In this document: in pieces, positions 1 through 64,000 of the stretch
How positions within the stretch are numbered: position 1 is the stretch's first letter
Layout: every line of letters starts with the position of its first letter
IMG/VR virus record: IMGVR_UViG_3300021142_000028
Location: 1 to 64,000 of that record
Source: a virus
Length of the DNA: 64,000 nt
Strand: one strand, 5' to 3'
Position numbers and translations under genes: made by a program
Notes under the pieces: generated by a model
What the model saw: the letters and a program-made list of their open reading frames with translations, nothing else
Database searches by the model: none
What the model was told of the DNA's origin: nothing

Positions 1-1
1 T

Positions 2-58
2 TTTCCTGGTATGTCAGATGCAAATACTGTTAAAGAAATAATTAATAGTTTTACATAA
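2..58 (+). CDS. 3' end of an unidentified CDS
   Basis: An open frame enters from the left edge and ends at TAA 56-58, giving the last 18 residues (ending KEIINSFT). It stops eight bases before the first tRNA. Too little remains to name a family. Confidence 0.4.
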   Translation, partial: FPGMSDANTVKEIINSFT

Positions 59-66
59 ATAGAGAT

Positions 67-138
67 TGCGGGGTAGAGCAGCGGTAGCTCGGAAGGCTCA
101 TAACCTTTAGGTCAGTGGTTCGAACCCACTCCCCGCTA
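67..138 (+). tRNA. tRNA-Met(CAT), initiator-like
   Basis: Full cloverleaf with a CTCATAA anticodon loop. The T-arm is AGTGG/CCACT around TTCGAAC. The first acceptor pair is a T-T mismatch (positions 1 and 72), and an unpaired 1:72 is the hallmark of bacterial initiator tRNA, so it is called fMet. The anticodon stem has only two of the usual three G-C pairs. CCA is not encoded. Confidence 0.8.
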
Positions 139-343
139 CACGATCCGAAACATGACAACGGATAGTATGCCTTATACGATGAGAAATGGAGTGATGACCA
201 TATAGGACTGATTATAGGACAATGTTCTATTTAGATTGACTATCTACTGAAAGCGGGAATAAATAGTAACCCATGAAGTCTATTCCTAACCTGAAAAGGG
301 ACAGCTACGACACCTGTAAGTTGGATAAATAAAGGTGTCAAAC
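139..343 (+). other. tRNA spacer with hairpins
   Basis: No reading frame of note. A 7-bp hairpin (309-315 with 333-339, GACACCT/AGGTGTC) lies just before the next tRNA. It may be a processing signal or part of a small structured RNA. Confidence 0.35.
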
Positions 344-419
344 GCCCAAGTAGCTCAGTTGGTAGAGCCGGTCATTTGTAATGATCAGGTCGCAGGTTCG
401 AACCCTGTCTTTGGCTCCA
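344..419 (+). tRNA. tRNA-Thr(TGT)
   Basis: Cloverleaf with acceptor GCCCAAG/CTTTGGC (one C-T mismatch), anticodon loop TTTGTAA and T-loop TTCGAAC. The 3' CCA is encoded (417-419), unlike most tRNAs here. A second Thr(TGT) gene lies at 9323. Confidence 0.9.
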
Positions 420-723
420 AAGAGGTGAGATCCTCCATAGTCTTTAATCCAAGACTTAAACAATGGATAGGGTATTAGACTGGACATCCTTAAACGCCAG
501 TCTCTTGGGAATAAAGCTGGAAAATCGTCCTTTCTCCCAGTAACGGTTGACGTTTTTAATTGGGGATGCCCAGTAGGTTTTTCAAATAGCAAAAACAATA
601 ATGACTACTCATATCATCTCAATATGGGGAAATATTCAGGAAGTATCGTTAGATACCGAGTACGTCCGATCAAACACTAATACGAGGTAGTGAAAATCCT
701 GCACGTAGGGCTTAGAAAATTAG
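420..723 (+). ncRNA. structured non-coding stretch
   Basis: About 300 bases without a credible gene but with several clear hairpins. These are AGTCTT/AAGACT nested in CCAT/ATGG near 436-464, AGACTGG/CCAGTCT near 477-503, and GTATC/GATAC near 643. No known RNA family core was recognised: RNase P, SRP RNA and group I core elements were looked for and not found. Confidence 0.35.
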
Positions 724-1077
724 TTACAGATGAAATTTCTGTTCTGGGTATGAATTGAAGGTACTGGTAGATTTAATTAATTCTATTGTACCTTCAATTT
801 TTTTACATGTATCAATAAAATTAATTACTTCATCATCACTTAAAAAAAACCATTCATTTTCTGATTGTGTTTTACTTAATGAATATCTTGAATGTAACCA
901 CTTCTCAATTTCCTTATAGTTTTTTGAATTATAAGAATTTATCAATGTTATTTTATTTGGATTACCCGTGGTTAAAGATTTTATCCGTTTTTCAACAGAT
1001 GTTTTTGTTATTCCAATTTTAAATAATTCCCTAAAACCATCAGAATCGGTTGACATTAAAAGATACACATAACCCAT
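724..1077 (-). CDS. GIY-YIG (T5orf172-like) nuclease
   Basis: 117 residues. The N-terminus MGYVYLLMS leads into FKIGITKTSVEKRI, the GIY-YIG pattern with the second strand as KIGIT and a basic R after it, as in T5orf172/Mug113-type domains. The whole protein is little more than the catalytic domain, so it is either a free-standing homing nuclease or a repurposed one. It lies convergent to the tRNA region. Confidence 0.7.
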   Translation of the reverse strand: MGYVYLLMSTDSDGFRELFKIGITKTSVEKRIKSLTTGNPNKITLINSYNSKNYKEIEKWLHSRYSLSKTQSENEWFFLSDDEVINFIDTCKKIEGTIELIKSTSTFNSYPEQKFHL

Positions 1078-1100
1078 ATTTTAATTTTAAATAAAATATT

Positions 1101-1553
1101 TTATTTTGTAAATGTGTTTTTTATTTTATTTTCCTTTTCTCCCTTTTTAACTAATTTAACATATTCTTTTTTTGGTTTACCAGGTTTTTTATCTAATGCA
1201 ATATAAACCAAACATTTTTTTATTCCATCAGGTGTTTTAACATTAACATGACTTTCTTTATAATCACCAACTTTAACACCTTCTTTTTTATCCAATATTT
1301 TTATATCTGATTTTTTAATTTCCCAAACCACACCATTTACATAATCATTTTTTGTTGATTTTTTAATTGATGCAACACCATCCTCATCAAAAAATGCATC
1401 CCAACCATGTAAAGTTCCATCAGATAATTTTTTTGCATCAGGACATCTTTTTTTCATTCTTTCAACATCCATATTGGAACCATATGCAAAATATAATATT
1501 TTTGTTTCAGAAATAATTTCGTTAATTAAATTTATAATTTTAATCATATTCAT
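1101..1553 (-). CDS. gamma-glutamylcyclotransferase-like protein with packaging leader
   Basis: 150 residues. Residues about 20-26 (YFAYGSN) are the substrate-loop signature of the GGCT/AIG2-like fold. A LHGW segment and a short beta-rich body follow. The first 16 residues (MIKIINLINEIISE from Met3) form the I/L-x-E leader shared by many proteins here, so cleavage after ISE would leave the enzyme domain intact. A role as an injected GGCT-like enzyme is inferred; the substrate is unknown. Confidence 0.65.
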   Translation of the reverse strand: MNMIKIINLINEIISETKILYFAYGSNMDVERMKKRCPDAKKLSDGTLHGWDAFFDEDGVASIKKSTKNDYVNGVVWEIKKSDIKILDKKEGVKVGDYKESHVNVKTPDGIKKCLVYIALDKKPGKPKKEYVKLVKKGEKENKIKNTFTK

Positions 1554-1567
1554 AAATATTTATAAAA

Positions 1568-2260
1568 ATGAAAGTAGACGCATTATTTATCTCCGATGTA
1601 CATCTGGGTTCAAAAGGTTCAAATGCTGAACATGTTTTAAAACTTTTAAAAGAATATGAACCCAAAACATTATTTCTTGTTGGTGACATAATTGATGGTT
1701 GGTTATTAAAAAGAAGATTTAGATGGCCACAATCCCACACAAACGTATTAAGAAAAATCCTATCCTATTCAAAAAACAATATCAAAGTAATTTATATTCC
1801 CGGTAACCACGATGACTTTTTAAGAGAATATGGTGAATTTTCTTTTGGTAATATTGAAGTTCATAATGAATATGTTTTTGAAAATACATTTATAACTCAT
1901 GGTGATCTTTATGATGGGGTTGTTAAATTAAAATGGTTGGGGGTTCTTGGTTCAGTAGGTTATGATTTGGCTATCAGCATTGATAAGAGATTAAAAAAAA
2001 TGGGTTATAAAAGAAGTTTATCAAAATTCTTAAAACAAAAAGTAAAAGAAGCTGTTAAATATATTACACAATATGAAGTGGAATTGGTAAGACAAGCAAA
2101 AAAACATAAATGTGATACAGTTATTTGTGGACATATACATAAACCTGAAGATAGAATAGTTGATGGTGTAAGATATTTGAATTGTGGTGATTGGATTGAA
2201 AATAACTCATACATAACACTTTTAAACGGAAAATACGAAGTACATGAATATAAGATATAA
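1568..2260 (+). CDS. metallophosphoesterase, UDP-2,3-diacylglucosamine hydrolase-like
   Basis: 230 residues with the calcineurin-type metal motifs: D10-x-H12, GD at 39-40, GNHDD at 79-83, THGD at 110-113 and GHIH at 188-191. The spacing and the FRWPQS segment are like LpxH/LpxH2-type lipid A pyrophosphatases, but a phage could use the fold for other phosphodiesters. The start codon is 14 bases beyond the divergent GGCT-like gene. The end overlaps the next gene by 17 bases, implying co-translation. Confidence 0.8.
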   Translation: MKVDALFISDVHLGSKGSNAEHVLKLLKEYEPKTLFLVGDIIDGWLLKRRFRWPQSHTNVLRKILSYSKNNIKVIYIPGNHDDFLREYGEFSFGNIEVHNEYVFENTFITHGDLYDGVVKLKWLGVLGSVGYDLAISIDKRLKKMGYKRSLSKFLKQKVKEAVKYITQYEVELVRQAKKHKCDTVICGHIHKPEDRIVDGVRYLNCGDWIENNSYITLLNGKYEVHEYKI

Positions 2261-2966
2261 ATTAACAATCGTCATTCCTTGTAAAAATGAGGAAAATTAT
2301 ATTGAAAGAACAATCAACTCTATTGTTAGACAAAAAAATATAATTGGAACTAGAGTTATTATTGCTGATGCATTTTCCACAGATAAAACTAGAATGATTG
2401 TAAGTGATCTACAAACAAAATTTAAAGACATCATAAGAATTGAATTAATTAATGGAGGATCTGTTTCTTTTGCGAGAAATAAAGGTGCATCAATGGTTAA
2501 TACAAAATATACATTATTTTTGGATGCTGATACTGTTTTGGATGACCCAAAAATTATTAATGATTCTTTATTCGATATGTATCATTATAAATTAGATTTA
2601 TTAACCTGTAAAGTTAAATCGTATGGTAAAGATATAAGAACAAGTATTATGTTCAGTCTATTTAATCCAATAAATTATCTATTATCTTTAACCACACCAT
2701 TTGCAGTTGGAATGTTTTTTTTAACAAAAACATGTGTATTCAATGAATTAGGTGGTTTTGATAAAACATTACATCACTCAGAAGATTACTGGTTATCAAA
2801 ACAATATAACCCAAAGAAATTTAGAATATCAAAACATTATATTGGTCAGGATGATAGAAGATTTAAAAAAATGGGTTATTTTGGAATGATTAAATTATTA
2901 ATTAACGGATACTTATATAAAGATAATAAAGAATTTTTTCAACAAGATGTAAATTATTGGGACTAA
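2244..2966 (+). CDS. family 2 glycosyltransferase (GT-A fold)
   Basis: 240 residues. The N-terminal TIVIPCKNEENYIERTINS is the nucleotide-sugar binding start of GT2 enzymes. DAD at 94-96 is the metal-binding DxD, and GGFD near residue 168 with ED near 176 are the acceptor and base region. It probably glycosylates host envelope or phage components. It starts inside the upstream phosphoesterase gene, and one base separates its stop from the next start. Confidence 0.85.
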   Translation: MNIRYKLTIVIPCKNEENYIERTINSIVRQKNIIGTRVIIADAFSTDKTRMIVSDLQTKFKDIIRIELINGGSVSFARNKGASMVNTKYTLFLDADTVLDDPKIINDSLFDMYHYKLDLLTCKVKSYGKDIRTSIMFSLFNPINYLLSLTTPFAVGMFFLTKTCVFNELGGFDKTLHHSEDYWLSKQYNPKKFRISKHYIGQDDRRFKKMGYFGMIKLLINGYLYKDNKEFFQQDVNYWD

Positions 2967-2967
2967 C

Positions 2968-3555
2968 ATGAAAATATATAATATATTAAACGAAATATTA
3001 AACGAAAATACAATAACACTACCAAATATACCAAACACAAAAAACTTTTGGCATGGTGGTAATCTTGATGATTATAATGAAATAATTGCACAAAAAAATG
3101 GTCGATATGAATATGGACCTGGTTTATATCTTATTACAAAATATAATATTGCAAAAAAATATTCAAAAGGTAGTAGAAAACTTTATATCATAACAGTTGA
3201 ATTGGGAAATGATATTACCAATTCATCAATACCAGAAAAAAATGTTCATGAATTTATAAACACCTATGTTATAAAAGGTTTAAGAAAAATTGTTATGGAA
3301 CGTTTGGAAAGATACACAGAAAATGGAATGGTAGATGCTGAAATATTCAATAATATTATTTTAAATCATAAAGCAATAAAAGGAACTAATACTTCTAAAC
3401 TACGTCAATTTTTAATTGATAATAATATTGATTACGAAATTGTTGGTAATGCGTTTGGGTTTGGAGAAAAAATGATGGTCTTGTATAATATGAAAAAGAT
3501 AGTAAATGTTTTACAAGTAAAATCAAATGATAGATTAGACAATTATGATCTTTAA
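2968..3555 (+). CDS. ADP-ribosyltransferase-like protein with packaging leader
   Basis: 195 residues. FWHGG (27-31) followed by YGPGLYLITKYNIAKKYS (49-66) resembles the His and Tyr strands of ADP-ribosyltransferase folds (H-G, then G-L-Y-L-T with a following helix). The third catalytic Glu is not certain. The N-terminus MKIYNILNEILNE ends in L-N-E, the leader type shared with other proteins here. T4 Alt is a packaged, injected ADP-ribosyltransferase with such a leader, so a similar role is inferred. Confidence 0.6.
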   Translation: MKIYNILNEILNENTITLPNIPNTKNFWHGGNLDDYNEIIAQKNGRYEYGPGLYLITKYNIAKKYSKGSRKLYIITVELGNDITNSSIPEKNVHEFINTYVIKGLRKIVMERLERYTENGMVDAEIFNNIILNHKAIKGTNTSKLRQFLIDNNIDYEIVGNAFGFGEKMMVLYNMKKIVNVLQVKSNDRLDNYDL

Positions 3556-3686
3556 CCATTACCACTAATTTTCCCACAAATCTCACATTTAACCATAATT
3601 GATACTTTGTTTTTTAGATCACATTCATCACAATCAATATAACGATGAAAACCTACAAAACATAATATCTTTCTGATTATTTTCAT
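3552..3686 (-). CDS. small zinc-ribbon peptide
   Basis: 44 residues (MKIIRKILCFVGF...). Two CxxC pairs (CDEC and CEIC) are spaced like a rubredoxin-type zinc knuckle. The stop overlaps the end of the convergent upstream gene by four bases. Function unknown. Confidence 0.5.
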   Translation of the reverse strand: MKIIRKILCFVGFHRYIDCDECDLKNKVSIMVKCEICGKISGNG

Positions 3687-3799
3687 TTATAAATAAATAT
3701 TTTAAAAAACATTTTATTATTCCAAATATTTCACTTATATTTGCCTCATCAAAGTACGAAAACAAAGTATAATAAAAAAAAAATAAAAATATTTTGTAG

Positions 3800-3823
3800 T
3801 TTGAAAAACTTTTCGTATATTTG
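3800..3823 (+). promoter_or_regulatory. promoter of small RNA
   Basis: TTTG at 3800-3803 and TATATTTG at 3816-3823 match the Bacteroidota -33/-7 pair with normal spacing. The only thing downstream is the small RNA that ends in a strong terminator. Confidence 0.6.
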
Positions 3824-3828
3824 CATAT

Positions 3829-4008
3829 AATTATTAGTAAGATGAAATTATTGACGAACATACTAACACTTAACCCTAACCCGTTATATAACGGCAATAG
3901 AGGAAATGTGCAAAGTATAGTATGTTCGGAATATAAAATATAAAATAGATTAATTTCTAAAAAATATAACCCGAACTTACTAATAAAAAAATAAGTTCGG
4001 GTTTTTTG
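3829..4008 (+). ncRNA. stand-alone small RNA with own promoter and terminator
   Basis: An isolated transcription unit of about 180 nt. A long stem (GAACATACT near 3856 with AGTATGTTC near 3922) encloses the perfect hairpin CCGTTATATAACGG, and the unit ends at the 3968-4008 terminator. A 33-codon ORF from ATG 3841 overlaps the stem, so a small peptide is an alternative. No known RNA family was recognised. Confidence 0.5.
3968..4008 (+). terminator. rho-independent terminator
   Basis: AACCCGAACTTA pairs with TAAGTTCGGGTT, followed by a T-run. It ends the small RNA unit. Confidence 0.85.
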
Positions 4009-4035
4009 TTTTAGTTCTTTTACATTGTTGTATAA

Positions 4036-4725
4036 TTAGTTAATATTGTTTTTTAATATTAAATTTTCATTAATTATTTTAGTTATAATATCTAAATATT
4101 TTTGACTTGTGGATGGTTTAACATATTTTTGTTGTGATGTATCAATAACACATAATGATATGTTATTTTCAATACATTTTTTAAATTTTAAAGAATCGTT
4201 AATTTGTGTTGATATTAATCTTTCATTACTAAAAACAGGTTCATAATGAAAGATACCGTTTAATTCAAATGCTAGTGAAAGAGATGGTATATAAATATCT
4301 AATTCTGAATTAATAATATCTTTTTTATTATAGTTAATTAACAGTTCTGGATAAATTTGTGTTAATTGTTCTTCTATCCAAATTTCCAATTTAGAACGTT
4401 TATAACCAAATGTTTTATGTGAATTTAAATATATCGTAGAACATGAATGACTACAAAATGTATTTTTATGTCGTTTACTTGCTGAATATAGTTTTGTTAT
4501 AACAGTATTACAATTAGTACAATTGGTGGTTATCATAATATTTTTTTTTCTATGTTCTCTGCGACATTCGGAATTACAAAAATCAAATGTTCTATGACCC
4601 CATTTATTATTTTCTATGGTTTTCTTTTTTACATAGAATATATGATCACAACCAACACAAATAAGTGGAATGTCGGTTTCTGGTGTTGAGTTATTATATT
4701 CTTCTGGTGTATATGTATGTTTCAT
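4036..4725 (-). CDS. homing endonuclease, PD-(D/E)XK (Vsr-like) with zinc knuckles
   Basis: 229 residues. The N-terminal half has paired Cys motifs (CVGC, CNSEC, CTNC, CSHSC) typical of DNA-binding knuckles in phage homing enzymes. The C-terminal half has the core SELDIYIPSLSLAFELNG: the catalytic D at about 149, E-x-N after the strand and HYE. This resembles the EDxHD/very-short-patch-repair class of free-standing homing endonucleases. It sits between tRNA-region units, antisense to their direction. Confidence 0.7.
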   Translation of the reverse strand: MKHTYTPEEYNNSTPETDIPLICVGCDHIFYVKKKTIENNKWGHRTFDFCNSECRREHRKKNIMITTNCTNCNTVITKLYSASKRHKNTFCSHSCSTIYLNSHKTFGYKRSKLEIWIEEQLTQIYPELLINYNKKDIINSELDIYIPSLSLAFELNGIFHYEPVFSNERLISTQINDSLKFKKCIENNISLCVIDTSQQKYVKPSTSQKYLDIITKIINENLILKNNIN

Positions 4726-4823
4726 ATGTATATAAATATCATAAGAAAAAATAAAAATTAAATTTCTTTGACATTGTGGAATAAGTTGCCCTGGTGGTGA
4801 AACTAGGTAGACACGCGGGACTT

Positions 4824-5768
4824 AAAAAGTGATACACGATTAATTTAATTAACTTTTGTGTTAGTTCGATATATTTATTATATATGAAACATAAATACAC
4901 AAAAGAAGAATTAGAAATTGCAGTTAGTAAATCATTAAGTATTGCACAAGTTTGCAGAGAATTAAGTATTAGACCTGTTGGTGGTAATTATAAAACTATT
5001 AATATTATGTTAAAAAAAAATAATATTAATATTAATCATTTTACAGGAAAAGGATGGAATACTGGTACAAGATATAAGACATTTTCTAAAAAACAATCTT
5101 TATCTGAAATTTTAGTAGAAAATTCTACATATTCAAATACTAATTCATTAAGAAAACGATTAATTAAAGAAAATATTAAAGAATATAAATGTGAAAGATG
5201 TGAAAATACAATTTGGTTAAATCAACCTATTAAATTAGAACTTAATCATATAAATGGTAATAATATGGATAATCGTATTGAAAACTTAGAAATACTTTGC
5301 CCTAACTGTCATTCAATGACATCAAATTTTCGTAGTAAAAATAAATTGAGTGCACTTTCTGAAAAGAGAGATGTAGAATATCGTAAATTCAGGGAAGACT
5401 TAACTGTTAATCCTGAGCCAAGCTCTATTAAAAATAGAGAAGGTGCAGAGACTTTACACGATATACCTAAATCAGTTAAAACAAAAAAATGTTTACATTG
5501 TAATAATGATTTTATTTTTAGTCGGAATGAAAGTAAATATTGTTCAACTGAGTGTTATAGAGAACACTCAAGAACAAATATACCTAAAGTTCCTGATTTA
5601 TTAAAATCATTTGAAATATATGGATCATTTGTTCAAGTTGGTAAACATTATAATGTTTCAGATAAAGCTGTACATAAATGGTGTGAATTATATGGAATAA
5701 CTGACATGGTAAAGAGAAAGTCCAGACCACAAACATTATAAAATGGTAATGAAAATTATAGTGGTAAG
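4824..5768 (+). other. group I intron in tRNA-Leu
   Basis: 945 nt. The conserved core is present: the Q element AATCCTGAGCCAAGC (about 5409-5423), the R element GGTGCAGAGACTTT (about 5441-5454), and an S element whose AAAGTC (about 5717) pairs with GACTTT of R to form P7. Because only short sequence flanks the ORF, the core is also read as protein. The terminal G is at 5768. Confidence 0.85.
4884..5741 (+). CDS. intron-encoded HNH homing endonuclease
   Basis: 285 residues. The N-terminus is a helix-turn-helix-like IAQVCRELSIRPVGGNY. The HNH core is CERC-LELNHINGNNMDNRIENLEILCPNCHSMT (about 109-152). The C-terminus has a CLHCNNDF-CSTEC knuckle and a second HTH (VGKHYNVSDKAVHKWCELYG). The stretch around residues 176-190 is translated from the ribozyme core, so RNA and protein functions share bases. 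It likely mobilises the intron into unoccupied tRNA-Leu genes. Confidence 0.85.
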   Translation: MKHKYTKEELEIAVSKSLSIAQVCRELSIRPVGGNYKTINIMLKKNNININHFTGKGWNTGTRYKTFSKKQSLSEILVENSTYSNTNSLRKRLIKENIKEYKCERCENTIWLNQPIKLELNHINGNNMDNRIENLEILCPNCHSMTSNFRSKNKLSALSEKRDVEYRKFREDLTVNPEPSSIKNREGAETLHDIPKSVKTKKCLHCNNDFIFSRNESKYCSTECYREHSRTNIPKVPDLLKSFEIYGSFVQVGKHYNVSDKAVHKWCELYGITDMVKRKSRPQTL

Positions 5769-5819
5769 AAAATCCCGTCCCCAGCAATGGGGGTGCGGGT
5801 TCGACCCCCGCCTAGGGCA

Positions 5820-5885
5820 CAAAAAACATACATGATTTATAATTGTTATGGATACAATTCCTGATTATATTGATGTATGTTAAAT
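5820..5885 (+). other. tRNA spacer hairpin
   Basis: ACATACAT pairs with ATGTATGT near its ends, with an inner AATTGT/ACAATT hairpin, so the whole spacer can fold into one rod between tRNA-Leu and tRNA-Arg. Confidence 0.4.
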
Positions 5886-5957
5886 GGTCTTGTAATTCAA
5901 TGGATAGAATAATTGTTTTCTAAACAATACATAGTGGTTCGATCCCACTCAGGACTA
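5886..5957 (+). tRNA. tRNA-Arg(TCT)
   Basis: Anticodon arm ATTGT-TTTCTAA-ACAAT, T-arm AGTGG/CCACT, acceptor GGTCTTG/CAGGACT with two wobble pairs. It reads AGA, the Arg codon favoured in AT-rich phage genes. Confidence 0.9.
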
Positions 5958-5968
5958 CATTTTTATAT

Positions 5969-6059
5969 TGGGGTGTGAAGTCAATGGAAGACGACTAGTT
6001 TTGGGAACTAGAAAGTAGGTTAATATCCGAAAATGCGAGTTCGAGTCTCGTCACCCCAA
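5969..6059 (+). tRNA. tRNA-Pro(TGG) with an unusually long variable region
   Basis: Acceptor TGGGGTG/CACCCCA is perfect and the anticodon arm CTAGT-TTTGGGA-ACTAG gives TGG. About 23 nt lie between the anticodon stem and the T-stem, like a class II tRNA, although Pro tRNAs are class I. The identity rests on the anticodon only. Confidence 0.75.
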
Positions 6060-6087
6060 CATTTGAACTTTTGTACCTTTTTAAAAT

Positions 6088-6160
6088 TCCCACATAGCTC
6101 AGTTGGTAGAGCAAAATCCTGTTAAGATTGAGGTCGGGGGATCGTGACCCTCTGTGGGAG
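6088..6160 (+). tRNA. tRNA-Asn(GTT)
   Basis: Acceptor TCCCACA/TGTGGGA, anticodon loop CTGTTAA, T-stem GGGGG/CCCTC. The T-loop reads ATCGTGA, so the usual T54 is A. The discriminator is G. Confidence 0.85.
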
Positions 6161-6167
6161 CATTTAT

Positions 6168-6251
6168 GGTCAAATGGCGTAATTGGTAGACGCGCTGGAT
6201 TCAAAACCCGGTGTCCGTAAAGACGTGAAAGTTCGAGTCTTTCTTTGATCA
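6168..6251 (+). tRNA. tRNA-Leu(CAA)
   Basis: Class II tRNA with a long variable arm, anticodon loop TTCAAAA, T-arm GAAAG/CTTTC and acceptor GGTCAAA/TTTGATC. There is an A-C mismatch at the bottom of the anticodon stem. Confidence 0.85.
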
Positions 6252-6261
6252 CAATAAATAC

Positions 6262-6336
6262 ACTTGTATAGACCAATTGGAAGGAGTCATATGTCTTAGG
6301 AACATAGTAGTGTCGGTTCGAATCCGACTATAAGTA
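6262..6336 (+). tRNA. tRNA with anticodon TAG (Leu by code), short variable loop
   Basis: Acceptor ACTTGTA/TATAAGT, anticodon arm TATGT-CTTAGGA-ACATA, T-arm GTCGG/CCGAC. The variable loop is only five bases, although tRNA-Leu is normally class II. The aminoacyl identity is therefore uncertain. Confidence 0.75.
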
Positions 6337-6440
6337 CAAAGGTTAATTGGGGAAAGGTAGTATCACTATCGGAGGTGAAATAAGTAATGCCAATTATAAA
6401 AACAGATGTCCACTCGCCCATCTTCTGTTTTCCTAAATTC
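6337..6440 (+). other. tRNA spacer with hairpin
   Basis: AAAACAGATG (near 6398) can pair with CATCTTCTGTTTT (near 6419). Nothing else was recognised before tRNA-Tyr. Confidence 0.35.
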
Positions 6441-6525
6441 GGGACGTTATCCTGTAAGTGGTAGCAGAAACGACTGTAAATCGTTTGTCTTAATGACTCG
6501 GATGGTTCGACCCCATCACGTCCCA
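6441..6525 (+). tRNA. tRNA-Tyr(GTA)
   Basis: Class II cloverleaf with acceptor GGGACGT/ACGTCCC, anticodon loop CTGTAAA and a long variable arm as expected for bacterial Tyr. Confidence 0.92.
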
Positions 6526-6554
6526 CAATTTTTTAAAAATTAAATTTTTTATTT

Positions 6555-7088
6555 ATGAAATCAAGTGTTTTAGAACGTATTATGAAACGTTCGCCGGAAG
6601 AAATTGAAATTGGTAGACAAAGAAGAAAAAAACAAATTGAAGAACTTTCTTTGGAATATCAACTTGGTCAATATGTTGGTGAATATATAGTTTACAGAAC
6701 ATTACCAACATTAAGTTGTGATGATATTACAACCAGAAACACTATTCAAGTTTCAGAAGAAGAAACAAACGAACTTAAAAGATTAAATGATATATGGTTT
6801 AATAAAGTTTGGAACTTTAGAGGAACAGAAGAAGAAAAAAAGGAAGCAACAAAAGAAGAATGGAATAATCTTAGAACATATCAAAAAATGTTGGATGATA
6901 AATATTATCCCCCAACAATTCAATCACATCTGTCACCTTTAAATGTAAAAGATATGAATGAATTTAAACGAGGTTTAATTGACTGTTTATGGAGTTCTGA
7001 TTGTTGTTCTTATAGTTTGAAAGAAGAAGATATTTTGATTGAAACTAATGATGATTATTTATTCACAACAATCACATTAAAAAGATAA
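6555..7088 (+). CDS. hypothetical protein, 177 aa
   Basis: Not recognised. The N-terminal 40 residues are a charged helix (SPEEIEIGRQRRKKQIEEL), followed by mixed alpha/beta sequence with a WFNKVWNF segment and a C-terminal Cys pair (DCCSY). It has no transmembrane segment or known motif. It is one of the few non-endonuclease genes inside the tRNA cluster, and a hairpin RNA follows its stop. Confidence 0.6.
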   Translation: MKSSVLERIMKRSPEEIEIGRQRRKKQIEELSLEYQLGQYVGEYIVYRTLPTLSCDDITTRNTIQVSEEETNELKRLNDIWFNKVWNFRGTEEEKKEATKEEWNNLRTYQKMLDDKYYPPTIQSHLSPLNVKDMNEFKRGLIDCLWSSDCCSYSLKEEDILIETNDDYLFTTITLKR

Positions 7089-7091
7089 AAG

Positions 7092-7155
7092 AATTACCTA
7101 CTGGTACAACCTGAGCATGACTTGTAGTGGTGACCGTAGTGAGGAGTGGGTAATT
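7092..7155 (+). ncRNA. small rod-like RNA in tRNA cluster
   Basis: AATTACC (7092-7098) pairs with GGTAATT (7149-7155), enclosing a TACAA/TTGTA hairpin. It starts directly after the preceding stop codon and ends just before tRNA-Met. Confidence 0.45.
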
Positions 7156-7164
7156 GTTTTATAT

Positions 7165-7238
7165 TGATCCTTAGCTCAGTTGGTTAGAGCAAATGACTCA
7201 TAATCATTAGGTGATCGGTTCGAGACCGGTAGGATCAA
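7165..7238 (+). tRNA. tRNA-Met(CAT), elongator type
   Basis: Perfect acceptor TGATCCT/AGGATCA, anticodon arm ATGA-CTCATAA-TCAT, T-arm ATCGG/CCGGT. The paired 1:72 distinguishes it from the initiator at 67. A lysidine-modified Ile(CAT) tRNA cannot be excluded. Confidence 0.85.
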
Positions 7239-7245
7239 CATCATC

Positions 7246-7340
7246 GTTATATACCCCTTGAATGAATCTAACTCGTGCATCTCGAGCAATACATGAGGTA
7301 ATGACAAATTGGTTCAGGTAAGTCCAAGGGGGTATATAAC
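7246..7340 (+). ncRNA. structured RNA closed by a 15-bp stem
   Basis: GTTATATACCCCTTG (7246-7260) is complementary to 7325-7340 with one extra G. The 64-nt interior includes a CTCG/CGAG hairpin. There is no ORF. It lies between two tRNAs and would be released as a discrete RNA by tRNA processing. Confidence 0.55.
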
Positions 7341-7347
7341 TAAATTT

Positions 7348-7418
7348 GGGTATAAGTACCGAGCGAAGCAAGAATGGTCTAATTCGGATGTGTGTGGGTT
7401 CGACTCCCATTGTATCCA
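7348..7418 (+). tRNA. tRNA-like gene with aberrant anticodon arm
   Basis: Acceptor GGGTATA/TGTATCC and T-arm GTGGG-TTCGACT-CCCAT are good. The D-arm is weak, and the anticodon arm (GAAT-GGTCTA-ATTC) leaves a six-base loop with no normal U33-anticodon frame. It may be a decayed tRNA (possibly Asp, GTC) or a structural mimic. Confidence 0.5.
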
Positions 7419-7490
7419 CTGTTTGTAGGTATAGTGAATAACCTTCAGAGAAGGTGATGGTATCGCACTCTTAAAATGCGAACCCTCTTT
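7419..7490 (+). other. tRNA spacer with two hairpins
   Basis: ACCTT/AAGGT and CGCA/TGCG hairpins fill the space before tRNA-Val. No tRNA fold fits. Confidence 0.35.
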
Positions 7491-7563
7491 AGTTCCGTCA
7501 TATAGCGGTTTAATATGTGACCCTTACAAGGTCAACTCACCAGTTCGATTCTGGTCGGAACTA
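7491..7563 (+). tRNA. tRNA-Val(TAC)
   Basis: Perfect acceptor AGTTCCG/CGGAACT, anticodon arm TGACC-CTTACAA-GGTCA, T-arm ACCAG/CTGGT. Confidence 0.92.
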
Positions 7564-7565
7564 CA

Positions 7566-7626
7566 GAATGTTGATAAAGGTAACCATTACCTCAACAACC
7601 ATTGCAATGGTAAGTATGGTACCTAT
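7566..7626 (+). ncRNA. nested hairpin spacer
   Basis: TGTTGA/TCAACA (7569-7574 with 7592-7597) encloses GGTAA/TTACC. The palindrome ACCATTGCAATGGT follows. It probably folds autonomously between two tRNAs. Confidence 0.4.
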
Positions 7627-7698
7627 GCGATAATAGTATAATGGTTATTACTCCGGATTACCAATTCGGATATGGAAGTTCGAATCTTCTTTATCGCT
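7627..7698 (+). tRNA. tRNA-Gly(ACC)
   Basis: Acceptor GCGATAA/TTATCGC, anticodon arm CCGGA-TTACCAA-TTCGG. The anticodon ACC (A34) is unusual for bacterial Gly, which normally uses GCC; it would read GGU. Confidence 0.8.
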
Positions 7699-7758
7699 CT
7701 TTAAATTATTTTTTTTTTCAATTTACATTTATCGCTCATTTTATTATATTTATAATAT

Positions 7759-8400
7759 ATGAATATATGGAAACAAAATGAAATTGATAATTTAATTGAA
7801 TTAATAAAAAAAGGTAAATCTTACAAAGAAATTAGTTTTGAATTGGGAAGAGAATCATCTTCAATAAGAACTAAACTATATAGATTAGGATATAAAAGTA
7901 CTGATTTTATAAAAACTGAAATTAATCATTGTTTAAATTGTAATAAAGAAATTAGTAATAAAAAACTTTTTTGTAATCATAGTTGTTCGGCAACATATAA
8001 TAATAAAATTAGATTTAAAAATGAATATCAAAAAAATAATTGTTTAAATTGTAATAAAGAAATTAAAATAAAAAAAAATTATTGTTCTAATAAATGTCAA
8101 GGTGAACATAAACAAAATTCAATTTTTGAAAAAATTGAAAACGGTGATATAACATTTTCTGAAAAATCATATAAAAAATTTTTAATAAAAAAATATGGGG
8201 ATAAATGTATGAAATGTGGATGGAACGAAATTAATCCAGTTACAGGAAAAGTCCCTATTCAATTAGAACATATTGATGGTAATTCAGAAAATAATACTTT
8301 AGAAAATTTAATGTTATTATGTCCTAATCATCATTCATTAACACCAACATATGGTGCATTGAATAAAGGACATGGTAGAAAATATAGATATAAAAAATAA
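7759..8400 (+). CDS. HNH homing endonuclease with zinc knuckles
   Basis: 213 residues. An N-terminal HTH-like segment (SYKEISFELGRESSSIRTKL) is followed by two Cys knuckles (CLNC-CNHSC and CLNC-CSNKC), then the HNH core CMKCGWNEINP...LEHIDGNSENNTLENLMLLCPNHHSLT. It is free-standing between tRNA-Gly genes. No intron core was found around it. Confidence 0.85.
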   Translation: MNIWKQNEIDNLIELIKKGKSYKEISFELGRESSSIRTKLYRLGYKSTDFIKTEINHCLNCNKEISNKKLFCNHSCSATYNNKIRFKNEYQKNNCLNCNKEIKIKKNYCSNKCQGEHKQNSIFEKIENGDITFSEKSYKKFLIKKYGDKCMKCGWNEINPVTGKVPIQLEHIDGNSENNTLENLMLLCPNHHSLTPTYGALNKGHGRKYRYKK

Positions 8401-8402
8401 AC

Positions 8403-8478
8403 GCATCGTAGGTGTAACTGGTTGCATCCCGTCCTTCCAAGTCGGTGGAATTAGTCGGTTCGAGCCCGACACGATGCT
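8403..8478 (+). tRNA. tRNA-Gly(TCC)
   Basis: Perfect acceptor GCATCGT/ACGATGC, T-arm GTCGG/CCGAC, anticodon loop CTTCCAA with one T-T mismatch in the anticodon stem. Confidence 0.85.
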
Positions 8479-8502
8479 CATTTGAACTTTTGTACCTTTT
8501 TT
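8479..8502 (+). repeat. direct repeat of tRNA spacer 6061-6082
   Basis: ATTTGAACTTTTGTACCTTT occurs here, after tRNA-Gly, and at 6061, after tRNA-Pro. It may be a shared spacer or promoter element, or a trace of duplication. Confidence 0.5.
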
Positions 8503-8527
8503 TGATATTTATATATAAATTATATTT

Positions 8528-9211
8528 ATGTCAAGAAAAGAAAAACAATATCATTACATTTATAAAACAACTAATATTATTAATGGAAAATTTTATATTG
8601 GTATTCATAGTACAAATGATTTAAATGATGGTTATATTGGTTCTGGAAAACGATTATGGTATTCTATAAACAAGTATGGAAAAGAAATTTTTAAATGTGA
8701 AATACTTGAATATTTTTCAGATAGAGAATCATTATATAAAAAAGAAAGAGAATTAGTTAATGAAGAATTATTGAAGGATAAAATGTGTATGAATCTTGGA
8801 ATAGGAGGTACTGGAGGTCAAGGTGATAGATTTTTAACAAAAGAACAATTAAAAAAAGGTAGGAAAAAATGTGATTTAATTTTAAGAGAAAAATATGGTG
8901 AAGATTTTCGTTCAATTATTGTAAAAAAATATTATAATAATTTAACTGAAGACCAAAAAAAAGAACGGAATAAAAAAATAATAAATGGACAAATAAATTC
9001 AAATTTTGATCGTTCTAAAACTTTTAAAGGAAAAAAACATAATGATAAAACAAAAAAGATAATTGGAGAAAAGAGTTCAATTAATCAAAAAGGTTCATTA
9101 AATTCACAATTTGGAACGATGTGGATTACAAATGGTATTGAGAATAAGAAAATTAAGAAAGAAACTGAAATACCACAAGGTTGGTATAAAGGAAGAAATA
9201 AGATGAAATAA
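8528..9211 (+). CDS. GIY-YIG homing endonuclease with NUMOD3-type repeats
   Basis: 227 residues. HYIYKTTNIINGKFYIGIHS (8-27) is the GIY-YIG start, the active-site R is near residue 40 and the conserved E near 63. The C-terminal half has NUMOD3-like KGKKHNDKTKKIIGEKSS modules and ends with GWYKGRNK, as in seg-type phage homing enzymes. It is free-standing. Confidence 0.85.
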   Translation: MSRKEKQYHYIYKTTNIINGKFYIGIHSTNDLNDGYIGSGKRLWYSINKYGKEIFKCEILEYFSDRESLYKKERELVNEELLKDKMCMNLGIGGTGGQGDRFLTKEQLKKGRKKCDLILREKYGEDFRSIIVKKYYNNLTEDQKKERNKKIINGQINSNFDRSKTFKGKKHNDKTKKIIGEKSSINQKGSLNSQFGTMWITNGIENKKIKKETEIPQGWYKGRNKMK

Positions 9212-9276
9212 AGAATATTGAATTATTTATAAAACTCGGTTTTTATATTTTTTAGTATAAAAATTTTAAAATATGG

Positions 9277-9320
9277 GTCTGAGGGAGTCCCAAAAACGGA
9301 TAAATAACGTGTCCCTCTCC
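9277..9320 (+). other. hairpin before tRNA-Thr
   Basis: GAGGGA pairs with TCCCTC across about 25 bases, just upstream of the tRNA. A likely processing or structural element. Confidence 0.35.
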
Positions 9321-9322
9321 AT

Positions 9323-9395
9323 TCCGGAGTAACTCAGTTGGTAGAGTAGGAATTTTGTAAATTTCAAGTCGCAAGTTCGAAGCTTGTCTCTGGAT
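9323..9395 (+). tRNA. tRNA-Thr(TGT), second copy
   Basis: Acceptor TCCGGAG/CTCTGGA, anticodon loop TTTGTAA, T-arm GCAAG/CTTGT. It differs clearly from the copy at 344, so it is not a recent duplicate. Confidence 0.88.
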
Positions 9396-9396
9396 C

Positions 9397-9531
9397 AATG
9401 GTCCGTTGATATGGTGACTTAATGAAAACAAACCATGTCCAAGGGGTGAAAGTCCCCCACAAATTAACTAGTCTGATGCATTACAGGTGCATCGGGTAAG
9501 TGTCCTTAGTAACGAATGTGACCGCTAGTTT
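9397..9531 (+). ncRNA. structured RNA between tRNAs
   Basis: Three stems follow in series: ATGGT/ACCAT, GGGG-TGAAAGT-CCCC and AACTAG (9466-9471) with CTAGTT (9525-9530). The last encloses GATGCA/TGCATC. No ORF. The family was not recognised. Confidence 0.5.
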
Positions 9532-9537
9532 ATTCAT

Positions 9538-9608
9538 TGTTCTGTAGTGTAATGGTAACACATAACATTTTGGATGTTATATTTAAAGTTCGAATCTTTA
9601 CAGGACAA
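9538..9608 (+). tRNA. tRNA-Gln(TTG)
   Basis: Acceptor TGTTCTG/CAGGACA, anticodon arm TAACA-TTTTGGA-TGTTA, T-arm TAAAG/CTTTA. Confidence 0.9.
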
Positions 9609-9619
9609 CACTAAAAATT

Positions 9620-9706
9620 GGAGAGATGACAGAGTGGTAATGTAGCAACCTGCTAAGTTGTACATCGGGTAAGACCGGTGCGAGGGTTCGACTCCCTCTC
9701 TCTCCG
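9620..9706 (+). tRNA. tRNA-Ser(GCT)
   Basis: Class II cloverleaf. Acceptor GGAGAGA/TCTCTCC, anticodon arm GCAAC-CTGCTAA-GTTGT, long variable arm with CGG/CCG, T-arm GAGGG/CCCTC, discriminator G. Confidence 0.92.
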
Positions 9707-9722
9707 CAGAATTTTTAAATAT

Positions 9723-9888
9723 TGCTAAGTGTTGAAATGACTTAAGTGTCTCGGCAGACTCGCCCTTCTGTCTAAAGGGTGGTGATAACAAAATAAAGAC
9801 AGAATAATGGATTGACCACTAAAAATGTTAAAACTTATTTGTTCTGTACCTAATTGCACCGTACATGGTTCGAATCCTGTCTTAGCAG
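9723..9888 (+). ncRNA. tRNA-like element with a large internal domain
   Basis: TGCTAAG (9723-9729) pairs perfectly with CTTAGCA (9881-9887), next to a TTCGAAT T-loop on a bulged stem. About 130 bases replace the D and anticodon arms. Inside is a 5-bp stem with a 7-base loop (CCCTT-CTGTCTA-AAGGG) that resembles a GTC anticodon arm. It could be a tRNA-Asp with insertions or a tRNA-mimicking RNA. Confidence 0.5.
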
Positions 9889-9898
9889 AGTTGTATAT

Positions 9899-9959
9899 GT
9901 TAATTCACCTCCACGTTTGGTTACAACTGGAAACGGGTAATGCCGGCTAAGAAATTAAC
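9899..9959 (+). ncRNA. small hairpin RNA
   Basis: GTTAATT (9899-9905) pairs with AATTAAC (9953-9959) and encloses CGTTT/AAACG. It is the last structured spacer before the next protein gene. Confidence 0.4.
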
Positions 9960-10020
9960 AATTAAATTAATTAACAAAAAATAAAGAAAGATGACTTAGT
10001 ATTTATTTAAAAACACAATT

Positions 10021-10485
10021 ATGGAACGGAAATTTAGAACACTTTATGGTACTCCGATACCAAATGTAGTTGATTATGTAAAAGATTACTTATCAAACAG
10101 AGAAGATGTAGAAATCTTAATCGGATCAGATTCACAATGTTATGGAAATAAAAAAACAGTATATGGTGTAGTAATTGCATTATATACAAAGGGTAAAGGT
10201 GCCCATGTTTTATGTAGTCGTGAGACAGTTCCAATGGAGAGAAATACTGCAACAAGATTATTAACTGAAGTTTGGAAATCAATTGAATTAGCTGAATATC
10301 TTAAAGATAATGGTTTACCAAAACCACAATGGATAGATATTGACTTAAATCCAGATCCAAAATATAAATCTAATGCAACACTTAGACAAGCGGTTGGTAT
10401 GGTTGAGTCTTGTGGTTATAAAGTCAGATATAAACACTTAGGTGCAATTATGACCTATGCTGCAAATCATTTAGTTCGTTTGTAA
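10021..10485 (+). CDS. RNase H-like nuclease (DUF458 family)
   Basis: 154 residues. ILIGSDSQCYG (33-43) with the acidic D37 starts the RNase H fold, E70/E82-region acidic residues follow, and WIDIDLNPDPKYKSN carries the next acidic pair. This matches the DUF458 family of RNase H-like proteins in Firmicutes and phages, whose substrate is not established. The stop overlaps the next ATG (TAATG). Confidence 0.75.
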   Translation: MERKFRTLYGTPIPNVVDYVKDYLSNREDVEILIGSDSQCYGNKKTVYGVVIALYTKGKGAHVLCSRETVPMERNTATRLLTEVWKSIELAEYLKDNGLPKPQWIDIDLNPDPKYKSNATLRQAVGMVESCGYKVRYKHLGAIMTYAANHLVRL

Positions 10486-10631
10486 TGGGAGATTTTTTAA
10501 GTAAATTGGAATATGAGATTAAATTCAAATCAGAAGTTGAAAAAGTTCTGAGAGAAAAGGTCATGTCTAAAATTAAAATAAGAGAAATTTTAAAATTAAT
10601 AAAAGAAAGAAATAAGAAAGATGGAAATTAA
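10485..10631 (+). CDS. small basic helical protein, 48 aa
   Basis: MGDFLSKLEYEIKFK... is a highly charged, probably all-helical peptide rich in K and E. Its ATG overlaps the RNase H-like stop, so translation is coupled. Function unknown. Confidence 0.5.
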   Translation: MGDFLSKLEYEIKFKSEVEKVLREKVMSKIKIREILKLIKERNKKDGN

Positions 10632-10680
10632 TCCACCTTTTTTTATTTATTAAATAATATTTTTTTACTATCATTGTAAT

Positions 10681-11454
10681 ATGGGAAATAAAATAAAAAA
10701 TTTTTTAATTGGTGCAGTAGTATCATTAAATAAAGTTCAAGAAAATATAAGTCAAACTGTTAATGGAATTGATAATAACATTTCAATTCAAAAAGAAGTA
10801 GAAAAACATGAAATAAAACTTGTAACAAAAAGTAGGTTTTATGATATTTTAAACAAGGCAGATAAATATGAAAGAGCATTAAAAGAAGGTGTATCCTTGG
10901 ATATACTTAATAATAAAGATTTAGTATCCAAAAATCCAGAAAAAGTTGAAGCTGCAAATCAAAAAATAAGAGAAGCTTTGAATTCTACATTAACTGAGGA
11001 AAAAATAAAAGAAATTGAAGATAGACCAATACTTGGATTTAGAAATCAAAGATTTGGTTCTTTAATGGAGGATATTAATAATCTTGATGAGGATGCCAAA
11101 TATAAATTTAGTACAAATAATGATTTGTATAAGTATGCTAGTAATGTAAAAATACATTATAAAGATGATGGTTTATTTTTGGAATTTATTGTTAACTCAA
11201 GTGAAAATCCAAAAATATTAATGATGAATTTTGAAGATCTAAATCATTTTTCTGTTGTTGAAAAAAATGCAAAGACATATGAATATGAAATATTATCTTA
11301 TGAGGGTACTAGAGTTACCGCACCATTTGAGAAGGGTTATATGTATAAAGCAAACATTTTAAAGAATGGTGAATATAATTTTGAAATGGATGATAAAATA
11401 AACATATTGAATAAGAAAAATACTCCAGCAAAAAATACAGCGTTTTATAAATAA
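10681..11454 (+). CDS. hypothetical protein, 257 aa
   Basis: Not recognised. A short hydrophobic N-terminus (FLIGAVVSL) is followed by a helical, acidic body, and a C-terminal beta-rich region follows YKDDGLFLEFIVN. A role at the membrane or as a virion-associated protein is possible. It ends at the shared bidirectional terminator. Confidence 0.6.
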   Translation: MGNKIKNFLIGAVVSLNKVQENISQTVNGIDNNISIQKEVEKHEIKLVTKSRFYDILNKADKYERALKEGVSLDILNNKDLVSKNPEKVEAANQKIREALNSTLTEEKIKEIEDRPILGFRNQRFGSLMEDINNLDEDAKYKFSTNNDLYKYASNVKIHYKDDGLFLEFIVNSSENPKILMMNFEDLNHFSVVEKNAKTYEYEILSYEGTRVTAPFEKGYMYKANILKNGEYNFEMDDKINILNKKNTPAKNTAFYK

Positions 11455-11455
11455 A

Positions 11456-11479
11456 AAAGGTGGATTAATTTCCACCTTT
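11456..11479. terminator. bidirectional terminator
   Basis: AAAGGTGGA/TCCACCTTT with A- and T-runs on either side. It serves the plus-strand gene ending at 11454 and the minus-strand gene ending at 11478. Confidence 0.75.
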
Positions 11480-12431
11480 ATTCTTTTATAACATTTATTT
11501 TTATTTTCGGTTCATAACCATTTGGTAGTCTATTATCTATACCTAGAAATTTCCCCATATTTTTATCCATCCTTATTGTTACTTCTTTTTTATCAAGATT
11601 TAACATTATCTGACCAACAGTTTGCATGTTATGTTCATTTTTTTCTCTATATGGATTGAAGAATGGGTTTTTATGATATTGTTGTCTCATTTTTTCAAAC
11701 ACTTCACTATCTGTTTTACAACTTTTCAAATATTCTTTTGCAAATAACATTCTCATATGAGAAGATTTCTTTTTAATACCTGTTGTATAACCAGCAACTT
11801 CATGTGCTATACCATGATTTGTTCTAACCATGACTTTTTTATCTTCTTTTAATTTTGTTACAACAGAAGTGTCTTTACTAGTTGCTTCAATATTATAAAT
11901 GTTTTTATTATTTCCAACCATTGTTTGACCTTTAATACCAACATTTTTTTTATCATCACCGGAGAATGAAATAACCGACTTAACAACATTTTTTATTTCT
12001 TTATGTTTTAATGCTGTTCTAATTTTAAAACCATCAGTCGCTTTCTTTCTATTTTCAGTATCGTCTAATTTTGGATCTTTAAAAACATAATTTTTTCCAT
12101 CCTTTTGTTTTTTTTCTATTTTATCACTTTCTTTTTCATCTTGTCTAACCAATAGACTTGAATTAACAATACCAATACCATATTCATTCATACCTTCAGA
12201 CCAATCGGTATCCTCATCAATCCAATATACCATTTCCACATCATCAACAACTTCATGAACTACTTTCATTTTGGCAACATAACCTCTATCTCTATTTTTT
12301 GCCAAAATAATACCATTATCAAGTCTAACTGCAGCAATTGTACATTCTTTAATTAAATTTAATTTTTCAGATTTAACTAAACTTATCTCCTCACTTATTA
12401 ATTCATTTAATTTTGATTCATTTATTATCAT
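11478..12431 (-). CDS. Ntn-hydrolase (C45/choloylglycine-hydrolase type) with packaging leader
   Basis: 317 residues. Residues 30-48 (CTIAAVRLDNG...NRD) are the nucleophile strand of linear-amide C-N hydrolases/acyltransferases: the catalytic Cys must become N-terminal, and N46-R47-D48 follows. Residues 1-29 form a propeptide containing the leader motif (LISE, 11-14) and ending in L-I-K-E directly before C30. Cleavage after I-K-E, a prohead-protease-type site, would expose the nucleophile. Substrate unknown; a cell-wall or signalling amide is possible. Confidence 0.7.
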   Translation of the reverse strand: MIINESKLNELISEEISLVKSEKLNLIKECTIAAVRLDNGIILAKNRDRGYVAKMKVVHEVVDDVEMVYWIDEDTDWSEGMNEYGIGIVNSSLLVRQDEKESDKIEKKQKDGKNYVFKDPKLDDTENRKKATDGFKIRTALKHKEIKNVVKSVISFSGDDKKNVGIKGQTMVGNNKNIYNIEATSKDTSVVTKLKEDKKVMVRTNHGIAHEVAGYTTGIKKKSSHMRMLFAKEYLKSCKTDSEVFEKMRQQYHKNPFFNPYREKNEHNMQTVGQIMLNLDKKEVTIRMDKNMGKFLGIDNRLPNGYEPKIKINVIKE

Positions 12432-12480
12432 AATAAATTATTTATTACAATAAATATTTGATAATGTCAATAATATCACT

Positions 12481-12488
12481 TATATTTG
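12481..12488 (+). promoter_or_regulatory. promoter -7 box (TATATTTG)
   Basis: Matches the left-arm promoter type; the small basic gene starts 35 bases downstream. Confidence 0.5.
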
Positions 12489-12522
12489 CATTCTATTATT
12501 AATTAACAATAAAAAAATTATT

Positions 12523-12771
12523 ATGAAGTGTATTAAATCAGTTAGAGTTGGCAAGAATGTTGAACTTGGTGAAATTAAAAGGGTAAATGATGTGGATGCA
12601 GATTTATCTGTAAGAAGTGGATCTTGGTCATATGTATCAAAATCTGAGTACAAAAAAACTATTAAACCGGTTGTAGTTGAACCAGTACTTGTTGAGAAAA
12701 AAGTTGAGAAAACTATTTCCGAAAAACAACGTGATAGTAAGAAAAAAAATAATAAAAAAGTTTATAAATAA
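12523..12771 (+). CDS. small basic protein, 82 aa
   Basis: An N-terminal SH3-like stretch (KSVRVGKNVELGEIKRVNDVDADLSVRSGSWSYVSKSEY) precedes a Lys-rich, proline/valine tail. It resembles small phage structural or nucleic-acid-binding accessory proteins. Function unknown. Confidence 0.55.
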   Translation: MKCIKSVRVGKNVELGEIKRVNDVDADLSVRSGSWSYVSKSEYKKTIKPVVVEPVLVEKKVEKTISEKQRDSKKKNNKKVYK

Positions 12772-12795
12772 TTTTTTTATTTGAAAAATTAGATT

Positions 12796-12803
12796 TATCT
12801 TTG
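12796..12803 (+). promoter_or_regulatory. promoter -7 box (TATCTTTG)
   Basis: TTTG lies about 20 bases upstream (12780-12784). The inferred transcript start is about 18 bases before ATG 12824. Confidence 0.6.
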
Positions 12804-12823
12804 CAACGTAATACTTATTATAT

Positions 12824-13165
12824 ATGACACATTAGATTAATAAACTTGTAGTAATAACCAGAGGTGATATGACACCAGGTTATCAAATGGCACAAAGTTG
12901 TCATTCAGTATCACAGTTCATACTTGAACATCATGATTTGGCTAAGAAATGGAATAACAATTTTTTAATATCGTTATCCATTGATTCAGAAGAAAAATTA
13001 AGTAATTTATTAACAAAAATTCAAGATATTGGCGTTCCTGTGTCTTATTTCACAGAACCCGATATTGACAATCAATTGACTTCAATTTGTTTCCTTGAAA
13101 CGGAACAAACAAGGAGATTAACATCGTCATTACCTTTATCATTAAAAAATTTTAATAAACAATAA
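12824..13165 (+). CDS. peptidyl-tRNA hydrolase (PTH2 family) with in-frame TAG
   Basis: The frame reads ATG ACA CAT TAG ATT and then NKLVVITRGDMTPGYQMAQSCHS. The K-L-V-V-x-x-R-x-D strand and the G-x-x-x-A-Q-S-C-H segment are the PTH2 core, so the protein must begin before the downstream ATG 12869. The amber codon at position 4 therefore has to be read through, or translation starts at the ATT after it. A CTA-anticodon tRNA lies 1.9 kb downstream. PTH2 recycles peptidyl-tRNA, which fits a genome rich in tRNA genes. Confidence 0.75.
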
Positions 13166-13176
13166 AACAAACAGTT

Positions 13177-13437
13177 ATGATGTAGATTACAGAAAAGAAA
13201 TGTGAAATTGTATTTCACTTCAACAAGAAACATTTGGAAGACCCTACCATTCCAATGTGGGTAATTAAATGTAGGGGTGACACTCATTATGTCCATCACG
13301 TAGTTGTAGAACCCGGTGTTGGTTTCTCAACAAAAGAAACTCCAAATAACACTCATACAAAGGGGAGTATCAAATTTAAAGCAAATTTGGTTTTAGAAAC
13401 GGATGAGAATAATCAGACAATCGCAAGGTTGTATTAA
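13177..13437 (+). CDS. conserved hypothetical protein with in-frame TAG at codon 3
   Basis: The frame reads ATG ATG TAG ATT ACA GAA and stays open to TAA 13437. The segment upstream of the first non-ATG start has normal coding character (ITEKKCEIVFHFNKKHLEDP). The body is beta-rich with His-rich THYVHHVVVEPGVGF and a C-terminal KGSIKFKANLVLE strand, perhaps a small metal-binding or jelly-roll-like domain. The TAG-ATT arrangement repeats that of the upstream PTH2 gene. Confidence 0.6.
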
Positions 13438-13458
13438 TAAAATAAAAAAATTAATAAA

Positions 13459-13779
13459 ATGTCACAAAAAAACAACGGGTCAAAACAAAACCCAACAACA
13501 GTAATTAAATGTAGTTTTTCAAACTCAGTTCATAAATTATTAGAACCTAACATGGATAAAAAAACTTATCAACGTTGGAAGTATAAAAAAGAATTAACTG
13601 AAAAAGAAAAGATTGAGATCTTTGATAAAATAATGGAATTACATAAAGAAAGTTCCGAGTTATTAACCTCATATCAATTTGAGAAGAGGGAAAAAAGAAG
13701 AATACATAAAGCACGTGTTGAACGTGGTTATGAGTTCAAGAAAAAAATAAATAAAAAAGATTTGGTGAATCAAAATTAA
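13459..13779 (+). CDS. hypothetical basic helical protein, 106 aa
   Basis: Strongly charged, rich in K/E helices (KKELTEKEKIEIFDKIMELHKESSELL), with a basic tail. It follows the previous gene by 21 bases, probably in the same operon. Function unknown. Confidence 0.55.
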   Translation: MSQKNNGSKQNPTTVIKCSFSNSVHKLLEPNMDKKTYQRWKYKKELTEKEKIEIFDKIMELHKESSELLTSYQFEKREKRRIHKARVERGYEFKKKINKKDLVNQN

Positions 13780-13792
13780 GTCTTTATATTTG
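13761..13792 (+). promoter_or_regulatory. promoter of structured RNA
   Basis: TTTG 13761-13764 and TATATTTG 13785-13792. Transcription would begin at or near the AGTTCTTT leader of the RNA. Confidence 0.6.
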
Positions 13793-13796
13793 CATC

Positions 13797-14039
13797 AGTT
13801 CTTTAAAATATCTGCTGATAAACAAACAATAATCTTGACCAACATAATAGGCTTCGGTGACCGTTGGTGTAACTGTGAATTAACACATCGGGGTTATCTC
13901 AACCAAGAGAGATGTTTGTGGACAGATAAACGACCTTAGATTGTACTTAGGTACATTGGAAGGAAGTCCTTTCTCCCCAAAGTAGGGAGCGTACTAAGGT
14001 TTATTCACATTCTTGGAGTGACAGATATTTTAAAGAACT
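13797..14039 (+). ncRNA. structured RNA enclosed by an 18-bp inverted repeat
   Basis: AGTTCTTTAAAATATCTG (13797-13814) is perfectly complementary to 14022-14039. Inside are ACAAACA/TGTTTGT, CTCCC-CAAAGTA-GGGAG, CGGT-G-ACCG and a CCTTA...GTAC/GTAC...TAAGG helix. The design (promoter, boxA-like leader, long closing stem, tRNA-like gene just after) resembles precursor processing of stable RNAs. It matches no family I could name. Confidence 0.65.
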
Positions 14040-14043
14040 TTAT

Positions 14044-14115
14044 GGTAAAGTGACCGAGTGGTTAGGTGTGGGAACAGACGTTCTTATTACAAAGGTTCGA
14101 ATCCTTTCTTTACCT
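14044..14115 (+). tRNA. tRNA-like gene, anticodon unclear (AGA by position)
   Basis: Perfect acceptor GGTAAAG/CTTTACC, T-arm AAAGG/CCTTT. Canonical numbering gives anticodon loop ACAGACG, i.e. AGA with C instead of U at 33. The alternative GGAAC-AGAC-GTTCT hairpin is stronger. It may be decayed or specialised. Confidence 0.5.
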
Positions 14116-14296
14116 CTGGAATTTCAGTACTGGTGTCCATAATACCAATGAAAGACGGATGAGGACAAATCTCCTATGGAGTTTATTCTGTCAAATATCA
14201 AGGTACATGTAGTAAAGTGAATGAGACCTGTGACAAAAACTGAATACGTCATAAAACTACATAATTTTTAACAGTTCTTTGATAATTTTTTAAAAT

Positions 14297-14330
14297 GGCA
14301 TGTTAACTCAACGATAGAGTAGGATTTTAA
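14297..14330 (+). tRNA. 5' half of a tRNA, truncated
   Basis: GGCATGT, a D-arm (ACTC...GAGT) and the start of an anticodon stem are present, preceded by an AGTTCTTTG leader. No matching ACATGCC or T-arm follows. The minus-strand HNH gene begins its stop codon here, so its insertion probably destroyed the tRNA. Confidence 0.45.
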
Positions 14331-22058: not shown

Positions 22059-23021
22059 TTTTGTTGTATTTTGATTTACTTGTGTATTTGTTTGTGGTGT
22101 TACGGTATTTGTTTGTAATGGGTTATTGAGTTGTGTATTTCCTTGAGGTGACTTATAATTGTATTTATGTGCACTTAAAGCCTTATTTAAATTTTGTGTA
22201 TCTGCGTATGTTGGTGTTGTTTGATTACTATCTTGATTTTGTAATGCATTTGCTGTTTCAGGACCTACAATACCACTTTTATCTTTTAAATTATTATTTG
22301 TTTGAAAATTTATTACCGCTTGTTTAGTTACATTTCCAAAATGACCATATTGATTTTGAGGAAGTTGTAATTTTAATTTCATTTGAAGAGTTTTAACCGC
22401 ATCTCCATTAGAACCAAAATGTAAATATTGTTTTCCTTGTAAAACATCATTAAAATTATCTACTTTTGATTGTAGTTTTGCTGGTTTGTTTTTCAATGTT
22501 TTTGCAAGTGTTTCTGCTTGACGAGTTTCATCACTAGTTATATTATATTTTTTGACATAATTTGTCCATTCCATCCCATTTACTGAACTACCAGGACTTA
22601 CAATTGTACCATTTTGTAATGAATTGAACGCATTTGCAATATTTTGAATTCTATTTGGGTCTGTTGCAGGTTTTGTTTGAGTTGCAGTTCCTGGTGGAGG
22701 ATCTGGTATAATATTTTCACCATCACAACTATATGTTCCAAATTTACTAGTTGTGGTATTATAATATTTTTTATTATTATAAAATACCTTATCTGCGTTT
22801 TCATTTTCACCTCTTACATAATATTGATTATTTTCATTTTCAATACCATTTTTTCTTATGATATTTTGAACACATGGTGGGTATGTATTTATATTATTTG
22901 GATTTGTTTTTTGATAATAAGAATTATCTACCTCATTTAAATAATTCTTTTTTGTTGCATTTACATGAAGATTTAATATTCTTATTTTCTCTCCTTCTGA
23001 TAATATAAACTTATTTTCCAT
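22050..23021 (-). CDS. peptidoglycan-binding protein with N-terminal leader
   Basis: 323 residues. The leader (KFILSEGEKIRILNLH, then YLNE at 27-30) belongs to the packaging-leader group. A Cys-bracketed PPCVQN...GTYSCDG module (about 48-110) is shared with the 667-aa protein upstream. A PG_binding_1 domain follows (LHFGSNGDAVKTLQMKLKLQ...GPETANALQ), then a Q/N/T-rich low-complexity tail. It probably belongs to the virion or its lytic apparatus. Confidence 0.7.
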   Translation of the reverse strand: MENKFILSEGEKIRILNLHVNATKKNYLNEVDNSYYQKTNPNNINTYPPCVQNIIRKNGIENENNQYYVRGENENADKVFYNNKKYYNTTTSKFGTYSCDGENIIPDPPPGTATQTKPATDPNRIQNIANAFNSLQNGTIVSPGSSVNGMEWTNYVKKYNITSDETRQAETLAKTLKNKPAKLQSKVDNFNDVLQGKQYLHFGSNGDAVKTLQMKLKLQLPQNQYGHFGNVTKQAVINFQTNNNLKDKSGIVGPETANALQNQDSNQTTPTYADTQNLNKALSAHKYNYKSPQGNTQLNNPLQTNTVTPQTNTQVNQNTTKTN

Positions 23022-23045
23022 TATATTTTTTTTTATTATTTTTTA

Positions 23046-25049
23046 TTATTTTTTTCTCCAAACATATTTCACACCATAACTTTTATCTAATTTTTGTTTA
23101 AATCTGGTGTAACCTAATGGAAGTAAATAACTATCAATCATATTTAATTGATCGGTAGTTAAATCACCTTTTTCTTTTATTCTATTTGCAAACATGTTGT
23201 TTTCTATTTTTAATTTTCCTTGTTGTATCAAACTATCATAAAGTTGTTTTCCTTGATTTTGATCAACATCTTCCACCCATTTTGTACCATCCCATGTTGC
23301 TGGTTTACCAGTTGCTGGATCTGTTCCTTTATCTCCAAATTTAGTTGTATTATCAATTTCAGGATTTTCACCAGGTCCTGTTATTGTATTGTCAGGTACT
23401 TTATTTGTAATTGTTGTTGCAGTTGTTGGACTAGTAGTTGCAGTTGTTGATCCACTAGGGTTACATTTAGACATTATTTTATCATAAGTGTCTTTTTCAA
23501 TTACATTTGCATTTATTACCCCTTTTGTTTTTGGTCCAAAATAACCTTTTGTTGGGGTTATACCTAAACAACCTTGAATATCTTTAACTTTATCTGATAT
23601 ACATCCATATTCTAAAGGAAAAGGTTGACCATTACAATCATGATATTTCACACCACTTCCTTTGGAACTTCCTCCACCACTATTTCCTCCTCCACTATTT
23701 TCTCCATCCCAAATAATGTTAATGTCGTTAAGACCATTACCAGACCCTTGATTTGAAGATGATTGTCCACTTTGGATTTGTTTAATCATTGAATACATTT
23801 GATTTCTATTATCAACTGATTCTGGTTCTGTAACATAAAGGTATTTTAAAGATTTATTTAAATCACCACCACCTAAACCTGAGTCTTGATATAAATCTAA
23901 AAATCTTTGACCTTGACCATTTGAAACATATTTTTGTAGTAATGCCTTTGCTTTTCTTAAATCATTGGTTGTACAAGGAAAATCTAACAAATCAATCATA
24001 ATATTAACATCACCATATAATCCTGAGTTATTACTTGACGCTTGTTCACTAACAATTTGTCCATTTTTACAATTGTATGTTCCTTTTTTACCTGTAGCAA
24101 TATCAAATACTCTACCTCCTGAATAAAATTGAATTCCTTTTGGATATTGTTCGTTTGTTACTTTAACACTAACTTCACCAGATGGTGATGTTGCAACTAT
24201 ACCAATTTTATCATTAATTAATTTTTGTATACACGGAGCCCAATTTGAATCAGTTGGTGGTGTTGTTGGCATATCATCTGGTTTTTGACCACTATCACTC
24301 AACATATACCATAAAGCGGTCGCACCAATACCAATACCTGCTGCCCATATCAATGTTTCTTTCCAACTTCTTTTTCCACCTTTGAAAAAATCTTTTAATT
24401 TTTGAAATTGGTCTTGTGTATATTTTTTAACACCACTAATATTACTTGTGTTTGTCCCCGTAGATACTTTAGTTGATGAACCAACTTCATATGTAAATAC
24501 ACCTTTATCACCTATATAGTTTTTACTTTTTAAATCGGAAATAATACCATTTATAGATTCTGGTGCATATCCTTTCCCATCTAAATATATTTTAATATCT
24601 TTCGTATTTTTACAATGATCACTTAAATCTTTTAATATATTTTTATTTTTTGTAAAATCAGATATAATTGTTTTTCTTAATGAAAATGGTGTATTTCTTG
24701 ATTTTAAAAGTCCCTTTTCAACCCTACCTAATTCTTTACCTTTTAAACTACCATCTTTTATTGCGGTAAAAATTTCATCTGCAGTTTTTAATTCTTTAGT
24801 TCCTATTTTTATTGCACCTTCTGGTGAATTCATAATTGCCCTTTCCATATCCTCAAATGCAGAACGAAGAGTTCCACCTACACTTGATAAGTCATGAATA
24901 TTTTCTAAATCTTTGGCGATAGTATCACCTAACGCCTCATCAATGTCGGTATCAATTGGATATGACTCTAAAATATTAATTTTATTACCATTAATTGAGT
25001 TCATCATCAATTTAATAGTCTTAATTTCATTTATTATTTTTTTTTCCAT
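23046..25049 (-). CDS. virion-associated protein with TM segment and PG-binding-like domain
   Basis: 667 residues. Residues 1-28 end in ILE, a possible leader cleavage. There is a helical region to about 215, a basic stretch, then one transmembrane helix (LIWAAGIGIGATALWYML). The Cys module APCIQKLI...GTYNCKNG is shared with the neighbour. Gly/Ser-rich linkers lead to a PG-binding-like segment (CLGITPTKGYFGPKTKGVI). The layout suggests an envelope-spanning injection or wall-docking protein. It follows the 415-aa gene by 23 bases. Confidence 0.65.
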   Translation of the reverse strand: MEKKIINEIKTIKLMMNSINGNKINILESYPIDTDIDEALGDTIAKDLENIHDLSSVGGTLRSAFEDMERAIMNSPEGAIKIGTKELKTADEIFTAIKDGSLKGKELGRVEKGLLKSRNTPFSLRKTIISDFTKNKNILKDLSDHCKNTKDIKIYLDGKGYAPESINGIISDLKSKNYIGDKGVFTYEVGSSTKVSTGTNTSNISGVKKYTQDQFQKLKDFFKGGKRSWKETLIWAAGIGIGATALWYMLSDSGQKPDDMPTTPPTDSNWAPCIQKLINDKIGIVATSPSGEVSVKVTNEQYPKGIQFYSGGRVFDIATGKKGTYNCKNGQIVSEQASSNNSGLYGDVNIMIDLLDFPCTTNDLRKAKALLQKYVSNGQGQRFLDLYQDSGLGGGDLNKSLKYLYVTEPESVDNRNQMYSMIKQIQSGQSSSNQGSGNGLNDINIIWDGENSGGGNSGGGSSKGSGVKYHDCNGQPFPLEYGCISDKVKDIQGCLGITPTKGYFGPKTKGVINANVIEKDTYDKIMSKCNPSGSTTATTSPTTATTITNKVPDNTITGPGENPEIDNTTKFGDKGTDPATGKPATWDGTKWVEDVDQNQGKQLYDSLIQQGKLKIENNMFANRIKEKGDLTTDQLNMIDSYLLPLGYTRFKQKLDKSYGVKYVWRKK

Positions 25050-25072
25050 TTTTTTATTTTTTTATATTTTTT

Positions 25073-26320
25073 TTAAACACCATCAAAATCTGAATTAGAA
25101 TTGGTAAAAACATTTTCAAGTTCTTTTGCATTTTGAATTTCATTACCTTTTCCATATGTACCCAAACCAGTTACAAGTGCCCCCGTATTAAAACCGGCTT
25201 TTGCTCCTTTACCTAATTTACCACCACCTAAACCTTTTTCTATCATTTTACCAGGTGCTGAAATTACTTTTTTACCAATACCTAAAATACCACTAACTAA
25301 ATCAATAATTTTTTGAATGAATTTATTTAATCCACCTAATATTGACGAGACGAATTTATATAACATTGGTGATTTTTTTTCAAGGAAACTTGCAATACTA
25401 CTCATTTTAGATGAAACAGAACCAGCAACGCTATTTATTTTTTCTAATATACTTTTAAACATACCATTAGTTTTTACCGCATTTGACAAACCTTCAGTCG
25501 ATGTTCCAAATTTTCTAATAATATCACCAATAATACCTTCTGATTCTTTTGCTGCTGCTCCAGCAGTGACTAAACCAATACAATCAATACCTGTAAAAAG
25601 AAGTCTCGTTAAATAATTTTCATTTGGATCTTCAAATTTACCTGTCATTAATTCATAAATATCCAACGCAACAACAACCCCCCAAACAACCACCTGAGCA
25701 CCTTTACCGATACCCGTAGCAACTAAAATAGCATCAAGAATTAATCCAATTGGATTATATAAAGCTGACCTTATTTTTCTAGCAACAAATAATGCACCTT
25801 TCCCAATTAAATTTAAAACATCAGACCATTGACCTTGACTAATACCATTAATAAGTCCTTTAACACCTTGATATGATTTTGATAAAAAATCGCCAGTACC
25901 ACTTATTGCTCCCTTTGCAGTATCTTTTAACCATTCACCAGCACTTGACATCCAATCACCAAAACCTTCATTTATAATAATATCTTTTATAAATGGTTTT
26001 AATCTTGTAAAATCCTGTGTTGATTCTGTTAATAATAAATTATTTAAAGATTCATTAACTGATTCCTTAATGTCTGTTGGAATATTTTTTGCGGTGTCGA
26101 AACTATGTTTGATGAAAAATTTAAAATTATCAAAATTTTCCCAAATGTTTCCTAATTTTGTTTGGTTTTTAATATCAAACAATTCATCTAAAAAAATTGC
26201 ATAATCTTCATTTGGAGATAACCAATCTAAAATAACATATTCCGGTTTATGATTAACACCATATAAACCTAATATATTATTTCTTTCAGATTCAGTTACT
26301 AAAATTCTTTTATTTGTCAT
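25073..26320 (-). CDS. virion protein with long hydrophobic region
   Basis: 415 residues. The N-terminus KRILVTESERNNILGLYG is a leader variant. Residues about 105-118 (IKDIIINEGFGDWM) contain I-N-E followed by a glycine-rich amphipathic segment, a possible second processing site. Several hydrophobic helices follow (VVWGVVVALDIYEL, LFTGIDCIGLVTAGAAA, SILGIGKKV). A pore or membrane-active internal virion protein is plausible. Same operon as the two genes below it. Confidence 0.6.
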   Translation of the reverse strand: MTNKRILVTESERNNILGLYGVNHKPEYVILDWLSPNEDYAIFLDELFDIKNQTKLGNIWENFDNFKFFIKHSFDTAKNIPTDIKESVNESLNNLLLTESTQDFTRLKPFIKDIIINEGFGDWMSSAGEWLKDTAKGAISGTGDFLSKSYQGVKGLINGISQGQWSDVLNLIGKGALFVARKIRSALYNPIGLILDAILVATGIGKGAQVVVWGVVVALDIYELMTGKFEDPNENYLTRLLFTGIDCIGLVTAGAAAKESEGIIGDIIRKFGTSTEGLSNAVKTNGMFKSILEKINSVAGSVSSKMSSIASFLEKKSPMLYKFVSSILGGLNKFIQKIIDLVSGILGIGKKVISAPGKMIEKGLGGGKLGKGAKAGFNTGALVTGLGTYGKGNEIQNAKELENVFTNSNSDFDGV

Positions 26321-26344
26321 TTTTTTATTTATAAATATTTGAAA

Positions 26345-26605
26345 TTATGTTAAAGGATTTGCTTTACCCCTTGTTAATTTTGAACCAACGGTATCTGACC
26401 ATTTTGTATTACCAACTGGATTACCAGGTCCTCTAGTAACACCACTTTCCCATTTTGTAACATCTGGATAACCTTGACCGCCAGATTGTTTGTCTGATGT
26501 TCCCGCAGTTGGTGCGGCAGATGCTGCATCTTGTTCATCCAATTCGTCTTTCGTATATTTGGACAACAATAGTTCCAGCTGTTTCTCAGTTATTACTAAT
26601 TTCAT
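26345..26605 (-). CDS. small packaged protein, 86 aa
   Basis: MKLVITEKQLELLLSKYTK is the canonical leader, with L-D-E at 22-24 as the likely cut. The remainder is Gly/Thr/Ser-rich and disordered (SGVTRGPGNPVGNTKW). First of the four-gene minus-strand run together with the metalloprotease. Confidence 0.6.
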   Translation of the reverse strand: MKLVITEKQLELLLSKYTKDELDEQDAASAAPTAGTSDKQSGGQGYPDVTKWESGVTRGPGNPVGNTKWSDTVGSKLTRGKANPLT

Positions 26606-26661
26606 ATGTATATAAATATAAAAAAAACTCCATTTTGTGGAGTTTTAAAAAAAAAAGTTTA

Positions 26662-27042
26662 TTATTTAATTTCATCATAAACTTTTGGGTGAATATTACT
26701 AAATTTTCTCATAATTAAACCTGCAACAGCATGTGCTTCATTTTCAATATCACTACCATCTGCACCATCTTCATTTGAATTTGTTAATCTACCCTCTTCA
26801 AATTGTTTATGGTGAGTCATCTCATGTGCAAGACTTCTCATAACATCAACCAATGCCCTATTTTTTGCGTTAACCTTAATGATTTTATTTTCTTTGGTAT
26901 AATCGTAATTTGCAGTAGTCTTTAAACCATTATTACCATTTTGAATAACAATAGTAGGAACTGATTCAAGTTCCAATTTTTCTTTTACAAACTTTGTAAA
27001 CGTATGTAAAAGTTTCTTTTTTTCGTCTGATAGAAATTCCAT
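26662..27042 (-). CDS. zinc metallopeptidase (minigluzincin-like)
   Basis: 126 residues. HEMTH at 73-77 is the zinc helix, and the downstream E-N-E-A-H (about 106-110) is a likely third ligand region. It is of minimal size, without signal peptide or leader. It could process virion or host proteins. Confidence 0.7.
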   Translation of the reverse strand: MEFLSDEKKKLLHTFTKFVKEKLELESVPTIVIQNGNNGLKTTANYDYTKENKIIKVNAKNRALVDVMRSLAHEMTHHKQFEEGRLTNSNEDGADGSDIENEAHAVAGLIMRKFSNIHPKVYDEIK

Positions 27043-27054
27043 ACTATATAAATA

Positions 27055-27288
27055 TCACAAACTTTCTTCTTCAGGAAGATCATTCTCTTTTAAATATTGA
27101 TTTATTAAGTCAATTACGAAATCCTCATCAATATCATATAAATCTTTTTCAATTATTATGGTTGGTGAATAATATTGAATATCGTCAAACGATAAATTTA
27201 ATGTTCTATAAAACTTATCCCCATCATCAATTGTTGAGAATTCTACATTTAAATTTCTACTTTCGTAATAATAGTCGATTATATTCAT
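27055..27288 (-). CDS. hypothetical acidic protein, 77 aa
   Basis: Acidic, beta-rich (VEFSTIDDGDKFYRTLNLSFDDIQYYSP) with an acidic C-terminus. It lies 12 bases upstream of the metallopeptidase gene. Function unknown. Confidence 0.55.
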   Translation of the reverse strand: MNIIDYYYESRNLNVEFSTIDDGDKFYRTLNLSFDDIQYYSPTIIIEKDLYDIDEDFVIDLINQYLKENDLPEEESL

Positions 27289-27352
27289 TTCAAATGATAA
27301 TTATATTGATTTTTTTGAAAATACAAATTATTATTAAAATATTTATACGATT

Positions 27353-27679
27353 ATGATTGATTGGTACGTTATAGAATTTTTATACCCAGTTGCATTTAAA
27401 CATTTTGTAGATAAAATGTTTCCAAATGTCGGACTTGTTAGTGTCTCAACTTTATCCTTATATGATATAAAAAAATTATATTATTTTTTTGATAAAGATG
27501 GAGTATTTTTAACCACCGAAATGTTTTATATTAATCACTGGGTTTATTCCATTTCATTAAGTAATGGAATAGTTTTTGGGTATAGTGGAGATAGTAAAGA
27601 AACTAGATATGATATTGAATGTGAAGGTTTTACTGAATGTTTTAAAATATTAGATAATATATTAAGAAATAAAATATAA
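27353..27679 (+). CDS. hypothetical protein, 108 aa
   Basis: Aromatic-rich, mixed alpha/beta, starting MIDWYVIEFLYPVAFKHFVDKMFP. No signal or known motif. Divergent from the minus-strand run. Confidence 0.55.
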   Translation: MIDWYVIEFLYPVAFKHFVDKMFPNVGLVSVSTLSLYDIKKLYYFFDKDGVFLTTEMFYINHWVYSISLSNGIVFGYSGDSKETRYDIECEGFTECFKILDNILRNKI

Positions 27680-27728
27680 ATACTTTATAATTTTTCATAA
27701 TTATTGTATATTTAATAAAAAAAATATT

Positions 27729-27866
27729 ATGAGCATATTAAAAATGTCAGAGGAAGAAAAGAAAGCAATTCAAGAAAAACATAAGAATGCTGTTAAGAAA
27801 GAACAAGATAAAAAAATAGAAGAAAATAAAGGATTACAAAAACCAGACAAAAAGAAAGATAATTGA
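27729..27866 (+). CDS. small charged helix, 45 aa
   Basis: MSILKMSEEEKKAIQEKHK... is almost entirely K/E/Q/N. One of the few TGA stops in the window. Probably real, given the A-rich start and co-directional neighbours; function unknown. Confidence 0.45.
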   Translation: MSILKMSEEEKKAIQEKHKNAVKKEQDKKIEENKGLQKPDKKKDN

Positions 27867-27869
27867 TTT

Positions 27870-28139
27870 ATGAATTATATCTACACACTAATGGACCCAA
27901 TTTCAAATGAAATCAAATATGTTGGAAACACTAATGATATTTCTGATGTTTTAGAATTACATATATCGGAATCAGAAAACAAAATTAAACGTTTACATGT
28001 TTGGATTCAAAGTCTATTAGAGTTAGGTTTAAAACCAATTGTAGAAATTATTGATGAAATTGAAACTGAAATTGATTTGAATGAGGAATTTTGGATTTCA
28101 CAAATTAAATCTTGGGGATTCAATCTGATCAATGAATAA
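27870..28139 (+). CDS. GIY-YIG domain protein, minimal
   Basis: 89 residues. MNYIYTLMDPISNEIKYVGNTND is a GIY-YIG start in which the second motif is YVG and the usual Arg is not obvious. EEFWISQIKSWGFNLINE matches the C-terminal part of the domain. The catalytic centre looks incomplete. Confidence 0.6.
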   Translation: MNYIYTLMDPISNEIKYVGNTNDISDVLELHISESENKIKRLHVWIQSLLELGLKPIVEIIDEIETEIDLNEEFWISQIKSWGFNLINE

Positions 28140-28148
28140 AATGTATAT

Positions 28149-28181
28149 TAAAAAACCTATCTATTCAGATAGGTTTTTTTT
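28149..28181. terminator. bidirectional terminator
   Basis: AAAAACCTATC/GATAGGTTTTTT between two convergent genes. Confidence 0.8.
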
Positions 28182-28406
28182 ATTTAAGGATCTCGATAAT
28201 AAAATATAAGACAACCAAAAACACCCTGAAATACAATAGAAAACTGTATCTGCTGCCCAATATGAACCAGTTAGATCCATTATCAGTTTGAACAACGCGT
28301 CGTATCCAAAAGGAAGAAAAAACATTGCCAACATTAGTGATGTATCTTTGAAGAAAGTTATTCTCTTTCTTGTATCTTTTAGTGATTGTATTTTTCTTTT
28401 TACCAT
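28161..28406 (-). CDS. small membrane protein, 81 aa
   Basis: From ATG 28406: a basic N-terminus (MVKRKIQSLKDTRKRI), then two hydrophobic helices (LMLAMFFLPFGYDALFKLIM and TVFYCISGCFWLSYILL) and a charged tail. It may be a holin or another inner-membrane protein. A longer upstream start is possible but less likely. Confidence 0.55.
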   Translation of the reverse strand: MVKRKIQSLKDTRKRITFFKDTSLMLAMFFLPFGYDALFKLIMDLTGSYWAADTVFYCISGCFWLSYILLSRSLNKKNLSE

Positions 28407-28499
28407 CAGAGTCCATGTAAAGGGGGTTAATAAATTTATGGTATCAATACCGTTTTTTATAAATATAAGTAAAAATTTGTTTAAATCAAAATCATATAC

Positions 28500-28507
28500 T
28501 ATATTTG
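28500..28507 (+). promoter_or_regulatory. promoter -7 box (TATATTTG)
   Basis: An upstream TTTG sits about 20 bases away; the acidic gene starts at 28524. Confidence 0.55.
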
Positions 28508-28523
28508 TAAAAAAATATATAAT

Positions 28524-28874
28524 ATGGGTAAAGTTTATCAACCAAAAGTTATAGAAATTGCAGATGAAATAATCCAAAACTTAGAAGAATTCTACGAAGA
28601 ATATGAAATAAATAATCTAGAATATGCTAGAGAATATTTCCGTGATAAACTAACTGAAAAATTTATTGAAGGTAAACTAGATAATGAAGATGGTATATTT
28701 GATCAAGATGAATTTGAACAATGTATGAAAGAATCTGTCGCAACATCTGTTTTAAAATCTTTACAAGAACAAGGATATGTACAATCTTATTCAGATGAAA
28801 ATACCGAAGAAGTATATTTTCTTACAGAAGAAGGAAAAGAACATGTTAAAAAAATGAAAAAAAGTTTGGAATAA
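28524..28874 (+). CDS. hypothetical acidic protein, 116 aa
   Basis: Very acidic helices (IADEIIQNLEEFYEEYEINNLEYAREYF). The C-terminus TSVLKSLQEQGYVQSYSDENTEEVYFLTEEGKEHVKKM reads like a winged-helix end. A DNA mimic or small regulator is possible. Confidence 0.55.
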   Translation: MGKVYQPKVIEIADEIIQNLEEFYEEYEINNLEYAREYFRDKLTEKFIEGKLDNEDGIFDQDEFEQCMKESVATSVLKSLQEQGYVQSYSDENTEEVYFLTEEGKEHVKKMKKSLE

Positions 28875-29204
28875 TTATTTCTTTTTTTCATCTACTTGTT
28901 GGGAAAATGAATTTCTCTTGTGTGATTTAACTTTATCTTTAAGTTGAATTAATACTTTTTGTGAATTACCTAAATAACTAGATATTGAATTAATTCTACC
29001 ATTAGTAATACTTTTTAATCCTGATGGTATCGAATCTTCCAATTTACGCAATTCTTTAACGGTTTCATTTAATGAGTTTTGTAATTCTTCAATTTTAAAT
29101 TGAACTCTACTAAATTCATTTCTTGAAACCTTTGATGTTTGTTCAGATAATATTTTATCTAATATGTTTCTAACTTGTTCCTCATTGATAACATTTCTTT
29201 CCAT
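28875..29204 (-). CDS. coiled-coil protein with packaging leader
   Basis: From ATG 29204: MERNVINEEQVRNILDKILSE is the leader with cut after L-S-E. A coiled coil (FKIEELQNSLNETVKELRKLEDSI) and a basic tail follow, like T4 internal head proteins in size and charge. Confidence 0.6.
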   Translation of the reverse strand: MERNVINEEQVRNILDKILSEQTSKVSRNEFSRVQFKIEELQNSLNETVKELRKLEDSIPSGLKSITNGRINSISSYLGNSQKVLIQLKDKVKSHKRNSFSQQVDEKKK

Positions 29205-29877
29205 AATATATAAATAGTTTTGATTTATCAAAGATAAATCCTATTTTATTTCTTTTTAATAAATTTATCTCTCTTTTTGTTATACATAAATTGTTTATGT
29301 CACCTATAATTGACGGGATAATATTTTTTAAAAACCCCTCATGAATTGATATTATATGGTCTACTGTGGGATATTTCATACTATTGGATGATAGTTTTAA
29401 ATTATCTTTAATCATTTCATTATCGTAATAATCAATTCCACTCCAATTATTGAATAATATTTTTTTTGATCTATATGTAAATCTATTAACTATTTTTCGA
29501 TATTTTTTAAAGTCACTTACCATTTCTAAAGGAATATAAATTCCCAATTTTTCTTTTGTTTTTATCATTTGCTTTGGGTTATTATATAACTCATCACCAT
29601 ATCTTTCTTTTTTAGTTAAAGATGTTTTTTTATTTTTACATTTTTTGCAGGAATAATACTGTCTCCTATTTTTATTTAAAATATATTTTCTATATTGTAA
29701 TTTTTTAGTTTCACCACAAAGTTCACACATGCAATCAATCTCAATTGGGCTATTTATAGATAAATCATTTATATTTATTTCAACGATATCGTTATATTTA
29801 ATATTTGGATATTTTATTTTTAATTTATTAATGTTTAATGGAACAATTCTTATTGATACTTTATTTTGTATTATCAT
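29182..29877 (-). CDS. HNH-type endonuclease, free-standing
   Basis: 231 residues. A zinc knuckle pair (CELCGE, CKKCKN) precedes TVDHIISIHEGFLKNI...INNLCITKREINLLKRN, the H-N-N/K pattern of a His-Me finger. The reading frame overlaps the start of the downstream coiled-coil gene by 23 bases. Confidence 0.65.
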   Translation of the reverse strand: MIIQNKVSIRIVPLNINKLKIKYPNIKYNDIVEININDLSINSPIEIDCMCELCGETKKLQYRKYILNKNRRQYYSCKKCKNKKTSLTKKERYGDELYNNPKQMIKTKEKLGIYIPLEMVSDFKKYRKIVNRFTYRSKKILFNNWSGIDYYDNEMIKDNLKLSSNSMKYPTVDHIISIHEGFLKNIIPSIIGDINNLCITKREINLLKRNKIGFIFDKSKLFIYYGKKCYQ

Positions 29878-29887
29878 ATTTTTTCAT

Positions 29888-29895
29888 TATATTTG
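29888..29895 (+). promoter_or_regulatory. promoter -7 box (TATATTTG)
   Basis: Upstream of the IMPDH-like gene, whose ATG is at 29941. Confidence 0.5.
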
Positions 29896-29940
29896 TAAAT
29901 ATCTAACAAATGGTCATATGACTTTTAAAATATAGAAAAC

Positions 29941-30960
29941 ATGAAAAATATTAAATTTGATTTTAACGATATATCGTTAATTCCGTGTACGATGAGTGAC
30001 ATTTCAAGTAGAAATGAAATAAACATATTAAAAAATGGGAAATTACCATTGATGGTGGCACCAATGGATACTGTTGTTAATAAAGAAAATTATCAAATTT
30101 TCACTAATTTAGGGTATATAGTTTGCATACCAAGAACAAATCCAACAAATAAAAAAGAATATGATGATGAATGTTTTATATCTTACGGTTTAGATGAATT
30201 AGAAATAATAATAAAAAATTATGGGATATTACCAAATAGGGTTCTTATTGATGTTGCTAATGCACATTCAATAAGAGTTTTTAACTTAGCGAAGAAAATT
30301 AAAGAAATATTTGATATAGAATTAATGGTGGGTAATATAGCAAATCCGGAAACTTTTAGATTATATTGTGAAATAAATGTCGACTTTGTAAGATGTGGAA
30401 TTGGTGGAGGTCAAGTATGCACCACCTCAGCGAATACTTCAATCCATTATCCTATGGGTTCATTAATTAAAGAATGTTACGATATTAAAATTTCAAATGA
30501 CTCCTCAACCAAAATTGTCGCTGATGGTGGGTTTAAGAATTTTGATGAAATATTTAAAGCCTATAACTTAGGTGCCGATTTTGTAATGCTTGGTGGTATT
30601 ATAAACAAATCAATTGAATCTTGTGGCGATAATTATCAGTATATTAATGGTGAATATAAAAAAATAAATTATGCAGAATCTTTAGAAAGATTTAATTACG
30701 GTGAACTTGTTTTTAAAGAATATAGAGGTATGAGTACTAAAGAAGTACAAAAGTCATGGGGTAAAACTAATATAAAAACATCTGAAGGTATAAAAAAATA
30801 CAATAAAGTGGAATACACTATAAAAGGTTGGACTGAAAATTTTGAATCGTATTTAAAATCATGTATGTCATATCAAAACAAAAAAAGTATAGAAGATTTT
30901 ATTGGTAATTCAGAATATGTATTTATCACCCAAAACTCTTTTAATAGATTTAATAAATAA
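29941..30960 (+). CDS. IMP dehydrogenase / GMP reductase-like enzyme
   Basis: 339 residues, a TIM-barrel enzyme without CBS domains. PLMVAPMDTVV (37-47) is the substrate-loop start. G-I-G-G-G-Q-V-C160-T-T holds the catalytic Cys, VADGGFKNFDEIFKAYNLGADFVMLGG binds phosphate, and EYRGMSTKEVQ corresponds to the flap (YRGM). The size suits GMP reductase or a short IMPDH; direction cannot be decided. It would adjust guanine nucleotide pools during infection. Confidence 0.85.
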   Translation: MKNIKFDFNDISLIPCTMSDISSRNEINILKNGKLPLMVAPMDTVVNKENYQIFTNLGYIVCIPRTNPTNKKEYDDECFISYGLDELEIIIKNYGILPNRVLIDVANAHSIRVFNLAKKIKEIFDIELMVGNIANPETFRLYCEINVDFVRCGIGGGQVCTTSANTSIHYPMGSLIKECYDIKISNDSSTKIVADGGFKNFDEIFKAYNLGADFVMLGGIINKSIESCGDNYQYINGEYKKINYAESLERFNYGELVFKEYRGMSTKEVQKSWGKTNIKTSEGIKKYNKVEYTIKGWTENFESYLKSCMSYQNKKSIEDFIGNSEYVFITQNSFNRFNK

Positions 30961-31209
30961 TTAATCTACCCTGAATTCATTACCTTCTGAACCAGTAATT
31001 TCTTTATCTCTTTTCATACCTTCTTTAATGTATGAACGAATAAGTTTAGATACTGTCATTTTTTTATGATTTGCAACCTTTTCAATTTCTTTGAAATATG
31101 CTGGTACAACTCTAAATGATAACATTTGAATTAGTTGTTTGTGTTTCGGCATGTCGGTTTTTGTTTTCTCACCGGTTGCTTGCATTTGTTTATATTTGTC
31201 TGATGCCAT
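30961..31209 (-). CDS. ribbon-helix-helix DNA-binding protein
   Basis: 82 residues. IQMLSFRVVPAYFKEIEKVANHKKMTVSKLIRSYIKEGM is a full RHH (strand, helix, turn, helix). The N-terminal 25 residues are charged. Likely a transcriptional repressor, convergent with the IMPDH-like gene and divergent from 31280, whose promoter it may regulate. Confidence 0.75.
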   Translation of the reverse strand: MASDKYKQMQATGEKTKTDMPKHKQLIQMLSFRVVPAYFKEIEKVANHKKMTVSKLIRSYIKEGMKRDKEITGSEGNEFRVD

Positions 31210-31255
31210 TTTAAATGTTTTTATATAAATATTTGGAAAACTGAAGAATTTTGAT

Positions 31256-31263
31256 TATATTTG
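31256..31263 (+). promoter_or_regulatory. promoter -7 box (TATATTTG)
   Basis: In the divergent gap between the RHH gene and the Nmad-like gene; start at 31280. Confidence 0.5.
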
Positions 31264-31279
31264 AAAAAACAAAAAAATT

Positions 31280-31654
31280 ATGTCAGAAGAGAACAAAGTA
31301 CAGGTAAAACAACCCACAGATCCGGTTGTATTAGAGATTGAAGCAAAATATCCAGAAATGACCAGGGAGTTTAAAAAAATTATGAGGGAACAATATGAAT
31401 TGTTTTGTAAAAAACAATCCAATTATGGACCTGATAACATTTCTTTAGGGAAAGATTTATCAAAACCAGAAGATATTAAATTATCACAAATGGGTTTATT
31501 TTTCCGAATGAATGATAAAATTCAGAGAATTAAACAGATGATTGTTTTAAATGCACAAGATAATGTTGGAGAATCGGTTGATGATACTTACCAAGATTTA
31601 TCCACATATTCAATTATCGCCCAATTAGTTAAAAAAGGTAAATGGGGAAAATAA
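31280..31654 (+). CDS. DUF1599 / nucleotide-modification-associated protein
   Basis: 124 residues. CKKQSNYGPDNISLGKD, FRMNDKIQRIKQMI and ESVDDTYQDLSTYSIIAQLV follow the pattern of the DUF1599 (Nmad1) family found in phages with modified bases. A role in nucleotide metabolism is inferred. Confidence 0.7.
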   Translation: MSEENKVQVKQPTDPVVLEIEAKYPEMTREFKKIMREQYELFCKKQSNYGPDNISLGKDLSKPEDIKLSQMGLFFRMNDKIQRIKQMIVLNAQDNVGESVDDTYQDLSTYSIIAQLVKKGKWGK

Positions 31655-31658
31655 AAAT

Positions 31659-31687
31659 AAAAAGGGGAATTAAATTCCCCCTTTTTA
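31659..31687 (+). terminator. rho-independent terminator
   Basis: AAAGGGGAATT/AATTCCCCCTTTTT, just after the Nmad-like gene. Confidence 0.8.
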
Positions 31688-31722
31688 TTATCTGATAAAG
31701 TATTTATATTAAACAGAAAACA

Positions 31723-32091
31723 ATGAACGTAAACGTAAATCACCCAACATATATTTTATTTTTAGATAATGTAACTAATGGAATTTTGTCTAACGTTACA
31801 GTTAATACATATTTTAGTGTGGTACCTGAAAAAAGGGTTAAAGTACAATACATTGTTCTAAAACTAATGAAAAATCTTATTAAATCAAGAGGAAAATTTA
31901 ATGATGATGAAATAAAAAGTTTCATTTTAATTCTTATGAAAAAAAATGAGGAACATGAAAATTTTGAACTTGCAGCAATATTACGAGATATATCAAATAA
32001 TTTTGATACTGTAAATGAATTATCAAAACCATTTAAAAAACCAATGAAAGTTGTTAAAACTGACACTACAGAAAATAACCAACCCCAATAA
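31723..32091 (+). CDS. hypothetical protein, 122 aa
   Basis: Mixed alpha/beta with a helical middle (VKVQYIVLKLMKNLIKSRGKFNDDEIKSFILILMKKNEEHENFELAAILRDI) that resembles a UvrB/UvrC-motif-like helical hairpin. It ends at a strong terminator. Function unknown. Confidence 0.55.
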   Translation: MNVNVNHPTYILFLDNVTNGILSNVTVNTYFSVVPEKRVKVQYIVLKLMKNLIKSRGKFNDDEIKSFILILMKKNEEHENFELAAILRDISNNFDTVNELSKPFKKPMKVVKTDTTENNQPQ

Positions 32092-32107
32092 AATATTGGG
32101 GTTTTTT
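32080..32107. terminator. bidirectional terminator
   Basis: AACCCCAATA/TATTGGGGTTTTTT overlapping the stop of the gene ending at 32091. Confidence 0.8.
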
Positions 32108-32108
32108 A

Positions 32109-32312
32109 CTAATCTTTCACTATTTCAGCATCAGGTATTTCTCGTAAGAAAAGAAGAATGTCTTGATTTTGATTATGTTTAACAACCATCGGACAATCCC
32201 AATATTCTTTTACATCACTTAAATATCCTTCGTTTATTGAGTTCTTATTTACCTTACGGTATATGTAATATAACTTATTATTAAGATTAATTAATTCCTT
32301 ATTTAAAATCAT
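32109..32312 (-). CDS. hypothetical protein, 67 aa
   Basis: LINLNNKLYYIYRKVNKNSINEGYLSDVKEYWDCPMVVK... A small alpha/beta protein, convergent with 31723. Function unknown. Confidence 0.5.
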   Translation of the reverse strand: MILNKELINLNNKLYYIYRKVNKNSINEGYLSDVKEYWDCPMVVKHNQNQDILLFLREIPDAEIVKD

Positions 32313-32354
32313 AACTTTTATTTTTATACAAATATAAGGATAATTTTTTAATAA

Positions 32355-33026
32355 TTAAAATTTAAATCCAGTTAATTTCTCAACATCTTCAACCTTAACT
32401 TTATGTGATTCAAGACCTGTTGGTTTATCGGGAGTATTATTAAAAATATAAGCCTGATATTCCTTTGTCTTAACTATATAGATTACTTTCCAACATTTTG
32501 TTGGAATTGATAATGAACCAAATTTTTCAGCAACACCAATAGAACCAGCCCAAACTTCAACCGAATCTTGTTTCACTGCAATATCCCTTGTTAATGTTTC
32601 CAATGTTTTCCAATCACCAGCGTTTAATGAATGATATTGTGGTGCCATATTTGAAAAATAAAAACATTCACTTAAAACTTCATTACCTGAACATTCGTTA
32701 CTTGCTGCAGGTGACATATGACCTCTATCAAAACCTTTTAAACCCTTTTCTTTATGGGTTTTATTTGCTAAGTCATAGTCCTTTTGTAGATTTGTTTCAA
32801 GTTTTAAGTATGGATCAGGACCAAATTGATCTTTACGAGGTAATTGATTAGGACAAGCATCTTTAGCGGTAGTTTCCCACCATTCTACTAATAATGGATA
32901 ATGTAACTCTTTACTGTAAAAACTAGTGTAATTTGTGTGGACTAATTTAATAACTTCTTCATTTATTCGTGTGGCAAATCCAAAAGAGAATACTAATACC
33001 ACAATTAATAATAAAATTTTTTTCAT
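32355..33026 (-). CDS. secreted DNA/RNA non-specific endonuclease (NUC1/EndoG type)
   Basis: 223 residues. A signal peptide (MKKILLLIVVLVFSFGFA) is followed by the beta-beta-alpha-metal core: D-R-G-H at 100-103, then SNMAPQYHSLNAGDWKTLE with the metal-binding Asn. It is expected in the periplasm, where it could degrade competing phage or host DNA. The start overlaps the upstream kinase-like gene by four bases. Confidence 0.85.
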   Translation of the reverse strand: MKKILLLIVVLVFSFGFATRINEEVIKLVHTNYTSFYSKELHYPLLVEWWETTAKDACPNQLPRKDQFGPDPYLKLETNLQKDYDLANKTHKEKGLKGFDRGHMSPAASNECSGNEVLSECFYFSNMAPQYHSLNAGDWKTLETLTRDIAVKQDSVEVWAGSIGVAEKFGSLSIPTKCWKVIYIVKTKEYQAYIFNNTPDKPTGLESHKVKVEDVEKLTGFKF

Positions 33027-33577
33027 ATTTTTTGTTCTTTTATATATTTAAATATATCAGAACTTGTATTTGTTTCAACTTTAAATTCAATAAATGGTAT
33101 TTTATGTGTAATTAATTTATTTTTAATATCTTCATCAATTTCTTTTGATTCGTTTAAATCTTGAAATCTACCATTCTCATCATAGGAACTATCATCTCTA
33201 TTTAAAAATATATTTAAGTTATTATATTTTTTAAATAAATTTAAAACAAAATGATCAAAACTTTCATCATAAAACATTGCTGGATATTCTGGTTCTACAC
33301 TATATCTATCCTTATAAACCATTCCAAGAATAATTGGTGAATCAACTATAATATATTTTACTTTACCATATAACCTACTGATATTTCTATGTTGATTTGC
33401 AGTAATATAAAACTGATCTTTAATTGCAGAATGATTTTCTTCCCATGCAACCACCTTTGGAAACTCATATGTTAATTCCACATCCATATGTGATTTTTTC
33501 ATTTTTGTAAATAATCCAGCTGCTTGTGTACTTTTACCTATACCAGGTCCACCAAAAAAATTAATAATCAAACTCAT
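33023..33577 (-). CDS. P-loop ATPase / nucleoside kinase-like
   Basis: 184 residues. Walker A GGPGIGKST at 9-17, a central VDSPI strand and late NRDDSSYDENGRFQ. It resembles the AAA_28/NadR-type small P-loop family seen in phages. Substrate unknown. Confidence 0.7.
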   Translation of the reverse strand: MSLIINFFGGPGIGKSTQAAGLFTKMKKSHMDVELTYEFPKVVAWEENHSAIKDQFYITANQHRNISRLYGKVKYIIVDSPIILGMVYKDRYSVEPEYPAMFYDESFDHFVLNLFKKYNNLNIFLNRDDSSYDENGRFQDLNESKEIDEDIKNKLITHKIPFIEFKVETNTSSDIFKYIKEQKI

Positions 33578-33665
33578 AACGTATTTTTATTGTACAATAA
33601 TAATTAAAAAAGTGGAAAAAGAAAAATCTTAATATATTTATTTGATATAAAAATTACTTACAATA

Positions 33666-34286
33666 ATGAGTGGACACGTATGGGAAATTATTGGTACTAT
33701 TAGTGCCGCAGTTATAACAAGTTTAATAGGACCATTTATATTTGAACACATCAAAAGAAAGGTTTTTAAAGATTATGATATAGTAAAAAAAGACATTGAT
33801 AAAAATATAATAATTATAGATGATTTATCATCAATGAGAGAAGAATTGGATGGTGATAGGATATGGATTACTCAATTTCATAATGGTGGTCATTTTTTAC
33901 ATTCAAACAAATCAATACAAAAATTCTCAATAACCTATGAAGACACTAAACCTGGTGTTAGTTCCGCAATTTATTTATTTAAAGATATTCCCCTTTCACT
34001 TTATTGTAAGGCAATGACAGAACTTGTTAATAATGGTTACATATTCATTCCTGATTTTTTAGATGATACAATTGCAACTTTTGGTTTAAAACCAGCAGCA
34101 GAAGCAACAGGAACAAGATCATCATATGTAATTGCATTATATGATATTGCAACAAACAAATGTATTGGAACTTTAGGTATTGATTTTAGAGAACCAAAAA
34201 AATTAACAGAAAAGGAAAAACTTTTCTTAATGGATAGATCGTATAGATTAGCAGGTTATTTATCTGTTTTTTTACAATCCAAATAA
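33666..34286 (+). CDS. membrane-anchored protein with GAF-like domain
   Basis: 206 residues. An N-terminal TM helix (IIGTISAAVITSLIGPFIF) is followed by a soluble domain with RIWITQFHNGGHFLHSNKSIQKFSITYE and SSYVIALYDIATNKCIGTLGIDFREP. The pattern is GAF-like and found in phage proteins of unknown function. It may sense a small ligand or be a lysis regulator. Confidence 0.6.
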   Translation: MSGHVWEIIGTISAAVITSLIGPFIFEHIKRKVFKDYDIVKKDIDKNIIIIDDLSSMREELDGDRIWITQFHNGGHFLHSNKSIQKFSITYEDTKPGVSSAIYLFKDIPLSLYCKAMTELVNNGYIFIPDFLDDTIATFGLKPAAEATGTRSSYVIALYDIATNKCIGTLGIDFREPKKLTEKEKLFLMDRSYRLAGYLSVFLQSK

Positions 34287-34303
34287 TCGACATATTTATT
34301 ATT

Positions 34304-34645
34304 ATGAAAAAATATATATTCACAGAAAGCCAAATGAAAAATATTCTTGATAACATAATTCAAGAACATAAAACTAAAATTACCGAACAACATCAACCAA
34401 CAGGTAAATTCACATTTGCATTTGATAATCGTAAAACTAACTTCCAAGGTGAAATTAAAAAAGATGGATACCTTTATTTATCAACAGAAATGGGTAAAAA
34501 TTTTAAAGCTGGTCCTTTAGCGAAAGTTCCAACAATTGGTCAAGGAATGGTCACAATTGATAAAAAAGGAACAATTGAAAATGTTTACTTTGGTAAAACA
34601 TTATTACAATTCGTACCAAATTTCGTAGTTAAACAAATTAATTAA
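34304..34645 (+). CDS. small packaged protein, 113 aa
   Basis: MKKYIFTESQMKNILDNIIQE is the leader, with cut after I-Q-E. The mature part is a beta-rich domain (FTFAFDNRKTNFQGEIKKDGYLYLST...). Its end overlaps the convergent GIY-YIG gene by four bases. Confidence 0.6.
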   Translation: MKKYIFTESQMKNILDNIIQEHKTKITEQHQPTGKFTFAFDNRKTNFQGEIKKDGYLYLSTEMGKNFKAGPLAKVPTIGQGMVTIDKKGTIENVYFGKTLLQFVPNFVVKQIN

Positions 34646-35211
34646 GCATTTTTAGTTAAATTATCAAACACATCAAGTATTTCATTCAACCCCAAATAAT
34701 CAAAACATTCAGAATATCCTGAGAATGACTCTAAAAGAGGTCGGTATTTTTTTACTGACCTCTTTTTATTTAACTTATCTTTAATCTCTTTTTCCAATTT
34801 TTCGGCATCAGGTGTATCTATTCTCCTCAATATGGTTTCAACTTTATAACCATCATATCCATATACCTTACTAAATCTTCTAACGATAAAACGTTTAGAC
34901 GTAATTCCAACCTTAACAAATAAAGTATCCGAAGATTCTTCCCTAATTAATACCAAATAAAGTGATTTTGGTAACTTTGCAATCTTCTTATATTTTTCTT
35001 TTGTTTTTTTACTTAATTTACTTTTAATATATTTCTTAGCATCCTCAATGTTATCAAATTCCTTTTCATCTCTATAAGGATTTATAACATACTTTTTATA
35101 TTTTTTAAGATATAATGTTTTACCACTATCGACTTTATATTTTATTGATTTTAATGTTTTAATTTGATATATGGAATAATATCCAACTTTTGTGATTAAT
35201 TCTTCTTGCAT
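34642..35211 (-). CDS. GIY-YIG / T5orf172-like nuclease
   Basis: 189 residues from ATG 35211. A basic N-terminal domain is followed by LYLVLIREESSDTLFVKVGITSKRFIVRRF (GIY-YIG variant with R) and EKEIKDKLNKKRSVKKYRPLLESFSGYSECF. The final G-x-x-E-x-F is typical of the T5orf172 class. Probably a free-standing homing enzyme. Confidence 0.65.
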   Translation of the reverse strand: MQEELITKVGYYSIYQIKTLKSIKYKVDSGKTLYLKKYKKYVINPYRDEKEFDNIEDAKKYIKSKLSKKTKEKYKKIAKLPKSLYLVLIREESSDTLFVKVGITSKRFIVRRFSKVYGYDGYKVETILRRIDTPDAEKLEKEIKDKLNKKRSVKKYRPLLESFSGYSECFDYLGLNEILDVFDNLTKNA

Positions 35212-35271
35212 ATTACATATATAGTTGATTTTATATACAAATACAATATTTATTGTTATATTTATATTATT

Positions 35272-37143
35272 ATGAAAATACAGGAATTGGTTTATAATAT
35301 TATTGTTGAAGCTGAAATTAGTAACAAACTTTTTCAACAATTAAGTACAAAATGGGGTGTTGCAGATAAAGAAGAAATACAAAAAATTAAAGATTGGTTT
35401 GATAGTAAAAGTAGTGGTTTTAATGAAAAAGTTAAAAAGAAATTTTTTGTTAATAAAGATGGTGAAACAATTTCAGGAGAAAATGCATTTACTTATGATG
35501 CTGAAAACAAAAAAATATTAAAACCTGGAATTAAAATGATAGAAAGAGAAGTTGACGTTCCTCAAATATTAACTTTTAAAAGAAGATTCCCAGAATTTAA
35601 TAAACCATTAAAAGACATATTAAGTTATACATTAGATGAAATAAAATTTTTAAGTAAATTATATAAATCTGATTTATTTAAGGTTGAAAACAATGTTGAT
35701 GAATTTAAAAAAATGATTAATGAATTTAAAACAAATAATTGGATCATTAATGACGATAAAATTAACGATTCATATGAAAAATTATGGAAAGGTAATTTTG
35801 GAAAAATATATGACGATAGTAACGGATTTAAAATCTTTTCAATAAAAAATGTTGCAGAATCTAAAAGTTTTGGTTATTATGAAGGGTTTGTTGCTGAAAA
35901 ATTAAATAAATCACAAAAAAATTATAATGAACGTACCGGTGGTTTCCAAAAATGGTGTATAACAAGAACTGGTGATGATAATATGTGGACATCATATAGA
36001 GTCGAAAATCCAAAAACTAATAGAACATTTTATTTTATTTTAGATGAAGATAAAAACCCATTTAAAGGTGAAGAATTAAATAGAAATACAGATAAAACAA
36101 TTTCATTAGATAATTTATATTATATATCGGCTTTCCAAGCAACTGAACATAAAGATATTAATGATTTTGGTAGATTATCCAATCTTTCAAACCCATATCC
36201 TGAACCAACAATCACTTTAGAAAAATTATTAGAAATATACACTAAATTAAATAACGATTTGGAAAATGGTGAAAAGGTTTATTCTTTATTTAAAAAAGTA
36301 CCATTTAATATTTCAGAATTAGGTGATAAAACAGAAATTAATGTAATTCAATTAATGAATGAAGATCCCACTAGTCCATATGAATTTTCAAAAAGAGAAC
36401 CAGAAGAAAAAACAAATTATATTGCTGCTGGTAGATATATAACAAAAGGTATTTCATGGAAATCAATGGATGATGAACAAAGATTACAATACATTAATAA
36501 ATCACAAAAGGAAAATAATGAATACCTAGAAAGATTTCAAACACAAGAACTTTATCTTGCAATTTTAGAAAGTAACTTCTTAAAAGAATTGGAACATAGA
36601 CTAAAAGACCAATTACATATAGAACATGGTGTTGCAGATATTGTTGCTAATATCATTAAAACAAATTATGAAGTTGTTTGTAAAAGTATTGAACTATCAA
36701 AACACCATTTAATAATGTTTAAAGAAAAAGGTAAAAAATTAAACCAAGGTTGTCATGTTGGTTTATTTAATTCAAAAACATTTAAATGGGTATCAGTTGA
36801 TGGTAATAATTTTTCACCAGATGGTGGATATAAAATTCTAAAAATAATACCACGTATGGATATTGAAAGTAATACAACATATAATGTCGAAATTTATAGT
36901 AAAACAAACGATCCAAATGATGAAACTAATTTTGTTGCAATATGGCCAATTTTACACAGACCAATAAAAAGATATTTTTTAACCGGTAAAAAATGGAATG
37001 AAATTGAACCTAAATTCAAAAGTAATGATGAAACAATTAAAAAGTATAATCCAAAATTAACAACAGACCCTAATATTGAAAGAAATCCGGAAAATGATGA
37101 TGATTTAACGGATATAAGAGAAAGTAAAAGAAGAAGATACTAA
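35272..37143 (+). CDS. large packaged protein, 623 aa
   Basis: The start MKIQELVYNIIVEAE carries I-V-E followed by Ala, like T4 internal protein leaders. The body holds GGFQKWCITRTGDDNMWTSYRVENPKTNRTFYFILDEDKNPF (about 217-260), a W-C-x-T segment also seen in other large-phage virion proteins, then long helical regions and a basic tail (SKRRRY). Function unknown; an injected effector or inner-head protein is likely. Confidence 0.6.
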   Translation: MKIQELVYNIIVEAEISNKLFQQLSTKWGVADKEEIQKIKDWFDSKSSGFNEKVKKKFFVNKDGETISGENAFTYDAENKKILKPGIKMIEREVDVPQILTFKRRFPEFNKPLKDILSYTLDEIKFLSKLYKSDLFKVENNVDEFKKMINEFKTNNWIINDDKINDSYEKLWKGNFGKIYDDSNGFKIFSIKNVAESKSFGYYEGFVAEKLNKSQKNYNERTGGFQKWCITRTGDDNMWTSYRVENPKTNRTFYFILDEDKNPFKGEELNRNTDKTISLDNLYYISAFQATEHKDINDFGRLSNLSNPYPEPTITLEKLLEIYTKLNNDLENGEKVYSLFKKVPFNISELGDKTEINVIQLMNEDPTSPYEFSKREPEEKTNYIAAGRYITKGISWKSMDDEQRLQYINKSQKENNEYLERFQTQELYLAILESNFLKELEHRLKDQLHIEHGVADIVANIIKTNYEVVCKSIELSKHHLIMFKEKGKKLNQGCHVGLFNSKTFKWVSVDGNNFSPDGGYKILKIIPRMDIESNTTYNVEIYSKTNDPNDETNFVAIWPILHRPIKRYFLTGKKWNEIEPKFKSNDETIKKYNPKLTTDPNIERNPENDDDLTDIRESKRRRY

Positions 37144-37149
37144 AAATAA

Positions 37150-37178
37150 AAAAGGAGTGTTTAACTCTCCTTTTTTTT
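37150..37178. terminator. bidirectional terminator
   Basis: AAAAGGAG/CTCCTTTT with T-run between convergent genes. Confidence 0.7.
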
Positions 37179-38016
37179 ATCCCAATATTGAATAGTAATG
37201 TTTTACTTTACTTCTCCTATCATCTAAACCAATTATTCCACCATTGATTTTTTTAGTTATTCTAACAATAACTTCCTCTGTTAAACCTAAATCAGCAACA
37301 GGATTTAATTTCATATTAATCACATATTCCCAACAAGCGGCATCTAATGCATATTTGTTTTCTGTACGTAATAAATCTGCAGTTTCTTCAACACTCTTAC
37401 CAAGATATTTTGCATATCCTTGATATGCTTCTTTACCAGTTAATTGAAGAAATCCACCACCACGGAAACGGAAACCATCACCAGGATTATTATTACCCAT
37501 TCTACCACCATATACCGCTTCAGCTAATAACTCTTGGTTTTTAATATAACCATTAGCATTTTTCTTATTACCAGATCCATCCAAATTAAAACGAGATGGC
37601 CAAATATCAACAATACGTGAAGGTGTTGAATAATTCATACTCTCAGTCTTAATAGTGAAATCACCACTTTCATGTGCAATTTGTCCTAAGAAATGTGACG
37701 CTCTTAATGGAGTGTTAATATCGTATTTCGCAAATGCATCAGGTAAAACATCAAAAATAGATTGAGGAACTTTACCTTTTAATTTGTTTAAATCTAATGA
37801 CCCACTAGAAACAATCGGTGAAGATTCAGTAACAGTACCAAACATTTTTCCCCAAGTACCATCACCAACAACACCATCAGCAGTTAAACCATTATCTGAT
37901 TGCCATTTAATAACCGCAGCTTCTGTACCAGGTCCAAAAGAACCATCAGCAGTTAATCCTAATTTTGTTTGGAGTTTTTTAACGTCATCTCCTGTTGACC
38001 CTTTTTTTAATAACAT
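37177..38016 (-). CDS. endolysin: PG-binding domain plus GH19 lysozyme/chitinase
   Basis: 279 residues. PG_binding_1 (KGSTGDDVKKLQTKLGL...GDGTWGKMF, about 5-60). The GH19 domain has AHESGDF with catalytic E116, FRFRGGGFLQLTGKEAY substrate-loop motifs and the C-terminal KINGG. No signal peptide is seen, so holin release or a packaged role is expected. Confidence 0.9.
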   Translation of the reverse strand: MLLKKGSTGDDVKKLQTKLGLTADGSFGPGTEAAVIKWQSDNGLTADGVVGDGTWGKMFGTVTESSPIVSSGSLDLNKLKGKVPQSIFDVLPDAFAKYDINTPLRASHFLGQIAHESGDFTIKTESMNYSTPSRIVDIWPSRFNLDGSGNKKNANGYIKNQELLAEAVYGGRMGNNNPGDGFRFRGGGFLQLTGKEAYQGYAKYLGKSVEETADLLRTENKYALDAACWEYVINMKLNPVADLGLTEEVIVRITKKINGGIIGLDDRRSKVKHYYSILG

Positions 38017-38165
38017 AACTTTTTTTAAATAAATATTTATTATTTTATGAAATTTTCTATATTTATAAAAGACCTTGTGATTGATGTCCTAGTGTACTTA
38101 GATACATTTGAGTTGGAATTAATACCAACAAATAGGGAATCAAATACAAAAAAAAATATAAGGAA

Positions 38166-38978
38166 ATGAATACAACAATCAATGGGTATGCTTCTCCCAC
38201 TGCGTTTGTTTCAAAAGGAAAACAACGCTTAAAGCAGTACAATGACACCGTATACCTAAACAACGGTGATGAGTTCGAAATAGAACTATTTAACCCCACA
38301 AAATCAAAAGTCTTAGCAAAGATCGAATTAAACGGAAATTCAATAGGAAACGGTATTATATTACGTCCTGGTGAAAGAATTTATCTTGAAAGATACTTAG
38401 ACGTTGCAAAAAAATTCTTATTTGAAACTTATAATGTTGAAGGTTCAAGTAATGAAGTTCAAAAAGCAATAGTCGATAATGGTTCAGTACAAGTTAAATT
38501 CTATCATGAATATGTTACACCAACATATTATGGTAATTCTTTAATATTAAATGGTGGTTCATATAATAATGGTACATATGATAGGAGAATAACATATAAT
38601 ACAACAACTTTAGGTTCCGGAAATCTTTCAACATTCACATCTACTAATACCAATATTGTTGGTTCAAATGCAACATTTACCAGTACAAATAGTAGTTTAC
38701 CATTTACAGGTACATTAAGTGATACCAAAAAATCATTATCAACAAATGATTCAATTGAAACTGGTAGAATTGAAAAAGGTTCTGATTCAAAACAAAGTTT
38801 TACATACAATAACTCAAGTTTTAATAGTTGGGAGTCATATACATCAAAATGGAAAATTTTACCATTATCACAAAAACTTTTGGAGAAAGAAGATATTAAA
38901 GTTTTCTGCACTGAATGTGGAACAAAAAAGAAAAAAGATTCACATAAATTTTGTCCAAATTGCGGAACAAAATATTAA
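38166..38978 (+). CDS. probable virion protein with C-terminal zinc ribbon
   Basis: 270 residues. The N-terminal half is a beta-rich domain (YLNNGDEFEIELFNPTKSKVLAKIELNGNSI, then a repeated S/T/N-rich stretch). The C-terminus is CTECGTKKKKDSHKFCPNCGTK, a four-Cys zinc ribbon. A surface or neck protein is likely; the ribbon is unusual on a virion protein. Confidence 0.55.
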   Translation: MNTTINGYASPTAFVSKGKQRLKQYNDTVYLNNGDEFEIELFNPTKSKVLAKIELNGNSIGNGIILRPGERIYLERYLDVAKKFLFETYNVEGSSNEVQKAIVDNGSVQVKFYHEYVTPTYYGNSLILNGGSYNNGTYDRRITYNTTTLGSGNLSTFTSTNTNIVGSNATFTSTNSSLPFTGTLSDTKKSLSTNDSIETGRIEKGSDSKQSFTYNNSSFNSWESYTSKWKILPLSQKLLEKEDIKVFCTECGTKKKKDSHKFCPNCGTKY

Positions 38979-39000
38979 ATAAATAATTCACAAGGTCATA

Positions 39001-39034
39001 AAAAAAGGGAAGTGTTAAATACTTCCCTTTTTTG
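39001..39034. terminator. bidirectional terminator
   Basis: AAAAAGGGAAGT/ACTTCCCTTTTTT between convergent genes. Confidence 0.85.
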
Positions 39035-39053
39035 TTATCCACATTTTTATAAT

Positions 39054-39335
39054 TTATTTATATTGAGTATTATGTGCACCACAATATGTACATATCGGTA
39101 ATGACTTTTTACCCTTATGTATTGTTTGCGTAAATTTTTTATTACATTCCCTACATTTCAAAAACCTCTCATTTTTTGGATCATTGTCATGCCCACACTT
39201 ATGACATTTATATTTATCCTTACCACCATCTTTTAAACTCCATTTCCATTTACAATTATCACATAATACATAACCATCTTTAATTGTTTCAGTAATTAAA
39301 TTTTTAATTTGTTCTTCTGTTAATATTATTTTCAT
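39054..39335 (-). CDS. packaged multi-zinc-ribbon protein
   Basis: 93 residues. Leader MKIILTEEQIKNLITE, then three Cys pairs units: CDNCKWKW/CHKCG, CRECNKKF and CTYCGA. It would deliver a nucleic-acid- or protein-binding zinc module with the DNA. Its ATG abuts the stop of the next minus-strand gene. Confidence 0.65.
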   Translation of the reverse strand: MKIILTEEQIKNLITETIKDGYVLCDNCKWKWSLKDGGKDKYKCHKCGHDNDPKNERFLKCRECNKKFTQTIHKGKKSLPICTYCGAHNTQYK

Positions 39336-39616
39336 TATCCTATTTCAATATTTTTAATGTCTGATATTCTTATATGTTGCAATTTTAATGTACCTGATGA
39401 TAATTTACTAAGTTCACCATTTTGATTCAAATACATAAACATATAATATAAATATTTTGGATCTAATATATCCCTAGCAATCACCTTAACCCCAATATGT
39501 TCAGGATTAAATTCATTTGTCGGTTTACCAACACTCATCTTATCCCCCTTCCTAATTAACCAAAAATCAGCATCCTCAAAATTTATCTTAAATTCACATA
39601 AATCCCCTATCGTCAT
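39335..39616 (-). CDS. HsdS-like target-recognition half-domain
   Basis: 93 residues. The pattern I-x-x-x-x-FWLIRKGDKMSVG..., LDPKYLYYMFMYLNQNGELSKLSSG and LKLQHIRISDIKNIEI resembles the second half of type I restriction specificity subunits. It may bind host HsdM/HsdR or be a decoy; no other restriction gene is near. Confidence 0.5.
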   Translation of the reverse strand: MTIGDLCEFKINFEDADFWLIRKGDKMSVGKPTNEFNPEHIGVKVIARDILDPKYLYYMFMYLNQNGELSKLSSGTLKLQHIRISDIKNIEIG

Positions 39617-39617
39617 A

Positions 39618-39896
39618 TTAATTTATTTTTTTAAAAAATTGTATTTTATTATACCCCAATTCTTTTTTAACAAATACAGGTGAATATGGAAACTCCTTTT
39701 TAATCCATTCATTTATTCGGATAATAAGATGATCTGTCACAATGTCATTCTCAGTTGTATATGATTTACTAAACCCCTTTTTATATAGTTGTAAATTAAA
39801 TCCCTTTAATACACATCCCTTAACAAATAAATCATCATCATTAAATTCCTCATTGATTATTCCTTTTAATTGTTCTTCTGTGATTATAATTTTCAT
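39618..39896 (-). CDS. small packaged protein, 92 aa
   Basis: From ATG 39896: leader MKIIITEEQLKGIINE, then a compact alpha/beta domain (FVKGCVLKGFNLQLYKKGFSKSY...IQFFKKI). Function unknown. Confidence 0.6.
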   Translation of the reverse strand: MKIIITEEQLKGIINEEFNDDDLFVKGCVLKGFNLQLYKKGFSKSYTTENDIVTDHLIIRINEWIKKEFPYSPVFVKKELGYNKIQFFKKIN

Positions 39897-39923
39897 AATA
39901 TATAAATACTTTAATACATAATA

Positions 39924-39947
39924 AAAAACCCCCATTATTGGGGGTTT
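39924..39947. terminator. terminator in 3' end of minus-strand gene
   Basis: AAAACCCCCATTATTGGGGGTTT. Confidence 0.7.
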
Positions 39948-40384
39948 CCTATCATCTTTTCTATCTTTTTGGACATCTCTATTAGATCATCTAAATAACC
40001 AGGTAAAATACCATATTCATTTAATATCCTATCTATATCATCCGTAATCAATTCCAATTTCCTAACATTATCAGGCATTTCACGAACATCATACATATCA
40101 ATAATATTAAAATATTTTGAATGCTTACCTGACATAATCCTATGGTTAGTTTCCATCTTTTCATGTAACTGAATATATAGTGATCTATCATCAATAATAT
40201 TCTGAATACTTACATTACTTACTTTACCCAAATGAGAATTTAAAATGTTTTTAAATGATGATAAATCATTACCAGCTTCCATAACAAACTTATCAATCAT
40301 TTCTGGATTGTAACTTATTATAGATTCATTCAATACCCTATATAGTATCTTGTCCGTTTTATTATCAAATATTTTTTTCTTCAT
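39935..40384 (-). CDS. packaged helical protein, 149 aa
   Basis: From ATG 40384: KKKIFDNKTDKILYRVLNE ends in L-N-E and fits the leader group. The rest is helical (MIDKFVMEAGNDLSSFKNIL...DDLIEMSKKIEKMI). The start follows the upstream stop by two bases. Confidence 0.55.
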   Translation of the reverse strand: MKKKIFDNKTDKILYRVLNESIISYNPEMIDKFVMEAGNDLSSFKNILNSHLGKVSNVSIQNIIDDRSLYIQLHEKMETNHRIMSGKHSKYFNIIDMYDVREMPDNVRKLELITDDIDRILNEYGILPGYLDDLIEMSKKIEKMIGNPQ

Positions 40385-40386
40385 CC

Positions 40387-40620
40387 TTACCAAGTAACTA
40401 AATAAGAAGCATATGTCCCAATATCATTATAACTAGTAGTTACCTGATAACCATTTGCTTGTAATAAACCTAATACAGTAGAATCAACATACTGATTATC
40501 TATTCTAACGAAATTTATACCCAATGCAGTTGCACCAGTAATTAATGAATTAACATATGTACACCCAGTTCTTGTTGCCAAAGATGCTGCATTTGATGTT
40601 GCTGCCGATTGTAAAGCCAT
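40387..40620 (-). CDS. small Ala/Ser/Thr-rich protein, 77 aa
   Basis: MALQSAATSNAASLATRTGCTYVNSLITGATALG... has the composition of a small virion or fibre-decorating protein. No leader. Function unknown. Confidence 0.5.
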   Translation of the reverse strand: MALQSAATSNAASLATRTGCTYVNSLITGATALGINFVRIDNQYVDSTVLGLLQANGYQVTTSYNDIGTYASYLVTW

Positions 40621-40671
40621 AATCTCTCTTTTATATTATAAATATATCAAAAAATTGAATATTTATGTAGT

Positions 40672-41157
40672 ATGATCAAATACTTTTCACAAATATTATC
40701 TAAGTTTTCTGTTAAACAAAGAATAACAGCATTAATCATATTATCCATCGTTCTTGTAATTATTACATTAGGTCCAATTATTATAAAAACCCTTGATCCC
40801 GGTACCAAAGAACTAAAAACAAGAATAGATAACCAAGATAAAGAAATAATACGTCTTAATAAAAATATGGATTCTGCCAATATTAAAATATATACCCTTA
40901 ACCAAACAATCATTCAAAATCAAGAAGAATGCACAAATAGAGTTATTGAACGTGAAAAAGAAATTTCAAAAATGATTGATAAACTAATTAAAAAATCAAT
41001 TGAACCAAAATATTCCTACACACCAAAAAAAATGGTTAGTTTTAATAATATAAATAAATTTGATTCATTACCTAAAGTTGCAGCATATATCCCAGAAACA
41101 AATAATACTTTAATTTCTGATCTAATATTACTTCAAGGTAAAATTACAGAGCATTAA
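40672..41157 (+). CDS. TM plus coiled-coil protein, spanin-like
   Basis: 161 residues. An N-terminal TM helix (ITALIILSIVLVIITLGPIII) is followed by a coiled coil (ELKTRIDNQDKEIIRLNKNMDSANIKIYTLNQTI) and a basic helix, the layout of an inner-membrane i-spanin or Rz-like protein. No lipoprotein partner overlaps it. It is near the endolysin. Confidence 0.5.
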   Translation: MIKYFSQILSKFSVKQRITALIILSIVLVIITLGPIIIKTLDPGTKELKTRIDNQDKEIIRLNKNMDSANIKIYTLNQTIIQNQEECTNRVIEREKEISKMIDKLIKKSIEPKYSYTPKKMVSFNNINKFDSLPKVAAYIPETNNTLISDLILLQGKITEH

Positions 41158-41179
41158 AAAACCCTCATTTGAGGGTTTA
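41156..41179. terminator. bidirectional terminator
   Basis: AAAAACCCTCATTTGAGGGTTT between convergent genes. Confidence 0.75.
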
Positions 41180-41755
41180 TATATCAAAACATTTTATATT
41201 TCCTTCTTTGTCATATCCAAAATTTCCATCGTGAATATCTAAAGTACTTCCCTTAATTGGTGCAACAACACTATTAAGTTTATGTAAAAAATTTAACCAT
41301 TTAACAAATAACTGATATACACCCCTATCCATATTTTGGATTGTACTTATCACCCTATTATCATATTCCTCATCCAATATACAGTTAATAAACACATCAT
41401 TTATATTATTATCCTCATCAATCAAACCAGCATCAGTTAATAGTAATGTCATCTCAGACCACTCCTCTTTAACTCTCTTGGTATTCAATTTGTCCATCTC
41501 AACATACTTATAATCATGTCGGTCTTTTAAAATACCAACCCTATATATATTCGGAAAATATTGTGGATATTTTTTAAATATTGGCAACCATTCATCAACA
41601 AAGTGAGGATGACCAACCTTAAATACAATATTGGGATTCTTCTTTGAATCATATATCATATGTTGAGTTCCCTCCATACTAAAAGGATCTTTTCTTCTAG
41701 TAACCAATTCAGATAAAATACCCCTTAATTGTTCCTCACTTAATATTATTTTCAT
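41177..41755 (-). CDS. packaged protein-kinase-like protein
   Basis: 192 residues. Leader MKIILSEEQLRGILSE. Then VFKVGHP (Lys of the N-lobe strand), an E-containing helix, KYVEMDKL hinge, and at the C-terminus H-D-G-N-F-G (175-180) with F-D-I (190-192), the catalytic and metal-binding loops of kinase/aminoglycoside-phosphotransferase folds. It stops right after the DFG-equivalent, so the C-lobe is minimal. The start overlaps the upstream gene's stop. Confidence 0.65.
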   Translation of the reverse strand: MKIILSEEQLRGILSELVTRRKDPFSMEGTQHMIYDSKKNPNIVFKVGHPHFVDEWLPIFKKYPQYFPNIYRVGILKDRHDYKYVEMDKLNTKRVKEEWSEMTLLLTDAGLIDEDNNINDVFINCILDEEYDNRVISTIQNMDRGVYQLFVKWLNFLHKLNSVVAPIKGSTLDIHDGNFGYDKEGNIKCFDI

Positions 41756-42267
41756 TATATTTTATATGTTTGTTTATAATCTTCCCAAAGTTCTTTAACT
41801 AAAAGTTTTTTTGCGTAATCAACAGTATATTTTTCAGGTCCATTAGGATTATTTATATTATTACCAACCATTTTACTTATTTTCCTTTCTTTCAATCCTG
41901 TCATAGGATTTATACCAAATATTCTTAATATATTATATATTCTTCCGTTTCCTTGTTTATTATTGGTAATCATAAATTCAGGTTCAATAATTAATCTAAT
42001 CCATTTTAATCTATTAACCCATAAATGTAATTCTTTCATTACATTTCTAAATGTTAATTTTTCCTCATTAGACGAATCCAAATATTTTTTAAATTGATTT
42101 TTAACTTTTTCCAATTCAATGAATAAAAATTTTCTTTCATCATTTGAATGATCCTCCTTAAAGTTATCATTTTCTATGAACGCATCTATATCGTTATGAT
42201 TATATATACTAAAATATGATTCACTAATCACATGTTTTAATTGTTCCTCACTTAATATTATTTTCAT
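41755..42267 (-). CDS. packaged helical protein, 170 aa
   Basis: Leader MKIILSEEQLKHVISE, then a helical body with ELHLWVNRLKWIRLIIEPEFM. Function unknown. Its stop overlaps the kinase-like start by one base. Confidence 0.6.
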   Translation of the reverse strand: MKIILSEEQLKHVISESYFSIYNHNDIDAFIENDNFKEDHSNDERKFLFIELEKVKNQFKKYLDSSNEEKLTFRNVMKELHLWVNRLKWIRLIIEPEFMITNNKQGNGRIYNILRIFGINPMTGLKERKISKMVGNNINNPNGPEKYTVDYAKKLLVKELWEDYKQTYKI

Positions 42268-42270
42268 TAC

Positions 42271-42594
42271 TTAACTATGTTTAATTATTAATTCACCCAA
42301 TACCTCAATTCTTCCAACCAATTTCTGAAACTCAATCTGACTTAACTTCTCCATTGAACATAACTTATCCAAATGTTCCTTATACTCCTTCTTAGATTTC
42401 TCCAAATCAAACTTACCTTCAGACGCTCTCTTATAATAAGGTAACTTAACGTGAAAATGATGATACGTTAACATAGAAGGTCCACCCTTCTCCTTAGCAC
42501 CATCAGCAATCTTTGTCGCACCTTTTAATCTAGCACCAGAAAACTCCTGAAACTTATCCTCCTTACCCTCAATGATTAAATCAAAAATTTTCAT
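42271..42594 (-). CDS. packaged protein, 107 aa
   Basis: Short leader MKIFDLIIE followed by Gly, close to T4 leaders. The mature part has FSGARLKGATKIADGAKEKGGPSMLTYHHFHVKLPYY then helices. Function unknown. Confidence 0.6.
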   Translation of the reverse strand: MKIFDLIIEGKEDKFQEFSGARLKGATKIADGAKEKGGPSMLTYHHFHVKLPYYKRASEGKFDLEKSKKEYKEHLDKLCSMEKLSQIEFQKLVGRIEVLGELIIKHS

Positions 42595-43031
42595 TATACA
42601 AATCTTCTAAAAATACCTTTTATTTTTTCAACAGATTCATTCATTGGAACATATCCACATTCCTTTATCTCATGACCCTTAAACTTTCCTAATTGACCAC
42701 TATCAAATTTAATCCCATAAAGATAATCCCCCTCCGGTGATTTAAATATGTGATGAATCCTTCCAGTACCTATGTCATCATGTTTAATCTTATCATCAAC
42801 ACGATGTCTATCACTCTTATCCACCATCATCATACCTTTAACATCATCATAATAATTCTCATCCAATTCACTATCAATGTCAATGTCTTTCAACCCATGA
42901 TGTCTTTCCTGATAATCATCATAATCATCATTCTCAACACTTGAATTATCAATAAATGGTTCAGATATATCGTCCATTTGTTCTAGCAACACCTTTAGTT
43001 GCGATTCCGTAATTTTAATTTTCTTATTCAT
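42594..43031 (-). CDS. packaged acidic protein, 145 aa
   Basis: KKIKITESQLKVLLEQMDDISE is the leader. An acidic, His-rich stretch (DDYDDYQERHHGLKDIDIDSELDENYYDD) precedes a small beta-domain (GTGRIHHIFKSPEGDYLYGIKFDSGQLGKF). An acidic internal head protein. Confidence 0.6.
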   Translation of the reverse strand: MNKKIKITESQLKVLLEQMDDISEPFIDNSSVENDDYDDYQERHHGLKDIDIDSELDENYYDDVKGMMMVDKSDRHRVDDKIKHDDIGTGRIHHIFKSPEGDYLYGIKFDSGQLGKFKGHEIKECGYVPMNESVEKIKGIFRRFV

Positions 43032-43055
43032 AACATATAAATATCATTATAAAAT

Positions 43056-43081
43056 AAAAAACCCACCAAACGGTGGGATTT
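43056..43081. terminator. bidirectional terminator
   Basis: AAAAACCCACC/GGTGGGATTT. Confidence 0.7.
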
Positions 43082-43160
43082 AATGTGTTACATACCAGTT
43101 AATCAAAAACATCGTTATACCGATTAATACCGACACAATTGTGTTAATTTTCTCTTTCAT
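43080..43160 (-). CDS. 26-aa transmembrane peptide
   Basis: MKEKINTIVSVLIGITMFLINWY... is one TM helix with a charged N-terminus. Reads directly into the terminator. Possible lysis or membrane accessory peptide. Confidence 0.4.
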   Translation of the reverse strand: MKEKINTIVSVLIGITMFLINWYVTH

Positions 43161-43162
43161 AA

Positions 43163-43360
43163 TTAATAAGTTTTATTTAATTTATTTATGGGTGTCTTAT
43201 CCCCAACATACCTAGTTGATTCAATCAAGGAATGACCATATGATCTTAATCCCTTCTTTATTGATACCAAAAATTGTTTTAAAATTCTTTTCATACCAAT
43301 AAATATAAACAATACCCACAAATAAAAAAACCAACTTTCTAGTGTTTTTATGATCTCCAA
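43163..43360 (-). CDS. small membrane protein, up to 65 aa
   Basis: With a TTG start at 43360 it has a TM helix (WFFYLWVLFIFIG) and a basic tail. With ATG 43294 only the 43-residue basic part remains. The start is undecided. Confidence 0.4.
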   Translation of the reverse strand: MEIIKTLESWFFYLWVLFIFIGMKRILKQFLVSIKKGLRSYGHSLIESTRYVGDKTPINKLNKTY

Positions 43361-43396
43361 ACTAACACTTTAACCAAAAAATTCCATTTTTTAAAC

Positions 43397-44254
43397 TTAA
43401 ACCATATCATATTTAATGTTATTTTTTCCCATCGCCAAACTATCTAACCCAGCCAAAAATTTTACAAAATCAGGAAAACCATCTCTAGCCCATAACACAA
43501 TCATATACTGCATATCACTATTTTTTACCCTACCAAAAAATACATCCTTAAATATCATCGGATCAATACTCTCACCAGGTTTTATCCCATACTTCTCCCT
43601 TATTGACTGAACCCTAGAACTTATCTCACTAGTATTAAAAACATACTTATTACTAAACGCATCACCCCTATTACCAATACCCAAATAATACATTACATAA
43701 TGTTTTAACTCATCATCACCACCACTCAAATTAAATGTCCTCTTAATACTCCCCACAGCATTATTAATAATATCCCCCCTGTTGAAAATACTAATCGATT
43801 TCATCTGACTATTCCTAGTTAATCCCGTTATCATACTGTCAGGATTTAATGGCAATATAAATGATAACTGATGCTGAATCTCATGAACCAATATATTTAA
43901 TGGACTCTGGTCCACCTTATTACCATATCTCATATAAACATCACAATTAACATGTATCTTATAATCACCACGTGTTGATGTGGCATAATCATTTTGACCC
44001 TTAGAATCATAAGTCATCGTTACCCTATCCAATATACCCACCCACTTCGGAATATATTCATTCATCACAACATCAACACTAATACCATTATTCTTTGCAA
44101 TCTTCTCAATTGTTACCGGATTCTTTAACCAATCCTCCCAATATTTTTTCGCTTGAGTAAACACATCATTGGAAAATAATTGCTGACACCCTTTTATATC
44201 CGTCTGCTCATTTATAATCCCCCTTAACTGATTTTCACTTATTATTATTTTCAT
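43397..44254 (-). CDS. packaged zinc metalloprotease
   Basis: 285 residues. Leader MKIIISENQLRGIINE. HEIQH at 124-128 within LNILVHEIQHQLSF is the zinc helix, and a helical body follows. It would be carried in the capsid and act in the infected cell or on virion proteins. Confidence 0.7.
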   Translation of the reverse strand: MKIIISENQLRGIINEQTDIKGCQQLFSNDVFTQAKKYWEDWLKNPVTIEKIAKNNGISVDVVMNEYIPKWVGILDRVTMTYDSKGQNDYATSTRGDYKIHVNCDVYMRYGNKVDQSPLNILVHEIQHQLSFILPLNPDSMITGLTRNSQMKSISIFNRGDIINNAVGSIKRTFNLSGGDDELKHYVMYYLGIGNRGDAFSNKYVFNTSEISSRVQSIREKYGIKPGESIDPMIFKDVFFGRVKNSDMQYMIVLWARDGFPDFVKFLAGLDSLAMGKNNIKYDMV

Positions 44255-44267
44255 ATATCATAAATAT

Positions 44268-44300
44268 AAAAAAACCTCACATTTTATTGTGAGGTTTTTA
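44268..44300. terminator. bidirectional terminator
   Basis: AAAACCTCACA/TGTGAGGTTTTT between divergent operon ends. Confidence 0.8.
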
Positions 44301-44319
44301 TTTTATTTTGAAAAATTTA

Positions 44320-44727
44320 ATGGTTTAAATTGCTGAAAAAAATGTTAAACTAACATCAGGTATTAAAAAAGATGATAAAAAAAATTATGTTTCCACAAAT
44401 GATATCGAAAAATTGGAAAATGTCGGAATTAAATATATGGGAATCTGCGACGGGTATCAAATATTCGAAACCCCAAATAAATTAAAAGATGATGAAAACG
44501 CATGGAAAGTTTATAAAACAATCCTAGCAAATTGCGCAGGAAGAGACCAAGGCGCATCAATACAAATTTGCACAATGGGAGGATATTATCACTTTAAACA
44601 TTATCTAGACTTATATCCAAATTCTTCATATTTCACAATATATAATCTGAGTGACCCATTATCACCATATCAAATACATTTTGAATCAAACCAATTTATG
44701 GATAAAAATAACCAACAAGCTTTATAA
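44320..44727 (+). CDS. hypothetical protein with stop codon at position 3
   Basis: The frame reads ATG GTT TAA ATT GCT GAA and then stays open (KLTSGIKKDDKKNYVSTNDIEKLENVGIKYMG...) to TAA 44727. The first downstream canonical-type start is TTG 44413, which would lose 30 plausible residues. ATT 44329 directly after the stop may be the real start. The protein is alpha/beta with GRDQGASIQICTMGGYYHF; function unknown. Confidence 0.5.
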
Positions 44728-44730
44728 ATT

Positions 44731-45669
44731 ATGAACCCAATAGAAATAATAAGATTCATCTCAAAAAATCGTCCAGATCATTATCCAATGGATAAAATAC
44801 GCAAAGAATTAAAAAATATGTTACAACCAAAAGATAATGAAGGATATGAAGATGAAAACGGAATGCAAGGTAGGTGGATAAATAAAGATGGTAGTATTTT
44901 TACCTATAAAAACGATAAAAGAGAAGGACAATATTATATTTATGATCGTCATAAACAAGAATTAAAAGAAAAAGGTACATACGTTAATGGTAAAAAAAAT
45001 GGACCATTTGAAATATATAATGAAAATCGTTTAAAAGAAAAAGGAATATATAAAAATGATCATAAAGATGGATTAGTTGATTTTTATTTAACATATCGTC
45101 CTAATGAATATCCTTTTATGTCAGCAACATTAGGAGAAGATAATATTACATATAATGGACCATTTATACATTATAGAGATAATGGTTCAATATATATGAA
45201 GGGAACATATGTTAATGGAGAAAAAAATGGACCATTTGAAATATATTATGATGATGGAAAAATATCGGAAAAAGGAACATTTATTAATGGAGAAAGAAAT
45301 GGACCATTTATAGATTATGATAAAAATGGATTAATATCTTTAAAAGGAACATATGTTGACAATAAAATAAATGGACCCTTTGAAACATATTATAATGGTG
45401 AAATATATCAAAAAGGAACATATCTTGATGATGAAAAACATGGAACAGTTGAAATATATATAAACAATCATTTACATGAAAAAGTAAAATATGTCAACGG
45501 ACAAAAAAATGGACCCTTTGAATCATATAAAAATAATGGTGAAATATATCAAAAAGGAACATATCTTGACAATAAAAGAAATGGACCCTTTGAAACATAT
45601 TATAATGGTGAAATATATCAAAAAGGAACATATGTTGACAATAAAGAAATAGAATTAAAATATGTATAA
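44731..45669 (+). CDS. MORN-repeat protein (YwqK-like)
   Basis: 312 residues with about nine repeats of the type KGTYVNGEKNGPFEIYY (MORN/toxin-antitoxin YwqK-like), from residue about 50 to the end. The repeats are also near-identical in DNA at 45360-45650, indicating recent amplification. Probably an extended beta-sheet binding surface. Confidence 0.75.
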   Translation: MNPIEIIRFISKNRPDHYPMDKIRKELKNMLQPKDNEGYEDENGMQGRWINKDGSIFTYKNDKREGQYYIYDRHKQELKEKGTYVNGKKNGPFEIYNENRLKEKGIYKNDHKDGLVDFYLTYRPNEYPFMSATLGEDNITYNGPFIHYRDNGSIYMKGTYVNGEKNGPFEIYYDDGKISEKGTFINGERNGPFIDYDKNGLISLKGTYVDNKINGPFETYYNGEIYQKGTYLDDEKHGTVEIYINNHLHEKVKYVNGQKNGPFESYKNNGEIYQKGTYLDNKRNGPFETYYNGEIYQKGTYVDNKEIELKYV

Positions 45670-45697
45670 AAAAACCCACATTTTATTGTGGGTTTTA
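45668..45697. terminator. bidirectional terminator
   Basis: AAAACCCACATTTTATTGTGGGTTTT between convergent genes. Confidence 0.8.
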
Positions 45698-45700
45698 AAC

Positions 45701-45895
45701 TTACTCAATCTCAAAATTCTCAGGACCATAATCACTAATCTTCTCCCTAACCAATTCCTGATTATCCCTAAACTCTACCTCATCAAAAAACCTCTCACGA
45801 TCCGTCTCAAATAATTTCGCCTGTTCATCCGTAATCTTAGCACTATAAAATGCCGTAGTAGAAAATGTTTCTACCCATGTAATCTTTTTTCCCAT
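45701..45895 (-). CDS. hypothetical acidic protein, 64 aa
   Basis: MGKKITWVETFSTTAFYSAKITDEQAKLFETDRERFF... A small alpha/beta acidic protein, the last gene of the leftward block. Function unknown. Confidence 0.55.
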   Translation of the reverse strand: MGKKITWVETFSTTAFYSAKITDEQAKLFETDRERFFDEVEFRDNQELVREKISDYGPENFEIE

Positions 45896-46140
45896 ATTAA
45901 TTTTTTTTTCAAATATAAGAAATAATCACAAATTTCCAAAAAATTCTGGAAAATTTTTTTTTCATTTATAGGATAAAAAAGTCAACTTCCAGATTTTTTC
46001 CGGAAAAATTTCACTCACGTAACTGATGGGGGTGTACAGACATCAAAATACCCCTTATATAAGGGGGGATACGGTAGGGGGGAGGGGGGATTTTAAGGGA
46101 GGGAGGGGTGATGAGAGGATAAGGGGGAGGGTATAAATAA
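45896..46140. other. boundary of leftward and rightward blocks with G-rich tracts
   Basis: No gene. TTTCCAAAAAATTCTGGAAA and TTCCAG...CCGGAA near-palindromes come first. Then from 46028 come runs of three to six G on the plus strand, including CCCCTTATATAAGGGG (46051-46066) and GGGG tracts to 46130. Such GC-skewed sequence occurs nowhere else in this AT-rich window. It separates the mostly minus-strand block from the plus-strand block. Confidence 0.6.
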
Positions 46141-46201
46141 GTTTTGGCAGTGGGGGAGGTGTTCCACGTGGAACATTTATTTTTATATCTACTGCCAAAA
46201 C
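46141..46201. repeat. GTTTTGGCAGT inverted repeat, copy 1
   Basis: Arms 46141-46151 and 46191-46201 (GTTTTGGCAGT/ACTGCCAAAAC), enclosing a parS-like palindrome. First and most G-rich copy. Confidence 0.85.
46160..46175. promoter_or_regulatory. parS-like site 1
   Basis: TGTTCCACGTGGAACA, a perfect 16-bp palindrome. It differs by one base from the Bacillus parS sequence TGTTCCACGTGAAACA. Confidence 0.7.
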
Positions 46202-46254
46202 AATTATTCCCCGTGAGAACAGGTCTTTCGTCATCTGAAGGTATGTGAATAATA

Positions 46255-46263
46255 TGTGGATAA
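46255..46263 (-). promoter_or_regulatory. DnaA box
   Basis: TTATCCACA on the minus strand (TGTGGATAA on plus), a perfect consensus box, about 30 bases before the promoter. Confidence 0.65.
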
Positions 46264-46293
46264 CTTTATGTTGTATGGTATTATAAAAAGTAT

Positions 46294-46310
46294 TATCTTT
46301 GTATCCTAAA
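46294..46310 (+). promoter_or_regulatory. early-type promoter
   Basis: TATCTTTGTATCCTAAA: -7 box plus the conserved transcribed start shared by this arm. Confidence 0.75.
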
Positions 46311-46320
46311 ATTAAAGTAA

Positions 46321-46461
46321 ATGAAAAAGATTTTATTAGTTGTTTTGGTTGGGATGTTATTAACAAGTTGTGTGGGTTATAGAGGTGGGAGTTGTTGTCC
46401 TGCGAACTATAAAATAACTGATTATTATAGTGGTAGAATTTATAATTGTGGACCACATTAA
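46321..46461 (+). CDS. small lipoprotein, 46 aa
   Basis: MKKILLVVLVGMLLTSCVGY has a signal peptide with lipobox L-T-S-C17. The mature part of 30 residues has CC and a final Cys. A surface lipoprotein, perhaps for superinfection exclusion. Confidence 0.65.
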   Translation: MKKILLVVLVGMLLTSCVGYRGGSCCPANYKITDYYSGRIYNCGPH

Positions 46462-46505
46462 TATAATTTTAACAAATTATATTTGTTTGGTAATTATAAA
46501 CCTCT

Positions 46506-46522
46506 TATCTTTGTATCCTAAA
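46506..46522 (+). promoter_or_regulatory. early-type promoter
   Basis: TATCTTTGTATCCTAAA, followed by AATTAAAGTATATGG. Confidence 0.75.
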
Positions 46523-46532
46523 ATTAAAGTAT

Positions 46533-46727
46533 ATGGAAATGATTGAGTTAAAAATAGGGAATAATGAAATAAAGTATGTTAATCCTCAACATATTTTATC
46601 AATCTTTAAAAATCAACACGATAAATTTGTTGTTGAAACTCTTAGAGAAAAGTATTATTCCGATGAAGTAAGAAAATGTAGATTACAATTTTCGGGTAAA
46701 ATAATCTCAACAATTTCAATAATATAA
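46533..46727 (+). CDS. hypothetical protein, 64 aa
   Basis: MEMIELKIGNNEIKYVNPQHILSIFKNQ... Its beta-strand start resembles small phage regulators. Function unknown. Confidence 0.55.
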   Translation: MEMIELKIGNNEIKYVNPQHILSIFKNQHDKFVVETLREKYYSDEVRKCRLQFSGKIISTISII

Positions 46728-46738
46728 AACGATAGTAT

Positions 46739-46942
46739 ATGAATAATTGTAAAACTTGTGTATATTGGACAAGGTTTAAAAATACCAATATGGGTCAATG
46801 TGGACTTATTGATTTTTATTATGGATATAGTTTTAAGGATGATGATATTGGTGTAGATGTAGAAGTTTCTGATGATTCAGGTTTATCTATCACTGTAAAA
46901 ACAGGTGAAAATTTTGGTTGTATTAAACATGAAATAAAATAA
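46739..46942 (+). CDS. hypothetical protein, 67 aa, Cys-containing
   Basis: MNNCKTCVYWTRFKNTNMGQCG... has C-x-x-C and further Cys residues, perhaps a zinc knuckle. Same operon as its neighbours. Confidence 0.55.
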   Translation: MNNCKTCVYWTRFKNTNMGQCGLIDFYYGYSFKDDDIGVDVEVSDDSGLSITVKTGENFGCIKHEIK

Positions 46943-46945
46943 TAT

Positions 46946-47143
46946 ATGTCAAATAGAAATAATTTAAGTCCGAGTTCACATGCAAAATGTAGTTGTGGTC
47001 GTATGTCCACAATAGGTGAATGGAAAAGTGGTATTGGTATTACAGGTGGTTATAAATGTCCCGATTGTATATACCGAAAACCATTGACAAGAGAAGAGTA
47101 TTACAAATCGTTTAATATGGTTAAACCATCAACGAGTTCATAA
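46946..47143 (+). CDS. zinc-ribbon protein, 65 aa
   Basis: SHAKCSCGRMSTIGEWKSGIGITGGYKCPDCIY: two Cys pairs about 25 residues apart, a small zinc finger. Function unknown. Confidence 0.6.
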   Translation: MSNRNNLSPSSHAKCSCGRMSTIGEWKSGIGITGGYKCPDCIYRKPLTREEYYKSFNMVKPSTSS

Positions 47144-47179
47144 GAAGTTAGTTACGGTTTGTGTAAAAACCGAATATAG

Positions 47180-47208
47180 TCCTCACAGAAATGTGGGGAT
47201 TTTTTTTG
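47180..47208 (+). terminator. GAAA-loop terminator
   Basis: CCTCACA-GAAA-TGTGGGG then T8. Confidence 0.9.
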
Positions 47209-47210
47209 TA

Positions 47211-47240
47211 CTTAAGATCCAGAGTCGGAGCTTGCTTAAG
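47211..47240. repeat. CTTAAG element, copy A
   Basis: A 30-base block bounded by CTTAAG at both ends, identical at 52149 and 61645. It always lies between terminator and GTTTTGGCAGT arm. Confidence 0.75.
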
Positions 47241-47249
47241 ATTGAAATT

Positions 47250-47307
47250 GTTTTGGCAGTATTACATATTTGTTTCACGTGGAACAGTTATATAATACTG
47301 CCAAAAC
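47250..47307. repeat. GTTTTGGCAGT inverted repeat, copy 2
   Basis: Arms 47250-47260 and 47297-47307, with a parS-like site between. Confidence 0.88.
47271..47286. promoter_or_regulatory. parS-like site 2
   Basis: TGTTTCACGTGGAACA, one base from the consensus TGTTTCACGTGAAACA. Confidence 0.75.
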
Positions 47308-47348
47308 AATTATTCCCAGTGTGAACAGGTCCTTGACCTCAGAAGAAA

Positions 47349-47357
47349 TGTGGATAA
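47349..47357 (-). promoter_or_regulatory. DnaA box
   Basis: Perfect TTATCCACA between the repeat and the next promoter. Confidence 0.65.
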
Positions 47358-47387
47358 CTTTATCTTATATGGTATTAGATAAACCCT

Positions 47388-47404
47388 TATCTTTGTATTC
47401 TAAA
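47388..47404 (+). promoter_or_regulatory. early-type promoter
   Basis: TATCTTTGTATTCTAAA. Confidence 0.75.
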
Positions 47405-47414
47405 ATTAAAGTAT

Positions 47415-47624
47415 ATGAATAATGATTATTTAACACAAACACATTTCTTACCAATCAAAAACTATTCAAATGTTAGATGTTTGAATGGTTCTGCACATAT
47501 TAAAAGAAGTACAGATATAAATAAAGTAACGTGTCCGTTATGTTTAAATGAAGAAACACATAAAAGTTTTTGGAAAGAAAAAGAAAATGATGGTAGATAT
47601 ATTAATCCATTAACAAGAAATTAA
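47415..47624 (+). CDS. hypothetical protein, 69 aa
   Basis: NVRCLNGSAHIKRSTDINKVTCPLCLNEE contains a C...H...CxxC arrangement, a possible treble-clef zinc site. Function unknown. Confidence 0.55.
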   Translation: MNNDYLTQTHFLPIKNYSNVRCLNGSAHIKRSTDINKVTCPLCLNEETHKSFWKEKENDGRYINPLTRN

Positions 47625-47657
47625 CAAATTATATTTGTTTGGTAAGTATAAAACTAT

Positions 47658-47674
47658 TATTTTTGTAACCTAAA
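47658..47674 (+). promoter_or_regulatory. early-type promoter
   Basis: TATTTTTGTAACCTAAA, with the TTTG-type -33 in the AAATTATATTTGTTTGG upstream. Confidence 0.65.
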
Positions 47675-47684
47675 ATTAAATTAT

Positions 47685-48011
47685 ATGAAAAAGATTATTC
47701 ATGTTAACACAAAAACAAAACAAATCGAACACAGACATTTTTCTGGTGTACATGGTGACATTTTTGAATTGGTAGGTAAAAATGTTGAAAATATAACAGG
47801 TCTTAGGGTTCAATCTCCAAGTGGTAAACTATTTACCATTTTTCATGACGTTGACCAAAATATGTACAAATACAATAATTATGTTGTATTTTGTAATACA
47901 ATGATATGGGGTGATATGGTTATTGTATCATTAACACCTGACCAAATGGAATTTAATAACGTATCAAAAGAAGATTTTGAAGTACTTAAACCTTTGTTTG
48001 ATTTTGAGTAA
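47685..48011 (+). CDS. hypothetical protein, 108 aa
   Basis: A beta-rich protein (QIEHRHFSGVHGDIFELVGKNVENITGLRVQSPSGKLFTIFHDVD). Function unknown. Confidence 0.55.
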   Translation: MKKIIHVNTKTKQIEHRHFSGVHGDIFELVGKNVENITGLRVQSPSGKLFTIFHDVDQNMYKYNNYVVFCNTMIWGDMVIVSLTPDQMEFNNVSKEDFEVLKPLFDFE

Positions 48012-48045
48012 TCAAGATATTTTCTAACAATTAAAAAACGAGTAT

Positions 48046-48207
48046 ATGAACACAAAAAAAATTTTTAAAAGTAAGTATTTTAGTATTATGATTTTTTGGT
48101 TTGGTGTGATGTTTGGTTTATTGTATGAACATCCTAATAGAACTTTGATTATTATCATTTTATGTTTTCACTTTGAGATAAGATTCAAAAATAAATTTGT
48201 TTGGTAA
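48046..48207 (+). CDS. small membrane protein, 53 aa
   Basis: Two hydrophobic segments (FSIMIFWFGVMFGLLY and TLIIIILCFHF). Its last codons run into the -33 region of the next promoter, so coding and promoter overlap. Confidence 0.5.
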   Translation: MNTKKIFKSKYFSIMIFWFGVMFGLLYEHPNRTLIIIILCFHFEIRFKNKFVW

Positions 48208-48219
48208 ATATAAAAACCT

Positions 48220-48227
48220 TACTTTTG
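48220..48227 (+). promoter_or_regulatory. early-type promoter
   Basis: TACTTTTG followed by TGGTCTAAA. Confidence 0.6.
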
Positions 48228-48246
48228 TGGTCTAAAATTAAAATAT

Positions 48247-48624
48247 ATGAAATTTATTAAAACAAGAGAAGAAAAGTCAGTAGAAGAAATTATCAATTCA
48301 ATGGGTAAGAAACCTATTGAGGAAAAGAAGTTGGAACATTTTTCAAGGGAGTTTCAACCCGACATTTTAAAGATTACAAGTGTGTTAGTGTCATCTGAAA
48401 ATGATACACATATAAAAGTATCTGAACGAATGTTTGAATTGTTGAAAAGAAAATGGGATGGAGTATTAACTACCTCCGCGACTTTAACAATCCTTTTTAA
48501 AGAAGAAGAAAGACGTTTTAAAGTGTTGGTATCAAATACCATAGAACGTATTAAAGTGTCACAACGTGAAACAAACAATCACGAGTTTTTCTTAATTGAT
48601 ATGAGTAAAATTGGAATAGATTAA
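48247..48624 (+). CDS. hypothetical protein, 125 aa
   Basis: A mixed alpha/beta protein (KISVLVSSENDTHIKVSERMFELLKRKWDGV-like segment, ending FFLIDMSKIGID). Function unknown. Confidence 0.55.
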   Translation: MKFIKTREEKSVEEIINSMGKKPIEEKKLEHFSREFQPDILKITSVLVSSENDTHIKVSERMFELLKRKWDGVLTTSATLTILFKEEERRFKVLVSNTIERIKVSQRETNNHEFFLIDMSKIGID

Positions 48625-48652
48625 AATTTTTCATATACAAGCAATCGTTTAA

Positions 48653-48682
48653 TCCTGATGTTTCTACATCGGGATTTTTTTT
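48653..48682 (+). terminator. rho-independent terminator
   Basis: CCTGATGT/ACATCGGG with TTTCT loop and T-run; the family member with a non-GAAA loop. Confidence 0.8.
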
Positions 48683-48730
48683 GTCCAATAAAACTTGAGT
48701 CCCCTCAGTGCACTGAAGACCCCGAAATAT

Positions 48731-48789
48731 GTTTTGGCAGTAAGATTTAAAAACGTTTCACGTGGAACATAATTTAATACTGCCAAAAC
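48731..48789. repeat. GTTTTGGCAGT inverted repeat, copy 3
   Basis: Arms 48731-48741 and 48779-48789. The sequence from arm to arm is identical to copy 4. Confidence 0.9.
48754..48769. promoter_or_regulatory. parS-like site 3
   Basis: CGTTTCACGTGGAACA; the 14-bp core GTTTCACGTGGAAC is as in site 2. Confidence 0.72.
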
Positions 48790-48830
48790 ATATTCTACCA
48801 TGGAACCAGGTTCCTCGACTCCAGAACCAG

Positions 48831-48850
48831 TGTGGATAACGTGTGGATAA
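48831..48850 (-). promoter_or_regulatory. two DnaA boxes
   Basis: Perfect TTATCCACA twice in tandem (48831-48839, 48842-48850), 11 bases apart, i.e. on one helix face. Confidence 0.7.
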
Positions 48851-48889
48851 CTTTAATGAAATAAATTTGTCCGGTAAGTATGTAGGTTG

Positions 48890-48897
48890 TACTTTTG
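48890..48897 (+). promoter_or_regulatory. early-type promoter
   Basis: TACTTTTG with a longer leader before the ParB-fold gene. Confidence 0.6.
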
Positions 48898-48984
48898 TAT
48901 CGTCAATGAAAGAAAGACATTGATATTATTTATTTGTTTATTACCAAAAATCGGGGACAGGAGAAAATCTGAACAACATTAAAA

Positions 48985-49749
48985 ATGGTTAAAACACCAC
49001 AGGTACTTTTCACGAAAAATTTGGATATGTTCAAATTTTCAGATGTAAACAGAAGGTTCGATACACCCTTATCAAAAAATCGTATCAAAAGAATATCAAC
49101 CTCAATGAAAGAGGATGGGTTATTGGTATCCCCAATTATTGTTACTTCAAAATACTTTGTTGTTGATGGGCAACATAGATTAGAATCGTCAAGATTGGTT
49201 GGTTGTGGTATTCATTACATTATTGACCATTCAATACCGAATACACCAAAAGGGATATTCAACTCCGCCCGTAAGTATAACCAACATAGTAAAGATTGGG
49301 GTAAAGGGGATTACATTAATGGATTGTCAAATCAAGGTAATGACAATTACACACAGTTGGAACAATTCCGTAAAGAATTTCCGATGTTCAGTTTGAGTGA
49401 GTGTATTATGTTACTATTGAATAGTGGTACACGATACATAAACAAGATGGACTTCGCCGAAGGTAAATTCCAAGTATTATCTTACGAAAAGGGTAAAGAA
49501 TGGGGTAATAATATCCTATCATTGAAACCTTATTTTGAAAAGGGTTATAATCGTTCCGTTTTTGTCCGTACATTAATGACAATAGTGGAAAAGAAACCCG
49601 AATTTGATTTTTCACGTTTTTATCACAAAATGTTACTAAACCCAAGTAAGATGAAACTTTGTGGAGATAAAAGTACATATCGTCAAATGATTGAAGATAT
49701 TTACAACTTCAAAAGTCGTGGTGATGATAAGTTAAACCTAAGATTTTAA
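48985..49749 (+). CDS. ParB/Srx-fold protein
   Basis: 254 residues. SPIIVTSKYFVVDGQHRLESSRLVG (49-73) carries the ParB box II-like G-Q-H-R-x-E-S signature. The N-terminal segment (FKFSDVNRRFDTPLSKNRIKRISTSM) matches the ParB start. The rest is helical without an obvious ParB HTH. It lies between parS-like sites 3 and 4. It may be a nuclease, regulator or CTPase-like clamp. Confidence 0.75.
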   Translation: MVKTPQVLFTKNLDMFKFSDVNRRFDTPLSKNRIKRISTSMKEDGLLVSPIIVTSKYFVVDGQHRLESSRLVGCGIHYIIDHSIPNTPKGIFNSARKYNQHSKDWGKGDYINGLSNQGNDNYTQLEQFRKEFPMFSLSECIMLLLNSGTRYINKMDFAEGKFQVLSYEKGKEWGNNILSLKPYFEKGYNRSVFVRTLMTIVEKKPEFDFSRFYHKMLLNPSKMKLCGDKSTYRQMIEDIYNFKSRGDDKLNLRF

Positions 49750-49779
49750 ACTTTTGGTAATAGTTGATAAATAGGAAAG

Positions 49780-49807
49780 TCCTCATCGAAAGATGGGGAT
49801 TTTTTTT
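49780..49807 (+). terminator. GAAA-loop terminator
   Basis: CCTCATC-GAAA-GATGGGG then T8. Confidence 0.9.
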
Positions 49808-49860
49808 GTCCAAGAAAACTTGAGTGGACTGACGTGATCTGGAATTCTGGATCATGAATT

Positions 49861-49919
49861 GTTTTGGCAGTAAGATTTAAAAACGTTTCACGTGGAACAT
49901 AATTTAATACTGCCAAAAC
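49861..49919. repeat. GTTTTGGCAGT inverted repeat, copy 4
   Basis: Arms 49861-49871 and 49909-49919. Confidence 0.9.
49884..49899. promoter_or_regulatory. parS-like site 4
   Basis: CGTTTCACGTGGAACA, same as site 3. Confidence 0.72.
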
Positions 49920-49960
49920 TTATTCAAACTCAGGTTCCAGTCCTGTGACCCCAGAACCAG

Positions 49961-49980
49961 TGTGGATAACATGTGGATAA
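49961..49980 (-). promoter_or_regulatory. two DnaA boxes
   Basis: Perfect TTATCCACA at 49961-49969 and 49972-49980, again 11 bases apart. Confidence 0.7.
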
Positions 49981-50010
49981 CTTTATACCAATAATGTCAA
50001 AATAAAATTG

Positions 50011-50027
50011 TATCTTTGTATCCTAAA
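50011..50027 (+). promoter_or_regulatory. early-type promoter
   Basis: TATCTTTGTATCCTAAA. Confidence 0.75.
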
Positions 50028-50037
50028 ACATAAGTAT

Positions 50038-50547
50038 ATGACACAGATTACACAAACACAGTTAGAAACCCTTTTAATGGGAGTTGAAAAAAGTACCTTT
50101 GTAAATATCACAATGGAAACTAAAGTAAGAATGAACAAAACAAATAACCCTTTTTTTGATAAGGTTATTAAAAGAAGTAGTTGTAATTACCTAATAGGTA
50201 ACGATTACGAAAAAAGAGTTCAATCTAATGAGAAAAAAGAAGGGTTGGAAGGTGATTTTGAGAGTGGGGAATTAAGGGGTAAAAAACACGTTAGTAAGTG
50301 TGTTTTGGTGGACACTAAGACTGAACAAACCCACTACCTAATGGTAGAACGTTTTGACGAAATACCTCCAAAAAGTGAGTTTATTTTCGAGGGTAACATC
50401 ATTGAGAAAACTTTGTTTGAAAGTTATATGACTAAGGTTTACGAAAGTCAGAAACAAGAACAGGAGAAAAAAGTGATGGTTATTACACCAAAGATTGAGA
50501 ACATTAAAAAAATCACTTTAAATGGTGAAAAATACGAAATAGTGTAA
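50038..50547 (+). CDS. hypothetical protein, 169 aa
   Basis: From ATG 50038 (earlier codons lie in the promoter). TQITQTQLETLLMGVEKSTFVNITMETKVRMNKTNNPFFDKVIKRS and a beta-rich middle resemble conserved small phage proteins of unknown role. Confidence 0.6.
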   Translation: MTQITQTQLETLLMGVEKSTFVNITMETKVRMNKTNNPFFDKVIKRSSCNYLIGNDYEKRVQSNEKKEGLEGDFESGELRGKKHVSKCVLVDTKTEQTHYLMVERFDEIPPKSEFIFEGNIIEKTLFESYMTKVYESQKQEQEKKVMVITPKIENIKKITLNGEKYEIV

Positions 50548-50572
50548 AGTGATAACACCCCCACGATTAAAA

Positions 50573-50602
50573 GTCCTCAACGAAAGTTGGGGATTTTTTT
50601 TT
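50573..50602 (+). terminator. GAAA-loop terminator
   Basis: CCTCAAC-GAAA-GTTGGGG then T9. Confidence 0.9.
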
Positions 50603-50648
50603 GTAATACCGATGGAGGTAAATCCGTCAGGAAGGTGATAATGAATAA

Positions 50649-50718
50649 GTTTTGGCAGTAGAATTAAAAATATATGTTTCACGTGGAACACGGTATTACA
50701 TAATACCACTGCCAAAAC
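50649..50718. repeat. GTTTTGGCAGT inverted repeat, copy 5
   Basis: Arms 50649-50659 and 50708-50718. An extra GGTATTA/TAATACC hairpin lies beside the parS-like site. Confidence 0.88.
50675..50690. promoter_or_regulatory. parS-like site 5
   Basis: TGTTTCACGTGGAACA. Confidence 0.75.
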
Positions 50719-50761
50719 TTATTCAAACTCAGGAACCAGGGTCTGTGTCCCCCAGAACCAG

Positions 50762-50781
50762 TGTGGATAACTTGGGGATAA
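50762..50781 (-). promoter_or_regulatory. DnaA box plus degenerate box
   Basis: Perfect TTATCCACA at 50762-50770 and TTATCCCCA at 50773-50781, 11 bases apart. Confidence 0.6.
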
Positions 50782-50810
50782 GTTCATTTGTCAGTGTGTT
50801 ATAATGTTCT

Positions 50811-50827
50811 TATCTTTGTATCCTAAA
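50811..50827 (+). promoter_or_regulatory. early-type promoter
   Basis: TATCTTTGTATCCTAAA. Confidence 0.75.
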
Positions 50828-50837
50828 ATAAAAAAAT

Positions 50838-51140
50838 ATGACACAAAAAAAACTTACAATTAATGAGTGTACTAAGTTAGTAAAGAAACTAAAATTTCCT
50901 AATGGTTTGGTATCTTATGGAACGTTATGGGGTACAGTAAACACTACCTTTGGTTATAAAGATGCGTCTATGTGGACTTTAGGTATTTTACAAAATAGTG
51001 AGGGGTTGATTAGGGGAATAGAAATAAATAGAACTTATTTTACACACACCCCAATAAGTACAAAATTAAATGAATTTGCAACATACGATAATCCTAAAAC
51101 GTATGTTGAAGTAATGGAATTTTTAAATAATCTAAAATAA
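50838..51140 (+). CDS. hypothetical protein, 100 aa
   Basis: TINECTKLVKKLKFPNGLVSYGTLWGTVNTTFGYKDASMWTLGILQ: a small alpha/beta protein, first of a four-gene operon. Function unknown. Confidence 0.55.
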   Translation: MTQKKLTINECTKLVKKLKFPNGLVSYGTLWGTVNTTFGYKDASMWTLGILQNSEGLIRGIEINRTYFTHTPISTKLNEFATYDNPKTYVEVMEFLNNLK

Positions 51141-51146
51141 AAAAAT

Positions 51147-51338
51147 ATGGAATGTCCAAATTGTAAAAAAGAAATGAAGTTTATTGAACCTTCAATATTC
51201 TTGAACGTTGAAGTTTATGGTAATACACAACTTGGTAAAACTGAATGTTGTGGAAAATTATTCAATGTTGAACGTAAAATAAGTTTTAACATTAGTGAAT
51301 ATAAGGGAACTAAAAAATTTGATAACTGGGAAAATTAA
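51147..51338 (+). CDS. zinc-ribbon protein, 63 aa
   Basis: MECPNCKKEMKF...GKTECCGKLFNVE: CxxC and CC pairs around a short beta hairpin. Confidence 0.6.
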   Translation: MECPNCKKEMKFIEPSIFLNVEVYGNTQLGKTECCGKLFNVERKISFNISEYKGTKKFDNWEN

Positions 51339-51343
51339 ATAAT

Positions 51344-51523
51344 ATGACACTACAAGATTTAAGGAACTACGCAAAAGAAACTATTGAAAAGTACCCCCAA
51401 CACAAAAATGATATAGTTGGTTTATATCAACTATGTTTGGATGAGATTGAAGAGGGTGGAAGTACCGAACAGGAAATTGAAAATTGTCTTCACGATATTA
51501 AAGAACTTTTAAATGGAGAATAA
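51344..51523 (+). CDS. hypothetical acidic helical protein, 59 aa
   Basis: MTLQDLRNYAKETIEKYPQHK... two helices. The next ATG overlaps its stop region. Confidence 0.55.
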   Translation: MTLQDLRNYAKETIEKYPQHKNDIVGLYQLCLDEIEEGGSTEQEIENCLHDIKELLNGE

Positions 51524-51800
51524 AATGGAAGTACCAACACCGAACTTGGTAAAATTACAACGTATCAATTATGAATGTGAAAAGATGCACGATAGAATAA
51601 TGGAGATAAAAGGTGAACGAACAACACTTGAAACAAAGTTACAATTTGGTCAGATTGACGAAACATTATTTTATATGAAACTGAAATGTTTGGATTATGA
51701 AATGAATTATGTTATACGACCTAATTTTGAAAATTTAACATCCGAACTCGAACTTGTTGGAATGTTGATGGACTCGAAAATTCAACTATCTGAAAATTAA
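51513..51800 (+). CDS. helical coiled-coil protein, 95 aa
   Basis: A long amphipathic helix (LVKLQRINYECEKMHDRIMEIKGERTTLETKL). Start at 51513 overlaps the upstream gene by 11 bases; ATG 51525 is an alternative. Confidence 0.55.
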   Translation: MENKMEVPTPNLVKLQRINYECEKMHDRIMEIKGERTTLETKLQFGQIDETLFYMKLKCLDYEMNYVIRPNFENLTSELELVGMLMDSKIQLSEN

Positions 51801-51825
51801 ATTTGGTAATATAAATTTAATGTAT

Positions 51826-51833
51826 TACCTTTG
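51826..51833 (+). promoter_or_regulatory. early-type promoter
   Basis: TACCTTTG, followed by TAACCAA and a longer leader. Confidence 0.6.
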
Positions 51834-51868
51834 TAACCAACCGAAAGGGAAAAAATAAAACAAAAATT

Positions 51869-52093
51869 ATGAAATATATCATTGCATTAATAGTAGGAAT
51901 TTTAGCAATCTACTATTCTTTTTCGGGAGCAAACAATTTGATACATTATGTTTGTCAAGGTATTATTGACCCGTCATTACACGCGGTTATGGTTATTGTC
52001 CTTTGGATTATATGTTTTGGATTGGTTCTAAAAGTATCACTCATAGGTTCTTTATTTGTAATGTCAATCATTGCAAGAATTGGTGACGATTAA
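51869..52093 (+). CDS. membrane protein, 74 aa
   Basis: Two or three TM helices (IIALIVGILAIYYSF, VMVIVLWIICFGLVLKV, IGSLFVMSIIA). Possibly envelope-modifying during early infection. Confidence 0.6.
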   Translation: MKYIIALIVGILAIYYSFSGANNLIHYVCQGIIDPSLHAVMVIVLWIICFGLVLKVSLIGSLFVMSIIARIGDD

Positions 52094-52117
52094 AGTATTA
52101 CACGCCCACGATTAAAG

Positions 52118-52146
52118 TCCTCACCGAAAGGTGGGGATTTTTTTTG
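52118..52146 (+). terminator. GAAA-loop terminator
   Basis: CCTCACC-GAAA-GGTGGGG then T8. Confidence 0.9.
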
Positions 52147-52148
52147 TG

Positions 52149-52178
52149 CTTAAGATCCAGAGTCGGAGCTTGCTTAAG
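52149..52178. repeat. CTTAAG element, copy B
   Basis: Identical to copy A over 30 bases. Confidence 0.75.
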
Positions 52179-52187
52179 ATCGAAATT

Positions 52188-52218
52188 GTTTTGGCAGTGG
52201 ATTTATTACTGCCAAAAC
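52188..52218. repeat. GTTTTGGCAGT inverted repeat, copy 6
   Basis: Arms 52188-52198 and 52208-52218 with a nine-base loop; no parS-like site. Confidence 0.88.
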
Positions 52219-52277
52219 ATATTGAGATTGGACGGAGATGGTTCAGGAAAAAATTTGGTGAATTGTGCAAAATGTAT

Positions 52278-52294
52278 TACCTTTGTAATCTAAA
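52278..52294 (+). promoter_or_regulatory. early-type promoter
   Basis: TACCTTTGTAATCTAAA. Confidence 0.65.
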
Positions 52295-52303
52295 TTAAAA
52301 TAT

Positions 52304-52387
52304 ATGGAAATAATATTTGTTTTTGTCGGTTTATTACTTTTTGGTTTATGGGTAGATAATTCAGATAACAATTATGGTGACTTTTAA
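52304..52387 (+). CDS. 27-aa membrane peptide
   Basis: MEIIFVFVGLLLFGLWVDNS... one TM helix and an acidic tail, with its own promoter and a following DnaA box. Confidence 0.45.
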   Translation: MEIIFVFVGLLLFGLWVDNSDNNYGDF

Positions 52388-52389
52388 AA

Positions 52390-52398
52390 TGTGGATAA
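52390..52398 (-). promoter_or_regulatory. DnaA box
   Basis: Perfect TTATCCACA two bases after the peptide stop and about 30 bases before the next promoter. The only box not directly behind an inverted repeat (about 170 bases after copy 6), and the rightmost seen. Confidence 0.65.
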
Positions 52399-52427
52399 CT
52401 TTTTATAAAACGTATTACATAAACACT

Positions 52428-52443
52428 TATCTTTGTATCCTAA
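52428..52443 (+). promoter_or_regulatory. early-type promoter
   Basis: TATCTTTGTATCCTAA. Confidence 0.75.
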
Positions 52444-52453
52444 ATTAAATTAT

Positions 52454-53053
52454 ATGGAAAAAAGAATTGGTAATTACCTAATTGAGATTAAACAAGATTT
52501 AAGTCCGTCTAACCCTAGGGAAGATTTTGATAATCTTGGTAAAATGATATGTTTTCACAATAGATATTCATTGGGTGACAAACACGACTATAATTCAAAT
52601 GATTATAGTGGTTGGGATGAACAATTAAAAGTAATCAGTAAGAATGAAGATGTTTGTGTTATCTTACCTTTGTATCTTTACGACCATTCGGGTATCACGA
52701 TTAAAACCACTCCGTTTGGTTGTCCTTACGATAGTGGACAAGTTGGTTGGATATTTGTATCAAAAGAGAAAGTAAGAAATGAGTATAATGTTAAACGTAT
52801 CAATAAGAAATTAAAAGAACGTATTACAGAATATCTTATTGGGGAAGTAAAGACTTATGACCAATACCTAACAGGTGACATTTACGGGTACGAAATATCG
52901 AAGATAACTAAATGTGACTTAGGACACGAACACACAGAAGAATTAGATAGTTGTTGGGGTTTCTTCGGGGAGAGTGAGTGTATGAAGGAGGCGGAAGGTA
53001 TTGTTGAGTATTACAAACAACCTAAACAATTAGAATTAGAATTGGTTTCATAG
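52454..53053 (+). CDS. hypothetical protein, 199 aa, TAG stop
   Basis: From ATG 52454. VCVILPLYLYDHSGITIKTTPFGCPYDSGQVGWIFVSKEKVR is a well-conserved phage domain of unknown function. It ends in TAG, with two further in-frame TAGs within 15 bases (TAG GTA TAG TTT TAG), which matters given the amber-suppressor tRNA. Confidence 0.65.
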   Translation: MEKRIGNYLIEIKQDLSPSNPREDFDNLGKMICFHNRYSLGDKHDYNSNDYSGWDEQLKVISKNEDVCVILPLYLYDHSGITIKTTPFGCPYDSGQVGWIFVSKEKVRNEYNVKRINKKLKERITEYLIGEVKTYDQYLTGDIYGYEISKITKCDLGHEHTEELDSCWGFFGESECMKEAEGIVEYYKQPKQLELELVS

Positions 53054-53070
53054 GTATAGTTTTAGATTAA

Positions 53071-53099
53071 GTCCTCACAGAAATGTGGGGATTTTTTTT
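53071..53099 (+). terminator. GAAA-loop terminator
   Basis: CCTCACA-GAAA-TGTGGGG then T8. Confidence 0.9.
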
Positions 53100-53141
53100 G
53101 CTCGGAGGAATTTGAGTCCCGCGCTTAAGATCGACTGAATT

Positions 53142-53185
53142 GTTTTGGCAGTATTAAACGTATGACAATAACTTACTGCCAAAAC
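53142..53185. repeat. GTTTTGGCAGT inverted repeat, copy 7
   Basis: Arms 53142-53152 and 53175-53185; no parS-like site. Confidence 0.88.
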
Positions 53186-53305
53186 ATATCATTCCTGAAA
53201 TGAGCTGTTCCTGCTGTTCCGACTCTGGAATTCACGGGTAAATTTTGTTAACAATTATTTAACAAATATTTTTTTCTCATTATTTGGTGGGGAATAAATT
53301 TTCCT

Positions 53306-53322
53306 TATCTTTGTATCCTAAA
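53306..53322 (+). promoter_or_regulatory. early-type promoter
   Basis: TATCTTTGTATCCTAAA. Confidence 0.75.
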
Positions 53323-53332
53323 TTATTTAATT

Positions 53333-54199
53333 ATGGACATTCAAAAAATGTTAGATGAAACTGGTCTGAATTGGACAGTAAGAAGTGAAAAAATACAAAC
53401 TGAATCTGGTATCATTATACCGGATAAAATCAGTATTGTAAGAGAAGACACTAACACATCGTTAGGGGTTATGGGTAAGGATTACCAACCTTATCAAAAT
53501 CAAGAAATGTTTGAACTTCTAGAAAGGGTTTCAAAACAAACTGGATTGGAACTTAAAAAGGGTGGTATGTTTGGTAGTGGTTCAAAAGTATATGTTCAAT
53601 TAAAGTCTAATGACTTAAAATTGGGTGATGATACTATTGAGGGTTACTTAACAGGTATCAATTCATTTGATGGTTCTACATCATTGGCATTCGGACCAAG
53701 TAATGTGACTATCAGTTGTATGAATACTTTCTATTCTGCGTTCAGAAGTATCAAAACAAAGGTTCGTCATACTTCAAATATGACTTTCCGTATTGATGAC
53801 CTTGTGAAGACTTTGGAACAGTCGTTGGTCGAAGAAGAAAAAATGTTTGATAACATTAAACGTTTGGCTGAGGCTCCGTATGACCCAAGTAAGGTTTCAC
53901 ATCGTGTGGCTTATGGGGAAAGGGTTCTAAGAACTTTATTCGACATTGATAAGAGTGTTGATTTGAATGATGAAGATAGTATTTCCGGTAATAAACGTAA
54001 TAAAATGACTAAGTATTACGTTGATTTGAACGGGGAAATTAAGGATAAGGGTGGTAACTTGTGGGGTTTATTTAGTGGTGTCACTAAGTTTACTACTCAC
54101 TCCCTATCTAAAAATGATAGTACCGAAAGTAAGATGATTGGGTCCTATGGCAGGCGAGAACAGAAAATTTTTAATGACCTTGTTGAATTGATTTCTTAA
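53333..54199 (+). CDS. DUF932 (phage/plasmid-like) protein
   Basis: 288 residues. VMGKDYQPYQNQEMFELLERV, YVQLKSNDLKLGDDTIEGYLTGINSFDGSTSLAFGPSNVTISCMNTF and KVRHTSNMTFR are the conserved DUF932 core (TIGR03299-like), common on phages and plasmids. Biochemical role unknown; C-terminus lysine-rich. Confidence 0.85.
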   Translation: MDIQKMLDETGLNWTVRSEKIQTESGIIIPDKISIVREDTNTSLGVMGKDYQPYQNQEMFELLERVSKQTGLELKKGGMFGSGSKVYVQLKSNDLKLGDDTIEGYLTGINSFDGSTSLAFGPSNVTISCMNTFYSAFRSIKTKVRHTSNMTFRIDDLVKTLEQSLVEEEKMFDNIKRLAEAPYDPSKVSHRVAYGERVLRTLFDIDKSVDLNDEDSISGNKRNKMTKYYVDLNGEIKDKGGNLWGLFSGVTKFTTHSLSKNDSTESKMIGSYGRREQKIFNDLVELIS

Positions 54200-54221
54200 T
54201 GTGGTTAATTGAGAAAGGAAA

Positions 54222-54249
54222 GTCCTCACCGAAAGGTGGGGATTTTTTA
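54222..54249 (+). terminator. GAAA-loop terminator
   Basis: CCTCACC-GAAA-GGTGGGG then T6. Confidence 0.9.
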
Positions 54250-54300
54250 TGCCCTCAAATTAAGCAGTTGCTTAAAACTTTGCTGAAGATGACTCAAATT

Positions 54301-54344
54301 GTTTTGGCAGTAAGTTATTGTCATACATATAATACTGCCAAAAC
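54301..54344. repeat. GTTTTGGCAGT inverted repeat, copy 8
   Basis: Arms 54301-54311 and 54334-54344. Confidence 0.88.
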
Positions 54345-54442
54345 ATATCGTTCCTGAATTGAGCTGGGACCAGCAGCTCCGACTCTAGAATTCACGGGAA
54401 ATAAATTTTAAAAATAAATTTGTTTGGTAAATGTAAATGAAT

Positions 54443-54459
54443 TATCTTTGTATCCTAAA
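54443..54459 (+). promoter_or_regulatory. early-type promoter
   Basis: TATCTTTGTATCCTAAA. Confidence 0.75.
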
Positions 54460-54470
54460 ATATAAATAAT

Positions 54471-54737
54471 ATGCAAACATTTGATTTTTTTCTTGACCAG
54501 AAAGTTACAACTTGGATGAGGACCCCATTTTCAGTAGAAGCTGAAACAGTAGAGGAAGCTAAAAAACTTGCTATTGAAAAATATAAGTCAGGGGATTTAG
54601 AGGAAATTTCTTGGGATGAAATTGATGGAGTTAAAGAAACATTGGAACCAGAAGATAATGGTGGGGAAAGTACCGCTGAGTTATATCTTGATGGTCGTGT
54701 ATCTTTAGAAATATATAATAATCAAACTGAAAAATAA
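54471..54737 (+). CDS. hypothetical acidic protein, 88 aa
   Basis: TWMRTPFSVEAETVEEAKKLAIEKYKSGDLEEISWDEI: a small alpha/beta fold (strand-helix-strand). Function unknown. Confidence 0.55.
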   Translation: MQTFDFFLDQKVTTWMRTPFSVEAETVEEAKKLAIEKYKSGDLEEISWDEIDGVKETLEPEDNGGESTAELYLDGRVSLEIYNNQTEK

Positions 54738-54762
54738 ATTTGGTGGTGTAATATAAATGTAT

Positions 54763-54779
54763 TACTTTTGTATCCTAAA
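54763..54779 (+). promoter_or_regulatory. early-type promoter
   Basis: TACTTTTGTATCCTAAA. Confidence 0.7.
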
Positions 54780-54797
54780 CAAAATAAATTAAAAGTT

Positions 54798-55256
54798 ATG
54801 GGATTTTTTTCATGGATGACCTCCGATACAGGTAGGAGTATTGCCAATCAACACAGTAGATTACGTCCATTTACAGTTCACATGATTACTGAGGATGGAC
54901 AAGTATTCACCGAAAATAATTACGATGGTTATGGTGAGTTTGGTGGTAAAGACTTTTATGAGTTACTTGCCGAGTTAAATGGTGAGAAAACCAGAAGTGA
55001 AGGTATTACATTATCATTCAAAGATAATCCAAGTGGTGATTATAACGGTTTATTTAAGATGCCAAAGTTGGTTGAGAATTTGAATACACACGTTCCTCGT
55101 GGTGATAACGACCAATGGAAAACATACTTCAATAGTTTACCTTATCCAGATTGTTGTCCAGATCAAGGATTTTTCTATGGTAATAATGATGAAGAATGCG
55201 AGGTTTGTGGTAGAACGTTACTTGATGGAGAATGTCCAGATTGTGATGAATTATAA
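54798..55256 (+). CDS. hypothetical protein with C-terminal zinc ribbon, 152 aa
   Basis: From ATG 54798 (MGFFSWMTSDTGRSIANQHS). A conserved GYGEFGGKDFYELLAELNG segment is followed by a final ECEVCGRTLLDGECPDCDEL zinc ribbon. This type is widespread in phages of Bacteroidota; function unknown. Confidence 0.65.
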   Translation: MGFFSWMTSDTGRSIANQHSRLRPFTVHMITEDGQVFTENNYDGYGEFGGKDFYELLAELNGEKTRSEGITLSFKDNPSGDYNGLFKMPKLVENLNTHVPRGDNDQWKTYFNSLPYPDCCPDQGFFYGNNDEECEVCGRTLLDGECPDCDEL

Positions 55257-55287
55257 ACTTTTATTTGGTGGGGAGTGTAATACTCCC

Positions 55288-55304
55288 TACCTTTGTAATC
55301 TAAA
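55288..55304 (+). promoter_or_regulatory. early-type promoter
   Basis: TACCTTTGTAATCTAAA. Confidence 0.65.
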
Positions 55305-55314
55305 TTAAAATATT

Positions 55315-55680
55315 ATGAAAAAAAGATTAACAACACATCAAATCATTGATGAAACTGTGGAGTATTACAAAAATAATCCTAGAGCGTTACAAGGAGAGCA
55401 TTGTGAATATATCACCGATGATGGAAAAATGTGTGCTGTAGGTAGATGTCTTACACCTAAGAGTGTACAGATTGCACAAACAAAATTTAATGGTAAAATA
55501 TTTGATGATTTAAACAAAAGTATCATTAAGTTTAAATCCAAGTATCAAGGTCATTGTGATTCTTTTTGGCTATGTTTACAAAGTTTTCACGATTGTGACC
55601 ATTGTTGGGATGGTAACAAATTAACCGAAGATGGTGAAAGACGTGTAAAACTATTAAAAGAAAACTTTGTCAATATATAA
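55315..55680 (+). CDS. hypothetical protein, 121 aa
   Basis: TTHQIIDETVEYYKNNPRALQGEHCEYITDDGKMCAVGRCL...FHDCDHCWDGNKLTEDGERRV. The Cys/His pattern may bind metal. Function unknown. Confidence 0.6.
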   Translation: MKKRLTTHQIIDETVEYYKNNPRALQGEHCEYITDDGKMCAVGRCLTPKSVQIAQTKFNGKIFDDLNKSIIKFKSKYQGHCDSFWLCLQSFHDCDHCWDGNKLTEDGERRVKLLKENFVNI

Positions 55681-55688
55681 AAAAGTAT

Positions 55689-55704
55689 TATCTTTGTAAT
55701 CTAA
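55689..55704 (+). promoter_or_regulatory. early-type promoter
   Basis: TATCTTTGTAATCTAA, overlapping the end of the previous gene. Confidence 0.65.
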
Positions 55705-55714
55705 ATTAAATAAA

Positions 55715-55963
55715 ATGAGAATTTATAACATTGTAGAAACAATTAACAATAAGGTATCACAAATATTATCTTATCCAGTATATGAGGAACAATTATCTGA
55801 GGATGTTTCTGAAACCGCAGAATTGGAGTTTATTAAACTTATCAATGAACAGACCCATCCAGTTGTTTTATCTGATGAAAGTCAGGAATATTTCCTAAAT
55901 GAAAAAGTGTATCACAATGGTAAAGATTATCGTTTAGAAATTGTTGTATCTTACACAAATTAA
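55715..55963 (+). CDS. hypothetical protein, 82 aa
   Basis: Small alpha/beta (QILSYPVYEEQLSEDVSETAELEFIKLINEQ). Function unknown. Confidence 0.55.
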   Translation: MRIYNIVETINNKVSQILSYPVYEEQLSEDVSETAELEFIKLINEQTHPVVLSDESQEYFLNEKVYHNGKDYRLEIVVSYTN

Positions 55964-55988
55964 TTTTGTTGGTTTAATACAAAAGTAT

Positions 55989-56005
55989 TATCTTTGTAAC
56001 CTAAA
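55989..56005 (+). promoter_or_regulatory. early-type promoter
   Basis: TATCTTTGTAACCTAAA. Confidence 0.7.
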
Positions 56006-56014
56006 ACAAATACA

Positions 56015-56323
56015 ATGGAAGAAACAAAAGGTCAGTTAATTGACAGACAAATTACAATCAAAGAAAAAGAAATAGCGTTACACGCTGAAACTCAAAAGTT
56101 GTTATTCGATTTATTATCCCGTATGACCCCAGAACAAAAAAGTAAGTTGAGGGGTTATAACATTGATGATGGTTATTGTAGTATAGATGGTAATTGTTCA
56201 TCTGATGGGTTTGATGTAACTGATGATGATGGTAATTCTTTTTATCACCCTATTGATGATTTAAGACAGACACAACAAAAAGATTTGGTTGATTTCATAT
56301 TATGTAATAATTTAATTGATTAA
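56015..56323 (+). CDS. hypothetical protein, 102 aa
   Basis: Helical N-terminus (LIDRQITIKEKEIALHAETQKLLFDLLSRM), then Asp/Cys-rich GYCSIDGNCSSDGFDVTDDDGNS, perhaps a metal-binding loop. Three bases before the next ATG. Confidence 0.55.
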   Translation: MEETKGQLIDRQITIKEKEIALHAETQKLLFDLLSRMTPEQKSKLRGYNIDDGYCSIDGNCSSDGFDVTDDDGNSFYHPIDDLRQTQQKDLVDFILCNNLID

Positions 56324-56326
56324 GAA

Positions 56327-56668
56327 ATGGGAAAGATATATAGTCCACCAACAGAAATAAAAGTTCCTGTTCTTGATTGGAAGAATGTTAAACAATATGA
56401 GAAGGATTGTGAAACCTTTAGAGAAGATTTAAAAAAGTATTTAAAGGATAATGGTTATAATGAAGAACATACCGGAACATCAATAAATTTCCCATTTGCA
56501 GATGGTTATGCTGAATATATGGTTATGAGTTTGAATCCAGTTCAGTTAGTACATATTCCTGTATGGGATGCTTGGGAATATCCTTATGTTGAACGATTAA
56601 CTAAAAAGGATATTGAAGAGAAAATAAAACAACAAATATCATTATCCAAACTATTCCCCAAAAGATAA
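56327..56668 (+). CDS. hypothetical protein, 113 aa
   Basis: ETFREDLKKYLKDNGYNEEHTGTSINFPFADGYAEYMVMSLNPVQLVHIPVWDAWEYPY: a conserved small phage protein of unknown role. Confidence 0.55.
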   Translation: MGKIYSPPTEIKVPVLDWKNVKQYEKDCETFREDLKKYLKDNGYNEEHTGTSINFPFADGYAEYMVMSLNPVQLVHIPVWDAWEYPYVERLTKKDIEEKIKQQISLSKLFPKR

Positions 56669-56703
56669 TAAAGTAGGTTCGTATATTTTGATTTAGGAGA
56701 AAA

Positions 56704-56731
56704 GTCCTCAACGAAAGTTGGGGATTTTTTG
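56704..56731 (+). terminator. GAAA-loop terminator
   Basis: CCTCAAC-GAAA-GTTGGGG then T6. Confidence 0.9.
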
Positions 56732-56777
56732 TTTTCATACCCTTGAGAAAATTTCGATCTTAAGTAAAAATGAATAT

Positions 56778-56808
56778 GTTTTGGCAGTGTTTTATCTACT
56801 GCCAAAAC
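56778..56808. repeat. GTTTTGGCAGT inverted repeat, copy 9
   Basis: Arms 56778-56788 and 56798-56808. The flanks (CCCTTGAGAAAATTTCGATC upstream, TTCTTTCAGGAACAACAGG downstream) recur at copy 12. Confidence 0.88.
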
Positions 56809-56833
56809 AATTCTTTCAGGAACAACAGGTCCT

Positions 56834-57595
56834 TCAGATGATTTTTATTGTTAACTTACTAAAACATTCGTATCTTCCGCAAAAATTAAAATTTGGTAGA
56901 TATTTGTTTTCTTTATTATCATTTTTAAAATCATTTTCTAATTTACAAATTTCAAAACAAGTCCCATTAATAATTTTAATAATTTTATAATTATATGGCA
57001 TTGTTATTTTATTTTTAAATCTTTTTTCTATAGTTTGAAATGTTTTACCAATTTTATAAAATCTTTCATTATCATTCCAACATTCAATTATATATAATTT
57101 AAAGCCATTAAAATTTTTTGATTTTTTTGATGCAGATTCCCATAAATTATAATTCCAACCTACCGGATTTTCTTGTTTATGGATTGCATCCCTCATATAA
57201 CCACATTTTTGACATCCATATCCTGAATTTGCGTGATGAGTAGGTGTTTGTTCAAATTCACCGTGTTCTGGACATATAATTTTAATTTTTTTATAACTAT
57301 TAAAATATTCAACTTTAGAATAATCATATTTATTACCATGTATTTTTTTACAGTCATTAAGAAATGTATCAATATTTTTACTTCTTTTTTCTGCACTTTT
57401 TTTTATTGAACATAATTTACATTTTTGACCCATTAAATGTTTTTCAGGACTTTGTTCAAACTCCCCATGTTCTGTACATATAATTTTAACTTTGGTTTTA
57501 CAATTAACATATTTTACCAATGAATAATTGTATCTTTCTCCATGAATTTCTTTAGATTTTTTAATAAATTCATCAATCGTTATTTTTTCCCTCAT
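56834..57595 (-). CDS. homing endonuclease-like protein with repeated zinc modules
   Basis: 253 residues. Two modules of type KIICxEHGEFEQxPxxH...CxxC (about 33-60 and 92-123) are DNA-binding zinc repeats. GFKLYIIECWNDNERFYKIGKTFQTIEKRF is a GIY-YIG/T5orf172-like core. It is inserted antisense right after repeat copy 9 and runs against the rightward operons. Confidence 0.7.
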   Translation of the reverse strand: MREKITIDEFIKKSKEIHGERYNYSLVKYVNCKTKVKIICTEHGEFEQSPEKHLMGQKCKLCSIKKSAEKRSKNIDTFLNDCKKIHGNKYDYSKVEYFNSYKKIKIICPEHGEFEQTPTHHANSGYGCQKCGYMRDAIHKQENPVGWNYNLWESASKKSKNFNGFKLYIIECWNDNERFYKIGKTFQTIEKRFKNKITMPYNYKIIKIINGTCFEICKLENDFKNDNKENKYLPNFNFCGRYECFSKLTIKII

Positions 57596-57759
57596 AAAGA
57601 CATTTCATTTATTTCATTATTTTTTTTTAGGTCTTGATATATTAACCATTCAACATATTTAGACACATTTGATTTTTTACTTATTATCTCAGATAATAAT
57701 GGGTTTATTGTTATACTAACCCTACTTTTTTTTTCACCATTTTTTAATTTTTTTCTCAT
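57595..57759 (-). CDS. small ribbon-helix-helix protein, 54 aa
   Basis: KKSRVSITINPLLSEIISKKSNVSKYVEWLIYQDL is an RHH domain. Its TGA overlaps the ATG of the endonuclease gene (ATGA), so the two are coupled. It may regulate or target the nuclease. Confidence 0.6.
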
Positions 57760-57834
57760 ATTAATAAATATGACGAAATGTGATAAAAATAATATTTTTT
57801 AAAAAAAATATTTGTTTAGTAATTATAAAGATTG

Positions 57835-57842
57835 TATCTTTG
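57835..57842 (+). promoter_or_regulatory. early-type promoter
   Basis: TATCTTTG with TTTG upstream (57812-57815), 41 bases before the ParB gene. Confidence 0.65.
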
Positions 57843-57882
57843 TACTCATAAAAAAAAATAAATAATCTAAATTTTAAAAAAA

Positions 57883-58662
57883 ATGGAAAAAATTGTAGCA
57901 CCATTACCAGCATTAGGTAATGACAGAATTAGGAGAGAAAATTCATCAAAAACTGGTGAAATTGTAAAAATTCCTTTATCTAAAATTGTAATAAGAGAAA
58001 ATTATAATGTTCGTCAAGAAATGGGTGAAATTGAAGAATTGTCTAAATCAATTTTAGAAAATTCACAAATACAACCTGGTAGAGTTGATGTACTTGAAGA
58101 TGGTACATTTTCATTAGTTGATGGTCATAGAAGATATGCAGCTTTGAAATTATTAGAAGCTGATGGTCATGAACCATATTTCATTGCAATTGTTAATGGT
58201 TCTCGTACCACAGAAGAACAACGTATTTTACAGATGTTCATTACTTCTGATAACAAACCTTTGACAGCACCAGAGGTTGCTGAACTTATCTTACGTTTGG
58301 TTAATTTAGGACACGACCAAATATCGGTGGCAAATAAGATTGGTAAAACACCAGCGTATGTTTATCAAATGTTATCATTCGCCAACGAAACACCAGAAAT
58401 TAAGAATCTGGTAAAAGAAGGTAAGATTAAAGCTACAACAGTTTTTAATGTGAAAAGAACCATTAAGAACCAAGCTGAACGTACAGAAAAAATTAAGGAG
58501 GCAGTGGCAAACAATACCACAGATAAAGCTGTAACCCTTGAAGCTGTAACAGGTAATACAGATAAAAAGATTACCGCAATGGCAAATGAATTGATTGCAG
58601 TGTTTGGTATTGACGCTGATGAAATTGATACAATCAAATCAATCATCAAACGTAATCTGTAA
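57883..58662 (+). CDS. ParB/Spo0J-family DNA-binding protein
   Basis: 259 residues. IPLSKIVIRENYNVRQEMGEIEELSKSILENSQIQPGRVDV (30-70) and VDGHRRYAALKLL (79-91; box II G-H-R-R-Y-A-A) are the ParB CTPase/partner domain. MFITSDNKPLTAPEVAELI is the box III position. An HTH follows (QISVANKIGKTPAYVYQML, about 147-164). The C-terminal dimerisation part is short. Five parS-like sites lie 7-12 kb upstream. No ParA is visible here. Confidence 0.85.
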   Translation: MEKIVAPLPALGNDRIRRENSSKTGEIVKIPLSKIVIRENYNVRQEMGEIEELSKSILENSQIQPGRVDVLEDGTFSLVDGHRRYAALKLLEADGHEPYFIAIVNGSRTTEEQRILQMFITSDNKPLTAPEVAELILRLVNLGHDQISVANKIGKTPAYVYQMLSFANETPEIKNLVKEGKIKATTVFNVKRTIKNQAERTEKIKEAVANNTTDKAVTLEAVTGNTDKKITAMANELIAVFGIDADEIDTIKSIIKRNL

Positions 58663-58682
58663 TACGATTATTCTATTAAGAA

Positions 58683-58711
58683 GTCCTCATCGAAAGATGG
58701 GGATTTTTTTT
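58683..58711 (+). terminator. GAAA-loop terminator
   Basis: CCTCATC-GAAA-GATGGGG then T8. Confidence 0.9.
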
Positions 58712-58755
58712 GCGCTTAAGTTTTGCTGCATGCTGCGCTGAAGATGTCTCAATAT

Positions 58756-58786
58756 GTTTTGGCAGTGAAATTAATACTGCCAAAAC
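58756..58786. repeat. GTTTTGGCAGT inverted repeat, copy 10
   Basis: Arms 58756-58766 and 58776-58786. Confidence 0.88.
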
Positions 58787-58862
58787 ATATTATCCTGAAC
58801 ATCCCGGATCATCACCTGAGAAAAATAAAAAACTTTTTTTTGTTTATTAAATATAAAATCCT

Positions 58863-58879
58863 TATCTTTGTATCCTAAA
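58863..58879 (+). promoter_or_regulatory. early-type promoter
   Basis: TATCTTTGTATCCTAAA. Confidence 0.75.
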
Positions 58880-58888
58880 TTAAAAAAG

Positions 58889-59107
58889 ATGAATTTAAAC
58901 AGACACGTATCCGAAGGTTGGACGGTTCAAGATTTTATTGATGAACTTACTCTACAATTTGAAATGATTATGAGTAATAGTTCGTGGCAAAAACCTTTTA
59001 AGGATAAGGCTGAATTAAAAAAGTGGTGTATGGATAATCAACCGTATTATAAAAAACATATACCAGAAGTGTATAATCATTTTTTATCTAAAACAAAACT
59101 TAAATAA
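58889..59107 (+). CDS. hypothetical protein, 72 aa
   Basis: From ATG 58889. VSEGWTVQDFIDELTLQFEMIM...KKWCMDNQPYYKKHIPEVYNHF: helical. First gene of a five-gene operon. Function unknown. Confidence 0.55.
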   Translation: MNLNRHVSEGWTVQDFIDELTLQFEMIMSNSSWQKPFKDKAELKKWCMDNQPYYKKHIPEVYNHFLSKTKLK

Positions 59108-59108
59108 T

Positions 59109-59339
59109 ATGTACACATTACAATTCAATCAATACATCCCTCGTAAAAGTAGATGGGATGCAACCGGGTCATTTGGTGCAAAAACCTATTGGTATATTAC
59201 TGATGACAAAGGTAAGACCATTGATAAAACTACTTTCAAACTTTATCGAGGTAAAGAAATGAACAGGTATGCTTTCCACGATAAAGCAATTGCTGAAGCT
59301 ATCGTTAACCAATTAAATAAAAAAATATGTCAACACTAG
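59109..59339 (+). CDS. hypothetical protein, 76 aa, TAG stop
   Basis: Beta-rich (YTLQFNQYIPRKSRWDATGSFGAKTYWYITDDKG). Ends in TAG; overlaps the next gene by 13 bases. Confidence 0.55.
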   Translation: MYTLQFNQYIPRKSRWDATGSFGAKTYWYITDDKGKTIDKTTFKLYRGKEMNRYAFHDKAIAEAIVNQLNKKICQH

Positions 59340-59587
59340 TTAGGTTTGTTGTAAGTAAAACATTTTATCGAGATGAAGTTGTTGCCATATTTCCACAATT
59401 AAAGTATAATAAAAGACTGTACGGAAATAGTGAATTGGTTTGTTATGCGCATATTGGGCAACATAGTTCTTGCAGAAAAGAATGGGCGTATGACAAAAAA
59501 CATAAATTAGCCACACCTGAACAATATAAAGACCTTAAAAAGGAATTGGAAGATGCTGGTTATATTTTAAAAGTTTGTAAAAATTAA
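59327..59587 (+). CDS. hypothetical protein, 86 aa
   Basis: FVVSKTFYRDEVVAIFPQLKYNKRLYGNSELVCYAHIGQHSSCRKEWAY: alpha/beta with a Cys/His cluster. Related small proteins are common in phages; role unknown. Confidence 0.55.
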   Translation: MSTLVRFVVSKTFYRDEVVAIFPQLKYNKRLYGNSELVCYAHIGQHSSCRKEWAYDKKHKLATPEQYKDLKKELEDAGYILKVCKN

Positions 59588-59612
59588 ATAATGTCAGTAG
59601 TTAAAATCTAAT

Positions 59613-59780
59613 GTGAAATATAAATTCCAATCCAGGATTGAATCAAAAGTATTTCATGTTACTAGTGCTATTCTCAGGGAAAATAAAAATTTTGATGATC
59701 CAGAAATTAAACGTATCACAAAACAAATCCATGAGGAAATATTATTTGGAAAACATGGTGAAGGAAATTTGGTAGATTAA
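59613..59780 (+). CDS. hypothetical protein, 55 aa, GTG start
   Basis: VKYKFQSRIESKVFHVTSAIL... from GTG 59613, open to TAA 59780, with normal codon use. A seven-codon frame (MSVVKI) precedes it. Confidence 0.45.
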   Translation: MKYKFQSRIESKVFHVTSAILRENKNFDDPEIKRITKQIHEEILFGKHGEGNLVD

Positions 59781-59791
59781 TATAAATGTAT

Positions 59792-59808
59792 TACCTTTGT
59801 ACCCTAAA
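59792..59808 (+). promoter_or_regulatory. early-type promoter
   Basis: TACCTTTGTACCCTAAA. Confidence 0.7.
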
Positions 59809-59818
59809 ATAAAATATT

Positions 59819-60172
59819 ATGAGTAAAAATTTTGTAACCGAAGCGAATAATGTACGTTTGGAAGCATTAACGTATATCCGTGAAGTTGTTAGTAAACATG
59901 GGGATAATCCATACGAATTAATTGACCCTTCAACTTATGATGGAGAAATTGAAAATGAAGTTTATGAATTACCTAGAGGTGTTTATGTTGATAAATTTGG
60001 GTACCACAATGAATACCCATTGATTAATGTTTCAATCATTAAAAATGTATTAACATTCGGTGGACTTGCATGTATCGGTGAGGTAGATGATGATATGACC
60101 TTCAATGATGATGAATTAGACACTGATGTTATATGTACAATTGCAAATAAAATTTTTAATCTTGAGAAATAA
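59819..60172 (+). CDS. hypothetical acidic protein, 117 aa
   Basis: EANNVRLEALTYIREVVSKHGDNPYELID, then an acidic beta domain. Function unknown. One base separates its stop from the next ATG. Confidence 0.55.
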   Translation: MSKNFVTEANNVRLEALTYIREVVSKHGDNPYELIDPSTYDGEIENEVYELPRGVYVDKFGYHNEYPLINVSIIKNVLTFGGLACIGEVDDDMTFNDDELDTDVICTIANKIFNLEK

Positions 60173-60173
60173 C

Positions 60174-60512
60174 ATGAACTTTGAATTTACAGACTTACAA
60201 GTTAAACCTTCAAATAATAGACATGGTGAAGGTTTCAGAGATAAACATAAGATTTATATTTTCCATGATAAGGAAAGTATTGTTGATAATATCATGGAAC
60301 GTCAAAATAGACCATACGAGACCTATAAGGAACTTGTATTACCTAAGTTGTTGGATTTTAAGTTTCCGAGTCACCATGCGTCTGTAATGAAGGAAAAATG
60401 GGGTTGGAGACAAAACTGTGGATGTTCTGCATGTCCTTGTTCCCCAGGATTTGTTGGGAATAATGGAGTTGTAATTCCTTTGGATATTTTTGTAACAATA
60501 AAAATAAATTAA
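60174..60512 (+). CDS. hypothetical protein with Cys cluster, 112 aa
   Basis: From ATG 60174. KEKWGWRQNCGCSACPCSPGFVGN: a C-x-C-x-x-C-x-C cluster near the C-terminus, which could bind zinc or an Fe-S cluster. Function unknown. Confidence 0.6.
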   Translation: MNFEFTDLQVKPSNNRHGEGFRDKHKIYIFHDKESIVDNIMERQNRPYETYKELVLPKLLDFKFPSHHASVMKEKWGWRQNCGCSACPCSPGFVGNNGVVIPLDIFVTIKIN

Positions 60513-60516
60513 ACGT

Positions 60517-60708
60517 ATGACAATTTATATTAAAGTACCAGTTACAGAAGGATTACCAGTGTCTCCTGGTAAATATATTGTTTTCACTGAGTCCACTTAT
60601 GGAAAACATTTTAAAAGTCATAACCAATTTGCAGCAAACTTCAATGGAAAACATTTTGAAGTCAATAATCAAATTGTCACAGATTGGTTGAAAGAAGTTC
60701 AAAATTAA
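60517..60708 (+). CDS. hypothetical protein, 63 aa
   Basis: PVTEGLPVSPGKYIVFTESTYGKHFKSHNQFAANFNGKHFEV: resembles short DUF551-like phage proteins. Function unknown. Confidence 0.55.
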   Translation: MTIYIKVPVTEGLPVSPGKYIVFTESTYGKHFKSHNQFAANFNGKHFEVNNQIVTDWLKEVQN

Positions 60709-60732
60709 TTTGTTTATTCAATATAAATGTAT

Positions 60733-60740
60733 TACTTTTG
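60733..60740 (+). promoter_or_regulatory. early-type promoter variant
   Basis: TACTTTTGTATCTCACTAAA; the same variant start is at 62863. Confidence 0.65.
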
Positions 60741-60762
60741 TATCTCACTAAAAAAAAAATAT

Positions 60763-61140
60763 ATGTACACAGTAAAAAACAAAGTAGAAGGTAAGATTGT
60801 TGGTAACTTCAAAAGTGATGGTGAATTTATTGATTTCATGAATACCATTTTAAAAGATAATGGTGACGAAAATTTCAGTATTATTGGTGTAAGTGATGCT
60901 GAAGAATACCTTCAAGATTTTTGTGAAGATTTAGAATTAATCGAACCACTATCTTATGCCGTTATTTTAAACTTTGAGTCTGGTAAAGTAGAAGTCCTAT
61001 CATTGGACAATAAACCAGAAGAACTGGACGCTGATGAATTTATTGAACTACCAACTGAAGAAGGTGGTTTGGGTTACGATTTATCAAATTGTAACTATAT
61101 GGTGACAGATGATATTACAATGTACAATTTAAACTTTTAG
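60763..61140 (+). CDS. hypothetical acidic protein, 125 aa, TAG then TAA
   Basis: From ATG 60763. Acidic alpha/beta protein (FKSDGEFIDFMNTILKDNGDENFSIIGVSDAEEYLQDF). It ends TAG TAA in frame, a backed-up stop. Confidence 0.55.
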   Translation: MYTVKNKVEGKIVGNFKSDGEFIDFMNTILKDNGDENFSIIGVSDAEEYLQDFCEDLELIEPLSYAVILNFESGKVEVLSLDNKPEELDADEFIELPTEEGGLGYDLSNCNYMVTDDITMYNLNF

Positions 61141-61144
61141 TAAA

Positions 61145-61585
61145 ATGGTAAAGATACATATTAACAAAGAGTGTAATGACAAAAATGAATTGTCCGTATT
61201 ACTTAGACATATTGCAGATTTAATTGATAAGGGGGAAAGTTATGGTAACACTTGGGAACTTATTGATATATCTGAAAGACAAGAAAAAATTGAGTTTATC
61301 AAAAAAGTATTATTCACTTGGGGTGATACATCAACCACTGAATTGGAGTTAGAAAGTTCTCCAGTATATAATAACCTAACTGGTAAGATATGTACACTTG
61401 TTGAGGAGTTTACAGAAGATTATGTCCATGTTGTTACTTACGATGATGATATTGATATTGATGAAGATGATATACCCTATGAGAAATTATCCGATGAATT
61501 GATTGATGAAATTTATGATTTAATTGAACAGTACAATATTGTACAAGAAAAACTATATGATAGTATAAGAGATGAAGATTTTTAG
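61145..61585 (+). CDS. hypothetical protein, 146 aa, TAG stop
   Basis: LSVLLRHIADLIDKGESYGNTWELID resembles phage proteins with a short helical start. A very acidic C-terminal half follows (DDDIDIDEDDIPYEKLSDE). Read-through of TAG would add only four codons to TAA. Confidence 0.55.
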   Translation: MVKIHINKECNDKNELSVLLRHIADLIDKGESYGNTWELIDISERQEKIEFIKKVLFTWGDTSTTELELESSPVYNNLTGKICTLVEEFTEDYVHVVTYDDDIDIDEDDIPYEKLSDELIDEIYDLIEQYNIVQEKLYDSIRDEDF

Positions 61586-61610
61586 GTTCGTATATTTTAA
61601 TTTAGGATTA

Positions 61611-61641
61611 ATCCCCGCTATTCTTAGTGGGGATTTTTTTT
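61611..61641 (+). terminator. rho-independent terminator
   Basis: ATCCCC-GCTATTCTTAGT-GGGGAT then T8. Confidence 0.85.
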
Positions 61642-61644
61642 GTA

Positions 61645-61674
61645 CTTAAGATCCAGAGTCGGAGCTTGCTTAAG
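61645..61674. repeat. CTTAAG element, copy C
   Basis: Identical to copies A and B over 30 bases. Confidence 0.75.
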
Positions 61675-61683
61675 ATTGAATAT

Positions 61684-61694
61684 GTTTTGGCAGT
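61684..61694. repeat. GTTTTGGCAGT half element (copy 11)
   Basis: Only the left arm; no ACTGCCAAAAC follows, and the promoter is immediately downstream. Probably lost its right half. Confidence 0.75.
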
Positions 61695-61735
61695 AAATAA
61701 AAAAAAATAAATTTGTTTATATAATATAAACCCCT

Positions 61736-61743
61736 TATCTTTG
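61736..61743 (+). promoter_or_regulatory. early-type promoter
   Basis: TATCTTTG with TTTG (61713-61716) upstream. Confidence 0.7.
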
Positions 61744-61791
61744 TGGTTCAAAAATAGGGAATAATCCCAAGTAAAATTAAAAATTAATAAA

Positions 61792-62052
61792 ATGGAACGT
61801 ATTGAAAAAAATGGTAAAGAGTTATTTGTAGGTGATTGTGTATTAGTACCAGAACCTAGTGGTGATGATAAGTACAATCACGAATTTGTGGGAACTATTA
61901 ATGGATTTACCAAAGATGGTAATGCAATTATTTTTGACAGTGATGATAATTACTTTTTTATTGAACCCAAAAAATTGGAGTTTTTTGATGGAAATATCCA
62001 ACTAACACCAGTCGAAATAATGAAATTAAAAAAAATGGTAAAATCTAAATAA
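61792..62052 (+). CDS. hypothetical protein, 86 aa
   Basis: ERIEKNGKELFVGDCVLVPEPSGDDKYNHEFVGTINGFTKDGNAIIFDSDDNYFFIEPKKLEFF is a clear small beta barrel (KOW/Tudor-like). Probably binds nucleic acid or RNA polymerase; role unknown. Confidence 0.6.
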   Translation: MERIEKNGKELFVGDCVLVPEPSGDDKYNHEFVGTINGFTKDGNAIIFDSDDNYFFIEPKKLEFFDGNIQLTPVEIMKLKKMVKSK

Positions 62053-62070
62053 ACAACACAAACAATAAAA

Positions 62071-62098
62071 CCTCACATTAACTTGTGGGGTTTTTTTA
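62071..62098 (+). terminator. rho-independent terminator
   Basis: CCTCACA-TTAAC-TTGTGGGG then T7. Confidence 0.85.
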
Positions 62099-62137
62099 TG
62101 CCCTTGAGAAAATTTCGATCTTAAGTAAAATAAATAT

Positions 62138-62168
62138 GTTTTGGCAGTATTTTATTTACTGCCAAAAC
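62138..62168. repeat. GTTTTGGCAGT inverted repeat, copy 12
   Basis: Arms 62138-62148 and 62158-62168, flanks as at copy 9. As at copy 9, an endonuclease gene lies immediately downstream. Confidence 0.88.
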
Positions 62169-62259
62169 AATTCTTTCAGGAACAACAGGTCCTTTATATT
62201 TTTTTTTGTTAGTACTTTGGTTTAAATTAAAATTTCATTATATTTATAAAAAAAATATT

Positions 62260-62832
62260 ATGAAAGAAATTTGGAAGTTTGTCACTGATTATGAAAATTT
62301 GTATGAAGTGTCAAATTATGGAAAAGTAAAAAGTGTTAAAAGAATAACTACAGATAAAAATGGAATAAGTTATAAAAAAAAAGAAAAGATATTAAAACCG
62401 AGCATAAATAAATATGGTTATTTACAGGTTGGGTTATCTAAAAATAATAAATTAAATTCATTTACTGTACATTCTTTAGTCGCTAAAGCGTTTATAAATA
62501 ATGAACAAAATAAACCAACTGTTAACCATATAGATGGTAATAAATTAAATAACATTGAAACCAATTTAGAATGGGCAACAAAATCAGAACAAGCCATACA
62601 TTCTTTAAATATGAATCTTAGAGTTGTTCCTTGTAGTTGGAATAATAAATTTGGTGGTAATCATGGAGCAAGTAAAAAGGTTTCACAATATGATTTACAC
62701 AATAATTTAATACAAGAATTTGATTCATTAATTGATGCTGGAAACCATATTAATAAAAATCCGTCAGGTATTACTCAAGTTTGTAAAGGTCGTAAAAAAA
62801 CATGTGGTGGTTTTATTTGGAAATATAGTTAA
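62260..62832 (+). CDS. NUMOD4-HNH homing endonuclease
   Basis: 190 residues from ATG 62260. EIWKFVTDYENLYEVSNYGKVKSVKR (NUMOD4), VHSLVAKAFINNEQNKPTVNHIDGNKLNNIETNLEWATKSEQ (HNH), and a C-terminal NUMOD1 (SKKVSQYDLHNNLIQEFDSLIDAG...GGFIWKYS). Inserted between repeat copy 12 and the next promoter. Confidence 0.88.
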   Translation: MKEIWKFVTDYENLYEVSNYGKVKSVKRITTDKNGISYKKKEKILKPSINKYGYLQVGLSKNNKLNSFTVHSLVAKAFINNEQNKPTVNHIDGNKLNNIETNLEWATKSEQAIHSLNMNLRVVPCSWNNKFGGNHGASKKVSQYDLHNNLIQEFDSLIDAGNHINKNPSGITQVCKGRKKTCGGFIWKYS

Positions 62833-62862
62833 AATAAATTTGTTTATTCAATACAAATGTAT

Positions 62863-62870
62863 TACTTTTG
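62863..62870 (+). promoter_or_regulatory. early-type promoter variant
   Basis: TACTTTTGTACCTCACTAAA. Confidence 0.65.
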
Positions 62871-62892
62871 TACCTCACTAAAATAAAAATAT

Positions 62893-63660
62893 ATGTCTAA
62901 ATTAATTTTTAAAAGTAGAGCTCAAGCAAAAAAAATAACTGGTATTAGTTATTTGGGTTCTGTTAACGCAACAGTTAAACATGAAAAAGCGTATAAGTAT
63001 AATGAGTTAACATACGCATTATATTTAGCGCCGGCTAAATTATCGGGTTATGAAGTTTGTCCTATGAGAACAAAAGAATGTACTGATGTTTGTTTAAATG
63101 GTTCTGGTTTTTCATTAAGATACGATAGTGTGACAAAATCCAGAATTAAAAAAACTAAATTATTTTTTGAAGAAAGAGAGTTTTTTGTTAATTGGTTAAT
63201 TGATGAAATAAAATGTGCTAAACTTAAAGCAGAAAAATTAGGATACTCTTTTAGTGTTAGGTTAAATAATACTTCAGATATTTCACCAGAACTTTTTTAT
63301 ATGACCGATAAATTAACCGGTGAGAAAAAAAATATATTACAAATTTTCACGAATACCATATTTTTTGATTACACAAAAGTTCCAAACCGTACCAAACTAT
63401 TAAAGGAATATAAGAACTATGACCTTACATTTTCCTTTGATGGTAAGAACTTTCTGGAATGTGATAATATGTTGAATAATAATATAAGGGTTGCTGTGGT
63501 GTTCAAAAATGATTTCCCAAAACAATTCTTAGGTCGGAAAGTAATTGATGGGGATTTAAACGACCTTCGTTATAAGGACCCAAAAAACGTAATAATTGGA
63601 CTTAAATATAAAATTGTAAGAACTAAACTAGATCCTAATAATAAATTTGTCATACAATAA
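62893..63660 (+). CDS. GP88-family phage protein
   Basis: 255 residues. NELTYALYLAPAKLSGYEVCPMRTKECTDVCLNGSGFSLRYDSVTKSRIKKTKLFF matches the GP88-like family (Cys-rich C-P-x(5)-C-x(3)-C after an L-x-P-A-x-x-S-G-Y motif) known from actinobacterial and other phages. SFSVRLNNTSDISPE follows. Possibly metal-dependent; role unknown. Confidence 0.75.
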   Translation: MSKLIFKSRAQAKKITGISYLGSVNATVKHEKAYKYNELTYALYLAPAKLSGYEVCPMRTKECTDVCLNGSGFSLRYDSVTKSRIKKTKLFFEEREFFVNWLIDEIKCAKLKAEKLGYSFSVRLNNTSDISPELFYMTDKLTGEKKNILQIFTNTIFFDYTKVPNRTKLLKEYKNYDLTFSFDGKNFLECDNMLNNNIRVAVVFKNDFPKQFLGRKVIDGDLNDLRYKDPKNVIIGLKYKIVRTKLDPNNKFVIQ

Positions 63661-63691
63661 AAATAAATTTGGTAGGGGGTTACAAACCCCT

Positions 63692-63699
63692 TACCTTTG
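63692..63699 (+). promoter_or_regulatory. early-type promoter
   Basis: TACCTTTG upstream of the methyltransferase gene. Confidence 0.65.
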
Positions 63700-63720
63700 T
63701 ATCACAATAAAATTAAAATA

Positions 63721-64000: not shown

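Follow-up and report, generated by a model that had tools for sequence, protein, structure and literature searches.

The gene considered here lies on the minus strand at positions 11478-12431 of the window, the 64-kb stretch of DNA that was analysed, which is part of a virus record of 69,276 bases. Throughout positions 1-50382, the window is identical to a 162-kb viral contig (G001) read on its reverse strand. The ORF starts with an ATG codon and encodes a protein of 317 amino acids (P0001), taken to be an Ntn-hydrolase precursor from its AlphaFold2 model and fold matches. The precursor begins MIINESKLNELISEEISLVKSEKLNLIKE-CTIAAV and has the sequence NRDR at residues 46-49. Its N-terminal leader, residues 1-29 (12345-12431, minus strand), contains four [I/L]-x-E triplets, INE at residues 3-5, LNE at 8-10, ISE at 12-14 and IKE at 27-29, only the last of which adjoins the Cys. 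The preliminary description had placed the catalytic Cys directly after L-I-K-E, and the translation of the ORF bears this out: residues 26-30 are L-I-K-E-C, with the E29 codon at 12345-12347 and the Cys30 codon at 12342-12344. The triplet I27-K28-E29 (12345-12353, minus strand) is the proposed site of a gp21-type protease, with a predicted cut after E29; as far as the sequence goes, it conforms to the [L/I]-x-E that precedes the scissile bond of gp21 substrates. Cys30 would then be the N-terminal nucleophile of a mature enzyme domain predicted to span residues 30-317 (11481-12344, minus strand).

An AlphaFold2 model of P0001, made with 44 aligned relatives, had a pLDDT of 87 and a pTM of 0.84, the pLDDT being about 61-69 over residues 1-30 and at least 95 in the blocks that follow. 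Foldseek returned 25 matches to this model at E ≤0.001, which points to the alpha-beta-beta-alpha fold of Ntn hydrolases. The top match was isopenicillin N acyltransferase (IAT; 2x1c, E 2.2e-9), and the next ranks were held by a Chromobacterium protein, bile salt hydrolases, NAAA and acid ceramidase. Structural alignment gave Z scores of up to 21.4 (NAAA 21.1, IAT 19.5-19.7, acid ceramidase 19.6, penicillin V acylase 16.2). The counterpart of model residue 30 was residue 103 in mature IAT, 126 in human NAAA, 143 in acid ceramidase and 1 in penicillin V acylase, so that the model sets Cys30 against the residue with which mature Ntn chains begin. Since the structural alignment begins at model residue 30, Cys30 is, by position, the predicted Ntn nucleophile. 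A misplaced nucleophile was ruled out by this alignment and by the spacing of 15 between the Cys and KNRDR in 323 of 323 entries. The comparison of the predicted structure thus agrees with the Ntn fold and the Cys30 nucleophile that had been proposed for this protein.

Sequence searches pointed to the C45 group. The NCBIfam model C45_proenzyme (NF040521) matched P0001 with an E value of 6.9e-13 and 48.6 bits, against a curated cut-off of 85; the match starts at profile position 88, and the propeptide part of C45 is therefore missing in P0001. A Pfam search gave no match of P0001 to AAT (PF03417). Homologues from Chryseobacterium phages fell just under the cut-off of that family (P0003, 22.3 vs 23.2) and one relative, L057, exceeded it with a score of 23.8. 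As P0001 lies under the C45 and AAT cut-offs, we describe it as C45-like and do not assign it to the family. Pfam and PHROGs returned nothing with P0001 alone, and searches of PDB sequences with P0001 and A1 produced no believable relative, the best being an SDO1-like protein (E 0.0013 and 0.047). The gene product is best explained as the zymogen of a cysteine Ntn hydrolase of the kind represented by penicillin acylases, NAAA and IAT, with a predicted amide hydrolase activity; from the nearest folds one might guess at N-acyl lipids or similar molecules as substrates.

Many other proteins of the window begin with a leader of the same type. An HMM was built from ten leaders of unrelated window proteins, including those encoded on the minus strand at 28875-29204 (MERNVINEEQVRNILDKILSE), 39054-39335 (MKIILTEEQIKNLITE, in a zinc-ribbon-like protein), 39618-39896 (MKIIITEEQLKGIINE, taking as start an internal Met of ORF 39618-39935), 41177-41755 (MKIILSEEQLRGILSE), 41755-42267 (MKIILSEEQLKHVISE) and 43397-44254 (MKIIISENQLRGIINE), and on the plus strand at 34304-34645 (MKKYIFTESQMKNILDNIIQE). 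This HMM found additional leaders in G001. It matched the Ntn leaders of two relatives, L045 (MGKSIVITESQLKQIISNVVKPEPLNE-C, of the same type as the window leader) at E 1.6e-7 and L009 at E 6.8e-4, and gave a weak match to the leader of the window protein itself (E 0.085). The matches to L045 and L009 support the earlier suggestion that the leader is common to other putative cargo. Within the window, [I/L]-x-E is enriched at residues 6-15 of proteins (30/820 positions, against 136/10,251 beyond residue 60; p 4e-6), as it is in G001 (48/1,460 against 448/32,387; p 2e-7), G005 (71/2,660; p 2e-9), G019 (p 0.002) and G024 (p 0.0065; enrichment was absent at residues 2-8 of the latter, p 0.47). The enrichment was not significant in the Chryseobacterium phage MA9V-2 (34/2,270; p 0.064), which nonetheless has clear leaders, such as MKTFTYFINE-A and MKNFFSFINE-A.

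Some leader-bearing genes deserve mention for their own sake. A gamma-glutamyl cyclotransferase-like protein (1101-1553, minus strand; Pfam GGACT E 6.9e-10, AIG2_2 E 8.1e-15) has a leader ending in LINEIISE and is possibly a packaged enzyme. A leader-bearing protein of 195 amino acids encoded at 2968-3555 looks, by eye, like an ADP-ribosyltransferase; Pfam found nothing in it. The Ntn gene of G005 sits within a run of leader-bearing genes at about 200-245 kb; this dense run (G005:C1 ~200000-245000, L240-L242), in which several products start with MNLQENI.RIKQMMG, resembles a cargo locus.

Relatives of the Ntn hydrolase were collected from viral contigs and from two Chryseobacterium phages, MA9V-1 and MA9V-2. 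The first single-protein scans included leader peptides and yielded 2 and 0 loci. The patterns used to retrieve the relatives sit downstream of the Cys; therefore, the relatives were not selected for the motif in front of it, and ascertainment by leader was ruled out. From one scan the best 80 of 456 relatives were taken. The collection comprised 326 locus entries, many of them the same contig found by several scans. The Cys was in frame in 323 entries, while the matches of the other three (L180, L313 and L397) begin at or near a contig end. Counting as distinct those that differ within a stretch of six leader residues plus 150 amino acids, there were 154 distinct relatives among the matches listed, including two (L080 and L366) that begin at a contig end within the leader and were retained. 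The residue before the Cys was compared among these phage and viral relatives. A scan of genome contigs with A1 gave 36 pattern stretches and 0 relatives, a genome-contig scan with a KpsF-like protein of MA9V-2, as a route to a Bacteroidota genome for a cellular C45 control, gave 72 stretches and 0 relatives, and a plasmid scan for a cellular C45 comparison gave no match.

Among the 154 distinct relatives listed, 148 have Glu at P1, within an [I/L/V/M/F]-x-E triplet immediately before the Cys, and the remaining six have the start Met in that place. P3 of the 148 Glu rows is I in 65, L in 64, V in 15, M in 3 and F in 1; 60 of these rows have Asn at P2. The result held upon clustering: there were 89 Glu and 6 Met rows in the 95 clusters at 90% identity, 35 and 4 in the 39 clusters at 70%, and Glu in all nine clusters at 50%. 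Relative entropy in the 89 Glu rows at 90% was 3.92 bits at P1, 1.23 at P2, 2.37 at P3 and ≤0.6 at P4-P10. Judged from these sequences, the cleavage motif alone is kept and the remainder of the leader is free. At the frequency of [I/L]-x-E beyond residue 60 of window proteins, the chance of finding it before a given Cys is about 1.3%; a chance motif was ruled out by the conservation of hydrophobic-x-E in the 148 relatives. The same conservation supports the proposal that an I-x-E site of the packaging-leader type abuts the nucleophile. The E-C junction is kept from the Chryseobacterium phages through to polyproteins of marine relatives.

What precedes this junction varies widely: it may be four residues, a leader of 10-30 residues or the long upstream part of a polyprotein, in which the Cys comes as late as residue 666. 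The shortest form, MINE-C in L176, directly follows a stop codon, and seven-residue leaders are seen in MKRILTE-C and MNKLINE-C. At the other extreme, the Cys lies more than 150 amino acids into the ORF in 21 of the 148 listed (maximum residue 666, L362), with hydrophobic-x-E-C still present. Some of the long proteins have matches to Zeta_toxin/AAA_33 and weak ones to cytidylyltransferase-like domains. A marine group (L351-L399) has the Ntn domain inside polyproteins of ~950-1400 amino acids, together with kinase-like, nucleotidyltransferase-like and other domains. In the Chryseobacterium phages, the start annotated for the Ntn gene probably lies seven codons downstream of the true one (at L004:9956-9976 and likewise in L005); the upstream ATG gives MLKTFTN...FINE-C in MA9V-2 and MLNTFTN...FLNE-C in MA9V-1, nearer to the two MA9V-2 leaders quoted above.

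The Met-Cys rows are nested among Glu rows, inside a clade of mostly short-leader forms, and correspond to three changes on a tree of the 95 rows (bootstrap range 2-3). Their sequences suggest that these relatives should need removal of the Met only. They fit the same rule, the Cys ending up first with Met removal replacing the protease, and they indicate both that the switch is dispensed with in some phages and that dependence on the virion is not universal. The preliminary description had suggested that only virion-borne copies are active; as a family-wide rule this fails, given the six Met-Cys starts among the 154 distinct relatives listed. Nor does dependence on packaging extend to the whole family, since some leaders of 4-8 residues (MINE, MNKLINE, MKRILTE) are too short for a long targeting leader and leave little room for targeting. 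The T4 Alt protein is cut after only six residues, at ITE, according to a passage of PMC5694885, and thus provides a precedent for short leaders.

G001, identical to the window over positions 1-50382, encodes both a gp21-type prohead protease (Pfam S77, PF03420) and a gp23-type major capsid protein, in keeping with the earlier assumption that the phage has a prohead protease of its own. The capsid protein of G001 carries ENQASYLINE-AATADA near its N-terminus, where gp23 of T4 undergoes cleavage. S77 was detected in 13 of 18 long records of a first set and 12 of 23 of a second, and so was gp23. The same 13 records of the first set hold both genes; in the second set G023 has gp23 alone and G029 has S77 alone. 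Long records with neither gene may be fragments. A third set had gp23 in 6 of 16 records. Outside the MA9V phages, every one of the 21 gp23 loci, which include near-copies, shows L-[ILV]-x-E at one aligned position, and the next residue is A, S, G, T or V; Cys at P1' is absent from these capsid sites. Since the capsid site is L-[ILV]-x-E and 15 of the Ntn sites have V at P3, both kinds of site include V at this position. In the relevant part of PMC9026906, T4 gp21 is described as cutting after L/I-X-E; the same source states that the processing of IPIII requires residues 8 and 10 of its targeting sequence, which is ten residues long, and that Asp at position 10 is inhibitory.

Some further features of these protease and capsid genes were noted. 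The S77 gene of G001 (C1 77554-79197; also L214:17461-19308 and L099) is interrupted by a putative intein, with Pfam matches to Intein_splicing and LAGLIDADG_3 that are both under cut-off. The insertion lies inside ELNHPS...SSLIDLDRVSH, adjoining the likely catalytic His, and a relative, L092, is uninterrupted. The S77 domain of MA9V-2 (W01; L227:6979-10602) is part of a 1207-amino-acid protein that contains several internal [FLI]-x-E sites and in which the protease may be fused to core or scaffold sequence. Matches to gp23 read through two TAA codons in G016:C1:123761-125188 and through one in G030:C1:75614-77005.

Together, these observations led us to postulate, with a probability of about 0.77, that the precursor is directed into the prohead by its leader and that gp21-type cleavage at IKE-C exposes the nucleophile. 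The leader would carry the precursor into the prohead core in the manner of T4 capsid-targeting sequences, as suggested by its occurrence in unrelated proteins. At head maturation, the S77 protease would cut after the Glu of [I/L/V]-x-E, here between E29 and C30; we infer the enzyme responsible from the conserved motif and from the fact that this phage has genes for both the protease and the capsid protein. The active site of an Ntn hydrolase consists of the free amino group and the side chain of the first residue, here a thiol. The cut would leave Cys30 first and so create this site, a step based on the chemistry of the family and on the position of Cys30 in the structure comparison. The enzyme would consequently be blocked in the producing cell and armed inside the capsid, and, delivered with the DNA, it might act upon molecules with amide linkages at an early stage of the next infection. 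We slightly favour the fuller version of this scheme, in which the Ntn hydrolase has lost the ability to activate itself, is synthesised as an inert precursor or within a polyprotein, is unlocked only by the prohead protease and is active on reaching the next host. Points that count against the scheme are the lack of Cys at P1' of the capsid sites, the weak HMM match of the window protein's own leader, the non-significant enrichment in MA9V-2, the Met-Cys relatives and the shortest leaders. We found no virion proteomics of such a phage; passages of the MA9V-1 paper mention SDS-PAGE only.

A possible but less likely interpretation shares the cut itself with this scheme and differs in its purpose: gp21 would remove the leader as it does from any cargo, a tagged Ntn hydrolase would simply need a cut ending exactly at its Cys, and the motif would reflect a constraint of cargo tagging, control of activity being incidental. 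Many other cargo genes indeed bear the same leaders, and the phages with Met-Cys relatives (G017-G020) also carry S77, so activity in the infected cell must be tolerated in those phages. Yet such forms are rare and nested among Glu rows, as described above, and the MINE-C forms keep the cut site though almost no leader remains.

The main rival to cleavage by the prohead protease is autocatalysis, which we consider improbable. Here, as with C45 proenzymes and glutamine amidotransferases, the folded precursor would use its own Cys to remove the leader, and the Glu at P1 and hydrophobic residue at P3 would serve self-cleavage. The nearest NCBIfam model is indeed C45_proenzyme, and Bacillus PurF, too, has Glu before its Cys. 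Moreover, autocatalysis is described as the rule for Ntn hydrolases, and short propeptides before the catalytic Cys are described for PRPP amidotransferases, in sections of PMC9140057 and PMC7056826. However, autocatalysis does not predict that P3 should be I, L, V, M or F in all 148 Glu rows listed while neighbouring positions vary freely, nor that these P3 residues should agree with those of the capsid protein's own sites, nor that the leaders should be common to other proteins; and the family is without the long C45 propeptide. Removal of the leader by a host protease is most improbable: it has no supporting point other than that a motif by itself names no enzyme, whereas the motif equals gp21 specificity, the phage has an S77 gene, and the E-C junction, kept from Chryseobacterium phages to marine polyproteins, would require a shared host protease.

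If prohead-protease cleavage does expose the nucleophile, the proteolysis of capsid maturation would, beyond remodelling the shell and releasing cargo leaders, make the catalytic residue of an enzyme. This zymogen switch would couple enzyme activity to successful virion assembly and be common to a large phage group, and an Ntn hydrolase would be matured by a separate viral protease and not by itself. That Ntn hydrolases need an exposed N-terminal nucleophile, and that T4-type cargo is tagged with leaders cut by the prohead protease, is already known. In open PMC papers we found no case of a prohead protease activating an Ntn hydrolase; what appears to be new is the exact superposition of nucleophile and prohead-protease site, kept across the listed relatives, which we did not find in that literature.

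The phage protein can be set beside several known systems. The C45/AAT enzymes (IAT; NF040521, PF03417) resemble the phage protein in sequence and provide its best Foldseek match (2x1c), but the phage protein has no long autoproteolytic propeptide and has Glu before its Cys, where IAT has Gly. The penicillin V acylases and bile salt hydrolases (C59) share the Ntn fold and the N-terminal Cys; unlike the phage protein, they have no leader with a prohead-protease site. The C59 enzymes have a Met-Cys start, which the Met-Cys relatives resemble. NAAA and acid ceramidase (C89) also have a Cys nucleophile and align from residue 30 on; their maturation is described as autocatalytic, whereas the phage protein has a prohead-protease motif before the Cys. 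The embedding of the Ntn domain in multidomain proteins of marine relatives recalls the polyvalent proteins of phages and conjugative elements (PMC5512222); a word search of the main text of that paper gave neither "Ntn" nor "hydrolase". A further likeness is to the internal proteins and Alt of T4, where short N-terminal leaders ending in [L/I]-x-E, an S77 protease, a gp23-type capsid and cargo of varied function likewise go together. The T4 leader is known for targeting, whereas here the predicted cut abuts the catalytic nucleophile. Whether propeptides control the activity of Alt is posed as a question in a passage of PMC5694885; because the position of the cut decides activity in an Ntn hydrolase, the phage enzyme would offer a direct test of it.

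Follow-up and report, generated by a model that had tools for sequence, protein, structure and literature searches.

How can two adjacent phage genes be expressed when each meets an in-frame stop codon within a few codons of its start? The question is raised by a 64,000-nucleotide stretch of viral DNA (the window) that sits in a 69,276-base virus record. A gene for a PTH2-type peptidyl-tRNA hydrolase (12824..13165, + strand, ATG through TAG; 113 aa counting TAG as one residue) opens with ATG ACA CAT TAG (12824-12835). TAG is its fourth codon (12833..12835), ATT follows directly (12836..12838), and the frame is open to 13165. The neighbouring gene, X (13177..13437, + strand, ATG through TAG; 86 aa), encodes a small predicted all-beta protein and opens with ATG ATG TAG (13177-13185); here TAG is the third codon counted from ATG 13177 (13183..13185), followed by ATT and a frame open to 13437. 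A CUA-anticodon tRNA, proposed as the key to both genes, lies nearby on the same strand (15055..15126; found by ARAGORN and by Rfam as RF00005, 59.0 bits). Both starts and the tRNA had been described in the initial annotation, and all three descriptions hold. Between the gated genes and the tRNA lies an HNH endonuclease gene (14327..14944, − strand; PHROG HNH families), which is not thought to be part of the mechanism. Two near-identical contigs (13.6 and 162 kb) show identical bases at both starts, so the early stops do not stem from a single assembly error. Many giant bacterial viruses have such a stop codon near the beginning of a gene or two and, adjacent to it, a putative read-through tRNA, which together look like a natural lock and key that would restrict these proteins to times when the tRNA of the virus is there.

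Conservation of the early stop codon

A PTH2 profile search led to 26 viral loci, and a search with X drew on 80 of 375 relatives. Scoring covered a total of 76 PTH2 and 87 X records, which reduce at 95% identity to 51 and 52 non-redundant sequences (less than 95% identical, ungapped, over about the first 90 residues of PTH2 or 65 of X). Genes with an in-frame stop one to eight codons behind an in-frame ATG are called gated here. Among the 51 PTH2 genes, 47 are gated by TAG, one is gated by TAA, and three (L046, L049 and L053) are ungated. The TAG stands at codon 3 in 23 genes, codon 4 in 12, codon 5 in 10, and codons 2 and 9 in one each (the positions in L042, L043 and L055 were placed by hand). 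The tally leaves aside Lak phages, Mycobacterium phages and GenBank records beyond five from huge phages (LR756504, LR745206, LR756501, LR756502 and LR756500), in which PTH2 reads ATG, one or two codons, then TAG ATT. Inspection of four PTH2 genes outside the tally (L010, L138, L139 and L140) found no clear gate.

X is gated by TAG in 34 of 52 cases (33 tallied, plus L136 recounted by hand) and has a plain ATG start in 18. Seventeen of these 18 stand directly behind PTH2, and that PTH2 is gated in 16 and has its start cut by the contig end in L075; the lone ungated X that does not follow PTH2 is in L134. The X-like sequences of Phosso and Atu_ph07 form a portion of a longer protein and are ungated. 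A cultured phage also carries the arrangement: the X gene of Rhizobium phage RHph_I1_18 (MN988519.1) opens with ATG AGT GAG TTC ATG TAG AAC, and an annotated tRNA-Pyl(cta) lies immediately 3′ of it. X itself has no annotation there. Standard gene callers stop at TAG, so genes such as X escape annotation.

A mechanical control took every ATG followed by up to five codons, a stop and an ORF of length ≥50 in 86 loci (1,201,869 bases) and clustered these candidates by homology beginning at the stop, with TAA and TGA serving as controls. It returned 550 candidates (TAG 218, TAA 214, TGA 118) and only two large families that start at the stop: PTH2 with 48 members (47 TAG, one TAA) and X with 44 (all TAG); the third-largest cluster has four. 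With tRNA-chosen loci added (139 loci), the two clusters grow to 61 (60 TAG, one TAA) and 47 (all TAG), and the next has five. The abundance of PTH2 and X is expected, since the loci were fetched through homology to them or through the tRNA; the near-exclusive use of TAG as the stop in both clusters is beyond expectation.

Linkage to putative suppressor tRNAs

A CUA tRNA was called in the same locus as 40 of the 47 TAG-gated PTH2 genes and none of the three ungated genes of that set (P about 0.006, or 120/19600, with kinship ignored; as kinship persists in the non-redundant set, such P values overstate the case). The tRNA is on the strand of the gene in all 64 pairs compared, at a median distance of 751 bases from PTH2 and 630 from X. 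Of 741 tRNAs called, 96 are CUA and a single one is UUA, and that sole UUA tRNA sits in L054, the sole locus gated by TAA. ARAGORN called no CUA tRNA in the locus of seven of 47 gated PTH2 and nine of 33 gated X genes. Pattern scans of whole records (17 and 16 records, respectively) for the missing tRNAs gave one ARAGORN-confirmed CUA tRNA, in the contig of L107; six loci (L144-L146 and L148-L150) gave tRNA-like candidates that are not CUA by ARAGORN, and the scans turned up nothing convincing in several gated records, including contigs of 158, 230 and 330 kb. The first pattern recovers 64 of 70 known CUA tRNAs.

Several tRNA-like sequences with unusual anticodon loops were seen along the way. 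Three phages of about 640 kb with gated PTH2 (L144, L145 and L146), in which no ordinary CUA tRNA was called, have tRNA-like sequences whose long anticodon loops contain TTCTAAC. In the window, Rfam finds a tRNA at 14044-14115 (+; 44.1 bits) that ARAGORN misses; where a 7-base anticodon loop would be expected, this tRNA has 8 bases. UUA-anticodon tRNAs also occur near PTH2 genes without a clear gate in L139 (LR745208) and L010 (Lak-B7).

The linkage was also approached from the opposite side. Scanning for nothing but a CUA-tRNA pattern brought up 61 loci, some of them repeats of earlier contigs; ARAGORN called a CUA tRNA in 55. Where starts were visible, PTH2 and X matches in these loci were gated in 21 cases and ungated in 12: five X genes in loci with a gated PTH2, one X that is the L134 contig again, one partial PTH2 (L191) and five PTH2 genes with an ordinary start despite the CUA tRNA (L178, L194, L202, L203 and L227). 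These last five form a distant subfamily, scoring 32-63 bits against 100 or more. In the tRNA-chosen sample, then, not every phage with a CUA tRNA is gated, and the gate is a feature of one large PTH2 clade and of X.

The bodies of the 71 distinct suppressor tRNAs (70 CUA, one UUA) are very different. Their nearest elongator tRNAs are mixed (Trp 15, Gly 13, Arg 8 among them) and point to no single amino acid. Judged by these comparisons, the conserved trait is decoding of the stop rather than the amino acid, as a gate would predict.

One could also suppose that the stop senses release factor: near-cognate tRNAs would read UAG when RF1 is scarce, much as in RF2 control, and the CUA tRNA would be incidental. 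The early stop does lie in a context of weak termination (see below), the search for a CUA tRNA came up empty at some gated loci, and the PTH2 gene of L049 could shift by +1 at its early stop. Against this, the tRNA accompanies most gated PTH2 genes, always on their strand where this was compared, and in the single TAA case the type of stop follows the anticodon. We consider a release-factor sensor improbable. The L049 gene itself, just before position 6001, reads ATG AAG CGG ATC TAA C, and a +1 shift at the stop leads into the conserved frame; the sequence comes from a single contig and may be an error.

Coding constraint and the site of initiation

The initial annotation held that conserved coding sequence begins right after TAG, and this was borne out: the first later ATG is 11 codons in for PTH2 and 23 for X, beyond conserved sequence. 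Between TAG and that ATG, pN/pS is 0.344 for PTH2 and 0.066 for X, compared with 0.63, 2.1, 3.0 and 17 in other frames, and to go by these ratios the stretch is evolving as protein. The model of X places its first strand at residues 4-16, directly past gate residue 3.

An alternative that makes the tRNA unrelated is that ribosomes start at the AUU after TAG, or restart there after a tiny ORF. AUU start codons exist in bacteria (infC), and 58 of 81 gated genes have ATT directly behind TAG when 5.9% would be expected. Other codons occur in this place, however (ATA, ATC, GTA, GTT, ACA, ACT, AGC, AAA and AAC), so AUU initiation is not a general rule; ACA, ACT, AGC, AAA or AAC is found after TAG in four of 47 PTH2 and two of 33 X genes. 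The spacing of the Shine-Dalgarno core fits the ATG, lying 6-10 bases 5′ of it in 24 of 34 gated X genes (it is at 13 bases in one and missing from nine); the core is absent from 44 of 47 gated PTH2 genes. A start at AUU would also leave the tRNA linkage and the TAA/UUA match unexplained. The unusual start that the initial annotation had offered as its second option thus fails as a general explanation and is distinctly improbable. Its first option, read-through of TAG, is well supported by the TAG, which persists across deep divergence, the linked same-strand tRNA, the coding constraint and the TAA/UUA match; to call the two starts "direct evidence" of it was an overstatement.

The base following the stop is also constrained. 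It is a purine in all 81 gated genes (A 73, G 8), against a background of 67.4% (codons 3-5 of other ORFs, n=2,553), and the next base after ordinary TAG terminators is T in 45% of 80. Purines right after an amber codon raise suppression, according to the available part of PMC6266110.

Use of TAG elsewhere in the genomes

Genome-wide recoding of TAG (code 15) would turn the early TAGs into ordinary sense codons. A suppressor tRNA encoded by the phage is indeed present, and PTH2 has one extra internal TAG in L025 (LR756501), L044 and L045. TAG is not a widespread sense codon in these genomes: no internal TAG with coding sequence on both flanks was found in the 69 kb, and TAG read-through gene pairs number zero in the window's record and its 162-kb relative, with one doubtful case in RHph_I1_18. 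It still ends genes (six of 108 in the window's record, eight of 174 in the 162-kb relative and 11 of 204 in RHph_I1_18), and in nearly all gated genes the early TAG is restricted to codons 2-5. The best reading is that these phages use the standard code apart from the gates, with TAG still terminating genes, and general recoding is very unlikely.

Bacterial initiator tRNAs have a C-A mismatch at 1:72, a feature relevant to the proposal that UAG is itself the start codon, decoded by a CUA initiator. TAG does occupy the place where ATG would be expected in many family members. None of the 71 suppressor tRNAs has the C1-A72 mismatch, though (the pair is GC in 54, CG in 8, GT in 7, TA in 1 and TT in 1). 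An in-frame ATG lies one to eight codons upstream in 47 PTH2 and 33 X genes (this is part of how a gate is defined), only L049 among early-stop PTH2 genes has none, and the Shine-Dalgarno core is spaced to that upstream ATG. Initiation at UAG is extremely unlikely. That the genes are pseudogenes or assembly errors has a negligible chance of being right: they look broken under the standard code, and the X homologue of RHph_I1_18 is unannotated, but an identical codon recurs in dozens of independent assemblies with purifying selection downstream. These last two proposals, general recoding and the AUU start were each tested and set aside on the evidence given.

A few other frames with odd beginnings were noticed. 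At 44320-44727 (+) a frame opens with ATG GTT TAA ATT GCT GAA and has a strong coding signal before its first later ATG; the early stop here is a TAA, and no UUA tRNA occurs in the window. A coding-like frame at 21893-22078 (−) has no start and overlaps the end of the 22050-23021 gene, a possible frameshift. Beyond the window, at record position 67883 of L002, a frame opens with TAG CTT ATC, continues as GYTHYW and lacks an in-frame ATG upstream; it could reflect a frameshift or be one more recoded start.

The gated proteins

Translated with TAG as a residue, the PTH2 of the window matches Pfam PF01981 (E 3.2e-5, residues 7-78) with its first strand included, and its profile matches the solved PTH2 structures 24bt and 2zv3. 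Family alignments indicate that this first strand is required by the fold. A catalytic Lys/Asp/Thr has been proposed for PTH2. Asp80 and Thr86 do not vary among 23 sequences. At the GK(G)K motif this phage clade has Tyr-Gln where the lysines would align, and the catalytic lysine seems to be replaced. The activity of the phage clade may differ for that reason, and the proteins may bind without cutting, or cut in another way.

X, read in the same way, gave no convincing match in family searches. Its AlphaFold model has a mean pLDDT of 87.9, with no Foldseek match at E ≤0.001 and a best VIA-align Z of 2.5; in bacterial genomes, 46 pattern matches to X yielded no confirmed case. Three further TAG-gated genes near gated PTH2 genes form a cluster of their own (L027:24165, L050:3192 and L179:10426, the last on the − strand). 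The two of these that were scanned belong to phrog_14850, and one of the two has a weak HD-domain match below the Pfam cut-off. The PTH2 of the window matches the N-terminal part of phrog_14850, which suggests PTH2-HD fusions.

A proposed suppressor-tRNA gate

The best explanation, and very probably the right one, would be a suppressor-tRNA gate on genes that handle tRNA. Ribosomes would initiate at the ATG and reach UAG at codon 4 (PTH2) or codon 3 (X) in the window; termination would follow there unless the phage CUA tRNA decoded the codon, giving the full protein. The gate position seems to tolerate any amino acid. Translation would need both the mRNA and a mature, charged suppressor tRNA, which amounts to a coherent feed-forward loop or AND gate. 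Host RF1 would have to be outcompeted at the stop, and the purine 3′ of UAG would aid suppression. Where the order is tRNA-PTH2-X, PTH2 alone carries the gate; the start of X overlaps the end of PTH2, and X is perhaps translationally coupled to it.

Conservation of the stop, linkage, coding constraint, codon context and the match of anticodon to stop are observed features, and from them we infer that the tRNA is charged, that it reads UAG, and why a gate would be kept. A feed-forward gate calls for an early in-frame stop before conserved coding sequence and for a linked cognate tRNA; the first is found, and so is the second at the 40 PTH2 loci and the TAA/UUA locus described above. Counted against it are the five distant ungated PTH2 genes with a CUA tRNA, Xanthomonas phage XacN1 (below) and the gated loci in which no tRNA was found; competition from host RF1 would count against it too.

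As for its use, the gate would likely tie PTH2, and in some phages the HD-type protein, to the phage tRNA supply. PTH2 acts on tRNA, as the HD-type protein perhaps does, so the gate could serve as a readout of the phage tRNA pool. A broader reading, which we regard as evenly poised between right and wrong, is a natural and widespread suppressor-tRNA regulon: phages with the standard code would keep a single early stop (UAG or UAA, codon 2-9) in genes that handle tRNA, carry the cognate tRNA and use the stop as a sensor of their own tRNA supply. Its members would be PTH2, X and the HD-type protein, and the tRNA body and probably the amino acid would drift freely. The proteins would be made only after the phage tRNAs have matured and been charged, or would be lost if host nucleases destroyed those tRNAs. 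RHph_I1_18 is in culture and lends itself to a test of the gate.

Comparison with known systems

In the autoregulation of RF2 (prfB), ribosomes shift by +1 at an early in-frame UGA, and no dedicated tRNA takes part. Its likeness to the phage gate is an early in-frame stop that needs recoding to make a translation factor.

Code 15 phages (crAss-like phages and Lak) also read UAG with a phage CUA tRNA, and a role in the timing of expression has been proposed, as set out in the available portions of PMC10746230 and PMC10879173. TAG is described there as a sense codon in many, above all late, genes, whereas in gated phages it stays a terminator and the recoded site is one 5′ codon in one to three genes.

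The PTH2 family is itself known from phages. It occurs across jumbo phages according to the accessible part of PMC7824862, as the same protein family as the gated PTH2, and the terms "suppressor" and "stop codon" are absent from that part of the text. XacN1 is a jumbo phage that, like the gated phages, has a peptidyl-tRNA hydrolase as well as suppressor tRNAs of the CUA type; its authors found no target genes, as far as the available part of PMC5852040 goes. Its CUA tRNAs number two, its PTH2-like gene is ungated, and in the unannotated stretch adjoining the suppressor tRNAs no recognisable gated gene was seen by eye. No published description of such a gate was found in the accessible text of the open-licence PMC literature, preprints excluded.

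An engineered counterpart also exists. The "leak dampener" places amber codons after the initiator ATG and supplies a suppressor tRNA, according to the available part of PMC7969014. Like the proposed phage gate, it has an amber codon right after the start, a co-controlled suppressor tRNA and the logic of a coherent feed-forward loop. In the portion seen of that report, the dampener is synthetic, built in E. coli, and uses the leucine suppressor supP, whereas the phage gate is natural, is conserved in many phages and has differing tRNA bodies. The likeness suggests that the engineered amber-after-ATG gate also arose in nature.
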